Shown here piece after piece: positions 1-64,000 of a DNA stretch of 64,000 nt. Positions within the stretch are counted from its first letter, which is position 1; each line of letters begins with the position of its first letter. A program made the translations under genes and the position numbers. Source of the DNA: Methanosarcinales archaeon Met12 (GTDB taxonomy: Archaea; Halobacteriota; UBA148; JAJOKI01); NCBI GenBank assembly GCA_002813105.2, contig CP017966.2, forward strand, positions 248,001 through 312,000, written 5' to 3'. The notes beneath the pieces were generated by a model. That model was not told the origin of the DNA. It was given only the letters and a program-made list of their open reading frames with translations, and did no database searches.

Positions 1-459
1 GTCTGTGATGAATGTGACCTGCATTTTCTCGATGATCGGCAGCTCAGACTTGAACAATTTGATTAAAGCCTGTCCCATGTATTTCAGGTTGAAGCCCTTT
101 GCATGGGCGCCCTTGCTCAACCTGCACCAGATGTCATATCTCTGATTCAGGTGCATGAATCCCTCTATGAAGTTGCAGTACTCGTGTATCCTTCTCTCAA
201 CTACACCTTCCATATCCTCTTCCAACTTTTCTCCAGTCACCTCAACGAAGATGCCAAAAGGATAGCTGCCTCCCTCCTTCATCTCCCCGATGTCCGGACC
301 TTTTACTTCAACCCTGCCATCCTCTATTTCATCCGTCTTTCTCAATTTAGCGAGCTCTGCTTTTGCTTTTACCTTCGGTCCCCCCAGCTCAACGTACATG
401 TCTTCTTTTCTTATTCTCTCTCCCTCATATTGAGGACCAATATCGAATGGAAGTTCCAT
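1..459 (-). CDS. cdhC: ACDS beta subunit (acetyl-CoA synthase), N-terminal part
   Basis: N-terminal 153 residues of the acetyl-CoA decarbonylase/synthase beta subunit, the protein that makes or cleaves acetyl-CoA at the Ni-Fe-S A cluster. The gene runs off the left edge, so the A-cluster cysteines lie outside the window. Family features are the opening MELPFDIGPQYEGERIR and the following VELGGPK. The ATG at 457-459 follows a good ribosome site (GGAGGGAT) and starts 3 bases after cdhB ends. It is the last gene seen of a minus-strand operon cooC-cdhA-cdhB-cdhC; cdhD and cdhE probably follow to the left. The family call is secure from the N-terminus and the operon. Confidence 0.93.
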   Translation of the reverse strand, partial: MELPFDIGPQYEGERIRKEDMYVELGGPKVKAKAELAKLRKTDEIEDGRVEVKGPDIGEMKEGGSYPFGIFVEVTGEKLEEDMEGVVERRIHEYCNFIEGFMHLNQRYDIWCRLSKGAHAKGFNLKYMGQALIKLFKSELPIIEKMQVTFITD

Positions 460-462
460 ATT

Positions 463-1026
463 TTAATCCCTCCTCAACGTTTCAACGAGTTTATTTAATT
501 TTTCACCATCTATTATGACTGACATATCTGCACTAGGATGGTAGCGAGGACAGATAGTTATGGTCTTCAGCCATGGGGCAAAATGTCTCAGAGTCGAAAG
601 TCCTTGTTCGCCAAGGGCGCAAAAGACCCCGAAAAAAACCACGAGGTCGTGTTGCCCCTCTTCCCTTATGCCGTCCCATTCGGAGTCCCTGAGCCTGTCA
701 ACTATATTGACAGCGGGCATCCAGGCATCTGGTTCGAAGCCCTTCTGCAGAAATCCTTTTATCGCATGTGAAACAGCGACCACTGGTACATTATATGCCT
801 CTGCCATCTCAATAGCATAGTCCAGTGCCAGCTTATCATCATATTTTGCCTCCAATAACGAAGGTCCAAATACATACAAAGGCCTCTTTGCCTTCTTTAT
901 CAACTTGCCAAGGACTTCTGGAGATATCACCCTGGGCGTATCACCCTTGCCAATTCCCCTGCCAAGCTGCCAGGACCTGTTAATGCTAACAATATCTTCT
1001 TTCGCCATCGTGTCCATCATCTCCAT
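463..1026 (-). CDS. cdhB: ACDS epsilon subunit
   Basis: Epsilon subunit of the archaeal CODH/acetyl-CoA synthase complex, 187 residues, of the CO_dh family (about 170 residues is usual). It binds the alpha subunit and is thought to help electron transfer to or from the CO dehydrogenase centre; it carries no obvious metal cluster. Visible features are the alternating beta/alpha pattern of a Rossmann-like fold, RPLYVFGPSLLE near residue 48, and the C-terminal TITICPRYHPSAD segment. The start overlaps the end of cdhA by 10 bases. A second CdhB-like protein lies at 63358-63957 in a different operon. Confidence 0.93.
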   Translation of the reverse strand: MEMMDTMAKEDIVSINRSWQLGRGIGKGDTPRVISPEVLGKLIKKAKRPLYVFGPSLLEAKYDDKLALDYAIEMAEAYNVPVVAVSHAIKGFLQKGFEPDAWMPAVNIVDRLRDSEWDGIREEGQHDLVVFFGVFCALGEQGLSTLRHFAPWLKTITICPRYHPSADMSVIIDGEKLNKLVETLRRD

Positions 1027-3353
1027 TTGAGTTTGAACCTCTCCAGATTGGTGGGGTCTGGAATCCTGCCCGGCTTCCAGCCAACCTCCTTCAATTCCTT
1101 TAATAGCACATCCTTTTTAGCAATTGGCAGGTCAGCCTCGGTTCTAACGAATACTGGCCAATCGTCCGGGAGTGTGCCAAAATATTTCTCGCTCAGGTCC
1201 AGATAATGTGATAATTTTATCATCCTTCCCTTGGTGGTATCATTGGGCCTTATACAGAGCCTCGCCGTCATGACTATGCACTCTTCCTTTGTCTCGGATG
1301 CGTACATGAGATGTTCAGGAGCAGGTCCAACAAAAACCCTCTCTCCCCTGGCTTTGACGTCGTAGACGTGCCAATCATCCTCTATGTCTTTTCGTCCCAG
1401 ATACAGCCTTCTGTATTTAGAAGCATGCGGTCCAACTATCACCGGGATACCCCATCTGTTACAGCCCACGGCGATCGCTTCGGCTTTCTGGGAGTATACC
1501 CCCCATGCAACTCCGCATGCACCAATACGATTTAGTATATAGTCAGCTATCTCTTCGTAGTTCGCCCTTATATTCCTCCTGGCGAATATGCTGGGAATCT
1601 TGATGCATGCACCCGAAATATGCGAGTTCGCAACACATGACCCAACATTAGCTATACAACCCGCATCAAAGTCTCCAGGATATTTTTCATATAACGTCTT
1701 CCCATCTTCATCTTCATGCATCGCTATATCCATGGCTGCACATCCAGAGGCGACCACTATATACTTTCTACGGAGGAACTCCTCTGCCATCTCCGCAAGT
1801 GCTCCCCTTCCCTTTGGATAGTTTGCGCATCCAACATAAGCTACCACTCCTGGAATCGTTCCCAATACTATCGGTGGACCGACGTGTCTTATTTCCGTGT
1901 CCAGGATTGGTCCCCTGCCACTTCTCAAGAGGTGTTTTTCTTCCTTGACCTTGCGCTCTGCGGCCCTTTGCACCATATTCAATATTGGCAGGTCCCTTCT
2001 GCACACTGGCTCACATACCCCGCATCCCAGACACAGGTCATAGATGTCGACCAATCCGCTCAAGTCGCCTTTTGCGGCCGCCTCCATTGCCCCTGGAATT
2101 GACAGGTCAAGCGGACACGTCCGTTTACATTCGCCGCACACATTGCAATCCCTGGCAAGTTCCATCACCTCTTGTTTATCCGGCAGGGCTTTTAATTTCC
2201 TTCTTTTCTCCGATATTCTCAATGCCACTTCGACCGCCACTTCTCCAGCCTTTTCTGAATCGAGTATCAATGCTCCAGGAGCGCCATTTACCAAGTCCTT
2301 TATTATCTCGCCAGTAGGGTCGTTGGTCCTGTCGGGCAGACCATAACATATTTTGTCAGAGGTCGCTATGACCGCTGTTTTCACCTTTGTGGCCTCTTTC
2401 AGCGTGTCAAGTCTAACGCATTGTTCATCTACCACGATGACATCTGCCACTCCCGACCTTATGAAATATAGTTGCTTGGAGAGGTGGCCAACCACTTTGG
2501 CTGTTTTTTCATATCTGGTCAGGTCATGAGCTGTACAACATAATCCGCCTACTTCCAGTTTATCCATCATATCTTTTTTCATCAAATAATCCACTATCTC
2601 GGTTCCTGTGACCACGTTGTGTCCTACGCATATGACCACGGGCTTGCTCCGGTCGAGTGTTCCCATGCCGATCTCGACCAGGGGAGCATCAGGGTCTCCC
2701 TTTGGAAAACCATAGCCGGTTATCTGGGCTATATCTGCCGCCTCCATCACCACGTGGTCGATCATGCCAACGTGCATGGATTTGGACTCGAAGTCAATAG
2801 AACTGCCCTCTTGACCCGTATGGGTGGCTGACAAACATTGAACGATTTGTTCCTCGGCATAATCCAGCACCTTCCTCAAATCGCTTAAGCGTTCTGGCCT
2901 CATCCCAACTACCGCCATTATGTTGGGGGCATTCACGCTGATAAATCGTCCCAGGTCTATTTTATGGTCGCCTCCCAATTTTTCGATCAGGTGTTCGACC
3001 ATGTGCCTTGCATGAGCGCCATGCGTAGCAGCACCTATGCAACTCGATAGAAGATACATCCTGGCTTGCTGGGCACCCATGTCTATGCCACAGGCACCCC
3101 TCTTTCCAGCCGTCAGGTCACACTTTCCATATGTGCAGAGACAGCACATGTCGCAGAATGGAGAGTAAAATGGTTTGTATCTGTTCAGCAAAATGTGGTC
3201 CCATGCCCTTAGAGTATCGATGGATGGCATTGGAGTCGGACCCATGCTCTCCTCCCAAGTGTCCTCGATGATGCTTCCGATGGTGACGTCCACTCCCTCC
3301 ATCCTGGCGAGGGCGCTTTTTAGCTCTTCGATTTTAAATTTAAGTTTACTCAT
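1017..3353 (-). CDS. cdhA: ACDS alpha subunit (carbon monoxide dehydrogenase)
   Basis: Nickel CO dehydrogenase subunit of the archaeal ACDS complex, 778 residues, full length for the family. It oxidises CO or reduces CO2 in the Wood-Ljungdahl/acetyl-CoA pathway. Cysteines at 67, 70, 71, 73, 78 and 88 match the B/D-cluster region. Two ferredoxin-type motifs, CNVCGECKRTCP near 403 and CLGCGVCEPVC near 441, are the 4Fe-4S insert that separates archaeal CdhA from bacterial CooS. C-cluster-type cysteines follow (VGCAN near 508, ASGCAA near 536, VGSCVAN near 570). It overlaps cooC by 4 bases (ATGA) and cdhB by 10, which implies tight translational coupling. Confidence 0.97.
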   Translation of the reverse strand: MSKLKFKIEELKSALARMEGVDVTIGSIIEDTWEESMGPTPMPSIDTLRAWDHILLNRYKPFYSPFCDMCCLCTYGKCDLTAGKRGACGIDMGAQQARMYLLSSCIGAATHGAHARHMVEHLIEKLGGDHKIDLGRFISVNAPNIMAVVGMRPERLSDLRKVLDYAEEQIVQCLSATHTGQEGSSIDFESKSMHVGMIDHVVMEAADIAQITGYGFPKGDPDAPLVEIGMGTLDRSKPVVICVGHNVVTGTEIVDYLMKKDMMDKLEVGGLCCTAHDLTRYEKTAKVVGHLSKQLYFIRSGVADVIVVDEQCVRLDTLKEATKVKTAVIATSDKICYGLPDRTNDPTGEIIKDLVNGAPGALILDSEKAGEVAVEVALRISEKRRKLKALPDKQEVMELARDCNVCGECKRTCPLDLSIPGAMEAAAKGDLSGLVDIYDLCLGCGVCEPVCRRDLPILNMVQRAAERKVKEEKHLLRSGRGPILDTEIRHVGPPIVLGTIPGVVAYVGCANYPKGRGALAEMAEEFLRRKYIVVASGCAAMDIAMHEDEDGKTLYEKYPGDFDAGCIANVGSCVANSHISGACIKIPSIFARRNIRANYEEIADYILNRIGACGVAWGVYSQKAEAIAVGCNRWGIPVIVGPHASKYRRLYLGRKDIEDDWHVYDVKARGERVFVGPAPEHLMYASETKEECIVMTARLCIRPNDTTKGRMIKLSHYLDLSEKYFGTLPDDWPVFVRTEADLPIAKKDVLLKELKEVGWKPGRIPDPTNLERFKLKWR

Positions 3354-4129
3354 GTTGTGCTCTCCATTTTCTTTAGCAAATCCTTTATTTCTGAAATAGC
3401 CTCAACTGCCGCTGATGCGGTAAAATCGACCAGAGCTGTTCCATCCATCTCGGCTTCTCTCACTTTGTGGTCGAATGGTATGATTCCTAAAACGTCATCG
3501 AAATGCTCCCTTATGAACCCTTCCTCCTCAGCATTGGCAATCTTGTTTCCAACTACATAAACCTTCATCAATCCGATGTCCTCTGACATGTTTATTATTC
3601 TTTTGGCAGTCTCTATCGAGTTGTGCGTCGGCTCGACTATGATGATTATGCCATCGGCATATTTCGCAGTGCCCCTTCCCAGATGCTCGATGCCCGCCTC
3701 CATGTCTATTATCACGTTGTAGTCTTTCAAAAACATATATTTTAAAAACGATTTTAACAGCACGTTTGCTGGACATGCGCACCCAGCTCCGCCTTTTTTC
3801 ATCGTCCCCATCAAAATGAACTTGATGTTATCAGGTCCGTCCACCCATAATTTCTGGGGCAGGTCTGAGACAGCGGGATTTAGTCTGAAGACCGACCCAT
3901 AGGCATCCGGGTCCGCTCCTGTCCTGTCCTTGATAAGGTCCTTCATTTCTGACAGCGGAGTCAGATTTTCAACTTTCTCTCTACCGAGTCCGAGGGTGGA
4001 GCGAAGGTTATGATCCAAGTCAGCGTCTATCGCGATGATATCCAAGCCGTCCCTGGCAAGCAACCTCGCCAGCGTTCCAGCAAAAGTCGTCTTGCCGACG
4101 CCGCCCTTGCCACTGACGCATATCTTCAT
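3350..4129 (-). CDS. cooC: CooC-type CODH nickel-insertion ATPase
   Basis: P-loop ATPase of the MinD/CooC group, 259 residues, needed to load nickel into the CODH C cluster. The deviant Walker A motif GKGGVGKTT starts at residue 8. The CAC pair in GAGCACPANVLL matches the CxC site that binds nickel or zinc at the CooC dimer interface, and DADLDHNL follows the Walker A strand. It is the first gene of the minus-strand ACDS operon and overlaps cdhA by 4 bases. The reverse-strand region before it is short (about 50 bases to the next gene), so the operon promoter probably lies between 4130 and 4180. Confidence 0.92.
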   Translation of the reverse strand: MKICVSGKGGVGKTTFAGTLARLLARDGLDIIAIDADLDHNLRSTLGLGREKVENLTPLSEMKDLIKDRTGADPDAYGSVFRLNPAVSDLPQKLWVDGPDNIKFILMGTMKKGGAGCACPANVLLKSFLKYMFLKDYNVIIDMEAGIEHLGRGTAKYADGIIIIVEPTHNSIETAKRIINMSEDIGLMKVYVVGNKIANAEEEGFIREHFDDVLGIIPFDHKVREAEMDGTALVDFTASAAVEAISEIKDLLKKMESTT

Positions 4130-4182
4130 GGTAGTAGTTTATCATTATTAAACAGTATAAATCTTTCTGGACGCTTCTCATA

Positions 4183-4686
4183 TCAATAAACCATGACGCT
4201 TTTCACGGACGGAAGCTTCATCAGAGCATCTACTACCTCTCCCGGAACCCTTGCATCCGTGATTATCGTGAGTTTTGGGCTCTCAGTAAAGTAAGGGTCA
4301 TCGGTTACGGCCTGCCTGATGCTGATGTTGTGCTTTGCGATTGTGGTGGCGACCTCGCCGAGTATGCCTGTTTTTTGAGCATTTTTTGGGATGATGATTA
4401 CAACTCCCAGCCCCAGCAGTGGTGCGACATGTTCTAAAAAGGCTATCGATGTGATGTTCTGGAACACCTTTTTGAGCGTTTCATCTCCTAAAATTGCCTT
4501 GACCGTGGCATCGACGGCCCTTCTGTCCACCCCAATCTCTTTTGCAATCTGCGTATGCGGTATCTCTATGGTGCCAGAGACCACCCTTCCCTCTGAATTA
4601 ATCTGAAAGCCCCGCCCAAAAAGAAGGCGGATTACCTTTTCTTGCGCAGGAAACTTGCTAAACTTTTCCATGATTTTCGTCCACAT
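4183..4686 (-). CDS. HTH-ACT regulator of amino acid metabolism
   Basis: A 167-residue protein with an N-terminal helix-turn-helix (IPHTQIAKEIGVDRRAVDAT, about residues 45-65) and a C-terminal ACT domain from about residue 92 (LGEVATTIAKHNISIRQA). This matches archaeal proteins annotated as regulators of amino acid metabolism; ACT domains usually bind amino acids. I start it at the ATG at 4686 (MWTKIMEK), which has GCGGTGAAG just upstream; a TTG six codons earlier is possible. It is on the same strand as the ACDS operon but upstream of it, so it may be separately transcribed. The ligand and target genes are unknown. Confidence 0.8.
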   Translation of the reverse strand: MWTKIMEKFSKFPAQEKVIRLLFGRGFQINSEGRVVSGTIEIPHTQIAKEIGVDRRAVDATVKAILGDETLKKVFQNITSIAFLEHVAPLLGLGVVIIIPKNAQKTGILGEVATTIAKHNISIRQAVTDDPYFTESPKLTIITDARVPGEVVDALMKLPSVKSVMVY

Positions 4687-4806
4687 ATCGACTTCACCGC
4701 TCAAGTATATACATTATATGCATTGGAGTCCCTGTACAAAGGTTTTTGTGTGAGGTGATGAATCTATGCACCCAAATATTTATATCTCAGAAAATGTCAA
4801 TAAATA

Positions 4807-5052
4807 ATGGTAAAAATGGCAATAAAAACTGCCGAGATTAGGGAAAACGGAAGAGTTGTGATACCCAAAAATGTCAGAGATGACCTTGGTGTTAAGAAGG
4901 GCGATACACTATTATTTGAAAATATATCAAGAGAGGAATTGCGGGTCAAGGTAATAAGAGGCGAGGACTCATTCCTTATAACTATTCGCAATCCAAAGAA
5001 GGGCAAGGCGATTAAGCCCTCTAAGCTGAAAGAGGAGCTCTGGTCAGGATGA
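4807..5052 (+). CDS. AbrB/SpoVT-type antitoxin (VapB-like)
   Basis: An 81-residue protein with an N-terminal swapped-hairpin AbrB domain: AEIRENGRVVIPKNVRDDLG followed by VKKGDTLLFE, about residues 9-40. Such proteins act as DNA-binding antitoxins for PIN-domain toxins and repress their own operon. It overlaps the PIN gene by 4 bases (ATGA), the usual toxin-antitoxin arrangement. A TATA-like AATATTTATATCTC sits about 30 bases before the start. Its own DNA target cannot be read from the window. Confidence 0.85.
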   Translation: MVKMAIKTAEIRENGRVVIPKNVRDDLGVKKGDTLLFENISREELRVKVIRGEDSFLITIRNPKKGKAIKPSKLKEELWSG

Positions 5053-5456
5053 TATTCGTAGACTCCAACATTTTCATGTTCGCCGGCGATGAAAACTATC
5101 CTGAACATATGAATGCGAAGAGCTTTTTTGAAGAAAAAAGGGAAAAATTCTGTTTTAACACCATCATCGCCCTCGAATCCCATTATGGATATCTAAGAAA
5201 CTTGGGCGCAGAGGAAGCAGAAGTCAGGCTGAAAGCCATGTTAGAATCCAAGCTTCTCAAATATTATGCCATAACCGAAGAAGATTTGATTAAGGGAGCA
5301 GAAATCTCCCGGAGATATAACATAAAAACGAATGATGCCACAATAATTGCAAACATGCTGAGAAATGGCATTGACAGGATAGCCACAGACAACGTAAAGG
5401 ATTTTAGCAAACACTCCAAGATTAAGGTGATTAATCCCATCAAGCGTTTTACATGA
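5049..5456 (+). CDS. PIN-domain toxin (VapC-like ribonuclease)
   Basis: A 135-residue PIN-domain protein of VapC size, probably an Mg-dependent ribonuclease toxin neutralised by the overlapping AbrB-type antitoxin. Acidic residues expected of the active site are present: D5 in the opening FVDSNIF, E43 in ALESHY, D97 in TNDATI and D115 in IATDNVKDF. It is the second gene of the pair and ends about 125 bases before the cytochrome fragment. It is one of three PIN pairs in the window, with partner types differing (AbrB here and at 46653; ribbon-helix-helix at 18223). Confidence 0.88.
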   Translation: MIFVDSNIFMFAGDENYPEHMNAKSFFEEKREKFCFNTIIALESHYGYLRNLGAEEAEVRLKAMLESKLLKYYAITEEDLIKGAEISRRYNIKTNDATIIANMLRNGIDRIATDNVKDFSKHSKIKVINPIKRFT

Positions 5457-5582
5457 ACGAAGTTAAAGGGCCTTGTTTACATTTTCAATCCCTTATTCAC
5501 CATAATTTATAAGTTAATAATACTATATAGAATATAGATACAAAGAGGCATAATCCACAAAGAGTGATTAACGGAGCAGTAC

Positions 5583-6116
5583 ATGCACGATGATGGCAGC
5601 GTAGAGGGCTGCGGCTGGTGTCATAATCCGACGGTGCATTATGTGCAATCACCAAATGATACGGACTGCTTCGCTTGCCATGTGGAATTTGTGCCAGAGC
5701 CACAAACAGCACATGGAGTCGAGCTGGCAGATAGGTACACGTGCATCCAGTGCCATGAGTACCATCTGTTCGCGGTCAGAGCAAGGGCACACACGCCATA
5801 CGGGTGGTTCATGTCGTCTGGCTCCCCTTACCTCCCTGCCGATGAAATCCACATAGCACACGATGGCGTTAACTTTTGGGCATTCTTCCCAACGTGTGCC
5901 CCGTGCCATGGCAATCTGCTGGACGAAATGAACGATTGTGATTGGTGTCATGCAATTGCAGAGAGGCCAGTGCCAATCAAACCGCCTGTGTTGGAGCCGC
6001 CAGTAGTAGAGCCTGAACCAGAACCTAAACCATGGTATGTGATTCCAGGATTTGGGGCAATATCAGCCATCGTACTCTTGCTTGCCGCAGCATTTCTGGC
6101 GATGCGGAGACGATAA
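5583..6116 (+). CDS. Pentahaem cytochrome c fragment with PGF-CTERM tail
   Basis: A 177-residue protein with five CxxCH haem sites (CGWCH, CFACH, CIQCH, CAPCH, CDWCH), a proline/glutamate-rich stalk near residues 130-148, and a C-terminal PGF-CTERM signal: PGFGAISAIV, a hydrophobic run, then RRR. Archaeosortase A, encoded at 49902, processes such tails, so the mature protein would sit on the outer face of the membrane. It has no signal peptide: an in-frame TGA lies six codons before the ATG, and no hydrophobic leader is seen in any frame upstream. Haem attachment and sorting both need export, so this is probably the 3-prime remnant of a larger cytochrome, or the true start is missing. Confidence 0.75.
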   Translation: MHDDGSVEGCGWCHNPTVHYVQSPNDTDCFACHVEFVPEPQTAHGVELADRYTCIQCHEYHLFAVRARAHTPYGWFMSSGSPYLPADEIHIAHDGVNFWAFFPTCAPCHGNLLDEMNDCDWCHAIAERPVPIKPPVLEPPVVEPEPEPKPWYVIPGFGAISAIVLLLAAAFLAMRRR

Positions 6117-6150
6117 TCTTTTATTGTCTCTCTTCTCTCATTGAGATGAG

Positions 6151-6609
6151 ATGATGAAAAGAAGGACTATATTAGTCCTGATAGTGATTATCATATCGTT
6201 ATCTGGAATATATTATGTGAAGTTGACTCCCATAGCGCCTGAACCGCTGCCAGCACCTGCGTTGATAGCGATTGAGGTCAGCAAGGATGCTTATTTAACT
6301 GGAGAACCAGTAGAGTTCACAATCAAAAACATCGGACACAGTACGGTGTATTTACCGACTACAGCCCCCTGGCATGTTGAAAAAATGGTGAACGATGCGT
6401 GGACCCTCGTTCTCTCGCCAACTGCGCTTCACAGAATATCACTCAAGCCAGGGGAGTCGCTGTCATATAGCTGGGGGCAAACTGATTACAACAGAGAACA
6501 GGTCTCACCTGGCGTTTATCGAATTGGCGTATCTTGGTACGGTGGCCCCATTGTTCATTCCCAGGAGTTCGATATATATGGGTTGACCATAATAATGCGT
6601 AAACAGTGA
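6151..6609 (+). CDS. Membrane-anchored beta-sandwich protein, unknown function
   Basis: A 152-residue protein with an N-terminal membrane anchor or uncleaved signal (about residues 6-24, RTILVLIVIIISLSGIYYV), a proline-rich linker, and one extracytoplasmic domain of about 115 residues. The pattern AIEVSKDAYLTGEPVEFTIKN with a later YRIGVSW strand resembles an immunoglobulin-like or BsuPI-like sandwich. There is no lipobox cysteine. It starts 35 bases after the cytochrome fragment on the same strand and ends 4 bases before coaBC, so it could be co-transcribed with either. Function is unknown. Confidence 0.6.
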   Translation: MMKRRTILVLIVIIISLSGIYYVKLTPIAPEPLPAPALIAIEVSKDAYLTGEPVEFTIKNIGHSTVYLPTTAPWHVEKMVNDAWTLVLSPTALHRISLKPGESLSYSWGQTDYNREQVSPGVYRIGVSWYGGPIVHSQEFDIYGLTIIMRKQ

Positions 6610-6613
6610 TATC

Positions 6614-7816
6614 TTGCATCCCACAACCGACATCAGGGGCTCCAAAGGTGATGAGCTCGGTGGCAAAAAAATCGTGCTGTGCGTCACGGGCAGCATAGCC
6701 GCCGTCGAAGCCGTCAAATTAGCGCGCGAGCTGGTCAGACACGGGGCTGACGTTTACGCGGTGATGAGCGATGCGGCTCAAAAGGTCATACACCAGGATG
6801 CGCTGCAATACGCAATCGGGAGAAATGTAATCTCCGGGCTCACAGGAGATGTAGAGCATATTGAATTGTGCGGAGATGGGACTGGCAAAGCCGATTTATT
6901 ATTAATCGCCCCATGCACGGCAAATACGATTGGAAAAATCGCAACTGGCATAGATGATACTCCTGTAACGACATTTGCATCCACTGCACTGGGCACTAAA
7001 ATTCCAATCATCATCGCTCCTGCGATGCACGAATCAATGTACTCGCAGCCCATCGTCGCCGATAACATCCAGCGATTGAAAAGGCTTGGAATCGAATTTG
7101 TGGGCCCTCGCTTAGAGGAAGGAAAGGCGAAGATAGCGGATGTCGAGGATATCGTCCTGTACGTACTGCGCACGCTCTCGGAAAAAGGACTTAAGGGGAA
7201 AAAGGTGTTGATCGCCGCCGGGGCTACAGCAGAATCAATCGACCCCATCCGGATACTCACCAGCCGAAGTTCTGGCAGGACAGGATTGGAACTCGGCAGA
7301 GAGGCGTTCATCAGGGGCGCAGATGTCACGTTAGTGCACAGGGGAGATAGTCCATATCCGATGATGCGCCACATCCACGTTGAGAGCGCTGGAGAGATGA
7401 CAGATGCGGTGCTCGATGAGTTAAAAGGAGGATATGACATATTCATTTGTGCCGCTGCCATATCTGATTATACGGTCAATAGAGCGCCGAACAAGATACC
7501 CTCTGGCAAGAATTTAACGCTTCCCCTGAAGCCCGTTCCAAAGTTGATAGGATTGGTCAGAGAACAATATCCTGATTTGCCGATGGTTGGCTTTAAAGCC
7601 GAGACAAATGTGGCGACAGATGTCTTGATCGACAGGGCAAAATCACTGAAGGATGCGGTTAGATTGGACCTGATCGTGGCAAACGATGTCGGCAAGGGCG
7701 GAATCGGCGAGGACGAGAATGAAGTGTATATCATCGGCGAGGACATTGTGCATGTCAAGGGTTCCAAACGAGACATCGCAAAAAAGGTAATAGACGCAAT
7801 AGTTGGAATATTATGA
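6614..7816 (+). CDS. coaBC: Phosphopantothenoylcysteine synthetase/decarboxylase
   Basis: Bifunctional CoA-biosynthesis enzyme, 400 residues. It joins cysteine to 4-phosphopantothenate and decarboxylates the product to 4-phosphopantetheine. The N-terminal flavoprotein half shows VTGSIAAVEAVKLAREL (near residue 24) and IAPAMHESM; the C-terminal synthetase half shows AAGATAESIDPIR and SSGRTG. It begins at TTG 6614: the residues that follow (HPTTDIRGSKG) are typical of archaeal family members and no better start lies downstream. It overlaps pantoate kinase by 4 bases and heads a CoA operon, coaBC-pok-pps. Confidence 0.93.
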   Translation: MHPTTDIRGSKGDELGGKKIVLCVTGSIAAVEAVKLARELVRHGADVYAVMSDAAQKVIHQDALQYAIGRNVISGLTGDVEHIELCGDGTGKADLLLIAPCTANTIGKIATGIDDTPVTTFASTALGTKIPIIIAPAMHESMYSQPIVADNIQRLKRLGIEFVGPRLEEGKAKIADVEDIVLYVLRTLSEKGLKGKKVLIAAGATAESIDPIRILTSRSSGRTGLELGREAFIRGADVTLVHRGDSPYPMMRHIHVESAGEMTDAVLDELKGGYDIFICAAAISDYTVNRAPNKIPSGKNLTLPLKPVPKLIGLVREQYPDLPMVGFKAETNVATDVLIDRAKSLKDAVRLDLIVANDVGKGGIGEDENEVYIIGEDIVHVKGSKRDIAKKVIDAIVGIL

Positions 7817-8667
7817 ACGCCATAAAAGCTAAGGCATATGCGCCGTCGCATATCACAGGCTTTTTTGAGATTTGTGAGTCAGAAAAACCCGAGTGCATGG
7901 GGTCCAGGGGCTGTGGATTTACACTAAAGGCAGGGACGGTGACAGAGGTCGTGGTTGAAGATGGAAAAGGAGTATCCATTCACTTAAATGACGTCCTCAC
8001 AAGGGCGCCAACCACCGAATTCGTCGTGAAGGAATTGGCAGCCAATCGGTCTGTCGAGGTGCACAGCAAGATAGACGTCCCGATTGGATGCGGTTTTGGA
8101 GCCAGTGGAGCCGGTGCGTTGAGCACCGCGCTTGCATTGAACGAGGCGCTGTCCCTGAACCTCACATATAACCAGGTTGGAGAGATAGCCCACATTGCAG
8201 AGGTGGTGAATAAAACCGGTCTGGGAGATGTGATTGGACAGTCATACGGCGGCGTAGTGATGCGAAAAGAGCCAGGAGCGCCGGGGATAGGTGTCGTTGA
8301 CAGGATTCCCATCAGTGATGTCATGATCGATTACGTGGTGTTTGGCGAAATCATCACAAGGGAGGTCTTGGAGGATACGAGCATGAGAAAAGAAATTAAT
8401 AAAGCAGGGAAAACCGCCATGAAGAAATTGCTCCATAGACCGACATTTGACGAGTTTATTCGGTTGTCCAAAAAATTCGCCATCCAAACAGGATTTCTCA
8501 GCAGTGAAGCGGCTGATGCAATAGAAGCGGCTGAATCTGATGGTGGAATGGCAGGCATGGCGATGCTGGGCAACACCGTGTTCGCTGTTAATGGATGCGA
8601 TGCGTTAAAAGAGTTCGGAAAAGTTCATACGAGCAGGATATGCCATCATGGAGCGCAATTGCTATGA
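7813..8667 (+). CDS. Pantoate kinase (archaeal, GHMP family)
   Basis: A 284-residue GHMP-superfamily kinase that phosphorylates pantoate, the first step of the archaeal-only route to 4-phosphopantothenate. It has the N-terminal KAYAPSHITGFFEI segment and the glycine-rich ATP loop PIGCGFGASGAGALS near residue 93. It lies between coaBC and phosphopantothenate synthetase, overlapping each by 4 bases, so the archaeal CoA-branch enzymes are arranged consecutively. The family resembles other GHMP kinases, but this neighbourhood makes the pantoate assignment firm. Confidence 0.9.
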   Translation: MNAIKAKAYAPSHITGFFEICESEKPECMGSRGCGFTLKAGTVTEVVVEDGKGVSIHLNDVLTRAPTTEFVVKELAANRSVEVHSKIDVPIGCGFGASGAGALSTALALNEALSLNLTYNQVGEIAHIAEVVNKTGLGDVIGQSYGGVVMRKEPGAPGIGVVDRIPISDVMIDYVVFGEIITREVLEDTSMRKEINKAGKTAMKKLLHRPTFDEFIRLSKKFAIQTGFLSSEAADAIEAAESDGGMAGMAMLGNTVFAVNGCDALKEFGKVHTSRICHHGAQLL

Positions 8668-9395
8668 TAATGTCAAGAGACCACCCTCGATACGAATCGC
8701 TGAAGATTCGGGAGAAGCTGGTGGACGGATTTAAAGCAGGCATCGTCTGCGCAGAGGGGTTGATCGCGCATGGACGGGGTGAGGCATTTGATTATCTGGT
8801 CGGCGAAAAGACGATTGAGCCTGTAATGACCGCAAATAGGGTTGCGGTTGCAATGATGTTAGCAGCAAAGCACCCAGTCATCTCAGTTAACGGCAATACT
8901 GCTGCATTGGCTCCAGAAGGACTAGGACGCCTGAGCGTAAAACTAAACGCACCACTAGAAGTAAACCTATTTCACAGGACGGAAGAGAGAGTAGAGAAGA
9001 TAATCCATCATCTGGAGGCACATGGAGCAAAGGATGTTCTAGGGAAAGGAGCGAATGCGCGCATTCCCAACATATCCCATGAACGGGCAAAGGTGGACAA
9101 AGATGGAATATACAAGGCAGACGTCGTGTTGGTTCCGCTGGAGGATGGAGACCGATGCGAAGCGCTCGTAAACATGGGCAAAACCGTGATAGTCGTGGAT
9201 TTAAACCCGTTGTCGAGGACAGCTCAGGCGGCAAGCATTACGATAGTGGACAACGTGGTCAGAGCTGTGCCCAATATGATAAAACTGGTTGATGAAATGA
9301 TGACATTGTCTAAGTCTGAATTGGAACATATATGCGCGTCATACGACAATAAGGCGATGTTGGAAAATGTAATCAGAAGGATTAAAATGATTTAA
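8664..9395 (+). CDS. 4-phosphopantoate--beta-alanine ligase
   Basis: Archaeal phosphopantothenate synthetase, 243 residues, which joins 4-phosphopantoate and beta-alanine using ATP. Characteristic stretches are RDHPRYESLKIREKLVDGF at the N-terminus, NGNTAALAPE near residue 77, LGKGANARIPN near 126 and VVDLNPLSRTAQ near 178. I set the start at ATG 8664, which overlaps the pantoate kinase stop as ATGA; an open frame continues 23 codons upstream inside that gene but has no family similarity that I can see. It is the third gene of the CoA operon and is followed 27 bases later by hisD. Confidence 0.92.
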   Translation: MIMSRDHPRYESLKIREKLVDGFKAGIVCAEGLIAHGRGEAFDYLVGEKTIEPVMTANRVAVAMMLAAKHPVISVNGNTAALAPEGLGRLSVKLNAPLEVNLFHRTEERVEKIIHHLEAHGAKDVLGKGANARIPNISHERAKVDKDGIYKADVVLVPLEDGDRCEALVNMGKTVIVVDLNPLSRTAQAASITIVDNVVRAVPNMIKLVDEMMTLSKSELEHICASYDNKAMLENVIRRIKMI

Positions 9396-9422
9396 GACTT
9401 GTTAGGCTTCGAGGATGATGCC

Positions 9423-10706
9423 ATGAATATCAAACGACTGTCTGAGTTGAACGATGCACAAATGAGAAACTTGTTGCGCAGTGATGTCGAGGAAGTCACG
9501 AGCGTTGTGAAGAGGATTTTAGAGGATGTGCTGAAGAACGGTGACAGCGCTGTCATCAAGTATACGAAGAAGTTTGATGATGCGGTACTGAAAAACCTTG
9601 AGGTTATAGAAGAGGATATCAAGGATGCTGAGGCATCCATAGATGCAAAACTCATCAAACACCTCGAGAAGGCGGCGCGCAATATAGCCGCATTCCACGA
9701 CGAGCAGTTGAATGATGAGTTATGGCTGACTGAATTTAGACCAGGTATAATGCTCGGACAGAAGACCACGCCATTGGACAGGATAGGTGCATACGTCCCT
9801 GGTGGCACCGCGTCTTACCCTTCCACAGCGCTGATGACCGTGATTCCGGCAAAGGTGGCTGGCGTTCGAGAGGTGTGCATTTGTACTCCACCCAGGCCAG
9901 ATGGCACTGTAAACCCTCTCACGTTAGCAGCAGCCGGCATAGCAGGCGCAAACAGGATATTCAAGGTGGGAGGGGCGCAGGCAATAGCGGCAATGGCATA
10001 TGGTACGAAGAGCATCCCAAAGGTTGACAAAATCGTCGGACCTGGGAACGTATATGTAACAGCTGCCAAGATGTTGGTGCGCAATGATGTGGAGATCGAT
10101 TTTCCAGCAGGACCCAGCGAGATCGTCATCCTAACAGATCAAGTTTCTGAGGCAAAAATCGCATCCTTCATCGCATCGGACATGATTGCACAGGCAGAAC
10201 ACGATGCATCGTCTGTTGCAATCCTAATCACGACCTCCAAAAAACTGGCAGAAAAGGTCGATGGCGAGATAGAGAGGCAGGTGAAAAAATCACTACGCAA
10301 GGATGTAATCACCAGGTCACTGAAGCGAAGCGCTATTTTGGTAGCAGACGACCTCGAACAGGGAATAGACTTTGTCAACACGATTGCACCCGAGCATCTT
10401 GAACTAATGGTTCCCGACCCGCTGAACGTATTGAAGAATATCAAACATGCTGGCGCGATATTCATTGGAGAATACTCTCCGGTCGCCGCCGGGGACTACG
10501 CCGTCGGAACAAATCACGTTCTGCCAACGATGAGATATGCAAGGGTGCTTTCCGGCTTGGATGTAGCTCATTTCGCGAAGAAGTCCAGCATCCATATCAT
10601 CAGCAAGTCCGGGTTGCGCGACCTGAAGGACACGATAATAGCGCTTGCCGAGGCAGAGGGACTGGAGGCGCATGCGAATTCGGTCAGGAAGAGGTTTGAA
10701 AGGTGA
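9423..10706 (+). CDS. hisD: Histidinol dehydrogenase
   Basis: Last enzyme of histidine biosynthesis, 427 residues, oxidising L-histidinol to L-histidine with two NAD. Family stretches include [14 protein letters not shown] near 120, the NAD/zinc region [24 protein letters not shown], the AQAEHDASS motif carrying catalytic Glu-His, and [13 protein letters not shown] near the C-terminus. ATG 9423 is preceded by GAGGATGATG and gives the standard N-terminus; a TTG eight codons earlier is less likely. It sits 27 bases after the CoA operon, so co-transcription is plausible though the pathways are unrelated. No other his genes are nearby. Confidence 0.95.
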
Positions 10707-10788
10707 GATTATCCATTAAACTATCTTGATTTCAGTCAGAACGACCATAGAAAGAAGGTTTTAATACGTTAAAGTACGAGGTAGAAGT

Positions 10789-10971
10789 ATGAACGCCACC
10801 ATGAACGATGTCTTAAGAGAGATAAAATCTTTAAGAGAAGAGCTTCATGAGTTGAAGGATATACTTATTCCTGAAGTTGAACCCGAGCAGGAAGAAATAG
10901 AGGCAATTGAAAGAGGGCGGGCGGAATATAAAAAAGGGGATTTCGTGAAGTTTCAGAATTTAAGAACGTGA
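10789..10971 (+). CDS. RelB-like antitoxin
   Basis: A 60-residue acidic, helical protein (NDVLREIKSLREELHELKD, then EPEQEEIEAIERGRAEYKKG) four bases upstream of a RelE-like toxin gene. Size, charge and position fit an antitoxin. The C-terminal IERGRAEYKKGDFV is like the toxin-wrapping tail of archaeal RelB-type proteins. No DNA-binding domain is obvious; the first 25 residues may form a coiled coil. Function is inferred mainly from context. Confidence 0.7.
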   Translation: MNATMNDVLREIKSLREELHELKDILIPEVEPEQEEIEAIERGRAEYKKGDFVKFQNLRT

Positions 10972-10975
10972 TTTA

Positions 10976-11239
10976 ATGTTTGAAGTTGTTATCCTCAAGT
11001 CAGTCCAGCACAAACTGAAAAAAGCCCCCAATGAAGTAAGAGAAAGATGTTTTGAAGTTTTCGAGGCACTGCAACATACCTTTGCGCCTTTGGGTTATGA
11101 CATTAAAAAACTTAAAGGCCATTCTATGGCCTTCAGGATTAGGATTGGAGACTGGAGAATTACTTACGAAGTCTTGAAAAAAGAAAAAGAGGTTATTATT
11201 CACGATATTCGGCAAAGGAAGAAAGGATATAAGAGATAA
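10976..11239 (+). CDS. RelE/ParE-family toxin
   Basis: An 87-residue protein of the RelE/ParE fold, a probable ribosome-dependent mRNA interferase. The features are the N-terminal strand FEVVILKSVQHKL with helix KKAPNEVRERCFEVFEAL, the central KKLKGHSMAFRIRIGDWRI (the RIRxGDxR core of the family), and a C-terminal VIIHDIRQRKKGYKR with the basic/aromatic catalytic-type residues. It starts 4 bases after the antitoxin gene, as in a two-gene operon. It lies between hisD and aspS and breaks up an otherwise housekeeping stretch. Confidence 0.88.
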   Translation: MFEVVILKSVQHKLKKAPNEVRERCFEVFEALQHTFAPLGYDIKKLKGHSMAFRIRIGDWRITYEVLKKEKEVIIHDIRQRKKGYKR

Positions 11240-11341
11240 CCCCTCAATATTGAAATGCAATGCATCCATCTTAGATTATACTTTTAAACATGACGTGCAT
11301 CTTTAAGACGAGAAGTTCAATCAAGAGGCTGAGTGTTTAAC

Positions 11342-12646
11342 ATGTTACGAACTCACTACTCAAGCGAGATAACACCGGATGATGACGGCAAAAACGTCAC
11401 CGTTGCAGGATGGATTCATGAGATTAGAGATTTGGGAGGCATCACCTTCATAGTGATAAGAGATAGGAGAGGGTTGGCGCAGGTCACGCTGCCAAAGAAA
11501 AAGGTGGACAAAAAACTGAGCGAAATATCCAGGAGCATCAGCAGAGAGTCGGTTGTAGTGGTTTCTGGCGCAGTTAAACGCGAGGAGAAAGCGCCCAACG
11601 GTTATGAAATCATTCCTAATGAGATTCGTGTTCTGAGCGGGGCGGAGTCGCCGCTTCCATTAGATGTCACCGGAAAGGTCGGCGCAGACCTGGATACGCG
11701 ATTGGATGCCAGATTTGTAGACCTCAGGCGCCCCGAGATACGGGCAATATTTAAAGTCCGACATCATACTCTCTCTGCGATTCGCATATTCCTGGAGAGC
11801 AACGGCTTCATCGAGATAAATACGCCAAAAGTGGTCGCAACCGCGACCGAAGGAGGGACTGCCCTGTTTCCGATCACCTATTTTGAGGGGGAAGCGTTCC
11901 TCAGTCAGAGTCCACAGCTGTACAAGCAGATGATGATGGCGGCGGGACTGGACAGGGTGTACGAGATAGGTCCAATATTCAGAGCAGAGGAGCACGATAC
12001 CAGAAAGCACCTGAACGAGGTGATATCCATTGACATAGAGGCGTCTTTTGTTACCCATGAGGAGGTTATGTCGATATTGGAAGAGGTTGTCAAGCACGCA
12101 CATGGTCATGTGTCGAAACATTGTGCGCATGAACTCGATGTTCTCGGCATCAGTTTGTCTGTACCAAAGACGCCATTCAGACGGATATCTTATGATGAAG
12201 CGATGGACATCGCGAGAGGACATGATGAGTGCAAGGGCGTAGAATGGGGAGACGACCTTGACACGGCTGCGGAAAAAGCCGTTGGCGAAAGTATCGGCGA
12301 GTACTATTTCATAGTAGACTGGCCCACAGATATCAAGCCATATTATGTAGAGCCGTATGAAGACCGTCCAGAGGTATGCAAGGCATTCGATTTGATGGAC
12401 CCAAGAATGGAGATGGCATCCGGAGCGCAACGAGTGCATTCATATGACTTTTTGAGAAAAAGAATCGAATCCAAGGGGCTGGATGCAGAGGGATTTAAGT
12501 GCTACCTCGACGCATTTAGATACGGAATGCCCCCGCATGCAGGATGGGGTATGGGTGTGGAGCGGTTACTTATGAGTATGTTGGGCTTGGCAAACATCAG
12601 GGAAACCGTTTTGTTCCCTCGGGATAGAAGAAGACTTTCGCCGTAA
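11342..12646 (+). CDS. aspS: Aspartyl-tRNA synthetase (archaeal type)
   Basis: Class IIb aminoacyl-tRNA synthetase of 434 residues, the short archaeal/eukaryotic type without the bacterial insertion. The N-terminal OB fold contains [16 protein letters not shown]. Class II motifs are visible: [17 protein letters not shown] (motif 2 region) and the GMGVERLLM motif 3 near the C-terminus. Archaeal forms are often non-discriminating and also charge tRNA-Asn; the sequence alone does not settle this. I use ATG 11342 (LRTHYSSEI follows), with GAGG about 12 bases upstream; a GTG nine bases earlier is possible. Confidence 0.95.
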
Positions 12647-12896
12647 AGTTACTCTGGCATTAATTGTCGTATTAAGCGTTATAGCACCATAAGTTATATG
12701 TTCTTTTTATCGTATTATATAATATGTAGCACATATTTGTATTGTATTACACGGGGGATGGGGATGCGTGGCTTAACGACCGAACTTCTTGATGTCTCGA
12801 ATCTGATTCATATGAAGATGCCGCCTCCCGACGAGAGTAGAAGACCAACATGTTAAAAATGAAAGTATGTGATAAGCGATAAAGAAGTGATCGGCA

Positions 12897-15800
12897 TTGC
12901 ATATCAAAGAGATTGAGCTCCAGAACTTCAAATCCTTTTGGAAACGGGTGAAGATTCCGTTTTTCGATGACTTCACGACCATCTCTGGACCAAATGGCTC
13001 AGGGAAGTCCAATATCGTCGATGCTATTCTTTTCGCACTTGGCATTTTCACTTCCAAAATGATGAGAGCTGAGAAGCTGACGGACCTGATTTATAATGGT
13101 AACGGAAGAAAAAACCCCAACTTTGCAGAGGTGACCATTCGATTTGACAACGCTGATAGGGAGATTCCAGTGGATGAAGACGAGATATCGATCACCAGAA
13201 AGATTCAGCGAACGGACAAGGGGTATTATAGCTACTTCTATTTTAACGACAAGGCATGCAGCCTGAATGATATTCACATATATCTCTCCAAAGCCAAGAT
13301 ATCGCCAGAAGGATACAACATCATCATGCAGGGCGATGTCACCGATATCATCGAAATGGGTCCTGTAGAGCGCCGAAAGATAATAGACGATATCGCAGGG
13401 GTTGCGGAATTCGATGCAAAGAAAGAGCGGTCACACGAAGAGCTGGAGACCGTAAGAGAGCGCATAGAAAGGGTCGACATCATACTCGACGAAGTAAGCG
13501 CCAGGCTGGTTCAACTGCAAGAAGAGCGCGAGCAAGCGCTCAAGTATCGGACGCTTAGGGACGAAAGGCGGCGCTGTGAGGCGTTTATCCTGCTTGCAAA
13601 ACTGAAAAGCGTCGAAGATGAATTTAAAAAAGTGCTCCAAAAGCTGGATGCGGGAAATCGGAAAAAAGATGGCCTGATTCATGAGCTGACCGAAATCAGA
13701 GGTGAAATCACAAAGTTTGAAGGGAAATTGCGCGTTTTGAATGAGCAGATCGCCCAGAAAGGAGAAGATGAACAAATAGGGATAAAACGAGAAATCGAGT
13801 CAATTAGAGGGGACATAGCACGGAATAGACAGGCTATAGAGTTCTCCCAACATGAGATAAATAGCGTCGAAGAGCAAAGAAGAAGGGCATTTGTTGAGAT
13901 TGACAAAACAAAAAATAAGATTGAACAATTGACGACACAGCTTACGGAAGAAGAGGTTCGAAAAGGAAGCATGCTCGCGGAGATAAGCGAACTGAATAGC
14001 ACATTATCGGTTGCCCTGACCAGGATTGAAGAAGTGGATATGAAATTCGCTGATACACGGGACCAACTAACAAAACTCAAGGAGGAGATAGAGCGAAAAA
14101 AGAGCGAAAAGAATGAGATGCTTCGAGCAAAGGACCGACTGCTTGATGCGATAAGGCGAAAGTCCTCAGAGGAAAGCGAGGTCAAACGAGAGATGGAAAA
14201 CGCCAAGGAGCGCATCTCTGAGTCTGAAATTGAGATGAGACGGATTCATAGTGAGCTTAAAGAACTCGAGAAAAAAGTTGGCAAGATGTCAGGAGATGTA
14301 AGTGAGTTAGAGGGTAAAAAATCTGCTCTGACCCGCGAATTAAGCGATATCGAAAAGAAGTTATGGGACGTTCAGCAGGAGTATGCAAAAGCAGAGGCGC
14401 GAGTAAAAGTTGCGGATGAGATGGGCACGTACAATCACTCTGTCGAAGTTGTTCTAAAAGCAAAAAAACAACGCGAATTATCTGGCATTTACGGAGTGAT
14501 AGCCGAACTTGGCAAGGTCAATGAGAAGTATGCCACGGCATTGGAAGTCGCCGCAGGCAGTCGGATGCAGTGCATAGTGACCGATAACGACGAGGACGCT
14601 GCATGCGCCATCGAATTTTTAAAACGAAAGAATGTCGGCAGAGCTACATTTCTACCATTGAACAAGATGCGTCCTGGATCGGTGCGAAAGAATTTCGCCA
14701 AGGAAAAGGGAGTGATCGATTACGCGATAAACCTCGTGGATTACGATATAAAATTCGGCCCTGCCTTTTGGTATGTTTTTGGAGATACTCTCATCGTCGA
14801 GGACCTGGATACTGCGCGGAAATTGATGGGCAATCATACTGCGATACGAATGGTGACGCTTGACGGCGAACTGGTGGAGAAGAGCGGCGCGATGACAGGT
14901 GGTTCGAGGGGGAGTTCTCGCTTCAAGTTCGCTGCATTGGAAAAAGAGGGGCTCAAGAAATTAGCAGAACAGGTCACCGAATATGAATCGAGACGGCGAC
15001 ATATCATCGGCCAGATCGATGCAATCGATGGGCAAATCGCATCCACATCGAGGGGCACAACCGACATAGATGTAGAAATATCTGGAAAGAAAAGAAAACT
15101 GGTCGAACTAGAAGAATGGAGTGAGCTATATGAGGAACAGATTAAGGCGAGTGAAAAGAGGTTGAAGGAACGGGTGGACGAGGGGAGAAAACTCGGCGCC
15201 GAGATGAATTCTTTGGAGGAGCAAAATTCGGAGATCGATGGCGAGATTGGCGAGAGCGATAAAGAGATAGGGGGACTTGAGAGATTGCTGAAGGAGTCAG
15301 AGATTCCAGCGCTGACCGAAGAAGTAGAGCGAGTCAAAGCAGAGATACAACGATCGAAGGATAGAGTGCGCGACATCGATGCCAGAATAAACACGATAAA
15401 CATAGAAAAGGGCTTCACGTCGACAAAGAGAGATGAGGTCGGGGAAAGATTAAACGAATTAGAAGAGCGCAAAAAACAGTTAAAGGACAAAACAAAGGAG
15501 TATCAGGATCAGATTACCATCTTCGAGGAAAGATTGAGAGAAAAGATGCAGCGAGAGGAGGAGTTGGAAGTCGAACTGGTCGATATGCGCAAAGTAAGGG
15601 ACAGGATACTCGAGGAGGTGGCGAAGGTAGAAGTCGAGAAGAACGATATTCAAAACAATCTTGGAAGGGTCGAGGTCAAGATAGAAGTCCTTGTGACAAT
15701 GAAAGACGACCTGCAAGCCCAGATCGATGAAATTAACATGGAAGTCAAGGCATGCGACATACAGGAGGTAGAGGATGTTCCACCACATGAGTTGTTATTG

Positions 15801-16427
15801 GAAAATATCGCGACTTTGAATACTAAGATGGAAGAGATGGAACCCGTCAATATGCGGGCAATCGAGGAATATGACCAGGTCCAGGAGAGAGGGCATATAC
15901 TACAAACCAAAAGAGATACACTATTCAAAGAGCGCAACGAGATTATCGATAGAATCCAGCGGTACGAGCAGATGAAGAAAGACACATTTATGGAGAATTT
16001 TCTCGCCATCAATGCACATTTCAAAGAGATATTTGCCCTGCTCTCTGATGGAGAGGGTGAGTTGGTGCTTAACAATTGGGAGGATCCATTTGCAGGAGGA
16101 CTATCCATCAAAGCCAAACCAGCCGGTAAGACGATTAGGCGAATGGATTCAATGTCTGGAGGCGAGAAGAGCTTGACGACACTTGCTTTCATATTCGCAA
16201 TTCAAAAACACAGGCCAGCTCCTTTCTATGCATTTGATGAAATAGATATGTTCCTCGATGGAGCAAATGTCGAACGGGTGGCGAACATGATCAAGAATGC
16301 GTCCAAAAACGCACAGTTTATCGTGGTATCGCTGAGGGAGTCAATGGTGAAGTCTGCAGATAGGACCATCGGCGTTACCATGCAAGAGGATAACATATCC
16401 AGCATAACTGGCGTGAGGTTGAACTAA
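12897..16427 (+). CDS. smc: Chromosome segregation ATPase SMC
   Basis: Full-length SMC of 1176 residues. Walker A GPNGSGKSN is near residue 32, followed by two long coiled coils separated by a hinge at about residues 500-680 (GIYGVIAELGKV to GAMTGGSRG). The C-terminal head has the signature SMSGGEKSLTTLAF and Walker B FYAFDEIDMFLDG. It forms the ring-shaped condensin that compacts and separates chromosomes. The start is TTG 12897, which gives the family opening HIKEIELQNFKSF; no ATG lies nearby. The stop abuts scpA directly, so the three condensin genes form one operon. Confidence 0.97.
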   Translation: MHIKEIELQNFKSFWKRVKIPFFDDFTTISGPNGSGKSNIVDAILFALGIFTSKMMRAEKLTDLIYNGNGRKNPNFAEVTIRFDNADREIPVDEDEISITRKIQRTDKGYYSYFYFNDKACSLNDIHIYLSKAKISPEGYNIIMQGDVTDIIEMGPVERRKIIDDIAGVAEFDAKKERSHEELETVRERIERVDIILDEVSARLVQLQEEREQALKYRTLRDERRRCEAFILLAKLKSVEDEFKKVLQKLDAGNRKKDGLIHELTEIRGEITKFEGKLRVLNEQIAQKGEDEQIGIKREIESIRGDIARNRQAIEFSQHEINSVEEQRRRAFVEIDKTKNKIEQLTTQLTEEEVRKGSMLAEISELNSTLSVALTRIEEVDMKFADTRDQLTKLKEEIERKKSEKNEMLRAKDRLLDAIRRKSSEESEVKREMENAKERISESEIEMRRIHSELKELEKKVGKMSGDVSELEGKKSALTRELSDIEKKLWDVQQEYAKAEARVKVADEMGTYNHSVEVVLKAKKQRELSGIYGVIAELGKVNEKYATALEVAAGSRMQCIVTDNDEDAACAIEFLKRKNVGRATFLPLNKMRPGSVRKNFAKEKGVIDYAINLVDYDIKFGPAFWYVFGDTLIVEDLDTARKLMGNHTAIRMVTLDGELVEKSGAMTGGSRGSSRFKFAALEKEGLKKLAEQVTEYESRRRHIIGQIDAIDGQIASTSRGTTDIDVEISGKKRKLVELEEWSELYEEQIKASEKRLKERVDEGRKLGAEMNSLEEQNSEIDGEIGESDKEIGGLERLLKESEIPALTEEVERVKAEIQRSKDRVRDIDARINTINIEKGFTSTKRDEVGERLNELEERKKQLKDKTKEYQDQITIFEERLREKMQREEELEVELVDMRKVRDRILEEVAKVEVEKNDIQNNLGRVEVKIEVLVTMKDDLQAQIDEINMEVKACDIQEVEDVPPHELLLENIATLNTKMEEMEPVNMRAIEEYDQVQERGHILQTKRDTLFKERNEIIDRIQRYEQMKKDTFMENFLAINAHFKEIFALLSDGEGELVLNNWEDPFAGGLSIKAKPAGKTIRRMDSMSGGEKSLTTLAFIFAIQKHRPAPFYAFDEIDMFLDGANVERVANMIKNASKNAQFIVVSLRESMVKSADRTIGVTMQEDNISSITGVRLN

Positions 16428-17090
16428 TTGGAAGAACCTGTTGAAATATTGGTGGACCTAGCTAAAAGCGGCGAGATAGACCCATGGAACATCGACATAG
16501 TGGATGTCACAGATAGATTCCTCAAGAAATTAGAGGATAGGGAACAGCTGGACCTATGGGTTTCGGGAAGGACGCTTCTGTATGCCTCGATACTCTTGCG
16601 CATGAAGTCGGAGGCGCTGGTAGAAGATGAGGACGAGGTGGAGGAAGAGGAATTCTTCAACTTCCTACCCGATTACTCCCAGACAGAGGAGTATCCTGTT
16701 TTGCGCCCCAATGTGCGCCGACAGTCGAAGCGACCTGTGACGCTTTTGGAATTGATAGATGAATTGAAAAATGCGATAGACCGAAGGGAACAAAGCAGAG
16801 TAAGAGGCATTAGGAGAGAGCAAAATCGACCGACGACAGAGGACGCCCTTCAGGTAGTAAACCAGGAGAACTTGGAGAATCAAATTCAAATGGTGATGGA
16901 AAAGCTGAAAAAGAGGTTCAAGAAACAAAAGCGCATATCATTTTCAGAACTGGTCGAAGAAAAGAATCCCTCCTCCATCGTCCAGACATATATCCCATTG
17001 TTATTTTTAGCGATTAGAAAAAAGATACGGTTAGAGCAAAAGGAGCTGTTTGGCGATATATATATAAAATCGAGGTCCAAAAGTGCATGA
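16428..17090 (+). CDS. scpA: Condensin kleisin subunit ScpA
   Basis: A 220-residue kleisin that bridges the two SMC heads. The N-terminal EILVDLAKSGEIDPWNIDI and DVTDRFLKKLE helices are the segment that contacts the SMC neck. A Glu-rich linker follows at about residues 66-75. The C-terminal SFSELVEEKNPSSIVQTYIPLLFLA is the winged-helix part that binds the SMC head. The TTG start immediately follows the smc stop codon, with the ribosome site inside smc. It overlaps scpB by 4 bases. Confidence 0.93.
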   Translation: MEEPVEILVDLAKSGEIDPWNIDIVDVTDRFLKKLEDREQLDLWVSGRTLLYASILLRMKSEALVEDEDEVEEEEFFNFLPDYSQTEEYPVLRPNVRRQSKRPVTLLELIDELKNAIDRREQSRVRGIRREQNRPTTEDALQVVNQENLENQIQMVMEKLKKRFKKQKRISFSELVEEKNPSSIVQTYIPLLFLAIRKKIRLEQKELFGDIYIKSRSKSA

Positions 17091-17635
17091 GCGATAAAGA
17101 GGTATTAGAGGCTGCACTTTTCGCTGCAGGCCAACCCTTGAGCGTGAAAGAACTGGCAGAACTATTGGGCAAACCAGTTGAGCATGTAGCAGATATTTTG
17201 AATTCCCTCTTGGAAGAATATAAAACAAGGGACACATCGCTGGAATTGACTGGAATCGATGGAAAATATGTGATGCAGGTCAAACCAAGATATGCGGAGC
17301 TGGTGCGAGACATGGCACCGAGAGAATTTGGGGCTCCTGTGCTCCGGACGCTCTCCGTGATAGCATATCGACAGCCGATTACGCAGGCAGGGGTGGTCGA
17401 GATCAGAGGCAATAAGGCATACTCACACATTGCAGAGATGGTGGAAAGAGGATTGGTAAAAGCGACCAAGCACGGTCGCACGAAGATGCTGACGACGACG
17501 CGTGCTTTTGCAGAATATTTCAGGCTTGAAACAAGCGACCCCGGGGCAATTAAAAAAACGATCGAGAAACTGGCGGATGCGCAAAAATTGATGCCACTAG
17601 ATGATGTGGATGAAACCGCGTCTGCTCAAGATTGA
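17087..17635 (+). CDS. scpB: Condensin accessory subunit ScpB
   Basis: A 182-residue protein with the two winged-helix domains of ScpB. The first spans about residues 1-80 (LEAALFAAGQPLSVKELAELL); the second follows, with the family-typical LRTLSVIAYRQPITQAGVVEIRG split across residues 84-106. It dimerises on the kleisin and regulates the SMC ATPase. Its start overlaps the scpA stop (ATGA). Having smc, scpA and scpB together is usual for archaea that use the bacterial-type condensin. The last 15 residues are acidic and variable. Confidence 0.93.
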   Translation: MSDKEVLEAALFAAGQPLSVKELAELLGKPVEHVADILNSLLEEYKTRDTSLELTGIDGKYVMQVKPRYAELVRDMAPREFGAPVLRTLSVIAYRQPITQAGVVEIRGNKAYSHIAEMVERGLVKATKHGRTKMLTTTRAFAEYFRLETSDPGAIKKTIEKLADAQKLMPLDDVDETASAQD

Positions 17636-17694
17636 AAATCTCCACCTGACTAAGACTAAAGAAGATATTGAAATCCCCTCCTTGGGACGTAGAA

Positions 17695-17730
17695 CTGCAT
17701 CCTCCTTACGCGTTTATAGGCTGGATGCAG
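17695..17730. terminator. Inverted repeat between convergent genes
   Basis: Perfect 8-base inverted repeat CTGCATCC (17695-17702) and GGATGCAG (17723-17730) with a 20-base loop, in the 180-base gap between convergent scpB and the PIN toxin gene. C-rich then T-rich sequence follows on the plus strand (CCCCCCTTCTTTTT near 17739). Position and the following T-run suggest a transcription end for the smc operon, but archaeal terminators do not need hairpins. Confidence 0.35.
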
Positions 17731-17815
17731 CTCCCATCCCCCCTTCTTTTTGATAATAAAAAACCTTTATCTGAACGAAGATAAATATTCCCTGATGTTA
17801 CAGATGGAACGCCGA

Positions 17816-18226
17816 TCAAAGAACATCGATAAGATCCCTGGTCTTCCAGACCTTTACCTCGTTTTGCTCCTTAAAATGGTCGTCCTCGCTCCAGATTCCA
17901 TCGTTCTCAAATGACATGGCCAATGCTAGGAAGGGTGTGTCATTTTCGTCGATCTTAGCCATGATCTTCCATGCTTTGGGAATATATTCTGCAAAATCCT
18001 CTTTGGATACGATGGTTATGCGATCCATAATGGTGTACAGCAGAATGTAGAACTCGTCTTCACTAAGACCACTTCTATTGGTGATATCATCTTTATGTTT
18101 TTTCAGCTCGCAGAATACATGATCGGGTAAATACAATTCGAGCTCTGGGTTGAGCAGGAGTTTCCTTGTGGCTGAATCTCTGATGATAGCGGCCATGATG
18201 ATGTTGGTGTCGACGACCAACTTCAT
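17816..18226 (-). CDS. PIN-domain toxin (VapC-like ribonuclease)
   Basis: A 136-residue PIN-domain protein opening with KLVVDTNIIMAAIIRDS, whose D6 is the first metal-binding acidic residue; further acidic positions are E40 in VFCELKKH and a cluster in SEDDHFKEQ near residue 117. It is the usual size for a VapC ribonuclease toxin. It is downstream of, and overlaps by 4 bases, a ribbon-helix-helix antitoxin gene, so the pair reads leftward as antitoxin then toxin. It is convergent with the smc operon. Confidence 0.85.
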   Translation of the reverse strand: MKLVVDTNIIMAAIIRDSATRKLLLNPELELYLPDHVFCELKKHKDDITNRSGLSEDEFYILLYTIMDRITIVSKEDFAEYIPKAWKIMAKIDENDTPFLALAMSFENDGIWSEDDHFKEQNEVKVWKTRDLIDVL

Positions 18227-18462
18227 CCGATTAACTCCCTGTAGTGCTTGAATATGGCTTTTTTGAGTTTATGGTCTAACTCCTTCACATCCTCCTCGGT
18301 CAGCTTGCTCTTCGCAACTATCTTATCCATCAGCTCAAGTCTCTTCGCATAGTCCCACATCGCCCGCCTTGCTATTTCGCTCCACTTGACCTCGCTGTGC
18401 TGCTTCACGATGCGATGCAGTTCCTCTGGAATTGCAAGCGTTATATTAACCATCCGTATCAC
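18223..18462 (-). CDS. Ribbon-helix-helix antitoxin (VapB-like)
   Basis: A 79-residue protein. The N-terminal MVNITLAIPEELHRIVKQHS strand-helix and KWSEIARRAMWDYAK helix match a ribbon-helix-helix DNA-binding fold; the C-terminal 35 charged residues would bind the toxin. It precedes and overlaps the PIN toxin gene. The start could be residue 1 (ATG 18462) or the internal ATG three codons later. Neighbouring rnhB lies about 100 bases further upstream on the same strand. Confidence 0.82.
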   Translation of the reverse strand: MIRMVNITLAIPEELHRIVKQHSEVKWSEIARRAMWDYAKRLELMDKIVAKSKLTEEDVKELDHKLKKAIFKHYRELIG

Positions 18463-18569
18463 CTCGTTATAATAAGTGAATACACATATTTATGTGTTTT
18501 GATATTGCAGGCTCGTTTCCGAAGGTGAGAAACGGTCTTCTACAGAATCCAAATCGTAATTACTAAAAC

Positions 18570-19211
18570 CTATAACAAACTCGATGCGTGCTTCTTCATC
18601 GCCGCCTGCGCCGTCTTCCAAGAATGGCGTACGAAAGGCGGTAGGGAGTTGTGCTTCTTAATCCAGCCATCAAGAAAGCGCTGTGTCCTGGCATCCGATG
18701 GATAACCAGAACCTATCTCCTGTCCGATTTCACTTTCCAGAACGCGTATCGCCGCATCTCGCCTGACCTTGGCGATGATGGATGCAGCCGAAACGATCGG
18801 ATATTTGGCGTCTGCGTTGTGCTCTGAAATTATTTTAATGGGCTTATCGCACTTCTCGCGCACGTTTTGCGCAAATCGTATAGGGATTACGTCAGCCGCA
18901 TCTAAAAATGCCATGTCTGGATTTAACCGATGGAGCACCTTTGCATAACAGACGACCATGACATAATTCATGTTCATCACCTTGCGTAATTCGTCGATCT
19001 GTTCGGCGCTGACATTGAGGCTATAGCATTCTGCAATTCTCTCTATCTCCTCAGCTAAAAATTTACGCCTTTTAGGTGACGTCGCCTTGGAATCCCTTAC
19101 GCCCAATTGTTCCAAGGAGGGGAGCCGATTCTCCGACACCATTACCCCTGCGACGACCATCGGACCTATAACTGGACCTTTGCCTGCTTCATCGATTCCG
19201 GCAATCTTCAT
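18570..19211 (-). CDS. rnhB: Ribonuclease HII
   Basis: Ribonuclease HII, 213 residues, which cuts the RNA strand of RNA-DNA hybrids and single ribonucleotides in DNA. The active-site motif GIDEAGKGPVIGPMV is at the N-terminus (D6, E7). FLDAADV near residue 96 carries the third acidic residue, and a later acidic position is in the ADAKYPIVSAASIIAKVRRD block. It overlaps the TrkA-like gene upstream by 4 bases, so it is the last gene of the minus-strand run trkA-rnhB. Confidence 0.95.
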   Translation of the reverse strand: MKIAGIDEAGKGPVIGPMVVAGVMVSENRLPSLEQLGVRDSKATSPKRRKFLAEEIERIAECYSLNVSAEQIDELRKVMNMNYVMVVCYAKVLHRLNPDMAFLDAADVIPIRFAQNVREKCDKPIKIISEHNADAKYPIVSAASIIAKVRRDAAIRVLESEIGQEIGSGYPSDARTQRFLDGWIKKHNSLPPFVRHSWKTAQAAMKKHASSLL

Positions 19212-19873
19212 GCTCGTTCTCCGACAAATACTCTCTCCAGTTTGTCGATGCGTTCAGTGGTTGTAAGAACCATGACCAGGTCTCCTACTTTTATCACCGT
19301 TTTGCCCTTTGGGAAAATCACATGTCCTCCTCTGATAATTGCGGTAAGGACGCAATCATCTGGGAGCCTGAGTTCTTCTATCGCTTTGTTGGCAGCTGAC
19401 GAGTCCTCATGTATCCTGAGCTCCACCATCTCCATCCCGCCCCCTTCCAAAGTTAAGAGCGTCATGAGTTCGCCAGATGTTACAGCGTTCTTTATTACTA
19501 TGGATGCTGCCGTTACGGTGCTAATGGCAATGTCGATGCCCAGCTCATTAAACACCGACTCGTTTTTCGGCTCATTTACCCTTGCTACCGTCCTGCCAAC
19601 GCTAAAGTTCTTTTTGGCTATCTGGCAGGATATGAGGTTGGTTTTGTCATCTCCTGTAACGGCAACGAAAACGTCTGCTTTTTCAGTACCAGCGTCCTCA
19701 AGGTACTTTATGTCGGTCCCATCACCATTGATTATCAAAATATCAAGTTTCTCGGCTAATGTCTGACAGACGTCCTTATCCAGTTCGACCAGCGAAACTT
19801 GCTTCCCCTCGTCAGACAGTGTCTTGGCGAGAAAACTACCGATTCGCCCGCCGCCAACGATGACTACATACAT
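19208..19873 (-). CDS. trkA: TrkA-type potassium uptake regulator (first copy)
   Basis: A 221-residue cytoplasmic K+ channel regulator: an RCK_N domain with the nucleotide-binding VVIVGGGRIGSFLAKTL at residue 3 and DGTDIKYLEDAG, and an RCK_C domain from about residue 140 (LRIHEDSSAANKAIEELRLP). NAD(H) or ATP/ADP binding would gate the TrkH channel encoded next to it. It overlaps rnhB by 4 bases and lies 21 bases downstream of trkH. A second trkA copy flanks trkH on the other side; the two differ widely in sequence. Confidence 0.92.
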   Translation of the reverse strand: MYVVIVGGGRIGSFLAKTLSDEGKQVSLVELDKDVCQTLAEKLDILIINGDGTDIKYLEDAGTEKADVFVAVTGDDKTNLISCQIAKKNFSVGRTVARVNEPKNESVFNELGIDIAISTVTAASIVIKNAVTSGELMTLLTLEGGGMEMVELRIHEDSSAANKAIEELRLPDDCVLTAIIRGGHVIFPKGKTVIKVGDLVMVLTTTERIDKLERVFVGERA

Positions 19874-19894
19874 AATTAAATCTCCATTATTTTA

Positions 19895-21322
19895 TTAAGG
19901 ACGCTTGATCATATTGGTCAACAGTAGTAATACTGGAAATATTTCAAGCCTGCCCATCCACATAACGATGACCATGGTTATTTTTTCAGAGAGTGCCATG
20001 CCTGGGCCGACCAATCCGATTGATAAGCCAACATTGCCTTGCGCAGATGCGACCTCGAAGAGTGAGTCTATCATTGGATGGCCATGCATCATCAATATCA
20101 ACGTTCCAATTACCATAACAAAAAGATAAATAAGTATGTATAATCCAACCATCATTATTTCGTCATCCTTAATAACTGTGCCGCCCACTTTCAATGGGAC
20201 AACTGCAGATTGGGGCAATAAATATTTCTTAATCAACCATCCAATCGATTTCAGAAATATAACGCATCGAATAAGTTTTATGCCAGCTGCAGCTGATCCA
20301 TATCCTCCTCCCATTATCATAGGTATTACCAGTAATATCTTGGAGAGGTCGCTCCATTCTGCCATGCATTTAACATTAGAAAAACCAGTCCCGGTCAGAG
20401 CTGAGATTACATTGAACGATGCCAACCTCATATTGCTGCCCAGTTCAACCGTAAGCAGAATTGTTAATATCAAGATTGAAAAAGCCATCAATTTGATTTC
20501 AGGATTGTGAATGAAATCACGAAAATTTCGATTAATCCATTTTTTATGAAGAACGAAACCTATAGCCCCACATATCATTGTTAACGATATAACTGTTTCA
20601 ATAGCAATGCAATCATAGGCGGCGATGCCACCGTCTTTTATGGAGAAGCCGCCAGTAGCGATTCCAGTCATGGAATGATTTATCGCATCCCAAAGCGGCA
20701 TGCCTGCGATGAAAAGCAGCATAATTCCGATGATGGTGAATACAACATAAAATTTCCAGATCCAACGCGATGTATGAATAATGCTCGGCTCAATACGATC
20801 TGTCCGGCCTTCTGCGATATACAATCTCTTTGCTGCCCCTCCCACACCATGAATCAATATTGCTATGAACAAAAGTATAATTCCGGCACCACCAACCCAT
20901 TGCATCAAACTGCGCCAGAAAAAGATGGAAGCAGGCAAATTTTCAAAATCCACAATCATCGTATGCCCGGTCGTCGTAAATCCTGACATACTCTCATACA
21001 CTGCATCCACCGGTGAGAGAACTCCTGCCAATACAAATGGAACTGCGCCAAACGCCGCCAAAGTAAGCCAGATAAGCGCAGAAATGACCATGGCACTTCG
21101 AATATCCAGCTCCTCTGGTGATGTATATTTTCGAAGGATATAACCTATCGTCAATGAAAATATGGAAACTGTTGCAAATGACAAAATCATATAAAGTCCG
21201 TCTTTGAAATATATCGCTATAAGAATCGGGATGGCTACGAGAATGGCAAAAAGCTGTAGAATAAGCCCGACATAATGTAATGCTGTCCCGAGGCCGCCAT
21301 CTATCATTCGGTCTTCATTCAA
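19895..21322 (-). CDS. trkH: TrkH-type potassium transporter
   Basis: A 475-residue membrane protein with about ten to twelve hydrophobic segments, the K+-conducting subunit of a Trk system. Selectivity-filter-like repeats are visible, including SGFTTTGHT (near 114) and TGIATGGFS (near 220), with SALTGTGFSNV (near 304) as a third. The start is taken as TTG 21322, since GGAGGAATG precedes it inside the end of the upstream gene; ATG 21307 is an alternative. It sits between two trkA genes, forming trkA-trkH-trkA on the minus strand. Confidence 0.93.
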   Translation of the reverse strand: MNEDRMIDGGLGTALHYVGLILQLFAILVAIPILIAIYFKDGLYMILSFATVSIFSLTIGYILRKYTSPEELDIRSAMVISALIWLTLAAFGAVPFVLAGVLSPVDAVYESMSGFTTTGHTMIVDFENLPASIFFWRSLMQWVGGAGIILLFIAILIHGVGGAAKRLYIAEGRTDRIEPSIIHTSRWIWKFYVVFTIIGIMLLFIAGMPLWDAINHSMTGIATGGFSIKDGGIAAYDCIAIETVISLTMICGAIGFVLHKKWINRNFRDFIHNPEIKLMAFSILILTILLTVELGSNMRLASFNVISALTGTGFSNVKCMAEWSDLSKILLVIPMIMGGGYGSAAAGIKLIRCVIFLKSIGWLIKKYLLPQSAVVPLKVGGTVIKDDEIMMVGLYILIYLFVMVIGTLILMMHGHPMIDSLFEVASAQGNVGLSIGLVGPGMALSEKITMVIVMWMGRLEIFPVLLLLTNMIKRP

Positions 21323-21329
21323 TGGTTAG

Positions 21330-21977
21330 TCATTCCTCCGCCCCTAAACTTTTCCTGACTTCCTTAGAGACCTTATCTAAATTTACTACAATGGCGATGT
21401 CGCCATCTTGGAGTACCACATCTTCAGAAGGAGTTAACATCTTTTTATCTCTGATGATCGCCGCCATAGTGGATTCTTTTGGCATATTTATGTCTTTCAG
21501 CGCTTTTCCACCTACCGAACCTTTAATCTTTATCTCATTGATCTCGACACTTTCGCCAATGGTCGTAATTAAATCTGGATGCATGATGGCATTCTTAAAA
21601 CGAGCGGCCGCAATCGATGCTGGGCATACCGTCATATCGATTTTTAAATCATTGAACGTTTGTTCTCGTGTCGGGTCGTTTACCCGTGCAATAACGCGCT
21701 TTATGTTAAAGACCTGTCTTGCGACCTGGCACGCCATCAAATTTACATTGTCGTCATCTGTAGTGGCCACAAATACGTCAGCCCTGCTCGCACCAGCTTT
21801 TTCCATAATATCCTGATCCGTCCCGTCGCCGATGATGGTAATGCCATCAAACTCTGAATCGACTTCCTTCAACTTGGCCGATTCCGTATCGACTATAACG
21901 ATATCGTTTTCATCTGCAGAAAGCAACTGTGCCAGACGACTGCCGACCCTGCCACATCCGATGATTATGATATACAT
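21330..21977 (-). CDS. trkA: TrkA-type potassium uptake regulator (second copy)
   Basis: A 215-residue RCK protein, first gene of the minus-strand Trk operon. The Rossmann motif IIIGCGRVGSRLAQLL starts at residue 3, DGTDQDIMEKAG follows the second half of the fold, and an RCK_C domain occupies roughly residues 135-210. Two different RCK proteins with one TrkH suggest a hetero-ring gating the channel, or regulators responding to different ligands. It ends 7 bases before trkH, and its last codons contain the trkH ribosome site. Confidence 0.92.
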   Translation of the reverse strand: MYIIIIGCGRVGSRLAQLLSADENDIVIVDTESAKLKEVDSEFDGITIIGDGTDQDIMEKAGASRADVFVATTDDDNVNLMACQVARQVFNIKRVIARVNDPTREQTFNDLKIDMTVCPASIAAARFKNAIMHPDLITTIGESVEINEIKIKGSVGGKALKDINMPKESTMAAIIRDKKMLTPSEDVVLQDGDIAIVVNLDKVSKEVRKSLGAEE

Positions 21978-22031
21978 ATCAAACCTACTCTGGATTATGA
22001 TTAAATGATTTTAACCTTACCGCATACGAGC

Positions 22032-23210
22032 TTAAAATAGTTGCCTAATTTTCCAAAACAGTTTTGGATTCTTTTTAATAAGTGCCCCAATCAGCCCGCT
22101 AATAGTTAGTTCTGTGAAATCAACGTTTTCAATTGTGTGTGCAAGGTCATTTAATTCTTTATCCGAGCGGTTCATAAACAGTTCTTTTACCTTGTATGAC
22201 CTTTCGTTCAATGCACCAATCGTAGAGCGCCACCTCTTTTCATATTCACCCAACGCTTTGACAGAGACGTCGCCTCTGGAAATCACACTTGCCGCCACCT
22301 CGCCAGCCATCATTCCTGATTCCATGGCATGAAGAATTCCTCCGCCAGTAATTGGGTTTGCCATTCTGGCGGCATCACCGATAAGCATCAGGCCACTGGC
22401 AGTGGTGCGTTCTATCGGGGCGCTGACTGGCACGCCCCCGACCACTATCTCAAGTATTTTGCCATCAGGATAATGCGTTTCGACAAAGCGCTGAAGGTAT
22501 TCTATCGCTGGCATACCGCCTGACCTACTCCCCAGTATTCCCAATCCAACGTTTGCCTCATGCTTGCCCTTTGGGAATATCCATGCGTAACCTCCCGGTG
22601 CGAGCTTATTCCCAAGGTAAAAGTCGCAGTAGTTTGGGTCAAAATCGATATCGGCCATCAGAAATTGAGCACCCGATTCAATGTCCGACAACTTGAGCGT
22701 GGTATCGATTCCTGCCCACCGTCCGACCTTGGATTCCACGCCATCCGCACCGATGACTATGTCCGACCTTGTTTCAAACCCCTCGCCAATATGCTCTCCC
22801 CTTATGCCCCTGACAAAACCGTCTTCGATAATCAGGCCGGTGGCCCTGGTTTTCACCATAACTTCTGCGCCCGCCATGGCAGCATTTTTTGCCAGCACAC
22901 GATCAAATATCTTGCGCTCGAGGACATAACCCACTTCTGGCCCAGCCATATCCTCTGTCATTTCAATTTTCGTGCCATCTGGAGAGTGTATCCTTGCTCC
23001 CTTCGTCATGGCAGCGATCCAACGCTTGTCTGGTTCAATAAACCGTTCCAGCCCTTCTTTGCTGATTCCCTCCGCACACCTCACAGGGTCGCCGATTTCG
23101 CTTCTCTTTTCAATCAGCAGCACATCAAGACCATGTTCAACAGCGGTCTTCGCGGCAATAGACCCGCCTGGACCTGCACCAACGACGATCACATCGTATT
23201 TGTCCTTCAT
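22032..23210 (-). CDS. Geranylgeranyl reductase family protein
   Basis: A 392-residue FAD-dependent oxidoreductase that probably saturates the isoprenoid chains of archaeal lipids. The dinucleotide motif [16 protein letters not shown] is at the N-terminus, [12 protein letters not shown] near residue 45 is typical of the family, and [15 protein letters not shown] near 280 is the second FAD motif. The true start is ATG 23210, preceded by GGAGGTTGTAAC; the open frame extends 48 codons further only because it runs through the upstream ferredoxin gene in another frame. The ferredoxin stop overlaps this ATG, so the two genes are coupled. Confidence 0.9.
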
Positions 23211-23377
23211 GTTACAACCTCCAGCGAGCCCATCGGACAAACTTTGGCGCATAATCCGCACTCTTTGCACTCCTCGCCGACCTCGATCCATGTGCCGACC
23301 AATTCTATCACACAGAACGGACAGACAGCCACACACGCTCCGCAATACCCACATTTATGTCTATCGACGATGACCAT
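23207..23377 (-). CDS. Small 2[4Fe-4S] ferredoxin
   Basis: A 56-residue ferredoxin. Two motifs are visible: [12 protein letters not shown] near residue 9 and [12 protein letters not shown] near residue 37. It starts at ATG 23377 (MVIVDRHKC) and its TGA overlaps the ATG of the geranylgeranyl reductase. Ferredoxin genes next to this reductase occur in Methanosarcina, where the ferredoxin supplies the electrons for lipid saturation; that role is inferred here. It lies 5 bases after the upstream regulator gene. Confidence 0.93.
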
Positions 23378-23382
23378 ATCAC

Positions 23383-23865
23383 TCACCTCACTTCAAGCAA
23401 TTTTTCCAGATATTTCTTCAAATCGTTCAGTTCGCCCTGGTAGCGCTTGACGGTCTCAAGATGCTGCCGTGTCTCTTCGCCATGACTATGTTGCAGCATC
23501 TGCTCCGTTTTCTCCAGCCGATTCAAAACAGGCGTTACGTATTCTTCGTGAATCGCCTGAAGGGTGCGCCTGAACATGGCATCCAGGTCCACTCTGCTCG
23601 TGTAAAAGTATTTACGATTGTTATGGCGCCGCAACTTTTGGACCAATCCGAGTCGAATCAACTCATCAAGTGCCCCGCTCACGGCCGGAACTGAATAACC
23701 AGTGTATTCACTGATCTGGTCCTGCGTCATTGTGTTGGCAGACAACATAAGAGCTCCAAAGACCCGTCCATAGATTCCGCTCATGCCTCTTGCTCGGAAC
23801 AGAGCTTCAAAAGACCCGAGCAGACTTTCCCTGTCCTCTATAAATCTGGAGGGGTCGTTCATCAT
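23383..23865 (-). CDS. GbsR/MarR-like winged-helix regulator
   Basis: A 160-residue transcriptional regulator with an N-terminal winged helix (RVFGALMLSANTMTQDQISE, then YTGYSVPAVSGALDELIRLG as the recognition helix, about residues 33-75) and a C-terminal coiled coil (residues 100-155). It resembles GbsR-type regulators, which respond to small molecules or osmotic state. It is first in the operon with the ferredoxin and lipid reductase, so it may control membrane-lipid saturation. The ligand is unknown. Confidence 0.78.
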   Translation of the reverse strand: MMNDPSRFIEDRESLLGSFEALFRARGMSGIYGRVFGALMLSANTMTQDQISEYTGYSVPAVSGALDELIRLGLVQKLRRHNNRKYFYTSRVDLDAMFRRTLQAIHEEYVTPVLNRLEKTEQMLQHSHGEETRQHLETVKRYQGELNDLKKYLEKLLEVR

Positions 23866-24027
23866 TTACGGAAAATAATCATTTGAGTATATAAGTTTTT
23901 TGAAATTTCTAAAAATCCAGAATATAGCGCATATATTCATAGATAACATAGATGATTAAAGAAGTCGGATGATGATGAACCTGTGGACGTAAGGATTATT
24001 TAATAAGAGGTTCAATAACTATTTGTG

Positions 24028-24282
24028 ATGTGCATAAAAAATTTCATACCAATCAACTTAAGGATTGGGTTAGGAAATATTATTAGAGAACTTAGACAGG
24101 ATAGGCTCCTAAAACAGATTGAAGAAACTTGTAATGCTCTAATACGAGCGCGTATGCTGTATAAGTGCCTAAGCGATGAATATGGTGTACCCACAGATAA
24201 AATAAACTTCCCAGAGAAGTGCCTAGAAAAGAAGTTAGACACACTTATTAAATTGTATAAATCGAATTCAAAAGAAGATTGA
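24028..24282 (+). CDS. Small basic protein, unknown
   Basis: An 84-residue protein, highly charged and helical (IIRELRQDRLLKQIEETCNA), with four cysteines spread through it in no known metal motif. I see no recognisable family. It starts at ATG 24028 (a GTG precedes it directly) with AAGAGG about 20 bases upstream. It is the first of three small plus-strand genes in a 1.3-kb segment between two minus-strand operons. It could be a real accessory gene or a chance open frame; I favour real because of its position. Confidence 0.4.
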   Translation: MCIKNFIPINLRIGLGNIIRELRQDRLLKQIEETCNALIRARMLYKCLSDEYGVPTDKINFPEKCLEKKLDTLIKLYKSNSKED

Positions 24283-24316
24283 AACAAAAAAGAATTAGTG
24301 ATTGGCGGCTGGCAAT

Positions 24317-24760
24317 ATGACACGGAAAGAATTTGTATTAATTACGGCAATTTTTGCAATGCTTGTAATTATGGTGTTTGCGTCGGGGTGTCTGGAACAA
24401 AGATGTGTTGAGTGTGATGGAACGGGCACCATCCCCCGTGAATTGCGGTATCAAGTGACGGATAGTCGTGGCTTCTGGAAGGGGGTGCACTTCTGGATAG
24501 TTGTTACTATTAAAAACATAGACGACACAGCAGGCACATTCGTAGTGGTTGGAACGATGTACGATGATAATATGAGCATAACTGAGAGTAGTGAAGCACG
24601 GATAGGACGCGGGGTGACACAGGATATACACGTTTATTTAGGAGCCGAAATGCCGGGGGGAGGGTGGTATAGATACTACGTAGTACCCGAGATTATACAT
24701 CCAGCGTGTCCAGAATGTCGTGGAACGGGAACTGTAAGTGTAATTCCCTTCTCACTCTAG
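24317..24760 (+). CDS. Lipoprotein with two DnaJ-like CxxCxGxG motifs
   Basis: A 147-residue predicted lipoprotein: TRKEFVLITAIFAMLVIMVF then the lipobox ASGC at about residues 23-26. The mature part begins with CVECDGTGT and ends with CPECRGTGT, the zinc motif seen in DnaJ, here flanking a beta-rich domain of about 80 residues (VVTIKNIDDTAGTFVVVGTM). The two motifs could together bind one zinc ion and close the domain at its base. I start it at ATG 24317; a TTG lies five codons earlier. Function is unknown. The neighbouring genes are also orphans. Confidence 0.65.
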   Translation: MTRKEFVLITAIFAMLVIMVFASGCLEQRCVECDGTGTIPRELRYQVTDSRGFWKGVHFWIVVTIKNIDDTAGTFVVVGTMYDDNMSITESSEARIGRGVTQDIHVYLGAEMPGGGWYRYYVVPEIIHPACPECRGTGTVSVIPFSL

Positions 24761-24761
24761 T

Positions 24762-25316
24762 TTGTGGTTGGCAACTACAATCTTAAACATTAGATACGAG
24801 ATGCTGCTGATTATATTCTTATATTCTATTGTCTTAGGTGTAACACACGAAAGGCGAACAAAAGAGATTATAAGATGGGCATTACAACTCTCCTTGATGT
24901 GTGGAATAAGAAAAAGATTTGAAAAGTATTTCAGATTTACAGAAAAAGAACAAGATGAAAAGAAAGAACAAGATGAAAAGAATATTGAAGTAAGAAAAAG
25001 AATTGAAGAGCGTAGAAGTGCACGCCTTGATATATTTATCAAATTTATGATTTTTCTATTTGTTTGTATGGTTACTATATATTATGCTATTATACCTTAT
25101 GCTTTGGACTTTTCAAACGTGTTTGTATGGTTGGTTGTTGGAGTTCGTGGAGTTGTTCTTATATTTCTTGTAGTTGCGGCAGTGGCATTAGCTGATGCTT
25201 TTAAAATTGGAATGTCTGATGACGATTATGCCGAGAAAACCGATGACCTAATCAGAGAAAGAGACAATCCTAAACCAGACGGAACACCCAAAACTCCTAT
25301 CGAAAATCAAAAATAG
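24762..25316 (+). CDS. Membrane protein with coiled coil, unknown
   Basis: A 184-residue protein. One hydrophobic helix lies near residues 14-27 (MLLIIFLYSIVLGV), a charged coiled coil near 58-90 (TEKEQDEKKEQDEKN), then two hydrophobic helices (about 93-112 and 120-148) and a polar tail. The start may be GTG 24762 or ATG 24801. Its 3-prime end overlaps the convergent EndoQ gene by 20 bases, which is unusual but possible. No family recognised. Confidence 0.5.
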   Translation: MWLATTILNIRYEMLLIIFLYSIVLGVTHERRTKEIIRWALQLSLMCGIRKRFEKYFRFTEKEQDEKKEQDEKNIEVRKRIEERRSARLDIFIKFMIFLFVCMVTIYYAIIPYALDFSNVFVWLVVGVRGVVLIFLVVAAVALADAFKIGMSDDDYAEKTDDLIRERDNPKPDGTPKTPIENQK

Positions 25317-26523
25317 CGCTCTGCGCCTGACCCTTCTGCTGTGCAGTTGAAGTCCCATTGGAGCTGGGCAGTTCGATTCGTCCATACCGCCCCCCGCCAC
25401 CTGGATGAAGTATCACCTGTCCTTTTCTAAACTGCCCGATGGCATCACGTACGCACGCATCTACCATATCCAGCTGATTGATGTCTGCATCGACTAAGAC
25501 CGCAACTTCATCGCCAAGTTCATGTATCAGCACATCCCATACTTTCTGCACCGCTCTGCTGTTTGGTCCGGAAACTCCAAGCGCCATTGCGATTATCTCG
25601 GCTAACGGAATTAGTTTGAGATATGGTGGACGGTGGTCTGGGTGTCTTGGCTCCTCGTGGTCTGCCAACTCGTTTACCCGATCCATCACGCCTTTTTTAA
25701 TAATGCCTCCACATGCACAGCGCCACTTTTTCATCAGGCATTCTCGAAGTGTATAATGTTTGTAGCACCGTATGCATGCGCTCTCATTGTATTTCCCTTC
25801 TTCAGGAGGCAGTCCGACGTTCAGGACGGGTTTTCGATTGTTCTTGCGCAGGATGGCTTGCATGACCTCATCAGACGTTGGTGCATCTACCCTCAATCGA
25901 TTAAATTCCCTTGCGAGCCGTATCGGCCAGGGCGAATGTGCATCCGAGTTGGTCAGGAACGTGAGATTCTCCAGTTCTTTTATCCTATCAGCATAATCGG
26001 AGTCCGCGCTCAACCCGAGCTCGACAAAAGAAACGTGCTCGGTCATCGAGCCATAACAGTCAGAGAGGTGGTCAAAATATGCATAGATTGCGGTCCATGG
26101 CGTGAACGCATGACAGGGACCTATAAGGGCGCCAACCTCAATGGCGTGTTGCGCAATTTGTTCTCCATTCAAGAATATCTTCGGTCGTCCCTCAGATGTT
26201 ATGTCGTTAGAATGTTTTGCCAAACGCTCATGCAGTTCCTCGGCCTTGGAAACCGATGGGAGAATCAAAAGATGGTGCACCTGACTTGAGTCCTCCACCT
26301 CGCCTGTCAGGACAAAATGTGTGCCATTCACAACGAATGTGCCCTCGTCTACAGATTCCAGTGCCCTTATCTCAGACAGCCATTTTGGATGAAGACAATC
26401 TCCTGTTCCGACAAGTTTGATGCCTTTTTTTGCCGCTTCTTTTGCCAGCGTCTGCATATCCATGCGATTAGAGGTTGCCGCTGAATATTTAGAATGGATA
26501 TGGAGGTCGGCATTGATTTCCAT
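25297..26523 (-). CDS. Endonuclease Q family DNA-repair nuclease
   Basis: A 408-residue protein of the archaeal EndoQ family (PHP-domain nucleases that cut 5-prime to deaminated bases). The N-terminal PHP motif DLHIHSKYS, GTGDCLHPKW and TNSDAHSPWP carry the metal-binding His and Asp residues. A zinc-ribbon-like segment with CIRC and CACGG lies near residues 255-280. The C-terminal FRKGQVILHPGGGGRYG resembles family members. It ends the minus-strand run PriS to PAC2 and lies 6 bases after PAC2. Its 3-prime end overlaps the convergent membrane gene. Confidence 0.87.
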   Translation of the reverse strand: MEINADLHIHSKYSAATSNRMDMQTLAKEAAKKGIKLVGTGDCLHPKWLSEIRALESVDEGTFVVNGTHFVLTGEVEDSSQVHHLLILPSVSKAEELHERLAKHSNDITSEGRPKIFLNGEQIAQHAIEVGALIGPCHAFTPWTAIYAYFDHLSDCYGSMTEHVSFVELGLSADSDYADRIKELENLTFLTNSDAHSPWPIRLAREFNRLRVDAPTSDEVMQAILRKNNRKPVLNVGLPPEEGKYNESACIRCYKHYTLRECLMKKWRCACGGIIKKGVMDRVNELADHEEPRHPDHRPPYLKLIPLAEIIAMALGVSGPNSRAVQKVWDVLIHELGDEVAVLVDADINQLDMVDACVRDAIGQFRKGQVILHPGGGGRYGRIELPSSNGTSTAQQKGQAQSAIFDFR

Positions 26524-26529
26524 GAAGGC

Positions 26530-27285
26530 TCATCCGATATAGCTTAAATCCGCATCTAACGAGATTGGTCCTGCCTGCATTTTTTCCATCTCTTGAAGCT
26601 TTGCAACGATCTTTTCCATCTCTTTCGCTCGCTCTTCAAGAGCGCCCATATCGATACTCATGCTGAGGGTCTTGGATAACACGCTAAGCACTGCTTGAGC
26701 ACTCTTGGGGTCGACGAGGTACCCTGACGTCTCCCCCATAAGACAGATTGCTTCAATATCCTCAAGCGCGCCCATCCCCAAGAGCAATCCCGCGGCACCG
26801 ACGATTCCGCCGCCAGGTTCATTCTCCTTAAATTCTACGCCGTATTTCTTCATTTCATCCACCAGTTCTAACTTATTTACCGCCCCTAAAACACGTGGTT
26901 TGTCGACCAACTTACCTATCCCATATCCTCCAAGAGTGTATATGCGCTTCACACCATATTTCTTGGCGATGTCGAGATATATCCTCGCCAACTCATAATG
27001 CCCCTCGCTGGTGGCGCATTGATAATCGCCCACCAATATCAACAGATTGTGTTTCCGGTCCATATATATCTCGTTTCTTACCAATCTCGCCGTACCATCA
27101 TTCATCACCAAAACCTGTGGTGGGAAATGTGGCGAATATATCTCAATAATCTTATCTGCGCCTGACTCCTCGACCATATGCTCTGCGACCAGCTTTCCGA
27201 CGTGCCCTACCCCTGGCAGCCCTTCGATCATGATCGGATTCTTCAACGTAACATCCTTGATTGTGATAACTGTTGTCTCCTTCAT
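26530..27285 (-). CDS. PAC2-family proteasome assembly chaperone-like protein
   Basis: A 251-residue protein with the PAC2 fold signature: NPIMIEGLPGVGHVGKLVAE near residue 16, VLVGDYQ-like strand LLILVGDYQ near 80, GGYGIGKL near 119, and GLLLGMGALEDIEAICLMGE near 167. Archaeal members are thought to assist 20S proteasome assembly or may be ligases; the function is not proven. A coiled coil ends the protein. It overlaps nop10 by 4 bases and is part of a widely conserved archaeal cluster with eIF2-alpha and Nop10. Confidence 0.88.
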   Translation of the reverse strand: MKETTVITIKDVTLKNPIMIEGLPGVGHVGKLVAEHMVEESGADKIIEIYSPHFPPQVLVMNDGTARLVRNEIYMDRKHNLLILVGDYQCATSEGHYELARIYLDIAKKYGVKRIYTLGGYGIGKLVDKPRVLGAVNKLELVDEMKKYGVEFKENEPGGGIVGAAGLLLGMGALEDIEAICLMGETSGYLVDPKSAQAVLSVLSKTLSMSIDMGALEERAKEMEKIVAKLQEMEKMQAGPISLDADLSYIG

Positions 27286-27455
27286 TTTGATGCCTCTTTA
27301 TGATACTGCTTCATACTTCTTCGGTATTTACCATATGGGTCAACTGGTGAAAACTTGGGGGGCAGGGGGTTAATCGTCTCTTTCCCACAATCTGGGCAAC
27401 GAGTTTTAAAGGTGTAAGTGCCACAATCCACACATTTGCGCATTTTCGATTTCAT
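27282..27455 (-). CDS. nop10: H/ACA snoRNP protein Nop10
   Basis: A 57-residue protein: an N-terminal zinc ribbon (CVDCGTYTFKTRCPDCG, about residues 6-22) and a C-terminal KFSPVDPYGKYRRSMKQ helix typical of Nop10. It is a core component of the H/ACA ribonucleoprotein that makes pseudouridine in rRNA. Start set at ATG 27455; a GTG four codons upstream is possible. It lies between the eIF2-alpha and PAC2 genes in the order common across archaea. Confidence 0.95.
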   Translation of the reverse strand: MKSKMRKCVDCGTYTFKTRCPDCGKETINPLPPKFSPVDPYGKYRRSMKQYHKEASK

Positions 27456-27475
27456 ATCCAACACCACGAAACGAA

Positions 27476-28273
27476 TTAAGTCGCTTCACTGAGCTGCCTA
27501 TAAAATTTACCAGCACCCTCTGTCCCCTCTACGACTTTGATGGCGGTTTCTGCTACTTTCCTGAGTGCGTTTTCCGCCTTTTTATAATCCGGAGCGACCA
27601 CCTTAATCATATAACGCGGAGCGCCCGTATACGTTATATCAACTTCAACGTCAGGTATGTCGATTTTGCCAGCCGCATTCAGCGCCTTCTTGATCACAGC
27701 TATACCGTCGGGAAGCGGACATGTGAGGTCAATATAACCGGTAATATTTACCCGACCTATCTTTACGTTCTCTTTTGCAACTTTTGTTATGGCATCGGCA
27801 TATTCCCTTGAGATACATGCCCCTGTCAGTGCATCAGGTCCCTTTATTGCCGCCTCTTCGAACGCTGCATATAGACTTCCAAACTCTTCTAATAACTTAT
27901 CACCGATGACGTCATACAACTTGTCGATGTTGACCTCGATATGTTCCGCGACAAAGCCAAACCATTTTTCTGCTTTCTGCTCATTTTTCCATTGTTGAAT
28001 CTTCTCCCGCCTCTGATGCGCATTTACATCTTTCAGCGAGAGGTCAATGCGATCGTGGCTGGGCGCGACGTCCAGTACCTTGCATACGATCTTCTGCCCC
28101 TCTTTGACATGGTCCCGAATGTATTTAATCCATCCTGATGCGACCTCGGAAATATGAATCAGTCCATCTTTCTCTCCATATTCATCCAGTTTGACAAATG
28201 CACCGAAATCTGCCACTTTTACAACCGTGCAGACCGCCAAGTCCCCTTGCTCTGGATATTCTTTATGCCTCAT
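27476..28273 (-). CDS. Translation initiation factor 2 alpha subunit
   Basis: aIF2-alpha, 265 residues: an N-terminal S1/OB domain (GDLAVCTVVKVADFGAFVKL), a helical middle with DRIDLSLKDVNAHQRREKI, and a C-terminal alpha/beta domain from about 175 (VGRVNITGYIDLTC is near residue 174). It helps deliver initiator tRNA to the ribosome. It follows rps27e by 31 bases and precedes nop10 by about 20, in the standard archaeal cluster. Confidence 0.96.
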   Translation of the reverse strand: MRHKEYPEQGDLAVCTVVKVADFGAFVKLDEYGEKDGLIHISEVASGWIKYIRDHVKEGQKIVCKVLDVAPSHDRIDLSLKDVNAHQRREKIQQWKNEQKAEKWFGFVAEHIEVNIDKLYDVIGDKLLEEFGSLYAAFEEAAIKGPDALTGACISREYADAITKVAKENVKIGRVNITGYIDLTCPLPDGIAVIKKALNAAGKIDIPDVEVDITYTGAPRYMIKVVAPDYKKAENALRKVAETAIKVVEGTEGAGKFYRQLSEAT

Positions 28274-28304
28274 AAGTACACCTATATATCATATTAGTCA
28301 TAAC

Positions 28305-28472
28305 CTACTCGATACTTTCCAGAATTTGTGTTTTAATATTCGCCTTTCCACCGGTTGGTTCGGCAAGTGTCCGTCCACAAACAAGACACCCGATAACCGA
28401 ATCGGCTTTATTAAATATCACCTGTTCGTTCTCGCAATCATTACACTTAACTTTGATGAATTTACCGCCCAT
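28305..28472 (-). CDS. 30S ribosomal protein S27e
   Basis: A 55-residue zinc-ribbon ribosomal protein: [17 protein letters not shown] with CxxC at residues 10-13, and [19 protein letters not shown] with CxxC at 29-32. It starts at ATG 28472, 2 bases after the L44e stop, and ends at TAG 28305. Together with L44e and eIF2-alpha it forms the conserved translation cluster. Confidence 0.96.
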
Positions 28473-28474
28473 GA

Positions 28475-28753
28475 TCACTCCACCAGCTCAAATTTTGATG
28501 CTCTAAAGCAAGGTCTCTGATGCGCTTTATTGCATTCTGTACACCTGTATCGCAGAAACACCCTTTTCGTCGGCTTGTCGCCACCAGGCACCTTTGAGAA
28601 CTTTCCGAGATTGCCTATGCCCTTTGACCGTTTCTTCTGTCGCGCAATCCAGGTTAACGAAGATGTGCGTCCTTTCTTGACCTTTTCAACGCCATGTATC
28701 GTATGCTTATTGCAGTAAGGGCAGTGTGTTCTAAATTTACTATGCATTTTCAT
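28475..28753 (-). CDS. 50S ribosomal protein L44e
   Basis: A 92-residue ribosomal protein with two zinc-binding CxxC pairs: [10 protein letters not shown] near residue 11 and [11 protein letters not shown] near 72. The central [19 protein letters not shown] is basic and RNA binding. I start it at ATG 28753, which has GGAG nine bases upstream; an ATG two codons earlier (28759) is possible. It follows the GINS gene almost directly. Confidence 0.95.
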
Positions 28754-28759
28754 GTTCAT

Positions 28760-29380
28760 TTACTCCATTGTAATATCTTCGGCTACATTGCGGCCACATA
28801 AAGCCTTGGCATTGATCTTCGGCAAAGCCGCCACATCTTGCCCGGATAATTTGTAATTATAGCCGTCAGCACCCATAAACACGGGAATATCTTTCAATAT
28901 CCGGACTATCGTAAAATCTTTCCCTATATTTTTTCGATTTGTCTGGAGTTTCATCCTGTCATGCAATAAAGAACTTTCGGTGGCATTATTCTCCCCCATA
29001 CTTTCCATATTTTTGGCTTTGCTGAATACGGCTGAGTCCATTCTGGACTTGCCCTTCTTGACCAAGTCCACCAATTGCTCGAATAGCTCCAGTTCCTCGG
29101 AAGTCGCCCCTTCCGGGCGTATGTCCAGTCCGAATGCCTTTGTCGTCGCCATTTTTATGATCTTACCTATGCGCCGTTTGAATATATCATCGACGACGCT
29201 CTTGGCATTTCGCAATTCGTTATCGGCCATCATCACGTTGGAGTCGTCAGTATCACGTCTTTTGTCTTCCAGCGCGCTTATATACGCTCCAATTTTTTCA
29301 TAGAAGCTTCGCTCGAGCATCTGAAGTCCTTTAGAGCGACGCTCATTGGCTTGAATTAGACGCAGGTCCTCAAGGTCCAT
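28760..29380 (-). CDS. GINS complex subunit (Gins51 type)
   Basis: A 206-residue archaeal GINS protein, a component of the replicative helicase complex with MCM and Cdc45/GAN. The long helical A domain runs to about residue 120 (ELRNAKSVVDDIFKRRIGKI), and a small beta-rich B domain lies at the C-terminus (FTIVRILKDIPVFMGADGYN). Domain order A then B marks it as the Gins51 type. It overlaps priS by 11 bases, coupling helicase and primase genes as in many euryarchaea. Confidence 0.88.
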   Translation of the reverse strand: MDLEDLRLIQANERRSKGLQMLERSFYEKIGAYISALEDKRRDTDDSNVMMADNELRNAKSVVDDIFKRRIGKIIKMATTKAFGLDIRPEGATSEELELFEQLVDLVKKGKSRMDSAVFSKAKNMESMGENNATESSLLHDRMKLQTNRKNIGKDFTIVRILKDIPVFMGADGYNYKLSGQDVAALPKINAKALCGRNVAEDITME

Positions 29381-30560
29381 ATTCGGCTACACCTCTACAC
29401 ATCAAAAATACCGCAAGATGTTCGGGAAGTTTATGTATTCCCTTTACTATGTTATATCGTTTATCCTTTATCTCGACGTCGCTCGCCTTGGTCACGTTTA
29501 CCACGGTGAGTTCATCTCCAAAAACGACTGCATCGCTCAGTGGGTTGAAGTCGTCGAGTGCATTTAACGTCAAAGGCATGGCCTGAAAGCTAGAGCCCCC
29601 ATGAAGGGAGGTCGGCAATCTTATCAGACGCTTCGTATCTGCTGTCACGGGTTCATCGGGATGTCCCTTAAGTTCAATTTTCTGTCTTTTTATAATATCT
29701 TCCCAAAAAGAATTTGGAAATTTCCTAATCTGGTCAAAGTTTCCTTCTTTTAATCTCTTCATTGACGACTTGTCCTTCACGACTTTGAGCAACATCTCTG
29801 CCATTCTTTCGCTAATTCCTTCTACCTTTTTAATCTCTTCCAACGCCTTATTCTCGTCCATAGACGATATATTGTCCAAGAATTCCTTCAATGCCTTATG
29901 AAGCCTTAACCCCCAACCACTGCCCCCCGACCTGAATCTCAACGACTTAACCGTCTTTCTGCGACCAGTTTCATCAGCGTCTCCTGTCACTTCTTTAGGA
30001 TATAAAAAGTTTTCAACTTCAAGACCCGTCGCTGTGATATAATCCACGACCTCCCTTCGCTCAGAACTTCCCAGTCCAATAATCCGTGAGTCCCGCACAT
30101 GAATATGGTAGCCCCTTCCCCCTGAAAAAACAACCTCGATATCATTATCCTCAAATCCAAAATCATCCGTCAGAAAACCGATGAGTTTAATCGTTTCCTC
30201 CTTTACCTTTTGCAGCATGTCGCCATAGGTGGTCCATTTTAGCTTAAGATGGTCTGCATCGAGGTCAAATATCAGGTCGGCGCCCTGCCACTTTTTCTCC
30301 TGCATCGTCGGTGCCTCTGGATTTACATAGTACGCTGCAGAATGAAACGCATGCGCTGGCGCCTTATTCCTGACATAGTCAACTGCCTCCCCTCTTGCCA
30401 TAAATGATTTATGCCTGCGCATCACGACGTCTGGAAACGCATCGTCGAAGAAAATAAAGCCCCACTCCCTTTTTTCAAACTGAGGGGGCAATTGGATGGA
30501 TGCGGACTGATAGTACTCTCTAAACCTATATTGGATGAATTCTTTGGTTTCAACCTTCAT
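29370..30560 (-). CDS. priS: DNA primase small (catalytic) subunit
   Basis: PriS, 396 residues, makes RNA/DNA primers. Catalytic aspartates are visible in LIFDLDADHLKL near residue 93. The nucleotide-binding SGGRGYHIHV is near 146, and a later basic/His region RLIRLPTSLHGGSS follows near 310. It is at the head of the conserved minus-strand cluster priS-gins-L44e-S27e-aIF2a-nop10. The large subunit priL is elsewhere (47310-48320). Confidence 0.96.
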   Translation of the reverse strand: MKVETKEFIQYRFREYYQSASIQLPPQFEKREWGFIFFDDAFPDVVMRRHKSFMARGEAVDYVRNKAPAHAFHSAAYYVNPEAPTMQEKKWQGADLIFDLDADHLKLKWTTYGDMLQKVKEETIKLIGFLTDDFGFEDNDIEVVFSGGRGYHIHVRDSRIIGLGSSERREVVDYITATGLEVENFLYPKEVTGDADETGRRKTVKSLRFRSGGSGWGLRLHKALKEFLDNISSMDENKALEEIKKVEGISERMAEMLLKVVKDKSSMKRLKEGNFDQIRKFPNSFWEDIIKRQKIELKGHPDEPVTADTKRLIRLPTSLHGGSSFQAMPLTLNALDDFNPLSDAVVFGDELTVVNVTKASDVEIKDKRYNIVKGIHKLPEHLAVFLMCRGVAEYGP

Positions 30561-30599
30561 GAACCATCAATTAGGATTCCCCATAGATAATCCTACGGA

Positions 30600-31421
30600 T
30601 TAATTGATCAACTCTCGGATTCTGTTGATCGCTTCCTTTACCGTCTTGGGCACCGGGTTTGCAACCTCGCCCTGCTCGACGAGTTCGATGAAAATCTGTG
30701 AAACGGTTGGGAGGTTCAAACCAGCCGACTCAATGATTTCACGATTTATGAGTATTTCGACCCCACCTTCAGCGAGCGTTTTTCCGTTCTCGATGATGAT
30801 GACCTTTTCTGCCCATTTTGCAACGAGATCGACATCATGGGTGGTTATCACAATCGTCTTGCCACGTTTGCTCAGGTCATCTAAAATACTTAATATCTCA
30901 TTTTTTCCAGAGGAGTCTATGTCTGTAGTCGGCTCATCTAAAACATATATGTCGGGATCCATCGCTAATACGCCAGCAATTGCAATCCGTTTCTTCTGTC
31001 CATGACTTAGATGATGCGGGAGCTTGTCATCAAATCCAACCACCCCCACGGATTTCAGCGCATTTTCAACTCGCCTTTCGATTTCAGCCTGCTCCAATCC
31101 CATGTTAATTGGCCCAAATGCGACATCTTCCCACACCGTCGTGGAAAACAATTGGTCATCTGGGCATTGGAAGACCATGCCAACGCGTTCTCGTATCCTC
31201 GCAGCATTTTCTTTCGTAATCGGTTCGCCAAAGATTTCGACCGTTCCTTTCCTTGCAGCATAAATTCCATTAAAATGTTGGAGAAGGGTTGATTTTCCAG
31301 CGCCGTTGGGGCCAAGGATAGCGGTCTTCTCGCACTCCTCGACGTCAAGGTTTACTCCTTTCAATGCATGAGTGCCATCTGGAAACCAGAACTCCAGATC
31401 TCTGACGCTAATTGCACTCAT
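30600..31421 (-). CDS. cbiO: ECF transporter ATPase (CbiO/NikO type)
   Basis: A 273-residue ABC ATPase driving metal uptake. Walker A GPNGAGKSTLLQHF is near residue 36, the signature LSHGQKKRIAIAG near 140 and Walker B DIYVLDEPTTDID near 161, followed by the H-loop TTHDVDLV. The C-terminal 60 residues are typical of CbiO. It is the last gene of the minus-strand operon cbiM-N-Q-(small peptide)-O and overlaps the small peptide stop. Cobalt or nickel cannot be told apart from this subunit. Confidence 0.92.
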   Translation of the reverse strand: MSAISVRDLEFWFPDGTHALKGVNLDVEECEKTAILGPNGAGKSTLLQHFNGIYAARKGTVEIFGEPITKENAARIRERVGMVFQCPDDQLFSTTVWEDVAFGPINMGLEQAEIERRVENALKSVGVVGFDDKLPHHLSHGQKKRIAIAGVLAMDPDIYVLDEPTTDIDSSGKNEILSILDDLSKRGKTIVITTHDVDLVAKWAEKVIIIENGKTLAEGGVEILINREIIESAGLNLPTVSQIFIELVEQGEVANPVPKTVKEAINRIRELIN

Positions 31422-31522
31422 AAGACTACCTCAAAGGCTAACAATGTGGCCCCCATTCCGATAATTCCCATCGCCTTGAGGATGTCTAGCCCAGTGAGAC
31501 TGGGTTTTGCCAGAGTTTTCAT
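31418..31522 (-). CDS. 34-residue membrane peptide in the cobalt/nickel operon
   Basis: A very short gene between cbiQ and cbiO: start ATG 31522 with the strong ribosome site GTGGGGAG directly before it, stop TGA 31418-31420 overlapping the cbiO ATG. The product has a polar start (KTLAKPSLTGLDILKA) and one membrane helix (MGIIGMGATLLAFEVVL). Tight spacing (7 bases after cbiQ, 4-base overlap with cbiO) and the ribosome site argue that it is translated. It may be a single-helix accessory subunit of the ECF complex; I know of no named family. Confidence 0.6.
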   Translation of the reverse strand: MKTLAKPSLTGLDILKAMGIIGMGATLLAFEVVL

Positions 31523-31529
31523 CTCCCCA

Positions 31530-32201
31530 CTAATATCCACGGGACCTCATCGCTTCATAAACTCGCTCTCCGCGCTCGTAGCTTTTGACAAACAACATCC
31601 CAACGGTATTTCCGATGGTTTTCATGGTGCGCATGTGCATCAAATTGCTTGACCCAAATCCACGGCTTTTTTGTGCCCGACTAATCCGCTGGAATTCGTC
31701 GATGAGCAAAAAGATGTATCGGTACGTGAACAACGTCATCTGGACAAAGATTTTTGGTATCTTTAGGTCCTCCATTGCCTTGATTAAGTCTGTGAACATG
31801 GTCGTAGACGTCAGGAGTGTTATGGTCATAACTGCCACCGTCGCCCTCAATATGACGAGTGCGGCCAGATGCAGCCCTTCTCGAGTTGCCGTCAGCGTCG
31901 TGATCACAAGGTCAAATGATATGATGGGCATCCCTTCGGGTCTGGAGAATGAAAGGAAAATGCCTAAAAAACCTCCAAACGGGATTATCCACTTGATTCT
32001 GTCTGCAATAAATCCCAAGGGTACTTTTGAAACGAGGATGAGCAGGAACACGAAAATAATCGAAGTAACCAATAGTATGATGTTATCGAGAAGTACCACC
32101 AAAATTATGAATGTGATGCATGCTAGAAACTTCGCCCTTGGATCGAGGTTATGTATTGGTGATACGAGGGTTGCATATTTGTCAATGTGTGGATGTTCCA
32201 T
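31530..32201 (-). CDS. cbiQ: ECF transporter T component (CbiQ type)
   Basis: A 223-residue membrane protein with about five to six helices, coupling the substrate-binding CbiM/CbiN unit to the ATPase. The N-terminal MEHPHIDKYATLVSPIHNLD and the cytoplasmic coupling motif in FQRISRAQKSRGFGSS (the AxxxRG box, near residue 172) define the family. A second coupling segment YEAMRSRGY ends the protein. I use ATG 32201; GTG 32210 is possible. It starts 5 bases after cbiN. Confidence 0.92.
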   Translation of the reverse strand: MEHPHIDKYATLVSPIHNLDPRAKFLACITFIILVVLLDNIILLVTSIIFVFLLILVSKVPLGFIADRIKWIIPFGGFLGIFLSFSRPEGMPIISFDLVITTLTATREGLHLAALVILRATVAVMTITLLTSTTMFTDLIKAMEDLKIPKIFVQMTLFTYRYIFLLIDEFQRISRAQKSRGFGSSNLMHMRTMKTIGNTVGMLFVKSYERGERVYEAMRSRGY

Positions 32202-32206
32202 GGGTA

Positions 32207-32464
32207 TCACGATTTTAGAGCCATTCCAAGCACGTATACAACCACCAACACCGCACCTATTCCCACCAGCCCCATTAAAAGAACAGGTATATACCCCTCG
32301 CCAAAATCGATAGGGTGCTTGTAAACTGGTTCTCCCTCTTTTACGCCTGCATGTTCCATCGTACTTCCAAGACCGTCTGGAGTATCAGCCACGAAGGGGA
32401 GGAGAGCAGCTAATAGGATAGTCATCCCAATGAGTGCTAACATCCACATCTTTACATCTTTCAT
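32207..32464 (-). CDS. cbiN: ECF small membrane subunit CbiN/NikN-like
   Basis: An 85-residue protein with two transmembrane helices (about residues 6-24 and 60-82) joined by an outside loop containing VADTPDGLGSTMEHAGV, the PDGL motif of NikN/CbiN-type partners of CbiM. It overlaps the cbiM 3-prime end by 4 bases. The partner S component, cbiM, contains an internal TAA, so this subunit may be orphaned. Confidence 0.85.
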   Translation of the reverse strand: MKDVKMWMLALIGMTILLAALLPFVADTPDGLGSTMEHAGVKEGEPVYKHPIDFGEGYIPVLLMGLVGIGAVLVVVYVLGMALKS

Positions 32465-33141
32465 GTTACAACCCTCTGAAAGGCGTTCCCCAACGTAATT
32501 CTTGGTATTTCAAGGAGATCTGGTCTCGCTTGGGCAACTATTGTGATGGCAAACACGGTTACCATTGCCTCGATGGGTGCCAGTATCGAGTGATAGAACA
32601 GCATCCAAGGTAGTGCAATGTTTAATGGTATGCCGTGCACTGCGCTCATCGACGCTGATATTCCCAGTTATAATGCGCAGGCGGTGGCAGCAGCCAGCAC
32701 CGAGAGCGATGTTGCAGTGAAGACCCCAACGAGCCTTATGTTCTTGCTAAAACGCTCAAACGGCATGTAAACGTAATATCCGACCAATGATGTGATGATT
32801 CCCAGATTTAGAATGTTTAGTCCAAGCGCTGTGATGCCACCATCACCGAAGAGCAAACATTGTATCACCAGCACGGTGGTGATGACCAATATGCCGACCA
32901 GCGGTCCAAGTAGGATGGCAACCATGGCGGCTCCAATGACATGCACGCTGGTGCCATATAGCACTGGAATGTCCAACATCTGAGCGACAAAAATCCCGGC
33001 TGCGAGAAGTGCCATCAATGGAACCTGTCGGTCTTCAAGTCTTTTGTTTGTCCCATGCACTGAAATTCCAATAAAAAGCGCTGCTACCATAAATCCAATC
33101 GCCAACAAAGGTGGCCACATCAATCCATCTGGTATGTGCAT
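32461..33141 (-). pseudogene. cbiM: ECF substrate-binding protein CbiM, interrupted by in-frame TAA
   Basis: Cobalt/nickel-binding S component. It opens with MHIPDGLMWPP, whose N-terminal Met and His2 are metal ligands, and has GTSVHVIGAAM near residue 64 and FGDGGITALGLN near 118. An ochre codon TAA at 32670-32668 (codon 158) interrupts the frame, which then continues in the same frame to the expected C-terminus (MSAVHGIPLNIALPWMLFYH). The family has Leu-Glu-Leu at this point, so GAA to TAA is the simplest change. Without the break the protein would be about 226 residues, normal length. It could be a real inactivation or a base-calling error. Confidence 0.85.
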
Positions 33142-33182
33142 TTCGTCACCGTGTTAAGTTTTAATAAAAAAGTAATACCAGC

Positions 33183-33208
33183 TCATACTTAAATAAGTTT
33201 TGGTATGA
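33183..33208. promoter_or_regulatory. TCATAC-N14-GTATGA palindrome at the cbiM promoter
   Basis: TCATAC (33183-33188) and GTATGA (33203-33208) form a perfect inverted repeat 14 bases apart, covering an A+T-rich TATA-like core (AAATAAGTTT on the plus strand). It lies 42-67 bases before the cbiM start on the minus strand, the right place for a metal-responsive operator. NikR, encoded at 42261, binds half sites of similar letters (GTATGA) in bacteria, but there the half sites face the other way and are spaced 16 bases. The binding protein is therefore uncertain. The site overlaps the end of the preceding orphan gene. Confidence 0.4.
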
Positions 33209-33575
33209 AACAGTAGTTCCGAGTGGAAAAATCTGCCAAAGAATTTGAATTTTCGGATAGGGTCGGGGATGTATCGTCTCCAAAATTTTGAAATTTGCAC
33301 GATCTTCTAGACCTGAATCTGCCAATGAACTCCCCCTTTCTGTCTTTATCCAAATCTACATCGAAAAGCTTGGTCATTGCTCTCAATTCTTGATAACTTA
33401 TTATTTTTATCTCTTTATTTTTCAAAAAGGCGTTTAAAGCCTCGTCTTTTTTATCTTCTAAAAAGCAGATGCTTCTATTTTTAAACCTTATCATTTGCTC
33501 CATAGATGCTCGGCGTGCTATTTGTCTATTGAACGTTGATGATTCTCTTGAAAAAGAGATTTTCTTTTCTTTCAC
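33189..33575 (-). CDS. Orphan cassette gene 3, unknown
   Basis: A 128-residue open frame, third of three overlapping A+T-rich genes. The GTG start at 33575 overlaps the preceding gene by 50 bases; ATG 33503 (MEQMIRFKNRS) is a better-placed alternative. The middle has helical, charged sequence (FLEDKKDEALNAFLKNKEIK, then ISYQELRAMTKLFDVDLDKD). The last 30 residues run into the cbiM promoter region and may be non-native. It could also be a frameshifted continuation of the preceding gene, because a run of A-rich codons lies at the junction. No family recognised. Confidence 0.45.
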   Translation of the reverse strand: MKEKKISFSRESSTFNRQIARRASMEQMIRFKNRSICFLEDKKDEALNAFLKNKEIKIISYQELRAMTKLFDVDLDKDRKGEFIGRFRSRRSCKFQNFGDDTSPTLSENSNSLADFSTRNYCFIPKLI

Positions 33576-34221
33576 TACTTATTTTCTCTAATTCATAATT
33601 AACTAATAATTCCTTCAATCTCCCCTCGCAGTTTCTGACTATATTTGCAGCAGAAGAAATTCCAGAAACAACGAAAATCATTGGACGATGAGAGTGTACC
33701 ATTGTTACGGTTTGTTTAATTATTCCTCTTTCTGTATCAATACGTTCAACAAATAAAACATGCTTTTCTATATTTTCAAGAATGTTTCTGATATCTTTTT
33801 TGAATTTATCAACAGAATCAATATCCTCCATCAATATACCTATATATCTATTCAGAATGCCATTTTCTACAAATTGAGCGATATGTAATCCCTTAATTTC
33901 GTATTTGTTGAAAATCTTCGTCCTTAATTTGCCTCTTCTTTCCTCTTCGTTTCCCTTTTCTAAACTTCTTAGAGTTAGACCCATTTTTAATAAAAAAAGC
34001 ATTTTTTCATCTTTGATATATTCTTTGTAAATAGCTAATTCTCCAGAACGATATAATTCTTTTACTCTTTTTATTGTTTTTTTATCTTGAATAAAAGCAA
34101 GTTCTTTATCTCTAAGTTTTGATATTAATTGTCTGACCTGTTCTTTGCTCCAATCTAAGAGTCCTTCCGTTACTCCTCTTGCTACACTTTTTATAGGGTC
34201 ACGAGACGGGTCATAGGACAT
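33526..34221 (-). CDS. Orphan cassette gene 2, unknown
   Basis: A 231-residue protein without a recognised domain. The N-terminus (MSYDPSRDPIKSVARGVTEG) is followed by charged helices (LISKLRDKELAFIQDKKTIK), then a mixed alpha/beta region. The C-terminal half contains HSHRPMIFVVSGISSAANIV, a strand-turn-helix resembling a nucleotide-fold beta strand but without a known motif. ATG 34221 overlaps gene 1 by 11 bases and has GAGGAG upstream. It is translationally coupled within a minus-strand three-gene cassette. No transmembrane segment is seen. Confidence 0.6.
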   Translation of the reverse strand: MSYDPSRDPIKSVARGVTEGLLDWSKEQVRQLISKLRDKELAFIQDKKTIKRVKELYRSGELAIYKEYIKDEKMLFLLKMGLTLRSLEKGNEEERRGKLRTKIFNKYEIKGLHIAQFVENGILNRYIGILMEDIDSVDKFKKDIRNILENIEKHVLFVERIDTERGIIKQTVTMVHSHRPMIFVVSGISSAANIVRNCEGRLKELLVNYELEKISSERKENLFFKRIINVQ

Positions 34222-34453
34222 CTCCAAACTCCTCAAGATATTTGGAGATGCTCAACTCATTATCGTCAAGAATTATTTCACTTCCTGGAAGAATAACCAT
34301 ACTTTCTACTTTGATAGGTATCTCTAAATATTTGTCTAAAATTTTATTTCCTCTAGAGTCCAAAACAAATTCTCCATCTGAGTCGTATCCCAATTCCTTT
34401 AAAAGTAAAATCTTAGATTCATTGGTGACCTGTTTTAATGATATTAGTTCCAT
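34211..34453 (-). CDS. Orphan cassette gene 1, unknown
   Basis: An 80-residue acidic protein, first gene of the cassette. It reads MELISLKQVTNESKILLLKE, then DSDGEFVLDSRGNKILDKYL, with strands and helices but no known motif. ATG 34453 follows GGAGGGTGAA, a strong ribosome site, and a TATA-like GATTTAAATAG lies about 45 bases upstream on the minus strand. Small acidic partners upstream of a larger gene are common in toxin-antitoxin and defence pairs, but nothing here proves that role. Confidence 0.55.
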   Translation of the reverse strand: MELISLKQVTNESKILLLKELGYDSDGEFVLDSRGNKILDKYLEIPIKVESMVILPGSEIILDDNELSISKYLEEFGDVL

Positions 34454-34529
34454 TTCACCCTCCGTTTCCCTCCCTTGTCTATAGGAAAGGTGTACTGACT
34501 ATTTAAATCTTTTTCCCTGTCACCAGCTT

Positions 34530-34580
34530 TGCACATAAATTAGGTTCTGCACATGAATTACATGGCTTGCACATAAATTA
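34530..34580 (+). repeat. Three 13-base direct repeats TGCACATRAATTA
   Basis: Three near-identical copies: TGCACATAAATTA at 34530-34542, TGCACATGAATTA at 34548-34560 and TGCACATAAATTA at 34568-34580, with start-to-start spacing of 18 and 20 bases. They lie roughly 77-127 bases upstream of the cassette start on the minus strand. Regular spacing near two helical turns suggests cooperative binding of a repressor or initiator-like protein on one DNA face. They are too short and too close together for a CRISPR array. Confidence 0.65.
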
Positions 34581-34651
34581 CGTAAATCGATTCAAATCTA
34601 CTTGTCCAACTGCTGCATATGGTCATCGACTTGGTTGGTAGAATTTGACCT

Positions 34652-34733
34652 TCGGAAGTACTGGTGATACTAAAAACCTTAAATTTAAACCCTAAAATTT
34701 AGTTGACGGTGCCATCAACTTTCGGAACTACTG
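34652..34733 (+). repeat. Repeated TCGGAASTACTG motif
   Basis: TCGGAAGTACTG at 34652-34663 and TCGGAACTACTG at 34722-34733 are direct copies 70 bases apart. An exact inverted copy of the second lies at 33211-33222, next to the cbiM promoter. Similarity around the 34652 and 33211 copies extends over about 25 bases (ATAC-AAAAC follows each). The three copies bracket the orphan cassette. They could be operators shared by cbiM and the gate-domain transporter, or ends of an inserted segment. Confidence 0.5.
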
Positions 34734-34765
34734 ATGAAAGTGAAATACACCCAGAAAAGTTATGT

Positions 34766-34810
34766 GTTGAAACTCCGTAGGAGTTACAACTCTCGCAGAT
34801 GTTCCATCTG
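34766..34810 (+). promoter_or_regulatory. Two tandem hairpins upstream of the transporter
   Basis: A first hairpin, GTTGAAACTCC-GTA-GGAGTTACAAC (34766-34790), has an 11-base stem with one mismatch. A second, CAGATG-TTC-CATCTG (34796-34810), has a perfect 6-base stem. Both have 3-base loops and are 5 bases apart, ending 27 bases before the transporter ATG. In an RNA leader they could act as a cis-regulatory structure or attenuator; as DNA they could be protein-binding palindromes. No known riboswitch class is recognised. Confidence 0.4.
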
Positions 34811-34837
34811 TGACATATTGAAACGCTTACAACGTTG

Positions 34838-35794
34838 ATGCCAATGACGCTAATAGATGCAATCGTATCTCAGCTCACATCTCTCTGCATCAGGGTGCTT
34901 CCCCTGCTGATCATGGGCATCATAGGGGCGAACGTACTCTCGGAATTGGGATTGAGCAGGCGCTTTGCATTCCTCGTGCGACCATTAACGCGGAACGGAA
35001 ACCTGCCGGATGGGGCTGGTGTGGCAATTACGACATGCATGGCAAGCACTTCAGCCGGCTATGCGATGCTCGCAGGTTTTTATGAGCGGGGTGAGCTAAA
35101 CGAGCGGCAGGTCATCGTCACCACGCTTATGAAATCGTTTTTTGGCTCGATATCGCACATGATTCAATATCGTATACCAGTCATACTACCAATCCTTGGG
35201 ATGGCCGCAGGAGTATTATATCTGGGTGCAAGAATAGGTATCGCGCTTGGGATCACCCTATTTTCCGTCTTACTTGGACGTGTATTCCTTGAAAAGCCAG
35301 AGATACGGCGCTTTTCACCAGATGATGAAGATACTAGGTCAAATAAAGAAAAGGCGGTACAGGGGGCTAAGAAATCGATTCCAATATTATCAAAAGTGAT
35401 TCCCAGACTGTTCATCGTATATCTAATCGTGAGCATCATGATGCAACTCGGATGGCTTGATGTCATTTCGGGGGTTGCCGAGCCTGCAACAGGTCTTGTG
35501 GGGCTCCCTGGCGAATCCGCGATCGTCATAGCCACTCTGATATTCGAATATACATCTGGCGTCATCATCGCTGGAACGCTTCTACATAAACAAATTCTGA
35601 CCCCGGTGCAAACGGTCTGCGCGCTTCTTCTGGGCGGAATCATCTCGATGTCTGTGATGTATGTCAGGCATTCGCTGCCATCGAAAATAGCATATTTTGG
35701 GGCCAAGATGGGTACGAAGATAGCGCTTTATAATCTCATTGTCGATTTGGTTTTCACGTCCATCGTGCTGGTAGTATTATTATTGCAAATGTGA
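34838..35794 (+). CDS. Gate-domain (nucleoside-recognition-like) membrane transporter
   Basis: A 318-residue polytopic membrane protein. Two gate-like halves are visible, the first with CMASTSAGYAMLAGFYERGE near residue 73 and the second with LIFEYTSGVIIAGTLL near 247. The spacing fits the gate/nucleoside-recognition family, used by diverse transporters and not proof of a nucleoside substrate. It has about eight membrane helices and a charged loop near residue 160. ATG 34838 is used; TTG 34835 precedes it. It lies between the cobalt and nickel uptake loci and shares a motif with the cbiM promoter, so metal-related transport is one guess. Confidence 0.75.
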   Translation: MPMTLIDAIVSQLTSLCIRVLPLLIMGIIGANVLSELGLSRRFAFLVRPLTRNGNLPDGAGVAITTCMASTSAGYAMLAGFYERGELNERQVIVTTLMKSFFGSISHMIQYRIPVILPILGMAAGVLYLGARIGIALGITLFSVLLGRVFLEKPEIRRFSPDDEDTRSNKEKAVQGAKKSIPILSKVIPRLFIVYLIVSIMMQLGWLDVISGVAEPATGLVGLPGESAIVIATLIFEYTSGVIIAGTLLHKQILTPVQTVCALLLGGIISMSVMYVRHSLPSKIAYFGAKMGTKIALYNLIVDLVFTSIVLVVLLLQM

Positions 35795-35826
35795 GATGAT
35801 GCAATACTGCATTTGGATCAACGTGT

Positions 35827-35878
35827 CATTGGGAGGGTGAGTGGAACGATGACAAATCCATGATCGTTCCACCCAATG
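35827..35878 (+). terminator. Strong inverted repeat after the transporter
   Basis: GTGGAACGAT (35841-35850) and ATCGTTCCAC (35863-35872) form a perfect 10-base stem with a 12-base loop. Flanking CATTGG (35827-35832) and CCAATG (35873-35878) extend it to 16 base pairs with an 8-base bulge on the left. It starts 33 bases after the transporter stop. It may end transcription, protect the 3-prime end, or be a protein site before the nik operon. Confidence 0.5.
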
Positions 35879-35977
35879 TATCAATAGTAACCATAAGTAA
35901 TAAATTTTTCCCAAAAAATAACACGATATTTGATGAATGTTTAAGTTTGTGTTAAAAAATCCCTTAAAAATTGGAAA

Positions 35978-36015
35978 GTATTACAAATAATATTTTTGTA
36001 TGTTTATCGTATTAC
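35978..36015 (+). promoter_or_regulatory. GTATTAC direct repeats upstream of nikA
   Basis: GTATTAC occurs at 35978-35984 and again at 36009-36015, 31 bases apart (three helical turns), just before the nikA start at 36059. The same heptamer occurs on the minus strand in the cbiM leader (33172-33178), and a related AAAGTATTATTT precedes nikR. The sites could be operators for NikR or another metal sensor. Short A+T-rich words recur by chance, so this is tentative. Confidence 0.3.
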
Positions 36016-36058
36016 TAATCAAAAGATATTTATTACTGCAAACCTAAAGACGATTATC

Positions 36059-37615
36059 ATGCGTAATAAAACAATCAGTTTGGTTATGTGTATCTTGATG
36101 TTAAGCACCATGTTTTCTGGGTGTATTGAGCAGCCGGCAGAAGAGGTAGAGGTTGAAGTTCCGCAGGAAGTAGTTGCAGGGTTGGGGAGAGATGCTGGTG
36201 GAGTATATGGCGGCGCTCATCATCATCCACCTCTAACTCGTTTGTTCGAGATGCTGGTTACCACTGGTTTTGAATCAGAGGTCGTTCCGCAACTGGCAAC
36301 CTCGTGGGAAGTATCAGATGATGGATTAACCTGGACTTTTTATCTTCGCAAGGGTGTTTATTTTCACGATGGTACACCGTTTAATGCAGAGGCTGCTAAA
36401 TTTGCGTTAGAAATGCATAACATAAGACGTCCAGGTCACTTAGGCCCTATAGCATCACTCACGGCAATTGATGGATATACTTTGCAAATTATTCACACCG
36501 AGCCGTTTGCCCCGCTTCTTCATCAATTAACCTGGCCACTCTTTTCGATGGCTAGCCTTGCGGCTTTTGATGAAAAAGGTGTTATTGTGAATCCTATTGG
36601 AACCGGTCCATTTAAAGAAGAAGAATGGATTCCTGGTGAAAGGCTGGTCCTGGTGAGGAATGAAGATTATTGGGGAGGAACGCCCAAATTGGAGAGAATC
36701 ACCCTTATGCACATTCCTGATGACATAACTCGTGCTATGTCCCTAGAAGCAGGTGAGATAGCTATGATCATCGATGTTGGAGGAGTGCCACCTGAATATG
36801 TAAAAGTTTTAGAAAACAATCCTGAAATTGATGTCCTAACAAAACCAATAACGACGGTTCGTTATTTAATTTTCAACAATCAAAGACCACCTTTCGATGA
36901 TGTAAAAGTGAGGCAGGCAGTTCAGTGGGGGATTGATCAGGAATCCATCGTGAAGTTTGGGCTTGAAGGGATTGGAGTGCCCTTGGGGAGTATAGTTGCC
37001 CCTGCTGTTGTTGAATGGAATAACCCAGATATAATGGTTAAATATAATGTTGGAATGGCAAAGCAACTTTTAAATGAAGCTGGATGGGCAGATACTGATG
37101 GTGATGGTATCCTGGATAAAAATGGGGAGGAGTTCAGAGTTGTGTTGGTTATAAGTCCTTGTTGGCCAGCCCCTACTCTTGCGGAAATTATCCAGGGTCA
37201 GTTGCGTGAGATAGGAATTATTGTGGAAATACAAGTTTTAGAGCATGGTGCTTGGAGAGATGCCATACGAGCGGGTGAACACGATATGACGATACACGCC
37301 CTTTCGTTCATAGGTCCTCATAATGCTCTTTATCGGAGTTTTCACTCAGAGGGGGATCTGAATTTAGGAAGAGGCACGTTTTTCAACAATTCCCGGGTAA
37401 ACGAACTGGCGGAACTTGGAAAGGTAACAATGAATCATGATGAACGACGTCAAATATACCTTGAAGTACAGGAAATCATTGCTGAAGAATCTCCGGTGGT
37501 TCCTATTTTTGGGGAGGTGATGATTAACGCCGTCCGGGATGACATAAGAGGATACAAGCTCCACCCTTGGTTTGTCGTCAACTGGGAAGATATCTATGTG
37601 GCGAGTGAGCAGTAA
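36059..37615 (+). CDS. nikA: Nickel/peptide ABC transporter substrate-binding lipoprotein
   Basis: A 518-residue SBP_bac_5 protein. The N-terminal signal (RNKTISLVMCILMLSTMFSGC) ends in the lipobox FSGC, so it is anchored outside the membrane. LATSWEVSDDGLTWTFYLRK and GTPFNAEAAKFALE are family hallmarks. GGAHHHPPLTRLFEML near residue 50 has three adjacent histidines where the ligand pocket begins. ATG 36059 is chosen because it gives a clean signal peptide. It heads the operon nikA-methyltransferase-nikBCDE; nikR nearby supports nickel, perhaps as a chelate, over peptides. Confidence 0.82.
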   Translation: MRNKTISLVMCILMLSTMFSGCIEQPAEEVEVEVPQEVVAGLGRDAGGVYGGAHHHPPLTRLFEMLVTTGFESEVVPQLATSWEVSDDGLTWTFYLRKGVYFHDGTPFNAEAAKFALEMHNIRRPGHLGPIASLTAIDGYTLQIIHTEPFAPLLHQLTWPLFSMASLAAFDEKGVIVNPIGTGPFKEEEWIPGERLVLVRNEDYWGGTPKLERITLMHIPDDITRAMSLEAGEIAMIIDVGGVPPEYVKVLENNPEIDVLTKPITTVRYLIFNNQRPPFDDVKVRQAVQWGIDQESIVKFGLEGIGVPLGSIVAPAVVEWNNPDIMVKYNVGMAKQLLNEAGWADTDGDGILDKNGEEFRVVLVISPCWPAPTLAEIIQGQLREIGIIVEIQVLEHGAWRDAIRAGEHDMTIHALSFIGPHNALYRSFHSEGDLNLGRGTFFNNSRVNELAELGKVTMNHDERRQIYLEVQEIIAEESPVVPIFGEVMINAVRDDIRGYKLHPWFVVNWEDIYVASEQ

Positions 37616-37634
37616 TTTCATTTAGGATAATATC

Positions 37635-38435
37635 ATGAACTGGTCTGACGAATGGCGAAAACTGGTGCTGGGGTCATCGCTCAGAAGGGGCGGTGACCCT
37701 TTTACTTCAAGGGAATTCGTCGAATGGTATGACCTGCAGCTTGCACATAATGGTTATCCCGGGATCATGTTGGACAAAATCCGAAGCCATCTAAATAAGA
37801 ATTCAACGGTACTGGATATCGGCGCCGGTACGGGCGCCTTTGCCATTCCCCTCACTCAAGAGGTTAAAGAGGTCACGGTGGTGGAGCCATCGGCCGAGAT
37901 GCTCACCCATCTGCGTCGCAAAATGGACACGCCTAACCTCCGCATCATCAACCAGCGCTGGGAAGATGTTGACCTCGAGGAAATCGGCCAGCATGACATG
38001 ATAATAGCCGCCCATTCGCTCTACGATATTACCGACATTGAGACCGCACTGAAAAAGATGATATCAGCAACGAAAAAACACCTTTACATCATTATGGGAG
38101 CTGGCAAGTCAAGTTTTTATACTGATATCTGGCGGCGCTTCAAAGAGGGAGAATATCATCCTCCGCCCAGTTTCATTCACCTCTATAATGTCCTCTATGA
38201 GCTGGGAATATCTGCTAATGTAGAAATGATAAAAACTCCCCGGGACCAGGTTTATCTGAGCATTGAACAGGCAGCAAAGCACTGGATAATTCGACTTGAT
38301 CTACCACCCGAAAAGAAAGATGAGTTGCGGGCATATTTACTGAATTGCCTGAAGGAAAAAGATGGAATGCTATATCTGAAAGAGGAAGGACAGAGTGCGG
38401 TTATATGTGTTGAAGTAGGTGATACCAATTGCTAA
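37635..38435 (+). CDS. Class I SAM-dependent methyltransferase in the nik operon
   Basis: A 266-residue Rossmann-fold methyltransferase. SAM motif I is VLDIGAGTGAFAIPL near residue 56; VTVVEPSAEML follows as motif II; and DMIIAAHSLYDI is the motif IV-like strand. It is inserted between nikA and nikB, 19 bases after nikA and overlapping nikB by 7 bases, so it is part of the transport operon. Methyltransferases are not transporter subunits; it may methylate a nickel-binding small molecule or sense/modify the imported chelate. The substrate is unknown. Confidence 0.85.
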   Translation: MNWSDEWRKLVLGSSLRRGGDPFTSREFVEWYDLQLAHNGYPGIMLDKIRSHLNKNSTVLDIGAGTGAFAIPLTQEVKEVTVVEPSAEMLTHLRRKMDTPNLRIINQRWEDVDLEEIGQHDMIIAAHSLYDITDIETALKKMISATKKHLYIIMGAGKSSFYTDIWRRFKEGEYHPPPSFIHLYNVLYELGISANVEMIKTPRDQVYLSIEQAAKHWIIRLDLPPEKKDELRAYLLNCLKEKDGMLYLKEEGQSAVICVEVGDTNC

Positions 38436-39367
38436 CCTATATCCTCCGCAGAATCTGCCTGATGGTTTTTATCTTATTGGGCGTATCCATCATCACCTTT
38501 TCCCTGATGCATTTTGTGCCTGGCGATCCAGCAGAGGTAATCGCCATCGAAAGATATGGAGAGGAGGTTACAGCAGAGACGATTGAACATGTAAGAAGGG
38601 AATTGGAACTCGATCAACCGATTTACATCCAGTATTTTCGCTGGCTAATCAATGTTCTTCATGGCGACCTTGGATATTCTCATCGTACCGACCGGCCGGT
38701 TTTAGATGAAATCATGGCCAGATTGCCCGCCACAGTAGAGCTTGCCCTAGCGGGTATGCTGGTATCTCTTATCATAGCGATTCCAGTTGGGATCATCTCG
38801 GCAACCAAGCAATACTCAATAGTTGACAATGTTTCCATGTTTGGTGCTCTCTTAGGGGTTTCCATGCCCAATTTCTGGCTTGGACTGTTGCTCATATTGT
38901 TTTTTTCGGTGCATCTCGGCTGGCTTCCGGTCTTTGGTCGGGGAGGAATAGAACACCTCATATTGCCAGCCATAACCCTTGGAACGGGCATGGCCGCAAT
39001 CACGACCAGATTGATGAGATCAAGCATGCTCGAGGTGCTCAGGCAGGATTATATCAGGACAGCGAGGGCAAAGGGCTTGAGCGAAAAAGTGGTTATCAAC
39101 AAACACGCATTGAAAAACGCACTGATCCCAGTGGTTACGGTTGTGGGCTTGCAGTTCGGCTTTCTTTTAGAGGGTGCAGTTATAGTCGAGGTGATATTTG
39201 CCTGGCCAGGAGTGGGCAGGTTATTAGTAGATTCGATATTTGCCCGAGACTTTCCCGTGATACAGGGATGCATTTTGTTCATTGCAGTAATGTTTGTACT
39301 CGTCAATCTATTGGTTGACATTTCTTATGCCTATTTAGATCCAAAAATACGTTACGAGGCAAGATAA
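38429..39367 (+). CDS. nikB: Nickel/peptide ABC permease NikB
   Basis: A 312-residue permease with six membrane helices and the usual N-terminal LTYILRRICLMVFILLGVS and FVPGDPAEVIA. The cytoplasmic EAA loop is seen as DYIRTARAKGLSEKVVINKH near residue 209, which contacts the ATPases. The TTG start at 38429 overlaps the methyltransferase stop. Sequence fits the DppB/NikB/OppB group; the nickel call is from the operon and nikR. Confidence 0.88.
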   Translation: MLTYILRRICLMVFILLGVSIITFSLMHFVPGDPAEVIAIERYGEEVTAETIEHVRRELELDQPIYIQYFRWLINVLHGDLGYSHRTDRPVLDEIMARLPATVELALAGMLVSLIIAIPVGIISATKQYSIVDNVSMFGALLGVSMPNFWLGLLLILFFSVHLGWLPVFGRGGIEHLILPAITLGTGMAAITTRLMRSSMLEVLRQDYIRTARAKGLSEKVVINKHALKNALIPVVTVVGLQFGFLLEGAVIVEVIFAWPGVGRLLVDSIFARDFPVIQGCILFIAVMFVLVNLLVDISYAYLDPKIRYEAR

Positions 39368-40248
39368 TGCACGATATCGTAATAAAAATTATAGAAAGCA
39401 AGCTGCCATTCATCGAGGTTTTCAGGAGACTTAAAAAGCATCGCCTAGCAGTAATTGGTGCAGCAATTATTCTTACGCTATTCTTCGTCGCTGTATTTGC
39501 ACCTTTCATCGCTCCCCATGATCCGATTGAGCAAAATTTGGAGAACCGTTTACTGTCACCGAACACAGAACATCCATTAGGAGCTGATAATCTTGGCCGC
39601 TGTATTTTAAGCAGGCTTATTTATGGCACAAGAGTTTCGCTGCAAATCGGTATTATGGTCGTTGGCATCACAGTGATCATCGGTGTCTCACTGGGATTGA
39701 TTGCTGGTTATCTGGGCGGTCTGATCGATGAGATGATCATGCGAAGTGTTGATATCCTGCTTGCTTTTCCCGGCATTATATTGGCGTTGGCGATCGCAGG
39801 TATATTGGGCCCATCTCTCTTCAACGTCATGCTGGCATTGGCAGTCGTTGGTTGGACCAGTTATGCCCGGGTGGTCCGGGGGTCGGTGCTGTCGGTGAAA
39901 GAAAAGGAGTTTGTTGAGGCGGCAAGGGCGCTTGGCGCTAGTGATGCACGTATCATGTTCCGTCATATTCTGCCAAACGTCATGGCGCCGGTGATCGTGA
40001 TGGCAACGCTTGGCATGGCTCATGTGATTTTAGCTGCTGCAGCATTGAGTTTCTTGGGGCTGGGAGCACAGCCACCCACCCCTGAGTGGGGTTCGATGCT
40101 AAACGCCGGTCGTGCCTTCATGCGAACAGCACCACACCTGACAATCTTTCCAGGGCTGGTCATAATGGTGACTGTCCTGGCGTTCAATTTCCTGGGTGAT
40201 GGGCTCAGAGATACTCTAGACCCGCGGCTGAAGGGGATGATAAGATGA
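39367..40248 (+). CDS. nikC: Nickel/peptide ABC permease NikC
   Basis: A 293-residue second permease with the OppC-type N-terminal domain ([20 protein letters not shown], then [11 protein letters not shown]) and [19 protein letters not shown] near residue 58. The EAA loop [20 protein letters not shown] is near 180, and the C-terminal [19 protein letters not shown] is typical. It overlaps nikB by one base (TAATG) and nikD by four, so it is tightly coupled. Confidence 0.9.
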
Positions 40249-41207
40249 CCGAGCCGCTGTTGAGCATACATGACCTGGGGGCTCATTTTTTTACTGAAGA
40301 TGGGGTGGTGAGGGCTGTGGATGGAGTATCTCTAACAATAGGTAGAAGAGAGACCGTCGGGTTGGTCGGCGAATCTGGGTGTGGGAAATCCGTTACAGCA
40401 CTTTCGATTATGAGATTAATTCCAAATCCAGGCAGAATCGTTGATGGGGAGATCTTGTTTGAAAATGAGAACCTCCTCGAGAAAAGCGAAGATGAAATGC
40501 GAAAAATCAGGGGCAATAAAATCTCAATGATCTTTCAAGAGCCTATGAGCTCATTAAATCCCGTCCTGACGGTCGGAGAGCAAATAGCAGAGGCCATCAG
40601 ATTGCATCAAGGGCTGAGCAGCTCGAACGCAAAAAGAAAAGCAGTTGAGATGATGAAATTGGTGGGAATCCCCTCGCCTTCGACAAGAGTGAACGAATAT
40701 CCGCATCAACTGAGTGGTGGCATGCGGCAACGCGTTATGATCGCTATGGCTCTCTCTTGTAATCCTTCCCTGCTTATTGCTGACGAGCCGACCACGGCGC
40801 TTGATGTTACCATACAGGCACAGATCTTGGAGCTGATGAAAAACCTGATAAAGGATTTTGGCTCTTCTTTGCTGTTAATCACACATGACTTTGGAGTTAT
40901 AGCTGAAGTATGCGACAAAGTTGCAGTCATGTATGCGGGGAGCATTGTTGAATGTGCTCATACCAAAGCGCTCTTTAAAAATCCCAAGCATCCTTATGCA
41001 CGCGGATTGCTTGACTTAATCCCCAGAATAGACGTTGGTGCTGAGCAGTTTGAGATCATTGACGGAACCGTTCCCAATCTAGCCAATCCACCTACGGGCT
41101 GCAAGTTTCATCCTAGATGTCCACATGTCAGAGAGATTTGTAGCAAACAAAAACCCCAACTCGTTGAAGTCGAGTCAGAGCATTTTGTGAGTTGTTTGAT
41201 GTACTAA
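40245..41207 (+). CDS. nikD: Nickel/peptide ABC ATPase NikD
   Basis: A 320-residue ATPase of the OppD/DppD type. Walker [14 protein letters not shown] is near residue 43, the signature [15 protein letters not shown] near 157, and Walker [15 protein letters not shown] near 180. The C-terminal oligopeptide-type extension has [14 protein letters not shown], whose cysteines often hold an Fe-S cluster. It overlaps nikC by 4 bases. Confidence 0.9.
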
Positions 41208-41218
41208 AAAGGTGTGCC

Positions 41219-42184
41219 ATGATGCGGGATATACTGCTAGAAACTAAGGGTTTGAAAAAATATTTTTTGACAGAGGGACTGTTTTCAAGAAAAGGTGAGG
41301 TGGTGCACGCAGTCGATGGTATAAGCTTTTGTATCAAAAGAGGGGAAACGTTTGGCTTGGTTGGTGAATCTGGTTGTGGAAAGTCGACGATCGGAAAACT
41401 CGTTTTGCGTCTTTTGGAGCCTACAGCTGGCAAAGTTTACTTTGAGGGTCATGACATATTCGAGCTGGATAAAAAGGAGATGCAAAGGCTGAGGCATAAA
41501 ATGCAGGTGATTTTTCAAGATCCGTTTGCCTCGCTCAACCCACGAATGACCGTTGGAGACATAATCAGTGAGCCACTGGAGATACACAATCTGGTTAGTA
41601 AATCTGAAAGGGAAGAGAGGATCTTAAAGTTGATGGAGTTGGTTGGCTTAAGCTCCGAGCATGCTACAAGATACCCACATGAGTTTAGTGGTGGACAAAG
41701 GCAGAGGATCGGAATTGCCAGGGCGCTTGCCGTAGACCCCGTATTCATCGTTGCAGACGAGCCTGTGTCATCTCTAGATATATCTATACGGGCGCAAATA
41801 CTCAATTTAATGCAGGATTTACAGAAAAATCTCGGGCTCACTTATCTGTTTATAGCACATGACTTGGGTATGATCAAACACTTAAGTGACCGAGTCGCTG
41901 TGATGTACTTGGGCAAGATCGTTGAGATGGGCACGACCGGAAGCATATTTAACGATCCTCAACATCCATACACACAAACCCTACTCTCGGCGATCACAAT
42001 TCCTGACCCGGAAGTCAAGCGAAAACGGATCATCCTAAAAGGAGAGATGCCAAGTCCAATTGTCCCCCCTACTGGCTGTAGATTTCATACTAGGTGTCCC
42101 TGTAGGACTGATAAGTGTGATGAGATAGAGCCAAAACTTATCGATATCGGAAATGAGCACTTTGTGAGCTGCCATTTGGCGTAA
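41219..42184 (+). CDS. nikE: Nickel/peptide ABC ATPase NikE
   Basis: A 321-residue ATPase of the OppF/DppF type. Walker [14 protein letters not shown] is near residue 52, the signature FSGGQRQRIGIARAL near 157, and Walker B FIVADEPVSSLDIS near 179. The C-terminal CRFHTRCPCRTDKC again has Fe-S-type cysteines. ATG 41219 is taken, with GGTGT upstream; the open frame extends earlier only into nikD. Last gene of the ABC operon, 76 bases before nikR. Confidence 0.9.
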   Translation: MMRDILLETKGLKKYFLTEGLFSRKGEVVHAVDGISFCIKRGETFGLVGESGCGKSTIGKLVLRLLEPTAGKVYFEGHDIFELDKKEMQRLRHKMQVIFQDPFASLNPRMTVGDIISEPLEIHNLVSKSEREERILKLMELVGLSSEHATRYPHEFSGGQRQRIGIARALAVDPVFIVADEPVSSLDISIRAQILNLMQDLQKNLGLTYLFIAHDLGMIKHLSDRVAVMYLGKIVEMGTTGSIFNDPQHPYTQTLLSAITIPDPEVKRKRIILKGEMPSPIVPPTGCRFHTRCPCRTDKCDEIEPKLIDIGNEHFVSCHLA

Positions 42185-42260
42185 AGCATTTCAAAAGGCA
42201 GTAGGAAGCAAAGTATTATTTATTGCTACGAACTATACACGAAGGTAACAAGGTGAGCTT

Positions 42261-42683
42261 ATGCAGAAGGAACTGATGAGGATTGGCGTATCACTTCCAG
42301 CAAATTTGTTGGGTAGATTCGATGAGATCATAGCACAGAGAGGATATTCCTCCCGCTCAGAGGGGATAAGAGACGCGATTCGAAGCTACATCGTGGACTA
42401 CGAGTGGATGAGCAGAGAGGAGGGTGAGAAGGTCGGCGTGATAACGCTCATCTACGACCATCATAAGCGCGGATTGGGTAATACGCTCACGGACTTGCAA
42501 CACAAATTCTTGAAGTTGATCGAGTCATCGCTTCACGTTCATATAGACCATGAGAATTGTATGGAAGTCGTACTGGTCAAGGGTGATGCAAAAGACGTTA
42601 AAATCCTCGTGGAAAAAATAATGGCGCTTAAAGGAGTGAAGCACGTGAAATTGACGATTACTTCGCTGGGCGAGGGGCTTTAG
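42261..42683 (+). CDS. nikR: Nickel-responsive repressor NikR
   Basis: A 140-residue nickel-sensing repressor. The N-terminal ribbon-helix-helix is [20 protein letters not shown], then [14 protein letters not shown]. The ACT-like metal domain has the conserved ligands: His in [11 protein letters not shown], His in [17 protein letters not shown] with two His and one Cys. ATG 42261 has AAGGTGAG upstream. It follows the transport operon on the same strand, which supports nickel as the substrate and self-regulation. Confidence 0.95.
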
Positions 42684-42725
42684 ACACTCTGGCATGGTTT
42701 GACCCATTTTCGTTCAAATCGTCAC

Positions 42726-42794
42726 GGTAGTGTAGAAAAATCGGTTGATGACCGTAAACCTCTTGGTATGATCAACCTAAGACTCTACAGAACC
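42726..42794 (+). mobile_element. Small terminal-inverted-repeat element (copy A)
   Basis: A 69-base segment in the nikR-grpE gap. The left end is GGTAGTGTAGAAAAA, the right end TCTACAGAACC; the ends are inverted repeats (TGTAGA/TCTACA). Inside is CGGTTGATGACCG, a small palindrome. A second copy in the opposite orientation is at 59705-59756, sharing ACGGTAGTGTAGAAAA, the CGGTT-AACCG-like core, and CTACAGAACC. The pair looks like MITE- or IS-end remnants. No transposase gene is in the window. Confidence 0.5.
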
Positions 42795-43015
42795 TTCTTC
42801 ACCCATAATACATAAGTCATCTAAATAGATTATTAATAGAAAAGAAGATATCTGAATCCGTAAAGTCAAACTTGATTGCTTCATCCACACAGGGTGGAGG
42901 GGAGCAAATCTGTGCTCACGGATCCATGAGATAGAAAACAAAGTAGAGGGATGAATTATGACGGTCAAGATTCGGGAAAAACAGGGCGATAAAAAAATCA
43001 GGTGAAGAGAAGAAG

Positions 43016-43501
43016 ATGTCCCGTAAAATTAGGGTGCTGGAGAAGGAACTTGAAGAGAAGACAAAGTTAGCTGATGCATATTTAGACCAGTTGAAATATT
43101 TACAAGCAGACTTTGAGAATTATAAAAAGTCGGTAGAAAAAGAAAAACTGGAATTCGTGAAATTCGCCAACGAAAAGTTAATAAAAGAGTTGCTGATTAG
43201 TATTGATGATTTTGAAAGAGCGATAGATTCAGTAAAGGATAAAGAAGAGTTAAGAGGGGTGGGACTAATATATAAAAATATTTTAAAGATATTAGGGGGG
43301 CATGGATTGAAAAGGATCGAATGTTTGGGTAAAAAATTTGACCCATACTACCATGAAGCCGTCCTGAAAGAAAAGTCTGATAAAGAAGATGGCACCATCA
43401 TAGATGAGCTTCAAAAAGGATATCTACTGCATTCAAATGTTTTGAGGTACGCAAAAGTGAAGGTAGCAGACAATCAGTGTAAAAATGATTTAAAGAAATA
43501 G
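43016..43501 (+). CDS. grpE: Nucleotide exchange factor GrpE
   Basis: A 161-residue GrpE, co-chaperone that releases ADP from DnaK. The long N-terminal helix contains [24 protein letters not shown] split across the region to residue 43, followed by IDDFERAI and a C-terminal beta wing ending in [15 protein letters not shown]. This ATG is inside the gene: a better ribosome site (GAGGGATGAATT) and ATG lie at 42958, whose frame (TVKIREKQGDKK) would join after a one-base change in the A-run 42991-42997. The full protein would be about 180 residues. First gene of grpE-dnaK-dnaJ. Confidence 0.9.
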
Positions 43502-43520
43502 TGTTGGGGGATTGTTAAAA

Positions 43521-45374
43521 ATGACCAAACAAAATACAGAAAAGATTATTGGTATCGATTTGGGGACTTCGAATTCCCAAGCAGCGGTAATGATGGGTGG
43601 AAAGCCAGTTATAATTCCCTCGGCAGAAGGCGTCACCATGTATGGCAAGGCATTCCCATCTGTCGTTGCTTTAACAAAAGATGGGCAGTTACTGGTCGGA
43701 GAACCGGCAAAAAGACAGGCCATTTCAAACCCGGAAGGAACGATAACCAACGCAAAGCGAAAAATGGGTACTGACTACAAATATAAAGTACATGGCAAAG
43801 AATATAGCCCCCAGCAGGTCTCTGCTTTCATTCTCCAGAAGATTAAAAGAGATAGTGAGGCATTCTTAGGAGAGCCCGTACAGAAAGCTGTGATAACGGT
43901 TCCAGCTTATTTTGATGACAATCAAAGAGCTGCGACTAAAGATGCTGGAAAAATCGCTGGTCTGGATGTCGTGAGGTTGGTCAATGAGCCAACCGCCGCC
44001 TCTATGGCATATGGACTGGGCAAGGTAGGAGAGCATAAAATATTAGTTTTTGATTTCGGCGGCGGAACGCTGGACGTAACCATAATGGAATTCGGTGATG
44101 GAGTATTTACGGTTCTGTCAACATCAGGAGATACACAACTTGGCGGAACAGATATGGATGCCGTTTTAGTTGATTATATTGCGGAGGAGTTCAAAAAGCA
44201 AGAAGGTGTTGATTTAAAGAAAGATAAAATGGCTTTGCAGAGGGTCAAAGAGGCGGCAGAGAAGGCAAAGATCGAACTCTCAACTGTTCTTGAAACAGAT
44301 ATTAATTTGCCATATATAACTGCTGATTCTTCAGGACCTAAACATTTGACGATGAAGCTTGGCAGGGCCACAATGGAAAAATTAGTTGAGCCCATAATAG
44401 ATAAATGTAAACATTCGATTGAACTGGCAATAAAAGATTCCAAATTATCAAAGGATGATATAGAGAATATCGTTTTAGTTGGCGGCCCTACGAGAATGCC
44501 CCGCGTTCGGAAATTTGTCGAAGATTTCATGGGAAGAAAAGTCGAAGGGGGGGTAGACCCAATGGAATGTGTTGCATCTGGCGCTGCAATACAAGGCGCA
44601 ATCCTTGCAGGGGATATTAAGGATTTGGTTTTGTTGGATGTAACTCCACTTACCTTGGGCATAGAAACTCTGGGCGGTATGGCAACGCCACTGATCGAGA
44701 GAAATACTACAATCCCGGTCAAGAAAACCCAGATATTCACAACGGCGGCCGACTCGCAAACAGCTGTTACCATCAATGTCCTGCAAGGAGAGAGGCCGAT
44801 GGCGCAGAACAATACAAGTCTGGGTAATTTCAATTTGGTTGGAATACTTCTCGCACCGAGAGGGATACCGCAAATAGAGGTAGCCTTTGACATCGATGCT
44901 AACGGCATTTTAAACGTATCGGCTAAAGATTTGGGTACCAAAAAAGAGCAGAAGATAACAATTACCGCTTCGACAAAACTCTCAAAAGAAGAAGTAGAGA
45001 GAATGGTCAAAGAGGCAAAAGAGCATGATGAAGAGGATAAAAAGAGAAAAAGAGAAGTTGAGATAAGAAACAATGCCGACTCTTTACTTTATACAACCGA
45101 GAAAACGTTATCAGAGATAGGAGATAAGCTGGGCAAAGAACAAAAAGAGAAAATTGACGAGGGGATGAAATCTCTTAAAGATGCCTTATCCGAGGGGGAC
45201 ATACAAAAAATAAAAAGCAAAACGGATAATTTGGCAAAGACCATTCAGGACGCTGGTGCGTCCATATATCAACAAACACGACAGCAAGCCGATGTCCATG
45301 GGGAAGAGGACGAAAAACACAAGGATGAAAAGGTCATCGACGCAGAATTCAAAGTAGAAAACGAGCGAACATAG
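43521..45374 (+). CDS. dnaK: Chaperone DnaK (Hsp70)
   Basis: A 617-residue Hsp70. ATPase-domain motifs are [13 protein letters not shown] near residue 12, [17 protein letters not shown] near 127, [15 protein letters not shown] near 174 and [11 protein letters not shown] near 317. The substrate domain begins near [13 protein letters not shown] (377) and the lid ends with an acidic tail [14 protein letters not shown]. It begins at ATG 43521 after TTGGGGGATTG. It works with GrpE upstream and DnaJ downstream. Archaeal DnaK genes were acquired from bacteria; this one appears intact. Confidence 0.96.
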
Positions 45375-45450
45375 GTCTGCTCAGTTTTTTGTATATTTCG
45401 CCAGATGGTGCCGTAAATCTTCGATTTAGGACAACTTGAGAGACTGGAAT

Positions 45451-46566
45451 ATGGAAAAAAATGACTATTACGAAGTTTTAGGCATAAGCAAGAACGCATC
45501 ACAAGAAGAGATAAAAAGGGCATTCAAGCAGTTGGCAAGGAAGCACCACCCAGATATTGCGGGCAAAGATAATGAGGAGAAATTCAAGAAGATAAACGAG
45601 GCATTTCAGGTTTTGAGTGACCCACAAAAAAGAGCGCAATACGATCGGTTCGGTCATACTGCTTTTAGACCGGAAGATTTTGCTGACTTTCGCGGATTTA
45701 ATTTTGCTGATTTATTCAGAGACTCTGGATTGGGAGATATTTTTGATGCTTTTTCAGGCTTTAGTCGTAGGAGCGGCAGGAGTAGAGCGAGAAGGGGGGC
45801 TGATTTGAGATATGATATGGAAATTACCTTAGAGGATGCCTTTTCTGGCACGACGAAAAAAATAGATGTCCCTGTATTTGTCGCATGCGAGACTTGTGGA
45901 GGTACCGGAGCAAAACCCGGCTTTCTCAAAGAATGCCCTGAATGCAATGGTACGGGCGAGATTAAGAGAGTGCAACGGTCTGTTTTTGGGCAAATGGTAA
46001 ATATCGCCACCTGTGGCAACTGTGGAGGATATGGAAAAGTCATAGAAAAAGCCTGTGATAGTTGTAGAGGGAATGGAAGGGTTAAAAAAATAAAAAAAGT
46101 AGAGATTAAAATTCCAAAAGGGGTTGACAATAATCAGTATTTAAGAATTGCAGGGCAAGGAGAATCTGGTTATAATGGCGGTGCGCCGGGGGATTTGTAT
46201 GTTACCATCCATATAAAGCCACATAAAATATTTGAGAGAAGGGGAAGCGATTTATTATCTGAATCGACGATTAATTTAGCACAGGCGATTTTTGGCGACG
46301 AGATCGAAGTTACGACGATGTCCACCAAAGCGAAAATCAAGGTGCCTGCTGGAACGCAGAGCCATACTGTTTTTAGACTGGGAGGACAAGGAATGCCTGA
46401 TTTGCATATCCATAGGAGAGGAGACCAATTAGTAAAAGTCGTCGTTAAGATACCGGAAAAATTGAGCAAAAGACAAAAGGAATTATTGAAAGAATTTGTA
46501 AAGGAAGGCGGGGAGGAGGTAAAGAGAGATAAAGGACTTATAGACATGGTGAAAGACTTTATTTAA
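45451..46566 (+). CDS. dnaJ: Chaperone DnaJ (Hsp40)
   Basis: A 371-residue DnaJ. The J domain has MEKNDYYEVLGISKNASQ and the HPD motif in KHHPDIAGK; a Gly/Phe-rich linker follows. Four CxxCxGxG motifs are CETCGGTG, CPECNGTG, CGNCGGYG and CDSCRGNG, binding two zincs. Client-binding beta domains complete it. It activates DnaK ATP hydrolysis. The ATG at 45451 gives the canonical N-terminus. It lies 76 bases after dnaK. Confidence 0.96.
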   Translation: MEKNDYYEVLGISKNASQEEIKRAFKQLARKHHPDIAGKDNEEKFKKINEAFQVLSDPQKRAQYDRFGHTAFRPEDFADFRGFNFADLFRDSGLGDIFDAFSGFSRRSGRSRARRGADLRYDMEITLEDAFSGTTKKIDVPVFVACETCGGTGAKPGFLKECPECNGTGEIKRVQRSVFGQMVNIATCGNCGGYGKVIEKACDSCRGNGRVKKIKKVEIKIPKGVDNNQYLRIAGQGESGYNGGAPGDLYVTIHIKPHKIFERRGSDLLSESTINLAQAIFGDEIEVTTMSTKAKIKVPAGTQSHTVFRLGGQGMPDLHIHRRGDQLVKVVVKIPEKLSKRQKELLKEFVKEGGEEVKRDKGLIDMVKDFI

Positions 46567-46652
46567 TTGTTGTCATTTCGACCTATATTGATTTTGGGGA
46601 TAGAGCCATATAATGGAAGCAAGTTTAAATAATAGGAAGATTAAAGTATAAA

Positions 46653-46886
46653 ATGGTAATAGAAATGAAAGTGGAAATTAAGAAAATTGATTCCCAGGGT
46701 AGAATCGTATTGCCTGTTTCGTGGAGACGAAGGAAGGGTAACGAGATGGTCATCATAGAGGGGGAAAAGAAAATTGAGGTATTTCCAAGAGATGCAGATT
46801 TGACAAAATATGTTGATTCAGTAGAGGTAGAGGTAGATAACTTTGAAGATTATCACAAAATGAGGAAAGAACTGAGGAAGAGATGA
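46653..46886 (+). CDS. AbrB-type antitoxin (third pair)
   Basis: A 77-residue AbrB-fold protein (EIKKIDSQGRIVLPVSWRRR, then KGNEMVIIEGEKKIEVFPRD), the DNA-binding antitoxin of a PIN pair. It overlaps the toxin gene by 4 bases. The start could be ATG 46653 or the internal ATG four codons later. Compared with the antitoxin at 4807 the sequence is clearly different, so the pairs are not recent duplicates. Confidence 0.8.
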   Translation: MVIEMKVEIKKIDSQGRIVLPVSWRRRKGNEMVIIEGEKKIEVFPRDADLTKYVDSVEVEVDNFEDYHKMRKELRKR

Positions 46887-47296
46887 GGTTCATTGATGCA
46901 AATGTTTTCATCTATGCAGTATTAAAACCCAAGAGAGAACTGAGTGAAAGGGAGTGGGAAGTAAAAAATGCTTCAAAAGAGATATTCAAGCGGATAAACG
47001 AGGGAGAAGAAGTTATAACAACGGTAGTGCACTTAAGTGAGGTTGCAAATGTGTTAGAGGATGCCGCAAATCTCAGCTTTGCGATCTCTTTCTTGAAGGA
47101 TATATTGCTCAAGAGAAATGTTAATGTCGATATGGTAAGTGACAGGAGTTATATGGAAAGCGTTTTACTGGCAGATGAGATGGGAGTTGGTATTAACGAT
47201 GCCCTTGCTTATCTTTTAATGAAAAAGAAGAGAATAGAGGAAATTTATACATTTGATAAACATTTTGAAAACCTAGATATAAGGATAATCAATTGA
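46883..47296 (+). CDS. PIN-domain toxin (third pair)
   Basis: A 137-residue PIN-domain protein (RFIDANVFIYAVLKPKRELS; D4 first), with E52 in HLSEVANVL, D100 in GINDALAYLL, and D119 in YTFDKHFENL, the usual acidic set. Probably a VapC-type ribonuclease. It overlaps the antitoxin and converges on priL, ending 13 bases before it. Confidence 0.87.
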   Translation: MRFIDANVFIYAVLKPKRELSEREWEVKNASKEIFKRINEGEEVITTVVHLSEVANVLEDAANLSFAISFLKDILLKRNVNVDMVSDRSYMESVLLADEMGVGINDALAYLLMKKKRIEEIYTFDKHFENLDIRIIN

Positions 47297-47309
47297 CTAT
47301 AATCTTTAT

Positions 47310-48320
47310 TTAATCAGCATTATTTGACTTATCTTTAAAATACAATTTTTTTCGATAGAAACTCAGCGGATGCGAAACCCTGCTGCACATCGGCTCTTTT
47401 CCAACGCAGTTCCCATACGTCGCCATCGTGGCGCATGACGGTGCAGTATACGCAGACCCGACGATATGCTGGACCTGATACCTGGTTCTTTCCTCATCGA
47501 AATCCAGTGAAGCGCGATATGTTTCCACGATATCGTCCGCGCCCATCCCGATATTCGCCAGAAATGACGTCAGTGCGAATCTTGCAGAGTGCGCGAGATT
47601 CTGTCCAGTTTGTATCGCCATTAGCAGGTGCCTGATGCACGGCGGAAAGCAGTTCGAGTCTACCTCGGCGAACTCCCCTATTTTAAATTCGGATTTTCGC
47701 TTCTCCAGGTGCAGCTTTATCTCCATAATCTGTGAGGATAATGCCTTGCAAATGCCTTCTGGTACATCAAGCGGAAGCGTGTCCTGAATGTTGTTTCGCA
47801 CCGCCTCCTGAATCAAACGTGCAAACTCCCCCTTATTCGCCACCACATAGCCATCATCAAGGCGTCGATTTACCAGCTTCCATTTTGGGTCGCGCATCCT
47901 GCTGGCAAACGGCAGATAATGTGTGAAGTGAATTTTGAAATCACGTCCATGAACTACATGTTCTATTCCAAACTCCTCGCCCAATTCCCCTAAAAATTGT
48001 AAGGTCTCCTGCTTCATCTGGGCGTGCGCTGCCTCCGCCTCAGCCAGCGCATATTTTCGTATAAGGTAGTGGTCATCGATGCATGAGATGAGAATTCTGG
48101 CAAGTGGATATGAAAAAAGCTCTATCTCTGCCAGGACGCCGTCTCCAAACGATTTTCGTATCTCGCCTTCGATGGACTGGATTGCTCTTTCTTTTCCCCT
48201 ATCGATGACCGCCTTCCCAAATTCGCCTCCATCCAGCAAACTCTCTAACGATTTATTCGAGCGTTCGACGTATCTGGATGCGCTGGAGGTAAAGGGGTAA
48301 TGCGCAAATTTCAGCTCCAT
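47310..48320 (-). CDS. priL: DNA primase large subunit
   Basis: PriL, 336 residues, regulates primer synthesis with PriS (29370-30560). The C-terminal domain contains the Fe-S cysteines: NCFPPCIRHL near residue 222, then SCATMATYGNCVG and EPMCSRVSHPLSFY near 297-325. It overlaps nothing but lies 9 bases after PCNA on the minus strand. Together with PCNA and TFS it makes a replication/transcription cluster. Confidence 0.92.
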   Translation of the reverse strand: MELKFAHYPFTSSASRYVERSNKSLESLLDGGEFGKAVIDRGKERAIQSIEGEIRKSFGDGVLAEIELFSYPLARILISCIDDHYLIRKYALAEAEAAHAQMKQETLQFLGELGEEFGIEHVVHGRDFKIHFTHYLPFASRMRDPKWKLVNRRLDDGYVVANKGEFARLIQEAVRNNIQDTLPLDVPEGICKALSSQIMEIKLHLEKRKSEFKIGEFAEVDSNCFPPCIRHLLMAIQTGQNLAHSARFALTSFLANIGMGADDIVETYRASLDFDEERTRYQVQHIVGSAYTAPSCATMATYGNCVGKEPMCSRVSHPLSFYRKKLYFKDKSNNAD

Positions 48321-48329
48321 AAGCCCATA

Positions 48330-49070
48330 TCAATCCGATTCGATGCGCGGAGCAAGTAGATATCCAACCTTGCCCTTGCCATCAGCTATCTCAAAGTCGA
48401 TTTTAATCGGATAGTCCTTGCCAAGGTGAATCGTCACCTCGTTCACCTTGCTTACCACCTTGGCAATATCACTCAGGAAATCAAGTGAGAACAATGACCT
48501 GGCTGGACCAGATGAGGTCAAATCGATTAATTCGTCCTTTGTCCGCTGGAGTCTAACCTGATCGGTATCGCCTCGAGCTTCCATAAAAAAGATGTCCCCA
48601 TCCACGCCTAGCGCCATGTGGTCACTCACTTTTTCCGCTGCCTTAACCGCCAAACGCATATCTTTTCCGTTTAACACCACCTTTGCGGGAAGGTCCAGAT
48701 TTGGTGTTTTAGGCTCCTTCCGCATCGAAGAGGGGTCAAGCAACGAAAGCATATACGCGAGTCCGCCCATCCTGATCATCAGCTTATGTGTTTCCGTATT
48801 CAATTCAAGCTCTATCTTGTCCGATTTGTCCGCCATGCCAAGTATGTCAACGAGTTTTAACATATCCAGACATATCTCGCCATCTGTGCATTCATATGAC
48901 TCAAATGCATCTGCGTCCAACTCAAGAGTTATCATCGCAACGTTCGCTGAATCGACCGCTCTGGTGCTGATTCCATCTTTATCGAGTTTAAATCTCGCTT
49001 CATCTACTAGCGTAGAGATAGCTTCCATTGAGTCCTTTAATATATCCGCATTGATCGTAGCTCTAAACAT
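48330..49070 (-). CDS. pcn: DNA polymerase sliding clamp PCNA
   Basis: A 246-residue PCNA monomer: MFRATINADILKDSMEAIST, the interdomain region, and a C-terminal DYPIKIDFEIADGKGKVGYL ending LLAPRIESD. Three form the ring that holds polymerase on DNA. It precedes priL on the minus strand. Confidence 0.96.
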   Translation of the reverse strand: MFRATINADILKDSMEAISTLVDEARFKLDKDGISTRAVDSANVAMITLELDADAFESYECTDGEICLDMLKLVDILGMADKSDKIELELNTETHKLMIRMGGLAYMLSLLDPSSMRKEPKTPNLDLPAKVVLNGKDMRLAVKAAEKVSDHMALGVDGDIFFMEARGDTDQVRLQRTKDELIDLTSSGPARSLFSLDFLSDIAKVVSKVNEVTIHLGKDYPIKIDFEIADGKGKVGYLLAPRIESD

Positions 49071-49140
49071 TTTTACACCCTTTTTCGATTATAATCTAAC
49101 ATCTTATAATCATTTTGATAACAGACCGAACGATCGATCC

Positions 49141-49449
49141 TTAATTGTATTCTCTCCAAGTTTTGCCGCATTTGGTGCACCTGAAAAATCGAACTTCACC
49201 CTCATCTGCAGAGCGCAATTGGCGAAGCCACCAATATGCCCTGTTGTTGCCGCATTCCTGGCAACGCATATTTATGGTGGGCAGTCCAAGGTCTTCACTA
49301 CCCTCTATGATGGATAAATCCCTCTCTATCCTTCTCTTTTTCAAGATTAGATTCGTCCCTTCACGCTCCTTGATGTAACCGCACTTCCGACACTTCATAC
49401 CATTGTCGAATGGCAACATCATGCTGCCGCACTCAGGACAAAATTCCAT
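49141..49449 (-). CDS. tfs: Transcription factor S (TFS)
   Basis: A 102-residue TFIIS/RPB9-like protein. The N-terminal zinc ribbon is FCPECGSMMLPF with a second CRKCGY pair; the C-terminal ribbon has CQECGNNRAYWWLRQLRSAD with the acidic DE tip (SADEGE) and CTKCGKTW. It rescues stalled RNA polymerase by stimulating RNA cleavage. Start set at ATG 49449 (MEFCPECG); upstream codons overlap the NUDIX gene. Confidence 0.94.
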   Translation of the reverse strand: MEFCPECGSMMLPFDNGMKCRKCGYIKEREGTNLILKKRRIERDLSIIEGSEDLGLPTINMRCQECGNNRAYWWLRQLRSADEGEVRFFRCTKCGKTWREYN

Positions 49450-49837
49450 TGATATCCTCCATAGCATCGTTGACCATTTGCTCATGGTCAAAGGCCAGTT
49501 CTGGCAATCTGGAAACGTCGAATAGCTCGACATCTCCTGCATCTGAATCTGGAGCAATCGTGCCTGACGCCCTTACAAGATAGCACAGCGAGATGACATG
49601 GCCACGTGGGTCTCTATCTGGGTCCGAATACACTCCCACCAGTTTTACGATGCGAATATCCAACCCAGTCTCCTCCTTTATCTCCCTGATCAGCGCCTGT
49701 TCCACAGTTTCACCTCTCTCGACAAAACCCCCGGGGAGTGCATAATACCCCTCAAATGGCGGATTCTTTCGCTTGATTAAGACGATATTATTATCCATCA
49801 GTATTATCGCATCAACTGTAAGTGTTCTGTCAGCCAT
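49433..49837 (-). CDS. NUDIX hydrolase
   Basis: A 134-residue NUDIX protein. The box is GGFVERGETVEQALIREIKE, continuing ETGLDI, matching GX5EX7REUXEEXGU. It hydrolyses a nucleoside diphosphate derivative; the opening RTLTVDAIILMDNNIVLIKR suggests an ADP-ribose-pyrophosphatase-like type, but the substrate is not set. Start ATG 49837. Its 3-prime end overlaps tfs by 17 bases. Confidence 0.9.
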   Translation of the reverse strand: MADRTLTVDAIILMDNNIVLIKRKNPPFEGYYALPGGFVERGETVEQALIREIKEETGLDIRIVKLVGVYSDPDRDPRGHVISLCYLVRASGTIAPDSDAGDVELFDVSRLPELAFDHEQMVNDAMEDINGILS

Positions 49838-49901
49838 CAAGTATAGTAACTAGTTGGTTTATTAGAAATGTTTATCGCCCATTATCCTATAATCATAAAA
49901 G

Positions 49902-50702
49902 ATGATTATTCAAAATGTATTATGGATATCCCTTGGATTACTCCTCGTCGCGTCGATAGTACGCAAAAGAAAGTTTTCGTTCTTGATAGGTGCTCTCGGA
50001 TGGATGTTTTTTGCCATACACTGGGCGCTGGAGCCGCAACATTACCTCGACATAGGAGATGTATTTAATGCTGTGTTGACGTTCCTCGTCTCCATTTTTT
50101 GCATATTTATAGCATTTTTCAACATTCAGGCATATAGTGGCAGGAAGTTGGACAGGGAGCTGGACGTGTTGCATACGATAACGTTTGCCACTGTGATTGG
50201 CGGGACCTTTTATTTCCTATTCTCCGAGATTCCGATATTGAACAGCTTGTTGATAGAAGCCGTGGCCGGTCATACGGTCTTCTGGTTGAACTTCCTAGGG
50301 GTTCCTGCAGTTCAATATCAGCGGTACTTTATTGGCATTTATCCAGATATCCCACTTGTGAAAATGGTCCTTGCGTGCACGGGAATAGAGAGCATGGCGC
50401 TGTTCGCCGGGGTGACCCTTGGAATTGGGGCATCCATTGGACGCAAATTCAAGGCATTTGTGGTCTCGGTGCCTGTTATATATGCATTGAACATATTCAG
50501 AAACATGTTCGTCGTGGTGGCGATCGGATATCATTGGTTTGGAATGGATAGTTATCACATAGCACACAACGTGCTCGCAAAAATTGGGTCGACCATCGCA
50601 CTGTTCCTCATAGCATACGCAGTCATCCGCATCCTACCAGAGCTGACGGACGTAATCACGGGTGTTGTGCAAATGTTCAGAGACATTCGAGGCGTTAGTT
50701 AA
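49902..50702 (+). CDS. artA: Archaeosortase A
   Basis: A 266-residue membrane transpeptidase with about seven or eight helices. Catalytic features are the cysteine in LACTGIESMALFAGV near residue 160, the arginine in NIFRNMFVV near 200, and the histidine in SYHIAHNVLAK near 222. It cleaves PGF-CTERM tails and joins the protein to a lipid. The pentahaem fragment at 5583-6116 bears such a tail. It overlaps the decarboxylase gene by one base, in the artA-asd-pssA arrangement seen in other archaea. Confidence 0.93.
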   Translation: MIIQNVLWISLGLLLVASIVRKRKFSFLIGALGWMFFAIHWALEPQHYLDIGDVFNAVLTFLVSIFCIFIAFFNIQAYSGRKLDRELDVLHTITFATVIGGTFYFLFSEIPILNSLLIEAVAGHTVFWLNFLGVPAVQYQRYFIGIYPDIPLVKMVLACTGIESMALFAGVTLGIGASIGRKFKAFVVSVPVIYALNIFRNMFVVVAIGYHWFGMDSYHIAHNVLAKIGSTIALFLIAYAVIRILPELTDVITGVVQMFRDIRGVS

Positions 50703-51283
50703 TGTTAGCAAGAGGTTCGGCCAATTGGATTCTGGTACCCCTGATGATGGGGGTTGTCGCCATATTATTTGAGTCGTATGTGGTTGCGGCTGCTTTCATA
50801 TGTTTGGCGGCCTTCTTCGTGGTCTTTTTCAGGGATCCTGAGCGCGCTCCTCGCGGAGATGGCATGGTCTCCCCCGCAGACGGAGTGGTGATGCATGCCG
50901 ATAAAAAAGTAGGCATATTTATGAATATTTACGATGTCCATGTCAACAGGGCACCCCTATCAGGGGTCGTGAAGAGGATTGAATATCGAAAAGGGGGGTG
51001 TGTCCCGGCATTTCATAAAGATTCCGATAGAAATGAGCAGAATAATATCACGATAGAGACTGAATACGGTGACGTGAAAGTAACTCAAATTGCAGGCATT
51101 CTTGCAAGAAGAATTGTTTGTTATGTGAACGAAGGGGACATGGTAGAGAGGGGGCAAAGAATTGGCATGATCCGATTTGGGTCGCGGGTCGATGTGACAA
51201 TTCCCGATGAATTTGTTGTCAGCGTGAGCCCTGGCGATCGTGTGAAGGCAGGGGAATCGATGATAGCGAGGAGACCAAAATGA
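50702..51283 (+). CDS. asd: Archaetidylserine/phosphatidylserine decarboxylase
   Basis: A 193-residue short-type decarboxylase. An N-terminal membrane segment precedes FRDPERAPRGDGMVSPADG and NIYDVHVNRAPLSG. The self-cleavage site is in MIRFGSRVDVTIP near residue 158, where the Gly-Ser bond is processed to a pyruvoyl group. It converts serine headgroup lipids to ethanolamine ones. It sits between artA and pssA, and PE-type lipid may be the acceptor in archaeosortase attachment (inference from the cluster). Confidence 0.92.
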   Translation: MLARGSANWILVPLMMGVVAILFESYVVAAAFICLAAFFVVFFRDPERAPRGDGMVSPADGVVMHADKKVGIFMNIYDVHVNRAPLSGVVKRIEYRKGGCVPAFHKDSDRNEQNNITIETEYGDVKVTQIAGILARRIVCYVNEGDMVERGQRIGMIRFGSRVDVTIPDEFVVSVSPGDRVKAGESMIARRPK

Positions 51284-51960
51284 ATGGGAGTAGATTGGGG
51301 AACATAGCGCATATGATCAGACTACCTGACATGGTGACGATCGCAAATGCGCTACTTGGATTTACAGCTATCTTGATGGTGGCGATTGGGGAGCTGAGCA
51401 ATGCCGCAATATTGATTTTGGTCGCTGCGCTGGCAGATGGTCTGGATGGTGCGCTCGCTAGAAGGGGCGAACCCAGTGTATTCGGTCTGAATCTTGACTC
51501 ACTTGCGGACTCGATCTCGTTCGGCATGGCTCCTGCTGTGATGGGTTACTTTTTGATTGGAAGTTTTCCCATCGCTTTTATTCTGCCTGCGATGTACCTG
51601 ATGTGCGGAATCCTGCGGCTGGCGAGATTCAACGTGTCTCGGGATGATGAATTTGTGGGACTGCCAATCACTGCGGCAGGCGTCTGCGTTGCATTGTTGG
51701 CCCTTGTCGCCGTCGATTCCCTGATTTTAGTTGGTGCATATATGATTTTATCGGTGCTGATGGTCAGCAGAATCGGTTACCCAAAGGTCCGAAACTTTAA
51801 AATTCTGATACCAGTTGGAATAGTTGTCATCATTGGCATCATCCTCGGTTATATAATTGGGTTAGGGGTCGTATCCTGCTTCAGCTGGCCCTTGCTCGTA
51901 ATAATCGGCGGGTATCTCATCAGCCCATTAATAAAGGAGGTTTACCATGTCTTCAGATAG
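51280..51960 (+). CDS. pssA: CDP-diacylglycerol/CDP-archaeol--serine phosphatidyltransferase
   Basis: A 226-residue CDP-alcohol phosphatidyltransferase. The signature is DGLDGALARRGEPSVFG, then LNLDSLADSISFG near residues 64-90, matching DG-X2-AR-X8-G-X3-D-X3-D. It makes the serine lipid used by Asd. Several membrane helices fill the rest. It overlaps asd by 4 bases and mptD by 14, so the four genes are one coupled transcript. Confidence 0.93.
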   Translation: MNGSRLGNIAHMIRLPDMVTIANALLGFTAILMVAIGELSNAAILILVAALADGLDGALARRGEPSVFGLNLDSLADSISFGMAPAVMGYFLIGSFPIAFILPAMYLMCGILRLARFNVSRDDEFVGLPITAAGVCVALLALVAVDSLILVGAYMILSVLMVSRIGYPKVRNFKILIPVGIVVIIGIILGYIIGLGVVSCFSWPLLVIIGGYLISPLIKEVYHVFR

Positions 51961-52282
51961 GGAGAGGGCATTACTGGAGGTTGGCATCAAATTGGGCGCA
52001 TTATACCATCAATACATAGGGGCGCCTCTAAATCCTGATACGTTAAGCGGTCTGGAGCGCACAATCGAAGAGAGCGTCTCTCTCCAGCCATATGTGCAAG
52101 ACGTCCGGGTGTCGATAGATGCGGAAATGGTGCGGAAAAATCTTAACGAATTTGAATATTGCGAATTAGAGGGTAAAATGCTCGATGTTAGAGTCGAGGT
52201 GCAATATAAATCTGCAAGAGTTGTGGGGCGAATAAGATATGACAAAGAGCGCGATTACCCGATGATGTTTGTGGAAGAGTGA
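51947..52282 (+). CDS. mptD: Archaeal dihydroneopterin aldolase (MptD)
   Basis: A 111-residue protein of the archaeal MptD family: LEVGIKLGALYHQYIGAPLN and GLERTIEESVSLQPYVQDV are the signature stretches. It splits 7,8-dihydroneopterin in tetrahydromethanopterin synthesis. A strong Shine-Dalgarno (AAAGGAGGT) precedes the ATG at 51947, within pssA. Two other H4MPT-related genes follow at 55625-57756, interrupted by the foreign island. Confidence 0.88.
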   Translation: MSSDRERALLEVGIKLGALYHQYIGAPLNPDTLSGLERTIEESVSLQPYVQDVRVSIDAEMVRKNLNEFEYCELEGKMLDVRVEVQYKSARVVGRIRYDKERDYPMMFVEE

Positions 52283-52392
52283 GATAAGGAAAAGATCGAC
52301 AAAGCGAATTTCGTATATAAGGAGTTATACGCAATGCCGTGCCAAAAATATTATAGGTCAAAGATAGATATAACATTTAAAAGGGCATCAAT

Positions 52393-54659
52393 ATGAACAC
52401 AAAAAAATTACCGTTCCTGCAGTCCCAAATATTGGAACATATATGCCTCAAGATATCTGATAAGGCAGAACCCAATATTAATGAACTATCGGAATTAACT
52501 GGTTATCCCACAGATAGTAAAATTTTACTAAACGCAATCCATTCACTAATCGAAAAGGGCTTCATTGAAGATGGGGGCAATTTTAATTTTAAGGTTCCAC
52601 AGAGTAGAAAATCTTTTTTCGAAGAAACGATACAAAGGATTAAAAATCAAGAAACTAAATATAATGAAGATTTGATTAATCAGATTGATAAAAAGACTTC
52701 CTGGCAATTACCACTTTTTCAGGAGTACCATTCTATAAGCGATTTAAACCGAGATGGTGTCGTCCATCATTGGTATGATTATTTGGAGGATTTCCCATAT
52801 ACTCTTTTAGAGGACAGTATTAAAAAGTATGGTTTAAAAAAAGGAGATTTGGTTTTAGACCCTTTTTGTGGAAGTGGAACTACTTTGGTTTCAAGCAATT
52901 TATTTCAGCTAAATGCAATCGGTATAGACGCTAATCCTTTAATGTGTCTTGTTTCTGATGTCAAAACAACTTGGGATATAGACACTAAAAGACACTTATA
53001 AAGAAAAAAATAAGAAATTTATTAAGTTATCACAGAATCTTGAAAACTATAGTTTTAAGAATGAGTTCTTAAATAAGATGCCAAAAAGGGAATTGAATCA
53101 ATGGATGAGTCTGAGAATGCAAAAGGAAGTTTCTTTAATGAAGGATTTAATAAATGAAATTGAGGATGAAAAAATACATAAATTGTTTATGGTGATGTTA
53201 GGAAAGGCGGCTTTCGATGCTTCATATGTCGCTTTGTGTCCTGGAACAACATTTTATCCTCATAGACAAAAAGAATCATTTTTTGATGTCTTCTGTAAAA
53301 AGATAATTCAAGTTTATGATGATTTGAAACTCGTCCAAAAGTTTGATGCATATGGTAAAACCAAAGTATTTAATAAATCTGCAACAGAATCGAGCTCTTT
53401 TATCGAGCCAAATTCTATTGATTTTATCATAACATCCCCCACCTTATCCGAATGATCTTGAATATACAAGACAGACTCGATTGGAGTTGTATCTCTTAGA
53501 TTTTGTAAAGAATATGGATGATGTCCAAAAGCTAAAAAAGACAATGATAAAAGGAAGTACAAAGTTAATTTATAAGGAAGATAACTGGAATGAATACGTA
53601 AAGAAGTTCAAAGCAGTTCAGGAAGTAGCAAAACAAATAGGAGAAGCGTTATCAGATAAAAATTGGGGATTTGATTATCCAAGAATGGTAAGAGAATATT
53701 TCGGAGGAATGTATATCTGCCTGGAGGAATTTTATAAAGTTATGAAAAAGGGCAGCTATAATTTGCAGGTTGTAGGAGATCAAACATATAAGAATATTAT
53801 TATCCCTGTGGGTGAAATCTTTGTCGAGATGGCTAAAGATATAGGCTATTCCGATGCGCATATTGAGTTATTTAGAACGAGAAGGAGCACAACGCATGAT
53901 ATACCACTACCAGCAGAAATATTTGGCTATCCTGTCCAAAATAAATCAAAAGAGGCAAAACAAGTAAGAAAAAGGCATCTATGCCCATTTAGCAATAAAG
54001 ATAGATGCTCCAAACAGAGTCGCTTATTGACCTATCCTATGGGAATTTGTTCTACTTGGTGGCCAAACAATAGTCCTATAGCTATTTGCCCAAAGAGACT
54101 TTTACAAGATAAGACCATTTTTATTAATGCCGCAAATCATGTTTTTGGGGATACAGATAATGTTTTATTATTTTCAGAAGTAAAACTTAAAAGAATAGGC
54201 ACTTTTGATTTTGTTCTGGTGAAACATAAGCCAATTAGTGATGAGATAGAAGATTTTATGCAGGATAAGGATATAACAAAAAATTCCTATGCCTTTGGCA
54301 TGAATACTTACAATACAATTAAACTGTCATTTATCCAGATGCTAAACAAAGGGCAAGTTTTCGAAGTCTGGAATAAAAAGATTATCTGGGCGGTTCAAAA
54401 ATATGTTTATAAAAATATGGTAGGCAGATTCGGACTACAAGGCATGAAACTTAACAAAAGTGATGCGAATTTATTTTTCATCTATGATATTGACTATCAT
54501 CCCAATCCTGATAAATATCAACTTACAGTAGAGGATATCAAGTCTTCGACAATAGAGGACCTAATGAAAGCATTTCGAGGAGCAGATTTGCCCAAAATAG
54601 ATGACTTCATGAAAGTATTACATCAGAAATTACGATTAAATCTGGGGATAAAGATATGA
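52393..54659 (+). pseudogene. Frameshifted DNA methyltransferase fused to NotI-like endonuclease
   Basis: A type II restriction-modification remnant in three frames. The first part (to about 52990) has an N-terminal winged helix and SAM motif I LVLDPFCGSGTTLVS. Removing one A in AAAA at 52986-52989 joins it to a second part (to about 53440). Removing one C in the CCCCC at about 53435-53439 restores the catalytic TSPPYPND and joins the third part. The third part ends as a NotI-type nuclease: AEIFGYPVQN, LCPFSNKDRC, YPMGICSTWW and IAICPKRLL match its metal-binding cysteines. A+T-rich and foreign-looking. It could be a decayed gene, two fused genes or an assembly error. Confidence 0.8.
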
Positions 54660-54767
54660 ATCATTTAAATACGGCACGGCACATGCGTATAACACAGCAT
54701 AAAAGACTTCGCTACACCCGCCCTCTAAGATAGAACAATTTATAAACTTGAGAAACAACATGAGATT

Positions 54768-55508
54768 ATGAACATTGAAGAAACAAAAAAAATTGCAGAT
54801 AAAGCTGAAGGTTGGCTTACTGATGAAGAAGGAAAAACGTTATACAATCTTGCAAAAAGCTGCAAAGGAAAAGGAGTAATTGTTGAAATTGGTTCTTGGA
54901 AAGGAAAATCTACTATCTGTCTTGGTAATGGCTCCAAAGAAGGAGACAAAATTAAAATTTTTGCCATCGATCCACACACGGGCTCCTCTGAACAACAAAA
55001 AATGTTTGGCAAGGTTGATACGTTTGAAGAATTTAAGAAGAATATTAAAAATGCAAAAGTAGGTGATATAATTCTCCCACTTGTTAAAACTTCTGAAGAA
55101 GCCGCAAATAATTTTGACAAACCAGTTGAATTTGGTTTTATTGATGGCGCTCATGAATATAATTTTGTTAAATTAGATTTTGATTTATGGTTTCCCAAAG
55201 TGTTAAATGGTGGGATAATAGCTTTTCATGACACTACTTATTGGGGAGGTCCGAAGAAAGTTGTAGCTGACTGTGTTTATAAATCTAAACATTTCAAAAA
55301 TGTTAAATTTGTTGATTCTATTACTTTTGCTCAAAAAGTAAAACAAAACACTTTAAAAGACCGTATTAAAAATAGATATGTACTTTTACTAAAAAATTTA
55401 TTTGAATTCGCTGGCAAATTACATTTACCAAAACTACTAACAATTATTGGGAAAAAATTGTTAAAGGATTGCATTAAAATCTGTGGGCATAGGGGCAATT
55501 TCACTTAA
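54768..55508 (+). CDS. SAM-dependent methyltransferase (Methyltransf_24-like), foreign-looking
   Basis: A 246-residue protein. SAM motif I is VIVEIGSWKGKSTICLGN near residue 37; IFAIDPHTGSSEQQ follows; FGFIDGAHEYNFVKLDFDLW near 123 is the motif IV region typical of the group; and GGIIAFHDTTYWGG completes the fold. It is strikingly A+T and Lys-rich compared with the housekeeping genes, like the adjacent restriction remnant. Relatives are often in polysaccharide clusters; no others are here. Confidence 0.75.
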   Translation: MNIEETKKIADKAEGWLTDEEGKTLYNLAKSCKGKGVIVEIGSWKGKSTICLGNGSKEGDKIKIFAIDPHTGSSEQQKMFGKVDTFEEFKKNIKNAKVGDIILPLVKTSEEAANNFDKPVEFGFIDGAHEYNFVKLDFDLWFPKVLNGGIIAFHDTTYWGGPKKVVADCVYKSKHFKNVKFVDSITFAQKVKQNTLKDRIKNRYVLLLKNLFEFAGKLHLPKLLTIIGKKLLKDCIKICGHRGNFT

Positions 55509-55624
55509 CAACATATTAAACGCCTCACATCAATACTCTTTTTGATAGAAAGACGCAATAAGACGATAAGTATATGATAAGTTGAATTGCCAATCTAACG
55601 TTAGAAGAACCGCGAGGTAATGAA

Positions 55625-56308
55625 ATGAATATCGCATGGGGTATCACCGGCGCAGGACACTTTCTGAGAGAGAGCTATGAGATTTTCTGGACGCTTGCAC
55701 AGGAACATCAAATCACGACGTTCGTATCTGGTGCAGGAGAGGAGGTGCTGCGCATGTACGGCCTGTTCGATAAAATGAGCGAAATATCCAATGGGGAATA
55801 CCTGCGAGAAATCTTTTTAGAAAGCCGTTCTGGCAAGAGTTTTCCAAAGGCCGGGCGCTTTCTGCTGGGAAAATATGATGCGCTAATCATCTCGCCTGCG
55901 ACATCGAACACCGTCGCAAAGGTCGTGCATGGCATCTCCGACTCGTTAATTACCAATGCAGTTACGCAGACCGTTAAAGGTGGGACACCTGTCTATATCG
56001 TACCGGTGGACATCTCTGGCACGCTCATGTCTGAGATGCCATATTTCATAGACAGGGATGCGTGTGAAAAGTGCGATGATTGTCCGCCCAAAGAGAGATG
56101 CCCAAAGAACGCCATCACCGACCAGATAGACCTCCTCAAGTGCGATGGATGTGGGCTGTGCGTGGATTGTTGTCCCCACAGCGCCATTAGAGGGGGTTTC
56201 GTCAAGTGCAGGGTGCGCGATATCGATGCGCAGAACGTAGAGACCATGCGGTCCATGGATGGCATTGCCGTTCTGAAAAATCCAAACGAGATTCTAAGCC
56301 TGTTTTGA
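55625..56308 (+). CDS. Archaeoflavoprotein with ferredoxin domain (DmrX-like)
   Basis: A 227-residue protein. The N-terminal flavoprotein fold has NIAWGITGAGHFLRESYEI and the later SPATSNTVAKVVHGISDSL; the C-terminal part holds two 4Fe-4S motifs (CEKCDDCPPKERCP and CDGCGLCVDCCP). It matches the MJ0208-type archaeoflavoproteins; a Methanosarcina member reduces dihydromethanopterin. Its position beside a pterin-related gene supports that role. It ends 11 bases before that gene. Confidence 0.85.
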   Translation: MNIAWGITGAGHFLRESYEIFWTLAQEHQITTFVSGAGEEVLRMYGLFDKMSEISNGEYLREIFLESRSGKSFPKAGRFLLGKYDALIISPATSNTVAKVVHGISDSLITNAVTQTVKGGTPVYIVPVDISGTLMSEMPYFIDRDACEKCDDCPPKERCPKNAITDQIDLLKCDGCGLCVDCCPHSAIRGGFVKCRVRDIDAQNVETMRSMDGIAVLKNPNEILSLF

Positions 56309-56319
56309 GGTCGATTCAA

Positions 56320-57756
56320 ATGCGAGTTTTGGTTGTAACCGGACGTAAAGCATATGATTCGGTAAAAAAAGCGGTTGGCAGTGGAGCCGAGATTTTGGCG
56401 CTGGATGTGGATATAGGGGCATTCATCACGCCGAAATTATTGCGTTCTGTCTCAAACCTCGATTCGTATGACCTGGTACTGGTCCCAGGTCTCGCCTCTG
56501 GTGATTTTTCAGCTCTTGAAACGAAGCTCGGAGTTAAAATCAGACTTGGACCGAAACATGCATGTGATCTGGATATTGTGCTGCCATACATCGATTCCAT
56601 CGACCTCTCCCATACGATGCCCGCCTGTCAATTGCTATCCAATAAAAAACATAGTGAAGCAATGGATATAATTCATGGGCTGGAGAAAAAGGCGGACTGC
56701 TCTTTTGAGATAAAGAATCTGAAGATAGGCGGCGACTCCATTATGAAGGTGATGGGGGAAATAGTGGATGCTACGCGCTTGGACTCCGACGTACTTCAGG
56801 AGATTGGCAATGAATATATTCTCAATGGTGCGGACATCATCGACCTCGGAGTGCCCATAGATGCGACTCCTGCTGAAGTGAAGCGCGCTGTAAAGGCGAT
56901 ATCCTCTCTGAACGTTCCGACAAGCATTGATACGCTCGAACCGGATTTGATCATGGCGGGTATCGAAGCGGGAATCGATATGGTGTTGAGTTTGAACAGC
57001 GATAACATCGAATTGGTTGGCAATGCTATCGTAGAGCATGGTCTGGCGGCTGTGATAATAGGGGACGGTGATTTGAAGCACCTCCAGGAGAACATAGAAC
57101 AGGCACAAGATATCGGAATCAAAAAGGTCATTGCAGACCTGATTCTCAATCCAATTGGGCATGGGCTGGTTAACTCTTTGATGCTGTATCGTGAATTTCG
57201 GCAATTCAGCGATATGCCGCTCTTTTTTGGTGCAGGTAACGTCACCGAATTGATAGATGCAGACTCCATCGGCGTCAACGCAACCCTGGCAGGCATAGCC
57301 ATGGAACTTGGCGCCAGCATATTATTCACACCAGAGTACAGTGACAAAGCCAAAGGGAGCATTTCTGAACTAAAGACCGCCGCACAGATGATGTTCCTTG
57401 CTGAGAGGAGGGGCACAGCCCCCAAGGATTTGGGCTTGGACCTCTTGATTATCAAGGAGAAGAGGCGCAGGAAAGATAAAATAGAAGTCGAAAATCCAAT
57501 TGAAGCTAAACCCAGCACAGAAGTGGTTCAAGGCTCCGAGGGGTGCTTCAGAATTGCGCTTGAGGATGGAAAAATCATCGCCAAGCATGACGAGGGGTGT
57601 ATAACTGGCACGAGTGCAAAGGCAATTTTCGACACGATTCAGGGGCTGGGGTTGGCACCTACACCAGAGCATGCTGCATATCTGGGAAGGGAGCTGATGA
57701 AAGCAGAGCTTGCGCTGAAGTTTGGGCGGAGTTATATGCAGGATGATGAGTTTTAA
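56320..57756 (+). CDS. Dihydropteroate-synthase-like protein (MJ0107 type)
   Basis: A 478-residue protein: an N-terminal domain of about 130 residues (MRVLVVTGRKAYDSVKKAVG), then a dihydropteroate synthase-like barrel (GADIIDLGVPIDATPAE near 165; GIKKVIADLILNPIG near 266), and a short C-terminal extra domain. Archaea lack normal folate DHPS, and this family is a candidate in methanopterin synthesis; the reaction is unproven. ATG 56320 is used as it starts the conserved domain. Same strand as the flavoprotein gene. Confidence 0.8.
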   Translation: MRVLVVTGRKAYDSVKKAVGSGAEILALDVDIGAFITPKLLRSVSNLDSYDLVLVPGLASGDFSALETKLGVKIRLGPKHACDLDIVLPYIDSIDLSHTMPACQLLSNKKHSEAMDIIHGLEKKADCSFEIKNLKIGGDSIMKVMGEIVDATRLDSDVLQEIGNEYILNGADIIDLGVPIDATPAEVKRAVKAISSLNVPTSIDTLEPDLIMAGIEAGIDMVLSLNSDNIELVGNAIVEHGLAAVIIGDGDLKHLQENIEQAQDIGIKKVIADLILNPIGHGLVNSLMLYREFRQFSDMPLFFGAGNVTELIDADSIGVNATLAGIAMELGASILFTPEYSDKAKGSISELKTAAQMMFLAERRGTAPKDLGLDLLIIKEKRRRKDKIEVENPIEAKPSTEVVQGSEGCFRIALEDGKIIAKHDEGCITGTSAKAIFDTIQGLGLAPTPEHAAYLGRELMKAELALKFGRSYMQDDEF

Positions 57757-57777
57757 TCTGGAAGCTAACTTAAGGAT

Positions 57778-57794
57778 TTCTTGAAATTCTCAAG
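57778..57794 (+). terminator. Small hairpin after the DHPS-like gene
   Basis: TCTTGA-AATTC-TCAAGA forms a perfect 6-base stem with a 5-base loop, 22 bases after the stop codon. It may mark the end of the flavoprotein-DHPS transcript. No strong T-run follows directly. Confidence 0.3.
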
Positions 57795-57887
57795 ATGGAC
57801 TGGTCGGCATGGTCACGCGCCAAGATAGTGTCATGATTCATCAAACTTAATCAACTAACATCATCCTCCCCTCATTGAATATATAGG

Positions 57888-57905
57888 ATATACATATATG
57901 TATAT
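57888..57905. promoter_or_regulatory. 18-base palindrome upstream of the exported-protein cluster
   Basis: ATATACATATATGTATAT (57888-57905) is a perfect palindrome about 60 bases before the ATG at 57965. Its A+T composition overlaps likely TATA elements. It may be a promoter with an overlapping operator, or a low-complexity coincidence. Confidence 0.3.
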
Positions 57906-57964
57906 ATATTATGTAGATAAACTATTTATGTCACGAAGTTTGTGATGTTATTGGTGAATTGACC

Positions 57965-58439
57965 ATGAACACAAAAAATATTCGCGATACTTGCGACAAT
58001 ACTGATGCTGGGGACGCTGGCGATGCCGGTGGCCGCACAGAAGAACGATGAGAAGAAATACGAGATTGAGGGGTTGATATACGATCTTAAGGGATATGTG
58101 GCGGATTACAATGAGGCGATAGCAGAGGGATATCCTGAGGATGCAGAAAACTACGCAAAGGATATCGCTAAACTCTTGGATGCATTGAAAACATCTGGTG
58201 TTGAGCTGGGAGTGGTCTTTGATGAGACACAAGAAACACCGATTACGGTGGAAGTGTGCGATAATAAAGTTGTACTGATAATTGGTCAAAAAAACAGTCC
58301 AAAATTGCTTATAATCGCACTAGCCATATTCTTGGGTAAGCAGGTCGCAAAAGAACTCATTCAATATACTATAGGTATATGTGCATCGCCACTCTGCAAA
58401 AGATGGACTGCTGATGGACCTCTTGGAGATCAAATATGA
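57965..58439 (+). CDS. Exported protein with signal peptide, unknown; apparent frameshift
   Basis: The continuous frame from 58005 gives a 144-residue product that starts mid-leader (MLGTLAMPVAAQKNDEKKYE). The ATG at 57965 (MNTK) is one frame away; one extra A in the run 57973-57978 would join them into a clean signal peptide, MNTKKIFAILATILMLGTLA, then MPVAAQ with cleavage after AA. The mature part is a helical domain (LKGYVADYNEAIAEGYPEDA) and a late hydrophobic segment (LLIIALAIFLG) near the C-terminus. No family known. It overlaps the next gene by 4 bases. Confidence 0.65.
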
Positions 58440-58825
58440 AACTTATACAAAAATATTTTAAAGATGTCACATCAAAAGATTGGCTTAATTTGTGGCTTAG
58501 TGTAACAATAATACTTACCATACTACACACCACTGGTGCATTGTTCTTAGGCTGTTTGTGGGGTTTGGCTTATACTGGATTTCTCATTGGACTTATGGTG
58601 CGTATCAGTTACATGAAAACAGAGCTCTTTGGGCCAATTGAGATGTTAATTAGTATTGTCTTTTGGACAATCTGGGACATCATTATCCTCCTATTTTTTA
58701 TGGTTCAAGAGGTTATCATATCTGCATATCCCCCTCACCCCGAAGCAAAACCCATGATACTCCTATATCTCGGCTATATCATGTGCCCTATCTTAGCTGG
58801 ACTTTTGAGACAGCGGTTGAAGTGA
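58436..58825 (+). CDS. Four-helix membrane protein, unknown (paralogue 1)
   Basis: A 129-residue protein with about four membrane helices (near 20-38, 40-58, 65-90, 105-122), and short polar ends. It ends with MCPILAGLLRQRLK, nearly identical to the end of the next protein. It overlaps the upstream exported-protein gene by 4 bases, suggesting co-translation. No family recognised. Possibly a small transporter or accessory membrane protein. Confidence 0.6.
   Translation: MKLIQKYFKDVTSKDWLNLWLSVTIILTILHTTGALFLGCLWGLAYTGFLIGLMVRISYMKTELFGPIEMLISIVFWTIWDIIILLFFMVQEVIISAYPPHPEAKPMILLYLGYIMCPILAGLLRQRLK
58784..58822 (+). repeat. 39-base direct repeat, first copy
   Basis: The 39 bases from TGCCCTATCTTAGC to CAGCGGTTGAAG are repeated exactly at 59151-59189, 367 bases downstream. 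Both copies encode the shared C-terminus CPILAGLLRQRLK. Perfect identity inside diverged genes suggests gene conversion or a recent partial duplication. Confidence 0.85.
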
Positions 58826-58838
58826 TGTGTGAACGAAC

Positions 58839-59195
58839 ATGAAAACCACGAAAAATATCGAACATGAAATCATCGGAGTGATAATGGCTACCGTGTCATT
58901 ATCTCTCCTAGGTTTTTATTTTGGCAGGTGGGATGTGATAGCTATCGCTAATGGACTTTTTGTTGGATGGATGTTGCGTATTAATTACATAAAAACAGAG
59001 CTAACATTTATCGATGATTTGTTTAATCTTGCCCTCGTTGTAATTGGTATAGGTACCATATTCCTGGGTGTTCTTATTGGACTTTTACCTGCGACGATTT
59101 TCACGGACGATCGTTTTTCCGCAATATGGCTATACGTTCTTGGTATGATATGCCCTATCTTAGCTGGACTTTTGAGACAGCGGTTGAAGAGATAA
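58839..59195 (+). CDS. Four-helix membrane protein, unknown (paralogue 2)
   Basis: A 118-residue protein resembling the preceding one (both have a RINYIKTEL or RISYMKTEL segment and end MICPILAGLLRQRLK-like). About four membrane helices. The shared tail is identical at the DNA level for 39 bases, while the rest has diverged. It lies 13 bases after its paralogue. No family recognised. Confidence 0.6.
   Translation: MKTTKNIEHEIIGVIMATVSLSLLGFYFGRWDVIAIANGLFVGWMLRINYIKTELTFIDDLFNLALVVIGIGTIFLGVLIGLLPATIFTDDRFSAIWLYVLGMICPILAGLLRQRLKR
59151..59189 (+). repeat. 39-base direct repeat, second copy
   Basis: Exact copy of 58784-58822, at the 3-prime end of the second membrane-protein gene. Recombination between the copies would remove one gene and leave one hybrid. 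Confidence 0.85.
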
Positions 59196-59248
59196 TATGA
59201 AAGAGAAAATAAGAAGAAAAACTCAGAGGAATAAGGAGGTCAGTGAAT

Positions 59249-59668
59249 ATGCCATATGGTGATATCATGCCCTTTATTTATTTACTTACTTTTGGAGGAG
59301 TTAGTCTTTTGATAATGTTGTATTTTGTTTGTAAGAGCAAGAATATGAAAAAAAGTAAAAAAATAGCGATAGTTGTAACAGCCATAGCACTGTTCACTGT
59401 TGCCCTCTATCTATCTCCCCCTCCAGTGCCGGAAATAGGGATGTGGCTAACTATCCAGAAATTAGAAAATCATGAACCTTATTTTGTTTTAGATGAAGAA
59501 ATGGTGGTTTATCCATTATTCCGTTCGATTTTGGATGAAATGGAAGCAGAAGGAAGGAAACATGGTTGGGCTTATATATCTTTTGAAGAATATGAAAAGA
59601 TGGACTTTCCTGCTCATTTTTTCAAATACGAAAGCAACTTTTATAAATATACTATTGTAGTGATTTAG
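59249..59668 (+). CDS. Small membrane protein with soluble tail, unknown
   Basis: A 139-residue protein with two hydrophobic helices (about 8-25 and 38-54), a proline-rich break (LSPPPVPEIG), and a soluble C-terminal domain of about 75 residues (LDEMEAEGRKHGWAYISFEE). The start ATG 59249 has the strong site AAGGAGGT 8 bases before; a GTG at 59243 is too close. It follows the membrane paralogues and is probably in the same unit. No family recognised. Confidence 0.6.
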   Translation: MPYGDIMPFIYLLTFGGVSLLIMLYFVCKSKNMKKSKKIAIVVTAIALFTVALYLSPPPVPEIGMWLTIQKLENHEPYFVLDEEMVVYPLFRSILDEMEAEGRKHGWAYISFEEYEKMDFPAHFFKYESNFYKYTIVVI

Positions 59669-59704
59669 CATTGATGCTATAAGTTTCTGGAGGGGCAACA
59701 ATGT

Positions 59705-59756
59705 GGTTCTGTAGAATCCTTCGGTTAACAACCGCCGTTATTTTCTACACTACCGT
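59705..59756 (-). mobile_element. Small terminal-inverted-repeat element (copy B)
   Basis: A 52-base segment bounded by GGTTCTGTAGAA (59705-59716) and TTCTACACTACC (59743-59754), imperfect inverted repeats (10 of 12). CGGTTAACAACCG inside is a palindrome. The reverse complement matches copy A at 42726-42794 at both ends and the core. It sits between the small membrane gene and the FetB-like gene. Probably a miniature transposable element or an IS remnant. Confidence 0.5.
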
Positions 59757-59812
59757 CTATGCAAAAATATAAAGAGGCAGAACATAACCAATAAAGAGGG
59801 TAAGATAATAAT

Positions 59813-60541
59813 ATGATTGAAGTGTTTTGTTCTCTATTACTCATACTGCTCGCTATACTATTGTCCTATTTTGAAAAACTCGATCTTGAGCGGGATATAT
59901 TGATCGCGACTATACGGGCATTCTTTCAACTGATGGCCGTAGGGCTGGCAATCCATTTGATATTCGAGATTGATGACATGCGCATGGTCATCATAATGAT
60001 CGGAGTCATGGTGGCGATAGCAGGATATACGTCGGGGATAAGAGTGGCATATGTTCCCAATTCAATGGCATACGCGCTTCTTGCCATATCCCTCAGCACA
60101 TCCATAATTCTCGGCATCATGCTCGTATTTGATATCATATATTTAAGCCCCAGATATGTCATTCCAATAGCAGGAATGGTAATAGGCAATTCAATGACAG
60201 TCGCCTCACTAAGCATGGATCGCCTTCATAATGAGATAAGATCAAACTGGAGCATAATAGAAGGCGCCATATCATTAGGAGCGTCAAACAAACAAGCCTC
60301 AAGGAGTTATTTGAAAAATAGCATTAGAGTCGCAATGATTTCATCCATCGATACGACAAAAACCGTTGGACTCGTCTACCTTCCGGGTGGAATGGCTGGC
60401 ATGATACTTGGCGGTGCAGCTCCAATCGATGCAGTAAAGCTTCAGATAATTATAATGTACATGCTGATAGCTGCAGCGATGATAACATCGATGGTCGTTA
60501 GCTATGCCAGTTGCAGAGCGCTCCTACCATCATCACGCTAA
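59813..60541 (+). CDS. FetB/UPF0014-type ABC permease
   Basis: A 242-residue membrane protein of the UPF0014 (YbbM/FetB) family, about seven helices. Family features are LERDILIATIRAFFQLMAVG near residue 24, VIPIAGMVIGNSMTVASLSMDR near 115, and LVYLPGGMAGMILGGAAPID near 181. In E. coli the partner ATPase FetA and FetB are implicated in iron export; no FetA is nearby. Its 3-prime end overlaps the convergent ferredoxin by 9 bases. Confidence 0.82.
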   Translation: MIEVFCSLLLILLAILLSYFEKLDLERDILIATIRAFFQLMAVGLAIHLIFEIDDMRMVIIMIGVMVAIAGYTSGIRVAYVPNSMAYALLAISLSTSIILGIMLVFDIIYLSPRYVIPIAGMVIGNSMTVASLSMDRLHNEIRSNWSIIEGAISLGASNKQASRSYLKNSIRVAMISSIDTTKTVGLVYLPGGMAGMILGGAAPIDAVKLQIIIMYMLIAAAMITSMVVSYASCRALLPSSR

Positions 60542-60727
60542 CGTGATTTCCAAAGCATCGAATTTGCATGCCTCGGCGCATAGCCCGCATCCCTTGCATT
60601 TATCAATATAAAACTCCACTTTTTTCGTATTTCCATTGAACCGTATGATGTTGGGCTCAGGACAGGCAAAGATGCATTGTTTGCACCCTGTGCATAGGTC
60701 CTCTGCTAACTTTGCTACAAAAGGCAT
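60533..60727 (-). CDS. 2[4Fe-4S] ferredoxin subunit of 2-oxoacid oxidoreductase
   Basis: A 64-residue dicluster ferredoxin: CTGCKQCIFACPEPNI near residue 13 and CKGCGLCAEACKFDAL near 44. It is the delta-type electron-transfer subunit of the oxidoreductase whose other genes lie upstream (60741-63361). It is last in the operon and overlaps the convergent FetB-like gene by 9 bases. Electron delivery to a soluble ferredoxin is inferred. Confidence 0.9.
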   Translation of the reverse strand: MPFVAKLAEDLCTGCKQCIFACPEPNIIRFNGNTKKVEFYIDKCKGCGLCAEACKFDALEITLA

Positions 60728-60740
60728 GTAATCTCAACAC

Positions 60741-61394
60741 CTACGAGCTTTTAATCGATCTGGATGCCGCCCTAACTGCTTCCATATTCTTTTCCACCAG
60801 TTCCTGTGCTCTGGCATATTTCCTTTTCAGCACATCGTCAAGAGCTGCCGTCGTCGCAGAGGCGACGAACTTTCTTTCTCCGAATCTCTCCGCAATCGCC
60901 TTTTCCAAACTATCAAATGTGACGATATCTGTTGCACCGACCAGTGCGCCGAGCATGGCCATGTTCGTTGCCAGCTCCGTACCTGCCACATCCAGCGCAA
61001 TTTGAGATGCGGGCACATAAAAAATTCTCGCATTGCGCTCCTTTAAACTTTGAGTATCTCGCTTAGACAATGATATTTCATCTGAGTCGTTGATTATCAG
61101 CAGACCATCTTGCTGTAGCCCTTCATAAAACGGCATCGTATAGCATTTTCCCTTTGTGATCACCTCTTCATGAAACACCATTATGACATTTGGATAGGTA
61201 ACCTCTCCTTTCTCATAGACCTCCTCTGAAGAGATTCGAACATAGCTCTCCGTAGGGGCAAGTCTTTTCTCTGCCCCAAAGAATGGTATCACGATGCTGT
61301 GCTTTCCATCTTTCACGGCGGCACTGCCCAGTATATTGGCAGCTGTAACCATTCCCTGCCCGCCAAGTCCAGACATCCTTATATCGAACCTCAT
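60741..61394 (-). CDS. 2-oxoacid:ferredoxin oxidoreductase gamma subunit
   Basis: A 217-residue gamma subunit (POR/KOR_C). Opening RMSGLGGQGMVTAANILGSA-like sequence (IRMSGLGGQGMVTAANIL), FFGAEKRLAPTESYVRISSE near 39, and ATNMAMLGALVGATDIV near 142 fit the family. It overlaps korB/porB by 4 bases and lies 13 bases before the ferredoxin. The substrate is not determinable from gamma. Confidence 0.9.
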   Translation of the reverse strand: MRFDIRMSGLGGQGMVTAANILGSAAVKDGKHSIVIPFFGAEKRLAPTESYVRISSEEVYEKGEVTYPNVIMVFHEEVITKGKCYTMPFYEGLQQDGLLIINDSDEISLSKRDTQSLKERNARIFYVPASQIALDVAGTELATNMAMLGALVGATDIVTFDSLEKAIAERFGERKFVASATTAALDDVLKRKYARAQELVEKNMEAVRAASRSIKSS

Positions 61395-62215
61395 TCCCCC
61401 AGCCTCTCTATCAGCTCTTTCGCATCAGAGCTCATGTATTCTCGTATCTGCTCATCGTCTTTAGTCCTCTTTAACGTCTCCGATGGACTGAACTTATAGT
61501 TGGTCGCACAGGGACAATATATCTGAACATACGTTGGTCCTATAGCCCTTGCCACGAGTATTGCCCTTCTCACCATCTTTTCCAGACGCCTTGGGCTGGC
61601 AGGACTCACAGCAGCAACATATGCGCAGCCGGACTCCCTGGCAATCTCGAACATTCGCGTTTTTGGATATTTCTTCCCAAGCGGGGCCATATACAATACA
61701 ACACCCTCACGCGTCATACTACTCTCTTGTCCGCCCGTGTTGGAGTAGCCCTCGTTGTCCAACATTATCGTCGTGATATTCTCCCTTCTAAACCAGGAGT
61801 GCATCGTCATGGAGAGCCCAATATCGGCCGTGCCACCGTCTCCTGCTACCACTACCACATCTTTGTGCTTATCTGGATACCTTATCTTCAGCGCCCTCTT
61901 CAAACCAGATGCCACTGCATTTTGATTTCCAAAAAGTGAGTGTATATTATGGATGGCCAACTGCGGCATGAGTATGCTGTTGCATCCAGTGGTCCCGACT
62001 ACAATGGTGTCTTCTGGACATGGAAGCGATGCAACGATCAACCTTATCGATAAACTAAGAGCGCATCCAGCGCATAATGGATGCTCCTCTATTGATTCTT
62101 TAAAAGTGCCCAGGTCTTTTATTCTCAGATTTCGTCCATAGGAACCATCCTGAACGAGCTCCCGATACTCTACGGGCAATACATCCTCGAAACCAGGAGA
62201 TATTTTAGGTATCAT
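61391..62215 (-). CDS. 2-oxoacid:ferredoxin oxidoreductase beta subunit (TPP binding)
   Basis: A 274-residue beta subunit. HPLCAGCALSLSIRLI near residue 45, then GTTGCNSIL, the TPP/Mg motif VVAGDGGTADIGLSMTM, and LDNEGYSNTGGQESSMT near 152 are family signatures; ending cysteines may hold the proximal 4Fe-4S cluster (CPCATNYKF). It directly follows porA with no gap (62215/62216). Pyruvate-type architecture (separate alpha, beta, gamma, delta) is likely; substrate not proven. Confidence 0.9.
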   Translation of the reverse strand: MIPKISPGFEDVLPVEYRELVQDGSYGRNLRIKDLGTFKESIEEHPLCAGCALSLSIRLIVASLPCPEDTIVVGTTGCNSILMPQLAIHNIHSLFGNQNAVASGLKRALKIRYPDKHKDVVVVAGDGGTADIGLSMTMHSWFRRENITTIMLDNEGYSNTGGQESSMTREGVVLYMAPLGKKYPKTRMFEIARESGCAYVAAVSPASPRRLEKMVRRAILVARAIGPTYVQIYCPCATNYKFSPSETLKRTKDDEQIREYMSSDAKELIERLGE

Positions 62216-63361
62216 TCATATCACTCTCGCGAGATTTTTTATTTCACTTAGTATGACTTCAGGAGGCATAGTCATGCCGCCAAATACTCTTGGACCTCCA
62301 CAGACTTTTGTGTAATCTGTTCTCGACATGACCTCCCTCGCCAGCCACCCAACGATATTGTGCTCTGGGACCAAGATTGCCTTCGGATTTTCTGTCAGTT
62401 CCCGAATTTCCTTATCTGGAAATGGCCTTATTACCTTGACCTTCACCAGCCCGGCATCGATGCCGTCCTTCTGTGCCCGCTCCACTGCCACTCTCGCCTG
62501 CGCAGCCGCGGTGCCTGACGCCATCAACAGTATCTCTGCATCTGGATTGGTAACTTCGATGGAACTTCCCAGATATTTTGCAATATGCTTTCGGGAGCGT
62601 TCTGCCGCAGCACGGACCTCTTGCTGCCAGCTGGCATGGGCATTATAGCTTATGTAATTGCTTTTCATGACGAACGGGTCTCTTATCTGCCTTATCGGCG
62701 GCGTCTCCATGTCCATCGTAGGGCAGGGGGATTTAGATGGGTCATAGGGGGGCAGCATCTCGTCTTCTGGCGTTACCTCAACAATTTCCCTTGTATGCGT
62801 GACAAAGAAGCCGTCTGCACACACGCCAACTGGTATGTGCACATCGGGTTGTTCGGCTATGACATATGCCTGAAGAAGCATATCAAAGAATTCCTGGGGG
62901 TTCTCGGCATGAAATATCAGCATTCCCGTGTCCATCAGCCACCCAATCTCAATGTTATCTGGCTGAATGGTCAGTGGGGAATTCACGCCCCTGCACATAA
63001 ATGCACATACAATGGGCAATCTCGCACCCGCCCAGCAGGGAAACATCTCAAATGCCCTCAATGTGCCAGGTCCAGATGTAGCAGTGAAAGTTCTAGCGCC
63101 ACCCATTGCTGCACCCGCTACAGCAGCCATTGCGCCAAGTTCGTGTTCAGCCCGATAATAATCCTTCAGATACCCCTCTGCATAAATATCTCCTACTAAA
63201 TGCATGGCCTCGCTCTGCGGCGTAATGGGATATGAAACTCCTATGTCGACATTTGCCCGCTTCACCGCCTCGGCAACTGCCTCGTTTCCAATCAAAAATT
63301 TCTTTTCACGCGGAGCTTCTTTGAGCAGGTATTCGGGGTCCACCACCTTTCTTTCCTTCAT
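62216..63361 (-). CDS. 2-oxoacid:ferredoxin oxidoreductase alpha subunit
   Basis: A 381-residue alpha subunit with GVSYPITPQSEAMHLVGDI near residue 38 (the YPITP motif), FTATSGPGTLRAFEMF near 92, and the C-terminal transketolase domain near 260 (VTNPDAEILLMASGTAAAQA) and VPEHNIVGWLAREVMS. Motif and length fit PorA. It overlaps the CdhB-like gene by 4 bases. The substrate (pyruvate, 2-oxoglutarate, another 2-oxoacid) is not known from sequence. Confidence 0.9.
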   Translation of the reverse strand: MKERKVVDPEYLLKEAPREKKFLIGNEAVAEAVKRANVDIGVSYPITPQSEAMHLVGDIYAEGYLKDYYRAEHELGAMAAVAGAAMGGARTFTATSGPGTLRAFEMFPCWAGARLPIVCAFMCRGVNSPLTIQPDNIEIGWLMDTGMLIFHAENPQEFFDMLLQAYVIAEQPDVHIPVGVCADGFFVTHTREIVEVTPEDEMLPPYDPSKSPCPTMDMETPPIRQIRDPFVMKSNYISYNAHASWQQEVRAAAERSRKHIAKYLGSSIEVTNPDAEILLMASGTAAAQARVAVERAQKDGIDAGLVKVKVIRPFPDKEIRELTENPKAILVPEHNIVGWLAREVMSRTDYTKVCGGPRVFGGMTMPPEVILSEIKNLARVI

Positions 63362-63957
63362 TTCGACCCCTCTCTAAGTCTTTCAATGACCTTCGTCAAC
63401 CTTCGTATATCCTCGACATGGACATCTCTAAGAGATATCATCGCATCCTCGTGGCCTGGATTGGCACATAGCGCTATCGTATAACAATCGGTTCCGCCCC
63501 TGATGATCTTCAAAGCCAGGTTTGCATAATGGCAGTGAACCCCGGCAAAAACGCATACATCTATCTCGTTGTGCCATATCGTCAAGTTGGGGTGATTGGG
63601 ATTGATCTCCACCTCTGGATTGATCATCGGATACTTAGGTCTGTAATCTGGCATCGGTATGATTTTCATGCCTGGCACCGCTTTTACCATCTCCTGCAGT
63701 GCGACTGCCTTGGCTACCGCCTTTTCTGACACTGCCCACAACACATTTGGCCCAGGGAAAAACGTAGGATTTTTGGCGCCCAGTAATTTTTTGGCAATTG
63801 CCTCCATCGCCACCTTCTCGGACACGATCTGTCCCTCAATCAATCCCTGCCCTTTTTCAGGAAGCACTATGCCCATCGATGCGGCCGCTGGCGAGAGGTA
63901 TGCCTCGGGACCGGGGACGACCTTATAATCTTTTTGCGAACATATTGCTGATGCCAT
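63358..63957 (-). CDS. CdhB-like protein heading the oxidoreductase operon
   Basis: A 199-residue protein annotated by family as CO dehydrogenase beta/epsilon-like. EKVAMEAIAKKLLGAKNPTF, FPGPNVLWAVSEKAVAKAVA and CVFAGVHCHYANLALKIIRG (near residue 134) match CdhB at 463-1026 only weakly but show the same fold pattern. It precedes porA, overlapping by 4 bases. Its gene is the first of the operon at the right edge, so a promoter lies near 63960. A CODH subunit in a 2-oxoacid oxidoreductase operon is odd: it may be a scaffold or electron partner. Confidence 0.7.
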   Translation of the reverse strand: MASAICSQKDYKVVPGPEAYLSPAAASMGIVLPEKGQGLIEGQIVSEKVAMEAIAKKLLGAKNPTFFPGPNVLWAVSEKAVAKAVALQEMVKAVPGMKIIPMPDYRPKYPMINPEVEINPNHPNLTIWHNEIDVCVFAGVHCHYANLALKIIRGGTDCYTIALCANPGHEDAMISLRDVHVEDIRRLTKVIERLREGSK

Positions 63958-64000
63958 ATGAGATTCCAGCCAGTTTTTCGTGAGGAAGAGAATAATAGGG

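Follow-up and report, generated by a model that had tools for sequence, protein, structure and literature searches.

Two overlapping genes on the minus strand of the window (the whole stretch of 64,000 nucleotides that was analysed) constitute an obligate two-gene cassette, in which a small gene, A, precedes a larger gene, B, often with overlapping frames. The pairing is well supported by the loci read in this study, and the cassette is patchily distributed and laterally transferred. We give an about even chance to the reading that A and B form a mobile toxin-antitoxin-like cassette of a new type, with A neutralizing B. No description of the pair was found in the libraries and open-access papers searched, and it is present in roughly a tenth or less of the sampled DPANN genomes. 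DPANN are tiny symbiotic archaea that reportedly have little restriction-modification and CRISPR-Cas (PMC12988326), and many of their genes still lack an explanation. The lateral transfer of the pair to another archaeal phylum is supported by a tree. The cassette is a concrete candidate conflict or addiction module, and it can also serve to trace gene flow between DPANN and larger archaea.

Organization of the cassette in the window

Gene A (34211-34453, minus strand), the first gene of the cassette, encodes an acidic protein of 80 aa with a pI of 4.3. It has homologues at all A-B loci, and its first ATG is preceded by a strong Shine-Dalgarno sequence, GGAGGGTG, at 34456-34463 on the minus strand. 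Gene B (33526-34221, minus strand) follows as the second gene with a basic product of 231 aa (pI 9.5), counted from the ATG at 34221. The end of gene A overlaps the start of gene B by 11 bp (34211-34221, minus strand), and both this overlap and the start of gene B are conserved in relatives. A purine-rich stretch, GAGGAGTTTGGAG, located within the last codons of gene A (34222-34234, minus strand) and the same or similar in 12 aligned relatives, is the likely ribosome-binding site of gene B. Judged from its sequence, the TATA-like box TTTAAATA (34500-34507, minus strand), about 46 bp upstream of the start codon of gene A, is the probable promoter of the pair; TATA-like or A+T-rich stretches are also found upstream of gene A in several relatives.

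Three 17-bp direct repeats, spaced 18 and 20 bp, are located upstream of the promoter at 34529-34583 and are possible regulator sites. Their 13-bp core is present there in three exact copies, against 0.29 expected window-wide with one mismatch allowed. The repeats were not found in the relative L011, from a Euryarchaeota MAG, and therefore seem particular to the window copy. In the intergenic region upstream of gene A (34640-34830), the near-repeats CTTCGGAAGTACTGGTGA and CTTTCGGAACTACTGATGA were also observed.

The G+C content of the two genes is 30.9%, compared with a window mean of 44.7%. Across 631 sliding windows of 928 bp no lower value was obtained, which marks the pair as the stretch of the window richest in A+T. 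The dN/dS values calculated against close relatives are 0.06-0.17 for A and 0.13-0.42 for B, and this purifying selection indicates that both are real genes. A preliminary description of this DNA had reported minus-strand genes of 80 and 231 aa overlapping by 11 bases, rich in A+T, with a good ribosome site on the first gene and regularly spaced repeats upstream, all of which is borne out here. Its suggestion that the second gene might be frameshifted does not apply, since gene B in the window is intact and collinear with its relatives.

Pairing, distribution and lateral transfer

The first search with B retrieved one distant relative in 100 genomes, with a homologue of A directly upstream, and a single-protein scan of genome contigs with B found nothing. 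A profile of A detected 12 loci over the genome contigs, and A profiles located the pair in records of Pacearchaeota, Nanoarchaeota, Aenigmatarchaeota, Woesearchaeota, Methanosarcinaceae, Methanoperedens and Methanonatronarchaeales. Among the 53 loci of the profile-scanned set, defined by a match to the gene A profile, 50 have gene B directly after gene A and on its strand; the three exceptions comprise two loci located at contig ends and one in which gene B is broken. Seven divergent loci detected only through B were read, and every one possesses an A-like ORF directly upstream, with scores of 19.7-50.2 bits versus a maximum of 7.0 bits among 273 control ORFs. Gene B without gene A was never found in the loci read. 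Co-occurrence in varied contexts, which the preliminary description had proposed as the sign of a transferable module, is thus seen for A and B, whose neighbours differ at nearly every locus, and is not seen for the third gene that it had included. Nor did its two grounds for rejection materialize: no match to a housekeeping family was obtained for B, and many genomes carry the pair. At one locus (L163:5890-7032, genome G240), an open frame of 380 aa includes an A-like stretch and precedes a weak relative of B, which may reflect a fusion of gene A to another domain.

In sampled whole genomes, gene A is present in 27 of 371 and 15 of 145 genomes of two DPANN phyla and in 9 of 393 Halobacteriota, a patchy distribution corresponding to about 7-10% and about 2% of genomes, respectively. 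One copy resides on the plasmid pSTJ002 of the haloarchaeon Halobacterium hubeiense. No cassette was found in the phage collection or in viral contigs, and B proteins searched against viral contigs, phages and plasmids retrieved only the Halobacterium plasmid itself. In the haloarchaeal version on this plasmid (L093:9645-11395), B has 332 aa and is followed by a 129-aa protein that appears by eye to be membrane-spanning. The genome to which the window belongs consists of one 1.07-Mb contig. The pair is absent from the ten other genomes searched in its order, its genus included. As a separate observation, McrA (PF02745) was found in none of 11 genomes of the order, that of the window included, although the phylum holds many methanogens.

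In a phylogenetic tree of A and B, the copies from the window and from the Euryarchaeota MAG fall within a DPANN clade with support of 95/89, and a tree forcing the DPANN copies together was rejected (AU p 2e-7); some branches elsewhere in the tree are long. The tree contradicts host taxonomy. The nesting of the window copy in a DPANN clade implies that it was acquired laterally, and its absence from the other genomes of the order makes lateral acquisition the simplest reading. Mobility is further indicated by strong flanking direct repeats, which were detected in 5 of 45 loci with enough flank, versus 1 of 120 control placements that were not matched for intergenic position (p 0.006). The best explanation is a cassette that moves chiefly among DPANN archaea and has entered Halobacteriota, the genome of the window among them.

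Predicted folds and proposed function of the cassette

Sequence searches of Pfam, NCBIfam, PHROGs, PADLOC and PDB with the cassette proteins gave chance-level matches only, which agrees with the earlier observation that the genes lack recognised domains, and the pair is accordingly filed in no known toxin-antitoxin family. A weak likeness to YqaI (PF09466) was seen in 5 of 14 A members (best E 0.023), with the window A scoring 13.7 bits, under the curated cut-off of 20.2. YqaI, a Bacillus protein, differs from A in that no pairing with a B-like gene is known for it. The model of A (pLDDT 84) has no fold match, and no antitoxin fold was recognised in it; a DNA-binding domain of the antitoxin kind (HTH, RHH, AbrB) may yet be present.

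The AlphaFold model of B has a mean pLDDT of 83, exceeding 90 for most of residues 70-220, with residues 1-40 uncertain, and displays a helical part at the N-terminus and an Alba-like fold at the C-terminus. The predicted domain comprises codons 152-228 (33538-33768, minus strand) in the order b-a-b-a-b-b, which was compared with the layout b1-a1-b2-a2-b3-b4 given in a review of Alba (PMC11621453). Aligned with VIA-align, these residues superpose on Pyrococcus Alba 2z7c with a Z of 11.1 and an rmsd of 1.9 A over 73 residues. Proteins of the Alba or Rpp20/25/Pop type fill the first 26 rows listed; after them come SpoVS, with a Z near 8, and Smr, TusA and IF3-type folds, at 6-8. These searches bear on the Alba-like domain, and the N-terminal helical part is barely covered by them. 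In a Foldseek comparison with viral models, no E fell under 0.001. The C-terminal domain of B is predicted to have the Alba fold.

No match to Alba by sequence was obtained among 13 B proteins at E up to 1, and HHalign of B against 28 archaeal Albas was not significant (P 0.47 over 16 columns). The archaeal Alba stretches NKPxMNYV and RGRAISRAV were not seen by eye at the matching strands of B. We therefore use 'Alba-like' for the fold of B only and leave the protein outside the Alba family; for the same reason the case for nucleic-acid binding by B derives from its fold, and such binding is a tentative prediction that we place somewhat below an even chance. With Alba/Sac10b (PF01918) and Rpp20/Rpp25/Pop6/Pop7, B shares the predicted b-a-b-a-b-b arrangement of residues 152-228 at Z 8-11. 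It differs from them in lacking a sequence-profile match and in possessing an added N-terminal helical part, a strict partner, A, and a patchy, mobile distribution. SpoVS, of the same general fold (Z about 8), is a bacterial sporulation protein that stands alone and has about 90 residues. Among the polar residues of catalytic type in B, none is strongly conserved; the conserved positions of B are mostly hydrophobic, glycine or tyrosine and do not suggest a catalytic role. The word Alba is absent from a survey of archaeal dark matter (PMC6393860) and from a 2026 survey of archaeal immunity (PMC12988326).

The organization of the cassette resembles that of type II toxin-antitoxin operons, with a small acidic protein first (median pI of A 4.3), a larger and mostly basic one second (median pI of B 8.7), and overlapping frames. 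As in such operons, the genes are adjacent, co-oriented and coupled, the partners occur together, the second gene was never seen without the first, and the distribution is patchy and laterally transferred. Unlike them, the pair lacks known toxin or antitoxin domains as well as conserved catalytic residues, and the candidate toxin B is larger, at about 220-340 aa. Several B proteins are acidic (e.g. L011, L015, L018), which, like the failure to recognise a known toxin family or antitoxin fold, speaks against the toxin-antitoxin-like reading. Under that reading, acidic A would bind the mostly basic B and keep it in check. Free B, possibly dimeric, would use its Alba-like domain to bind nucleic acid or ribonucleoprotein and would hinder growth by a non-enzymatic route. 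Loss of B would then be tolerated, while loss of A with B alive would not. For toxicity of B with neutralization by A, we find the probabilities evenly balanced. The fuller picture, a new class of toxin-antitoxin system in archaea whose non-enzymatic toxin clamps nucleic acid or ribonucleoprotein via its Alba-like domain, is checked by a small acidic partner and is traded between DPANN and larger archaea, possibly their hosts, is possible and rather doubtful as a whole.

Gene B is disrupted and gene A intact in eight loci, and the lesions differ. They consist of a small tandem duplication causing a frameshift (L010), one frameshift each in L123 and L125, one in-frame nonsense codon each in L120, L122 and L135, a truncation (L128), and an early stop with a frameshift (L173). 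No broken gene A was found among the 53 scanned loci. A split of this kind is expected from gene length alone with P of about 0.09, so the bias is a hint and not a proof, and assembly errors may explain some of the broken genes; both points count against the toxin-antitoxin-like reading. Programmed frameshifting was considered as the cause of the split genes and rejected, since the lesions vary in kind and place. The resemblance to toxin-antitoxin modules noted in the preliminary description is strengthened by pair structure, charge, patchiness and the loci with broken B and intact A, while toxicity and neutralization are proposed.

The main rival is a regulatory complex. A and B would be a harmless two-subunit regulator or a chaperone of RNA or DNA, with B attached to nucleic acid by its Alba-like domain and the pair tuning expression or stress survival, and their strict co-occurrence would reflect an obligate heterocomplex and not addiction. 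The Alba-like fold of B, the acidic and basic partners, the purifying selection on both genes and the obligate pairing are all consistent with it. However, a housekeeping regulator would not usually be patchily spread and laterally transferred, even onto a plasmid, and the repeated breakage of B beside an intact A is not what an obligate complex predicts, because loss of one subunit should release both. We regard this explanation as unlikely, though a serious one.

An antiviral defence module, with A sensing or restraining and B acting as an abortive effector freed on infection, appears improbable. It would suit a compact, patchy and laterally transferred two-gene unit, and compact systems have been suggested to be favoured in DPANN archaea (PMC12988326). 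Defence islands often contain two-gene toxin-antitoxin operons (PMC6393860). The neighbours of the cassette change from locus to locus; some are restriction-modification genes, such as a type IIG-like enzyme upstream in L012. However, when 148 neighbour proteins were compared with 148 control proteins from matched regions, only about two strong restriction-modification matches were found near the cassette and the rest were mostly ordinary, so a defence-island setting is not shown; the lack of clear defence enrichment also weighs against the toxin-antitoxin-like reading. In addition, the window A and B match none of the PADLOC anti-phage models, and viral contigs gave no match.

Still less probable is that a larger integrative element, with remnants differing by locus, carried the pair as passive cargo or as maintenance genes. 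The L011 cassette, which sits between nop56 and the fibrillarin gene, is flanked on both sides by a 168-bp direct repeat (region L011:5276-7240) made up of the end of nop56 and the start of fibrillarin, the left fibrillarin copy being truncated. Repeats of 39-52 bp flank the copies in L131, L015, L172 and L010. Tyrosine recombinase genes lie beside the cassette in L014 and L060, and the plasmid copy also fits such cargo. Against this, the L011 insert is about 1.8 kb and holds A and B without an integrase, most loci, the window included, have no flanking repeat, and no common element was seen. The repeat in L131 (genome G525) is a perfect one of 52 bp, at -212 and +104 around the pair, and holds the inverted repeats TTAGTAAGCGA and TCGCTTACTAA, which are att- or transposon-end-like.

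Third open reading frame and surroundings of the window copy

The preliminary description had counted a third gene in the cassette, and its role as a functional partner now seems very improbable: an open frame of 104-128 aa with similarly low G+C does follow gene B, but this frame, ORF C (33189-33503 from its first ATG, minus strand), has no significant homologue in 41 related genomes, no Pfam match and no counterpart in the closest homologous locus, L011. No credible relative was found in 34 genomes carrying A and B (matches of E 0.007 or weaker), and its sole PADLOC match is a weak, chance-level one (E 0.0088). The first ATG, at 33503, sits 23 bp past the stop of gene B. Of the overlaps described previously, that of 11 bp is real, while that of 50 bp exists only with a far-upstream GTG start of ORF C.

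The cassette had also been described as lying between cobalt and nickel uptake loci. This is fair for one side, where cbiM-type ECF genes occupy 30600-33141; the other side starts with a membrane protein gene (34835-35794). Beyond the latter come a solute-binding lipoprotein and two permeases. In an empty-site comparison, the neighbourhood upstream of cbiM differed between genomes of the order. The cbiM-like gene (32461-33141, minus strand) is split by an in-frame TAA into pieces of 157 and 62 aa, whereas in its relatives within the order the frame stays open over 217-225 aa; a pseudogene, a sequencing error or recoding are the alternatives for it.
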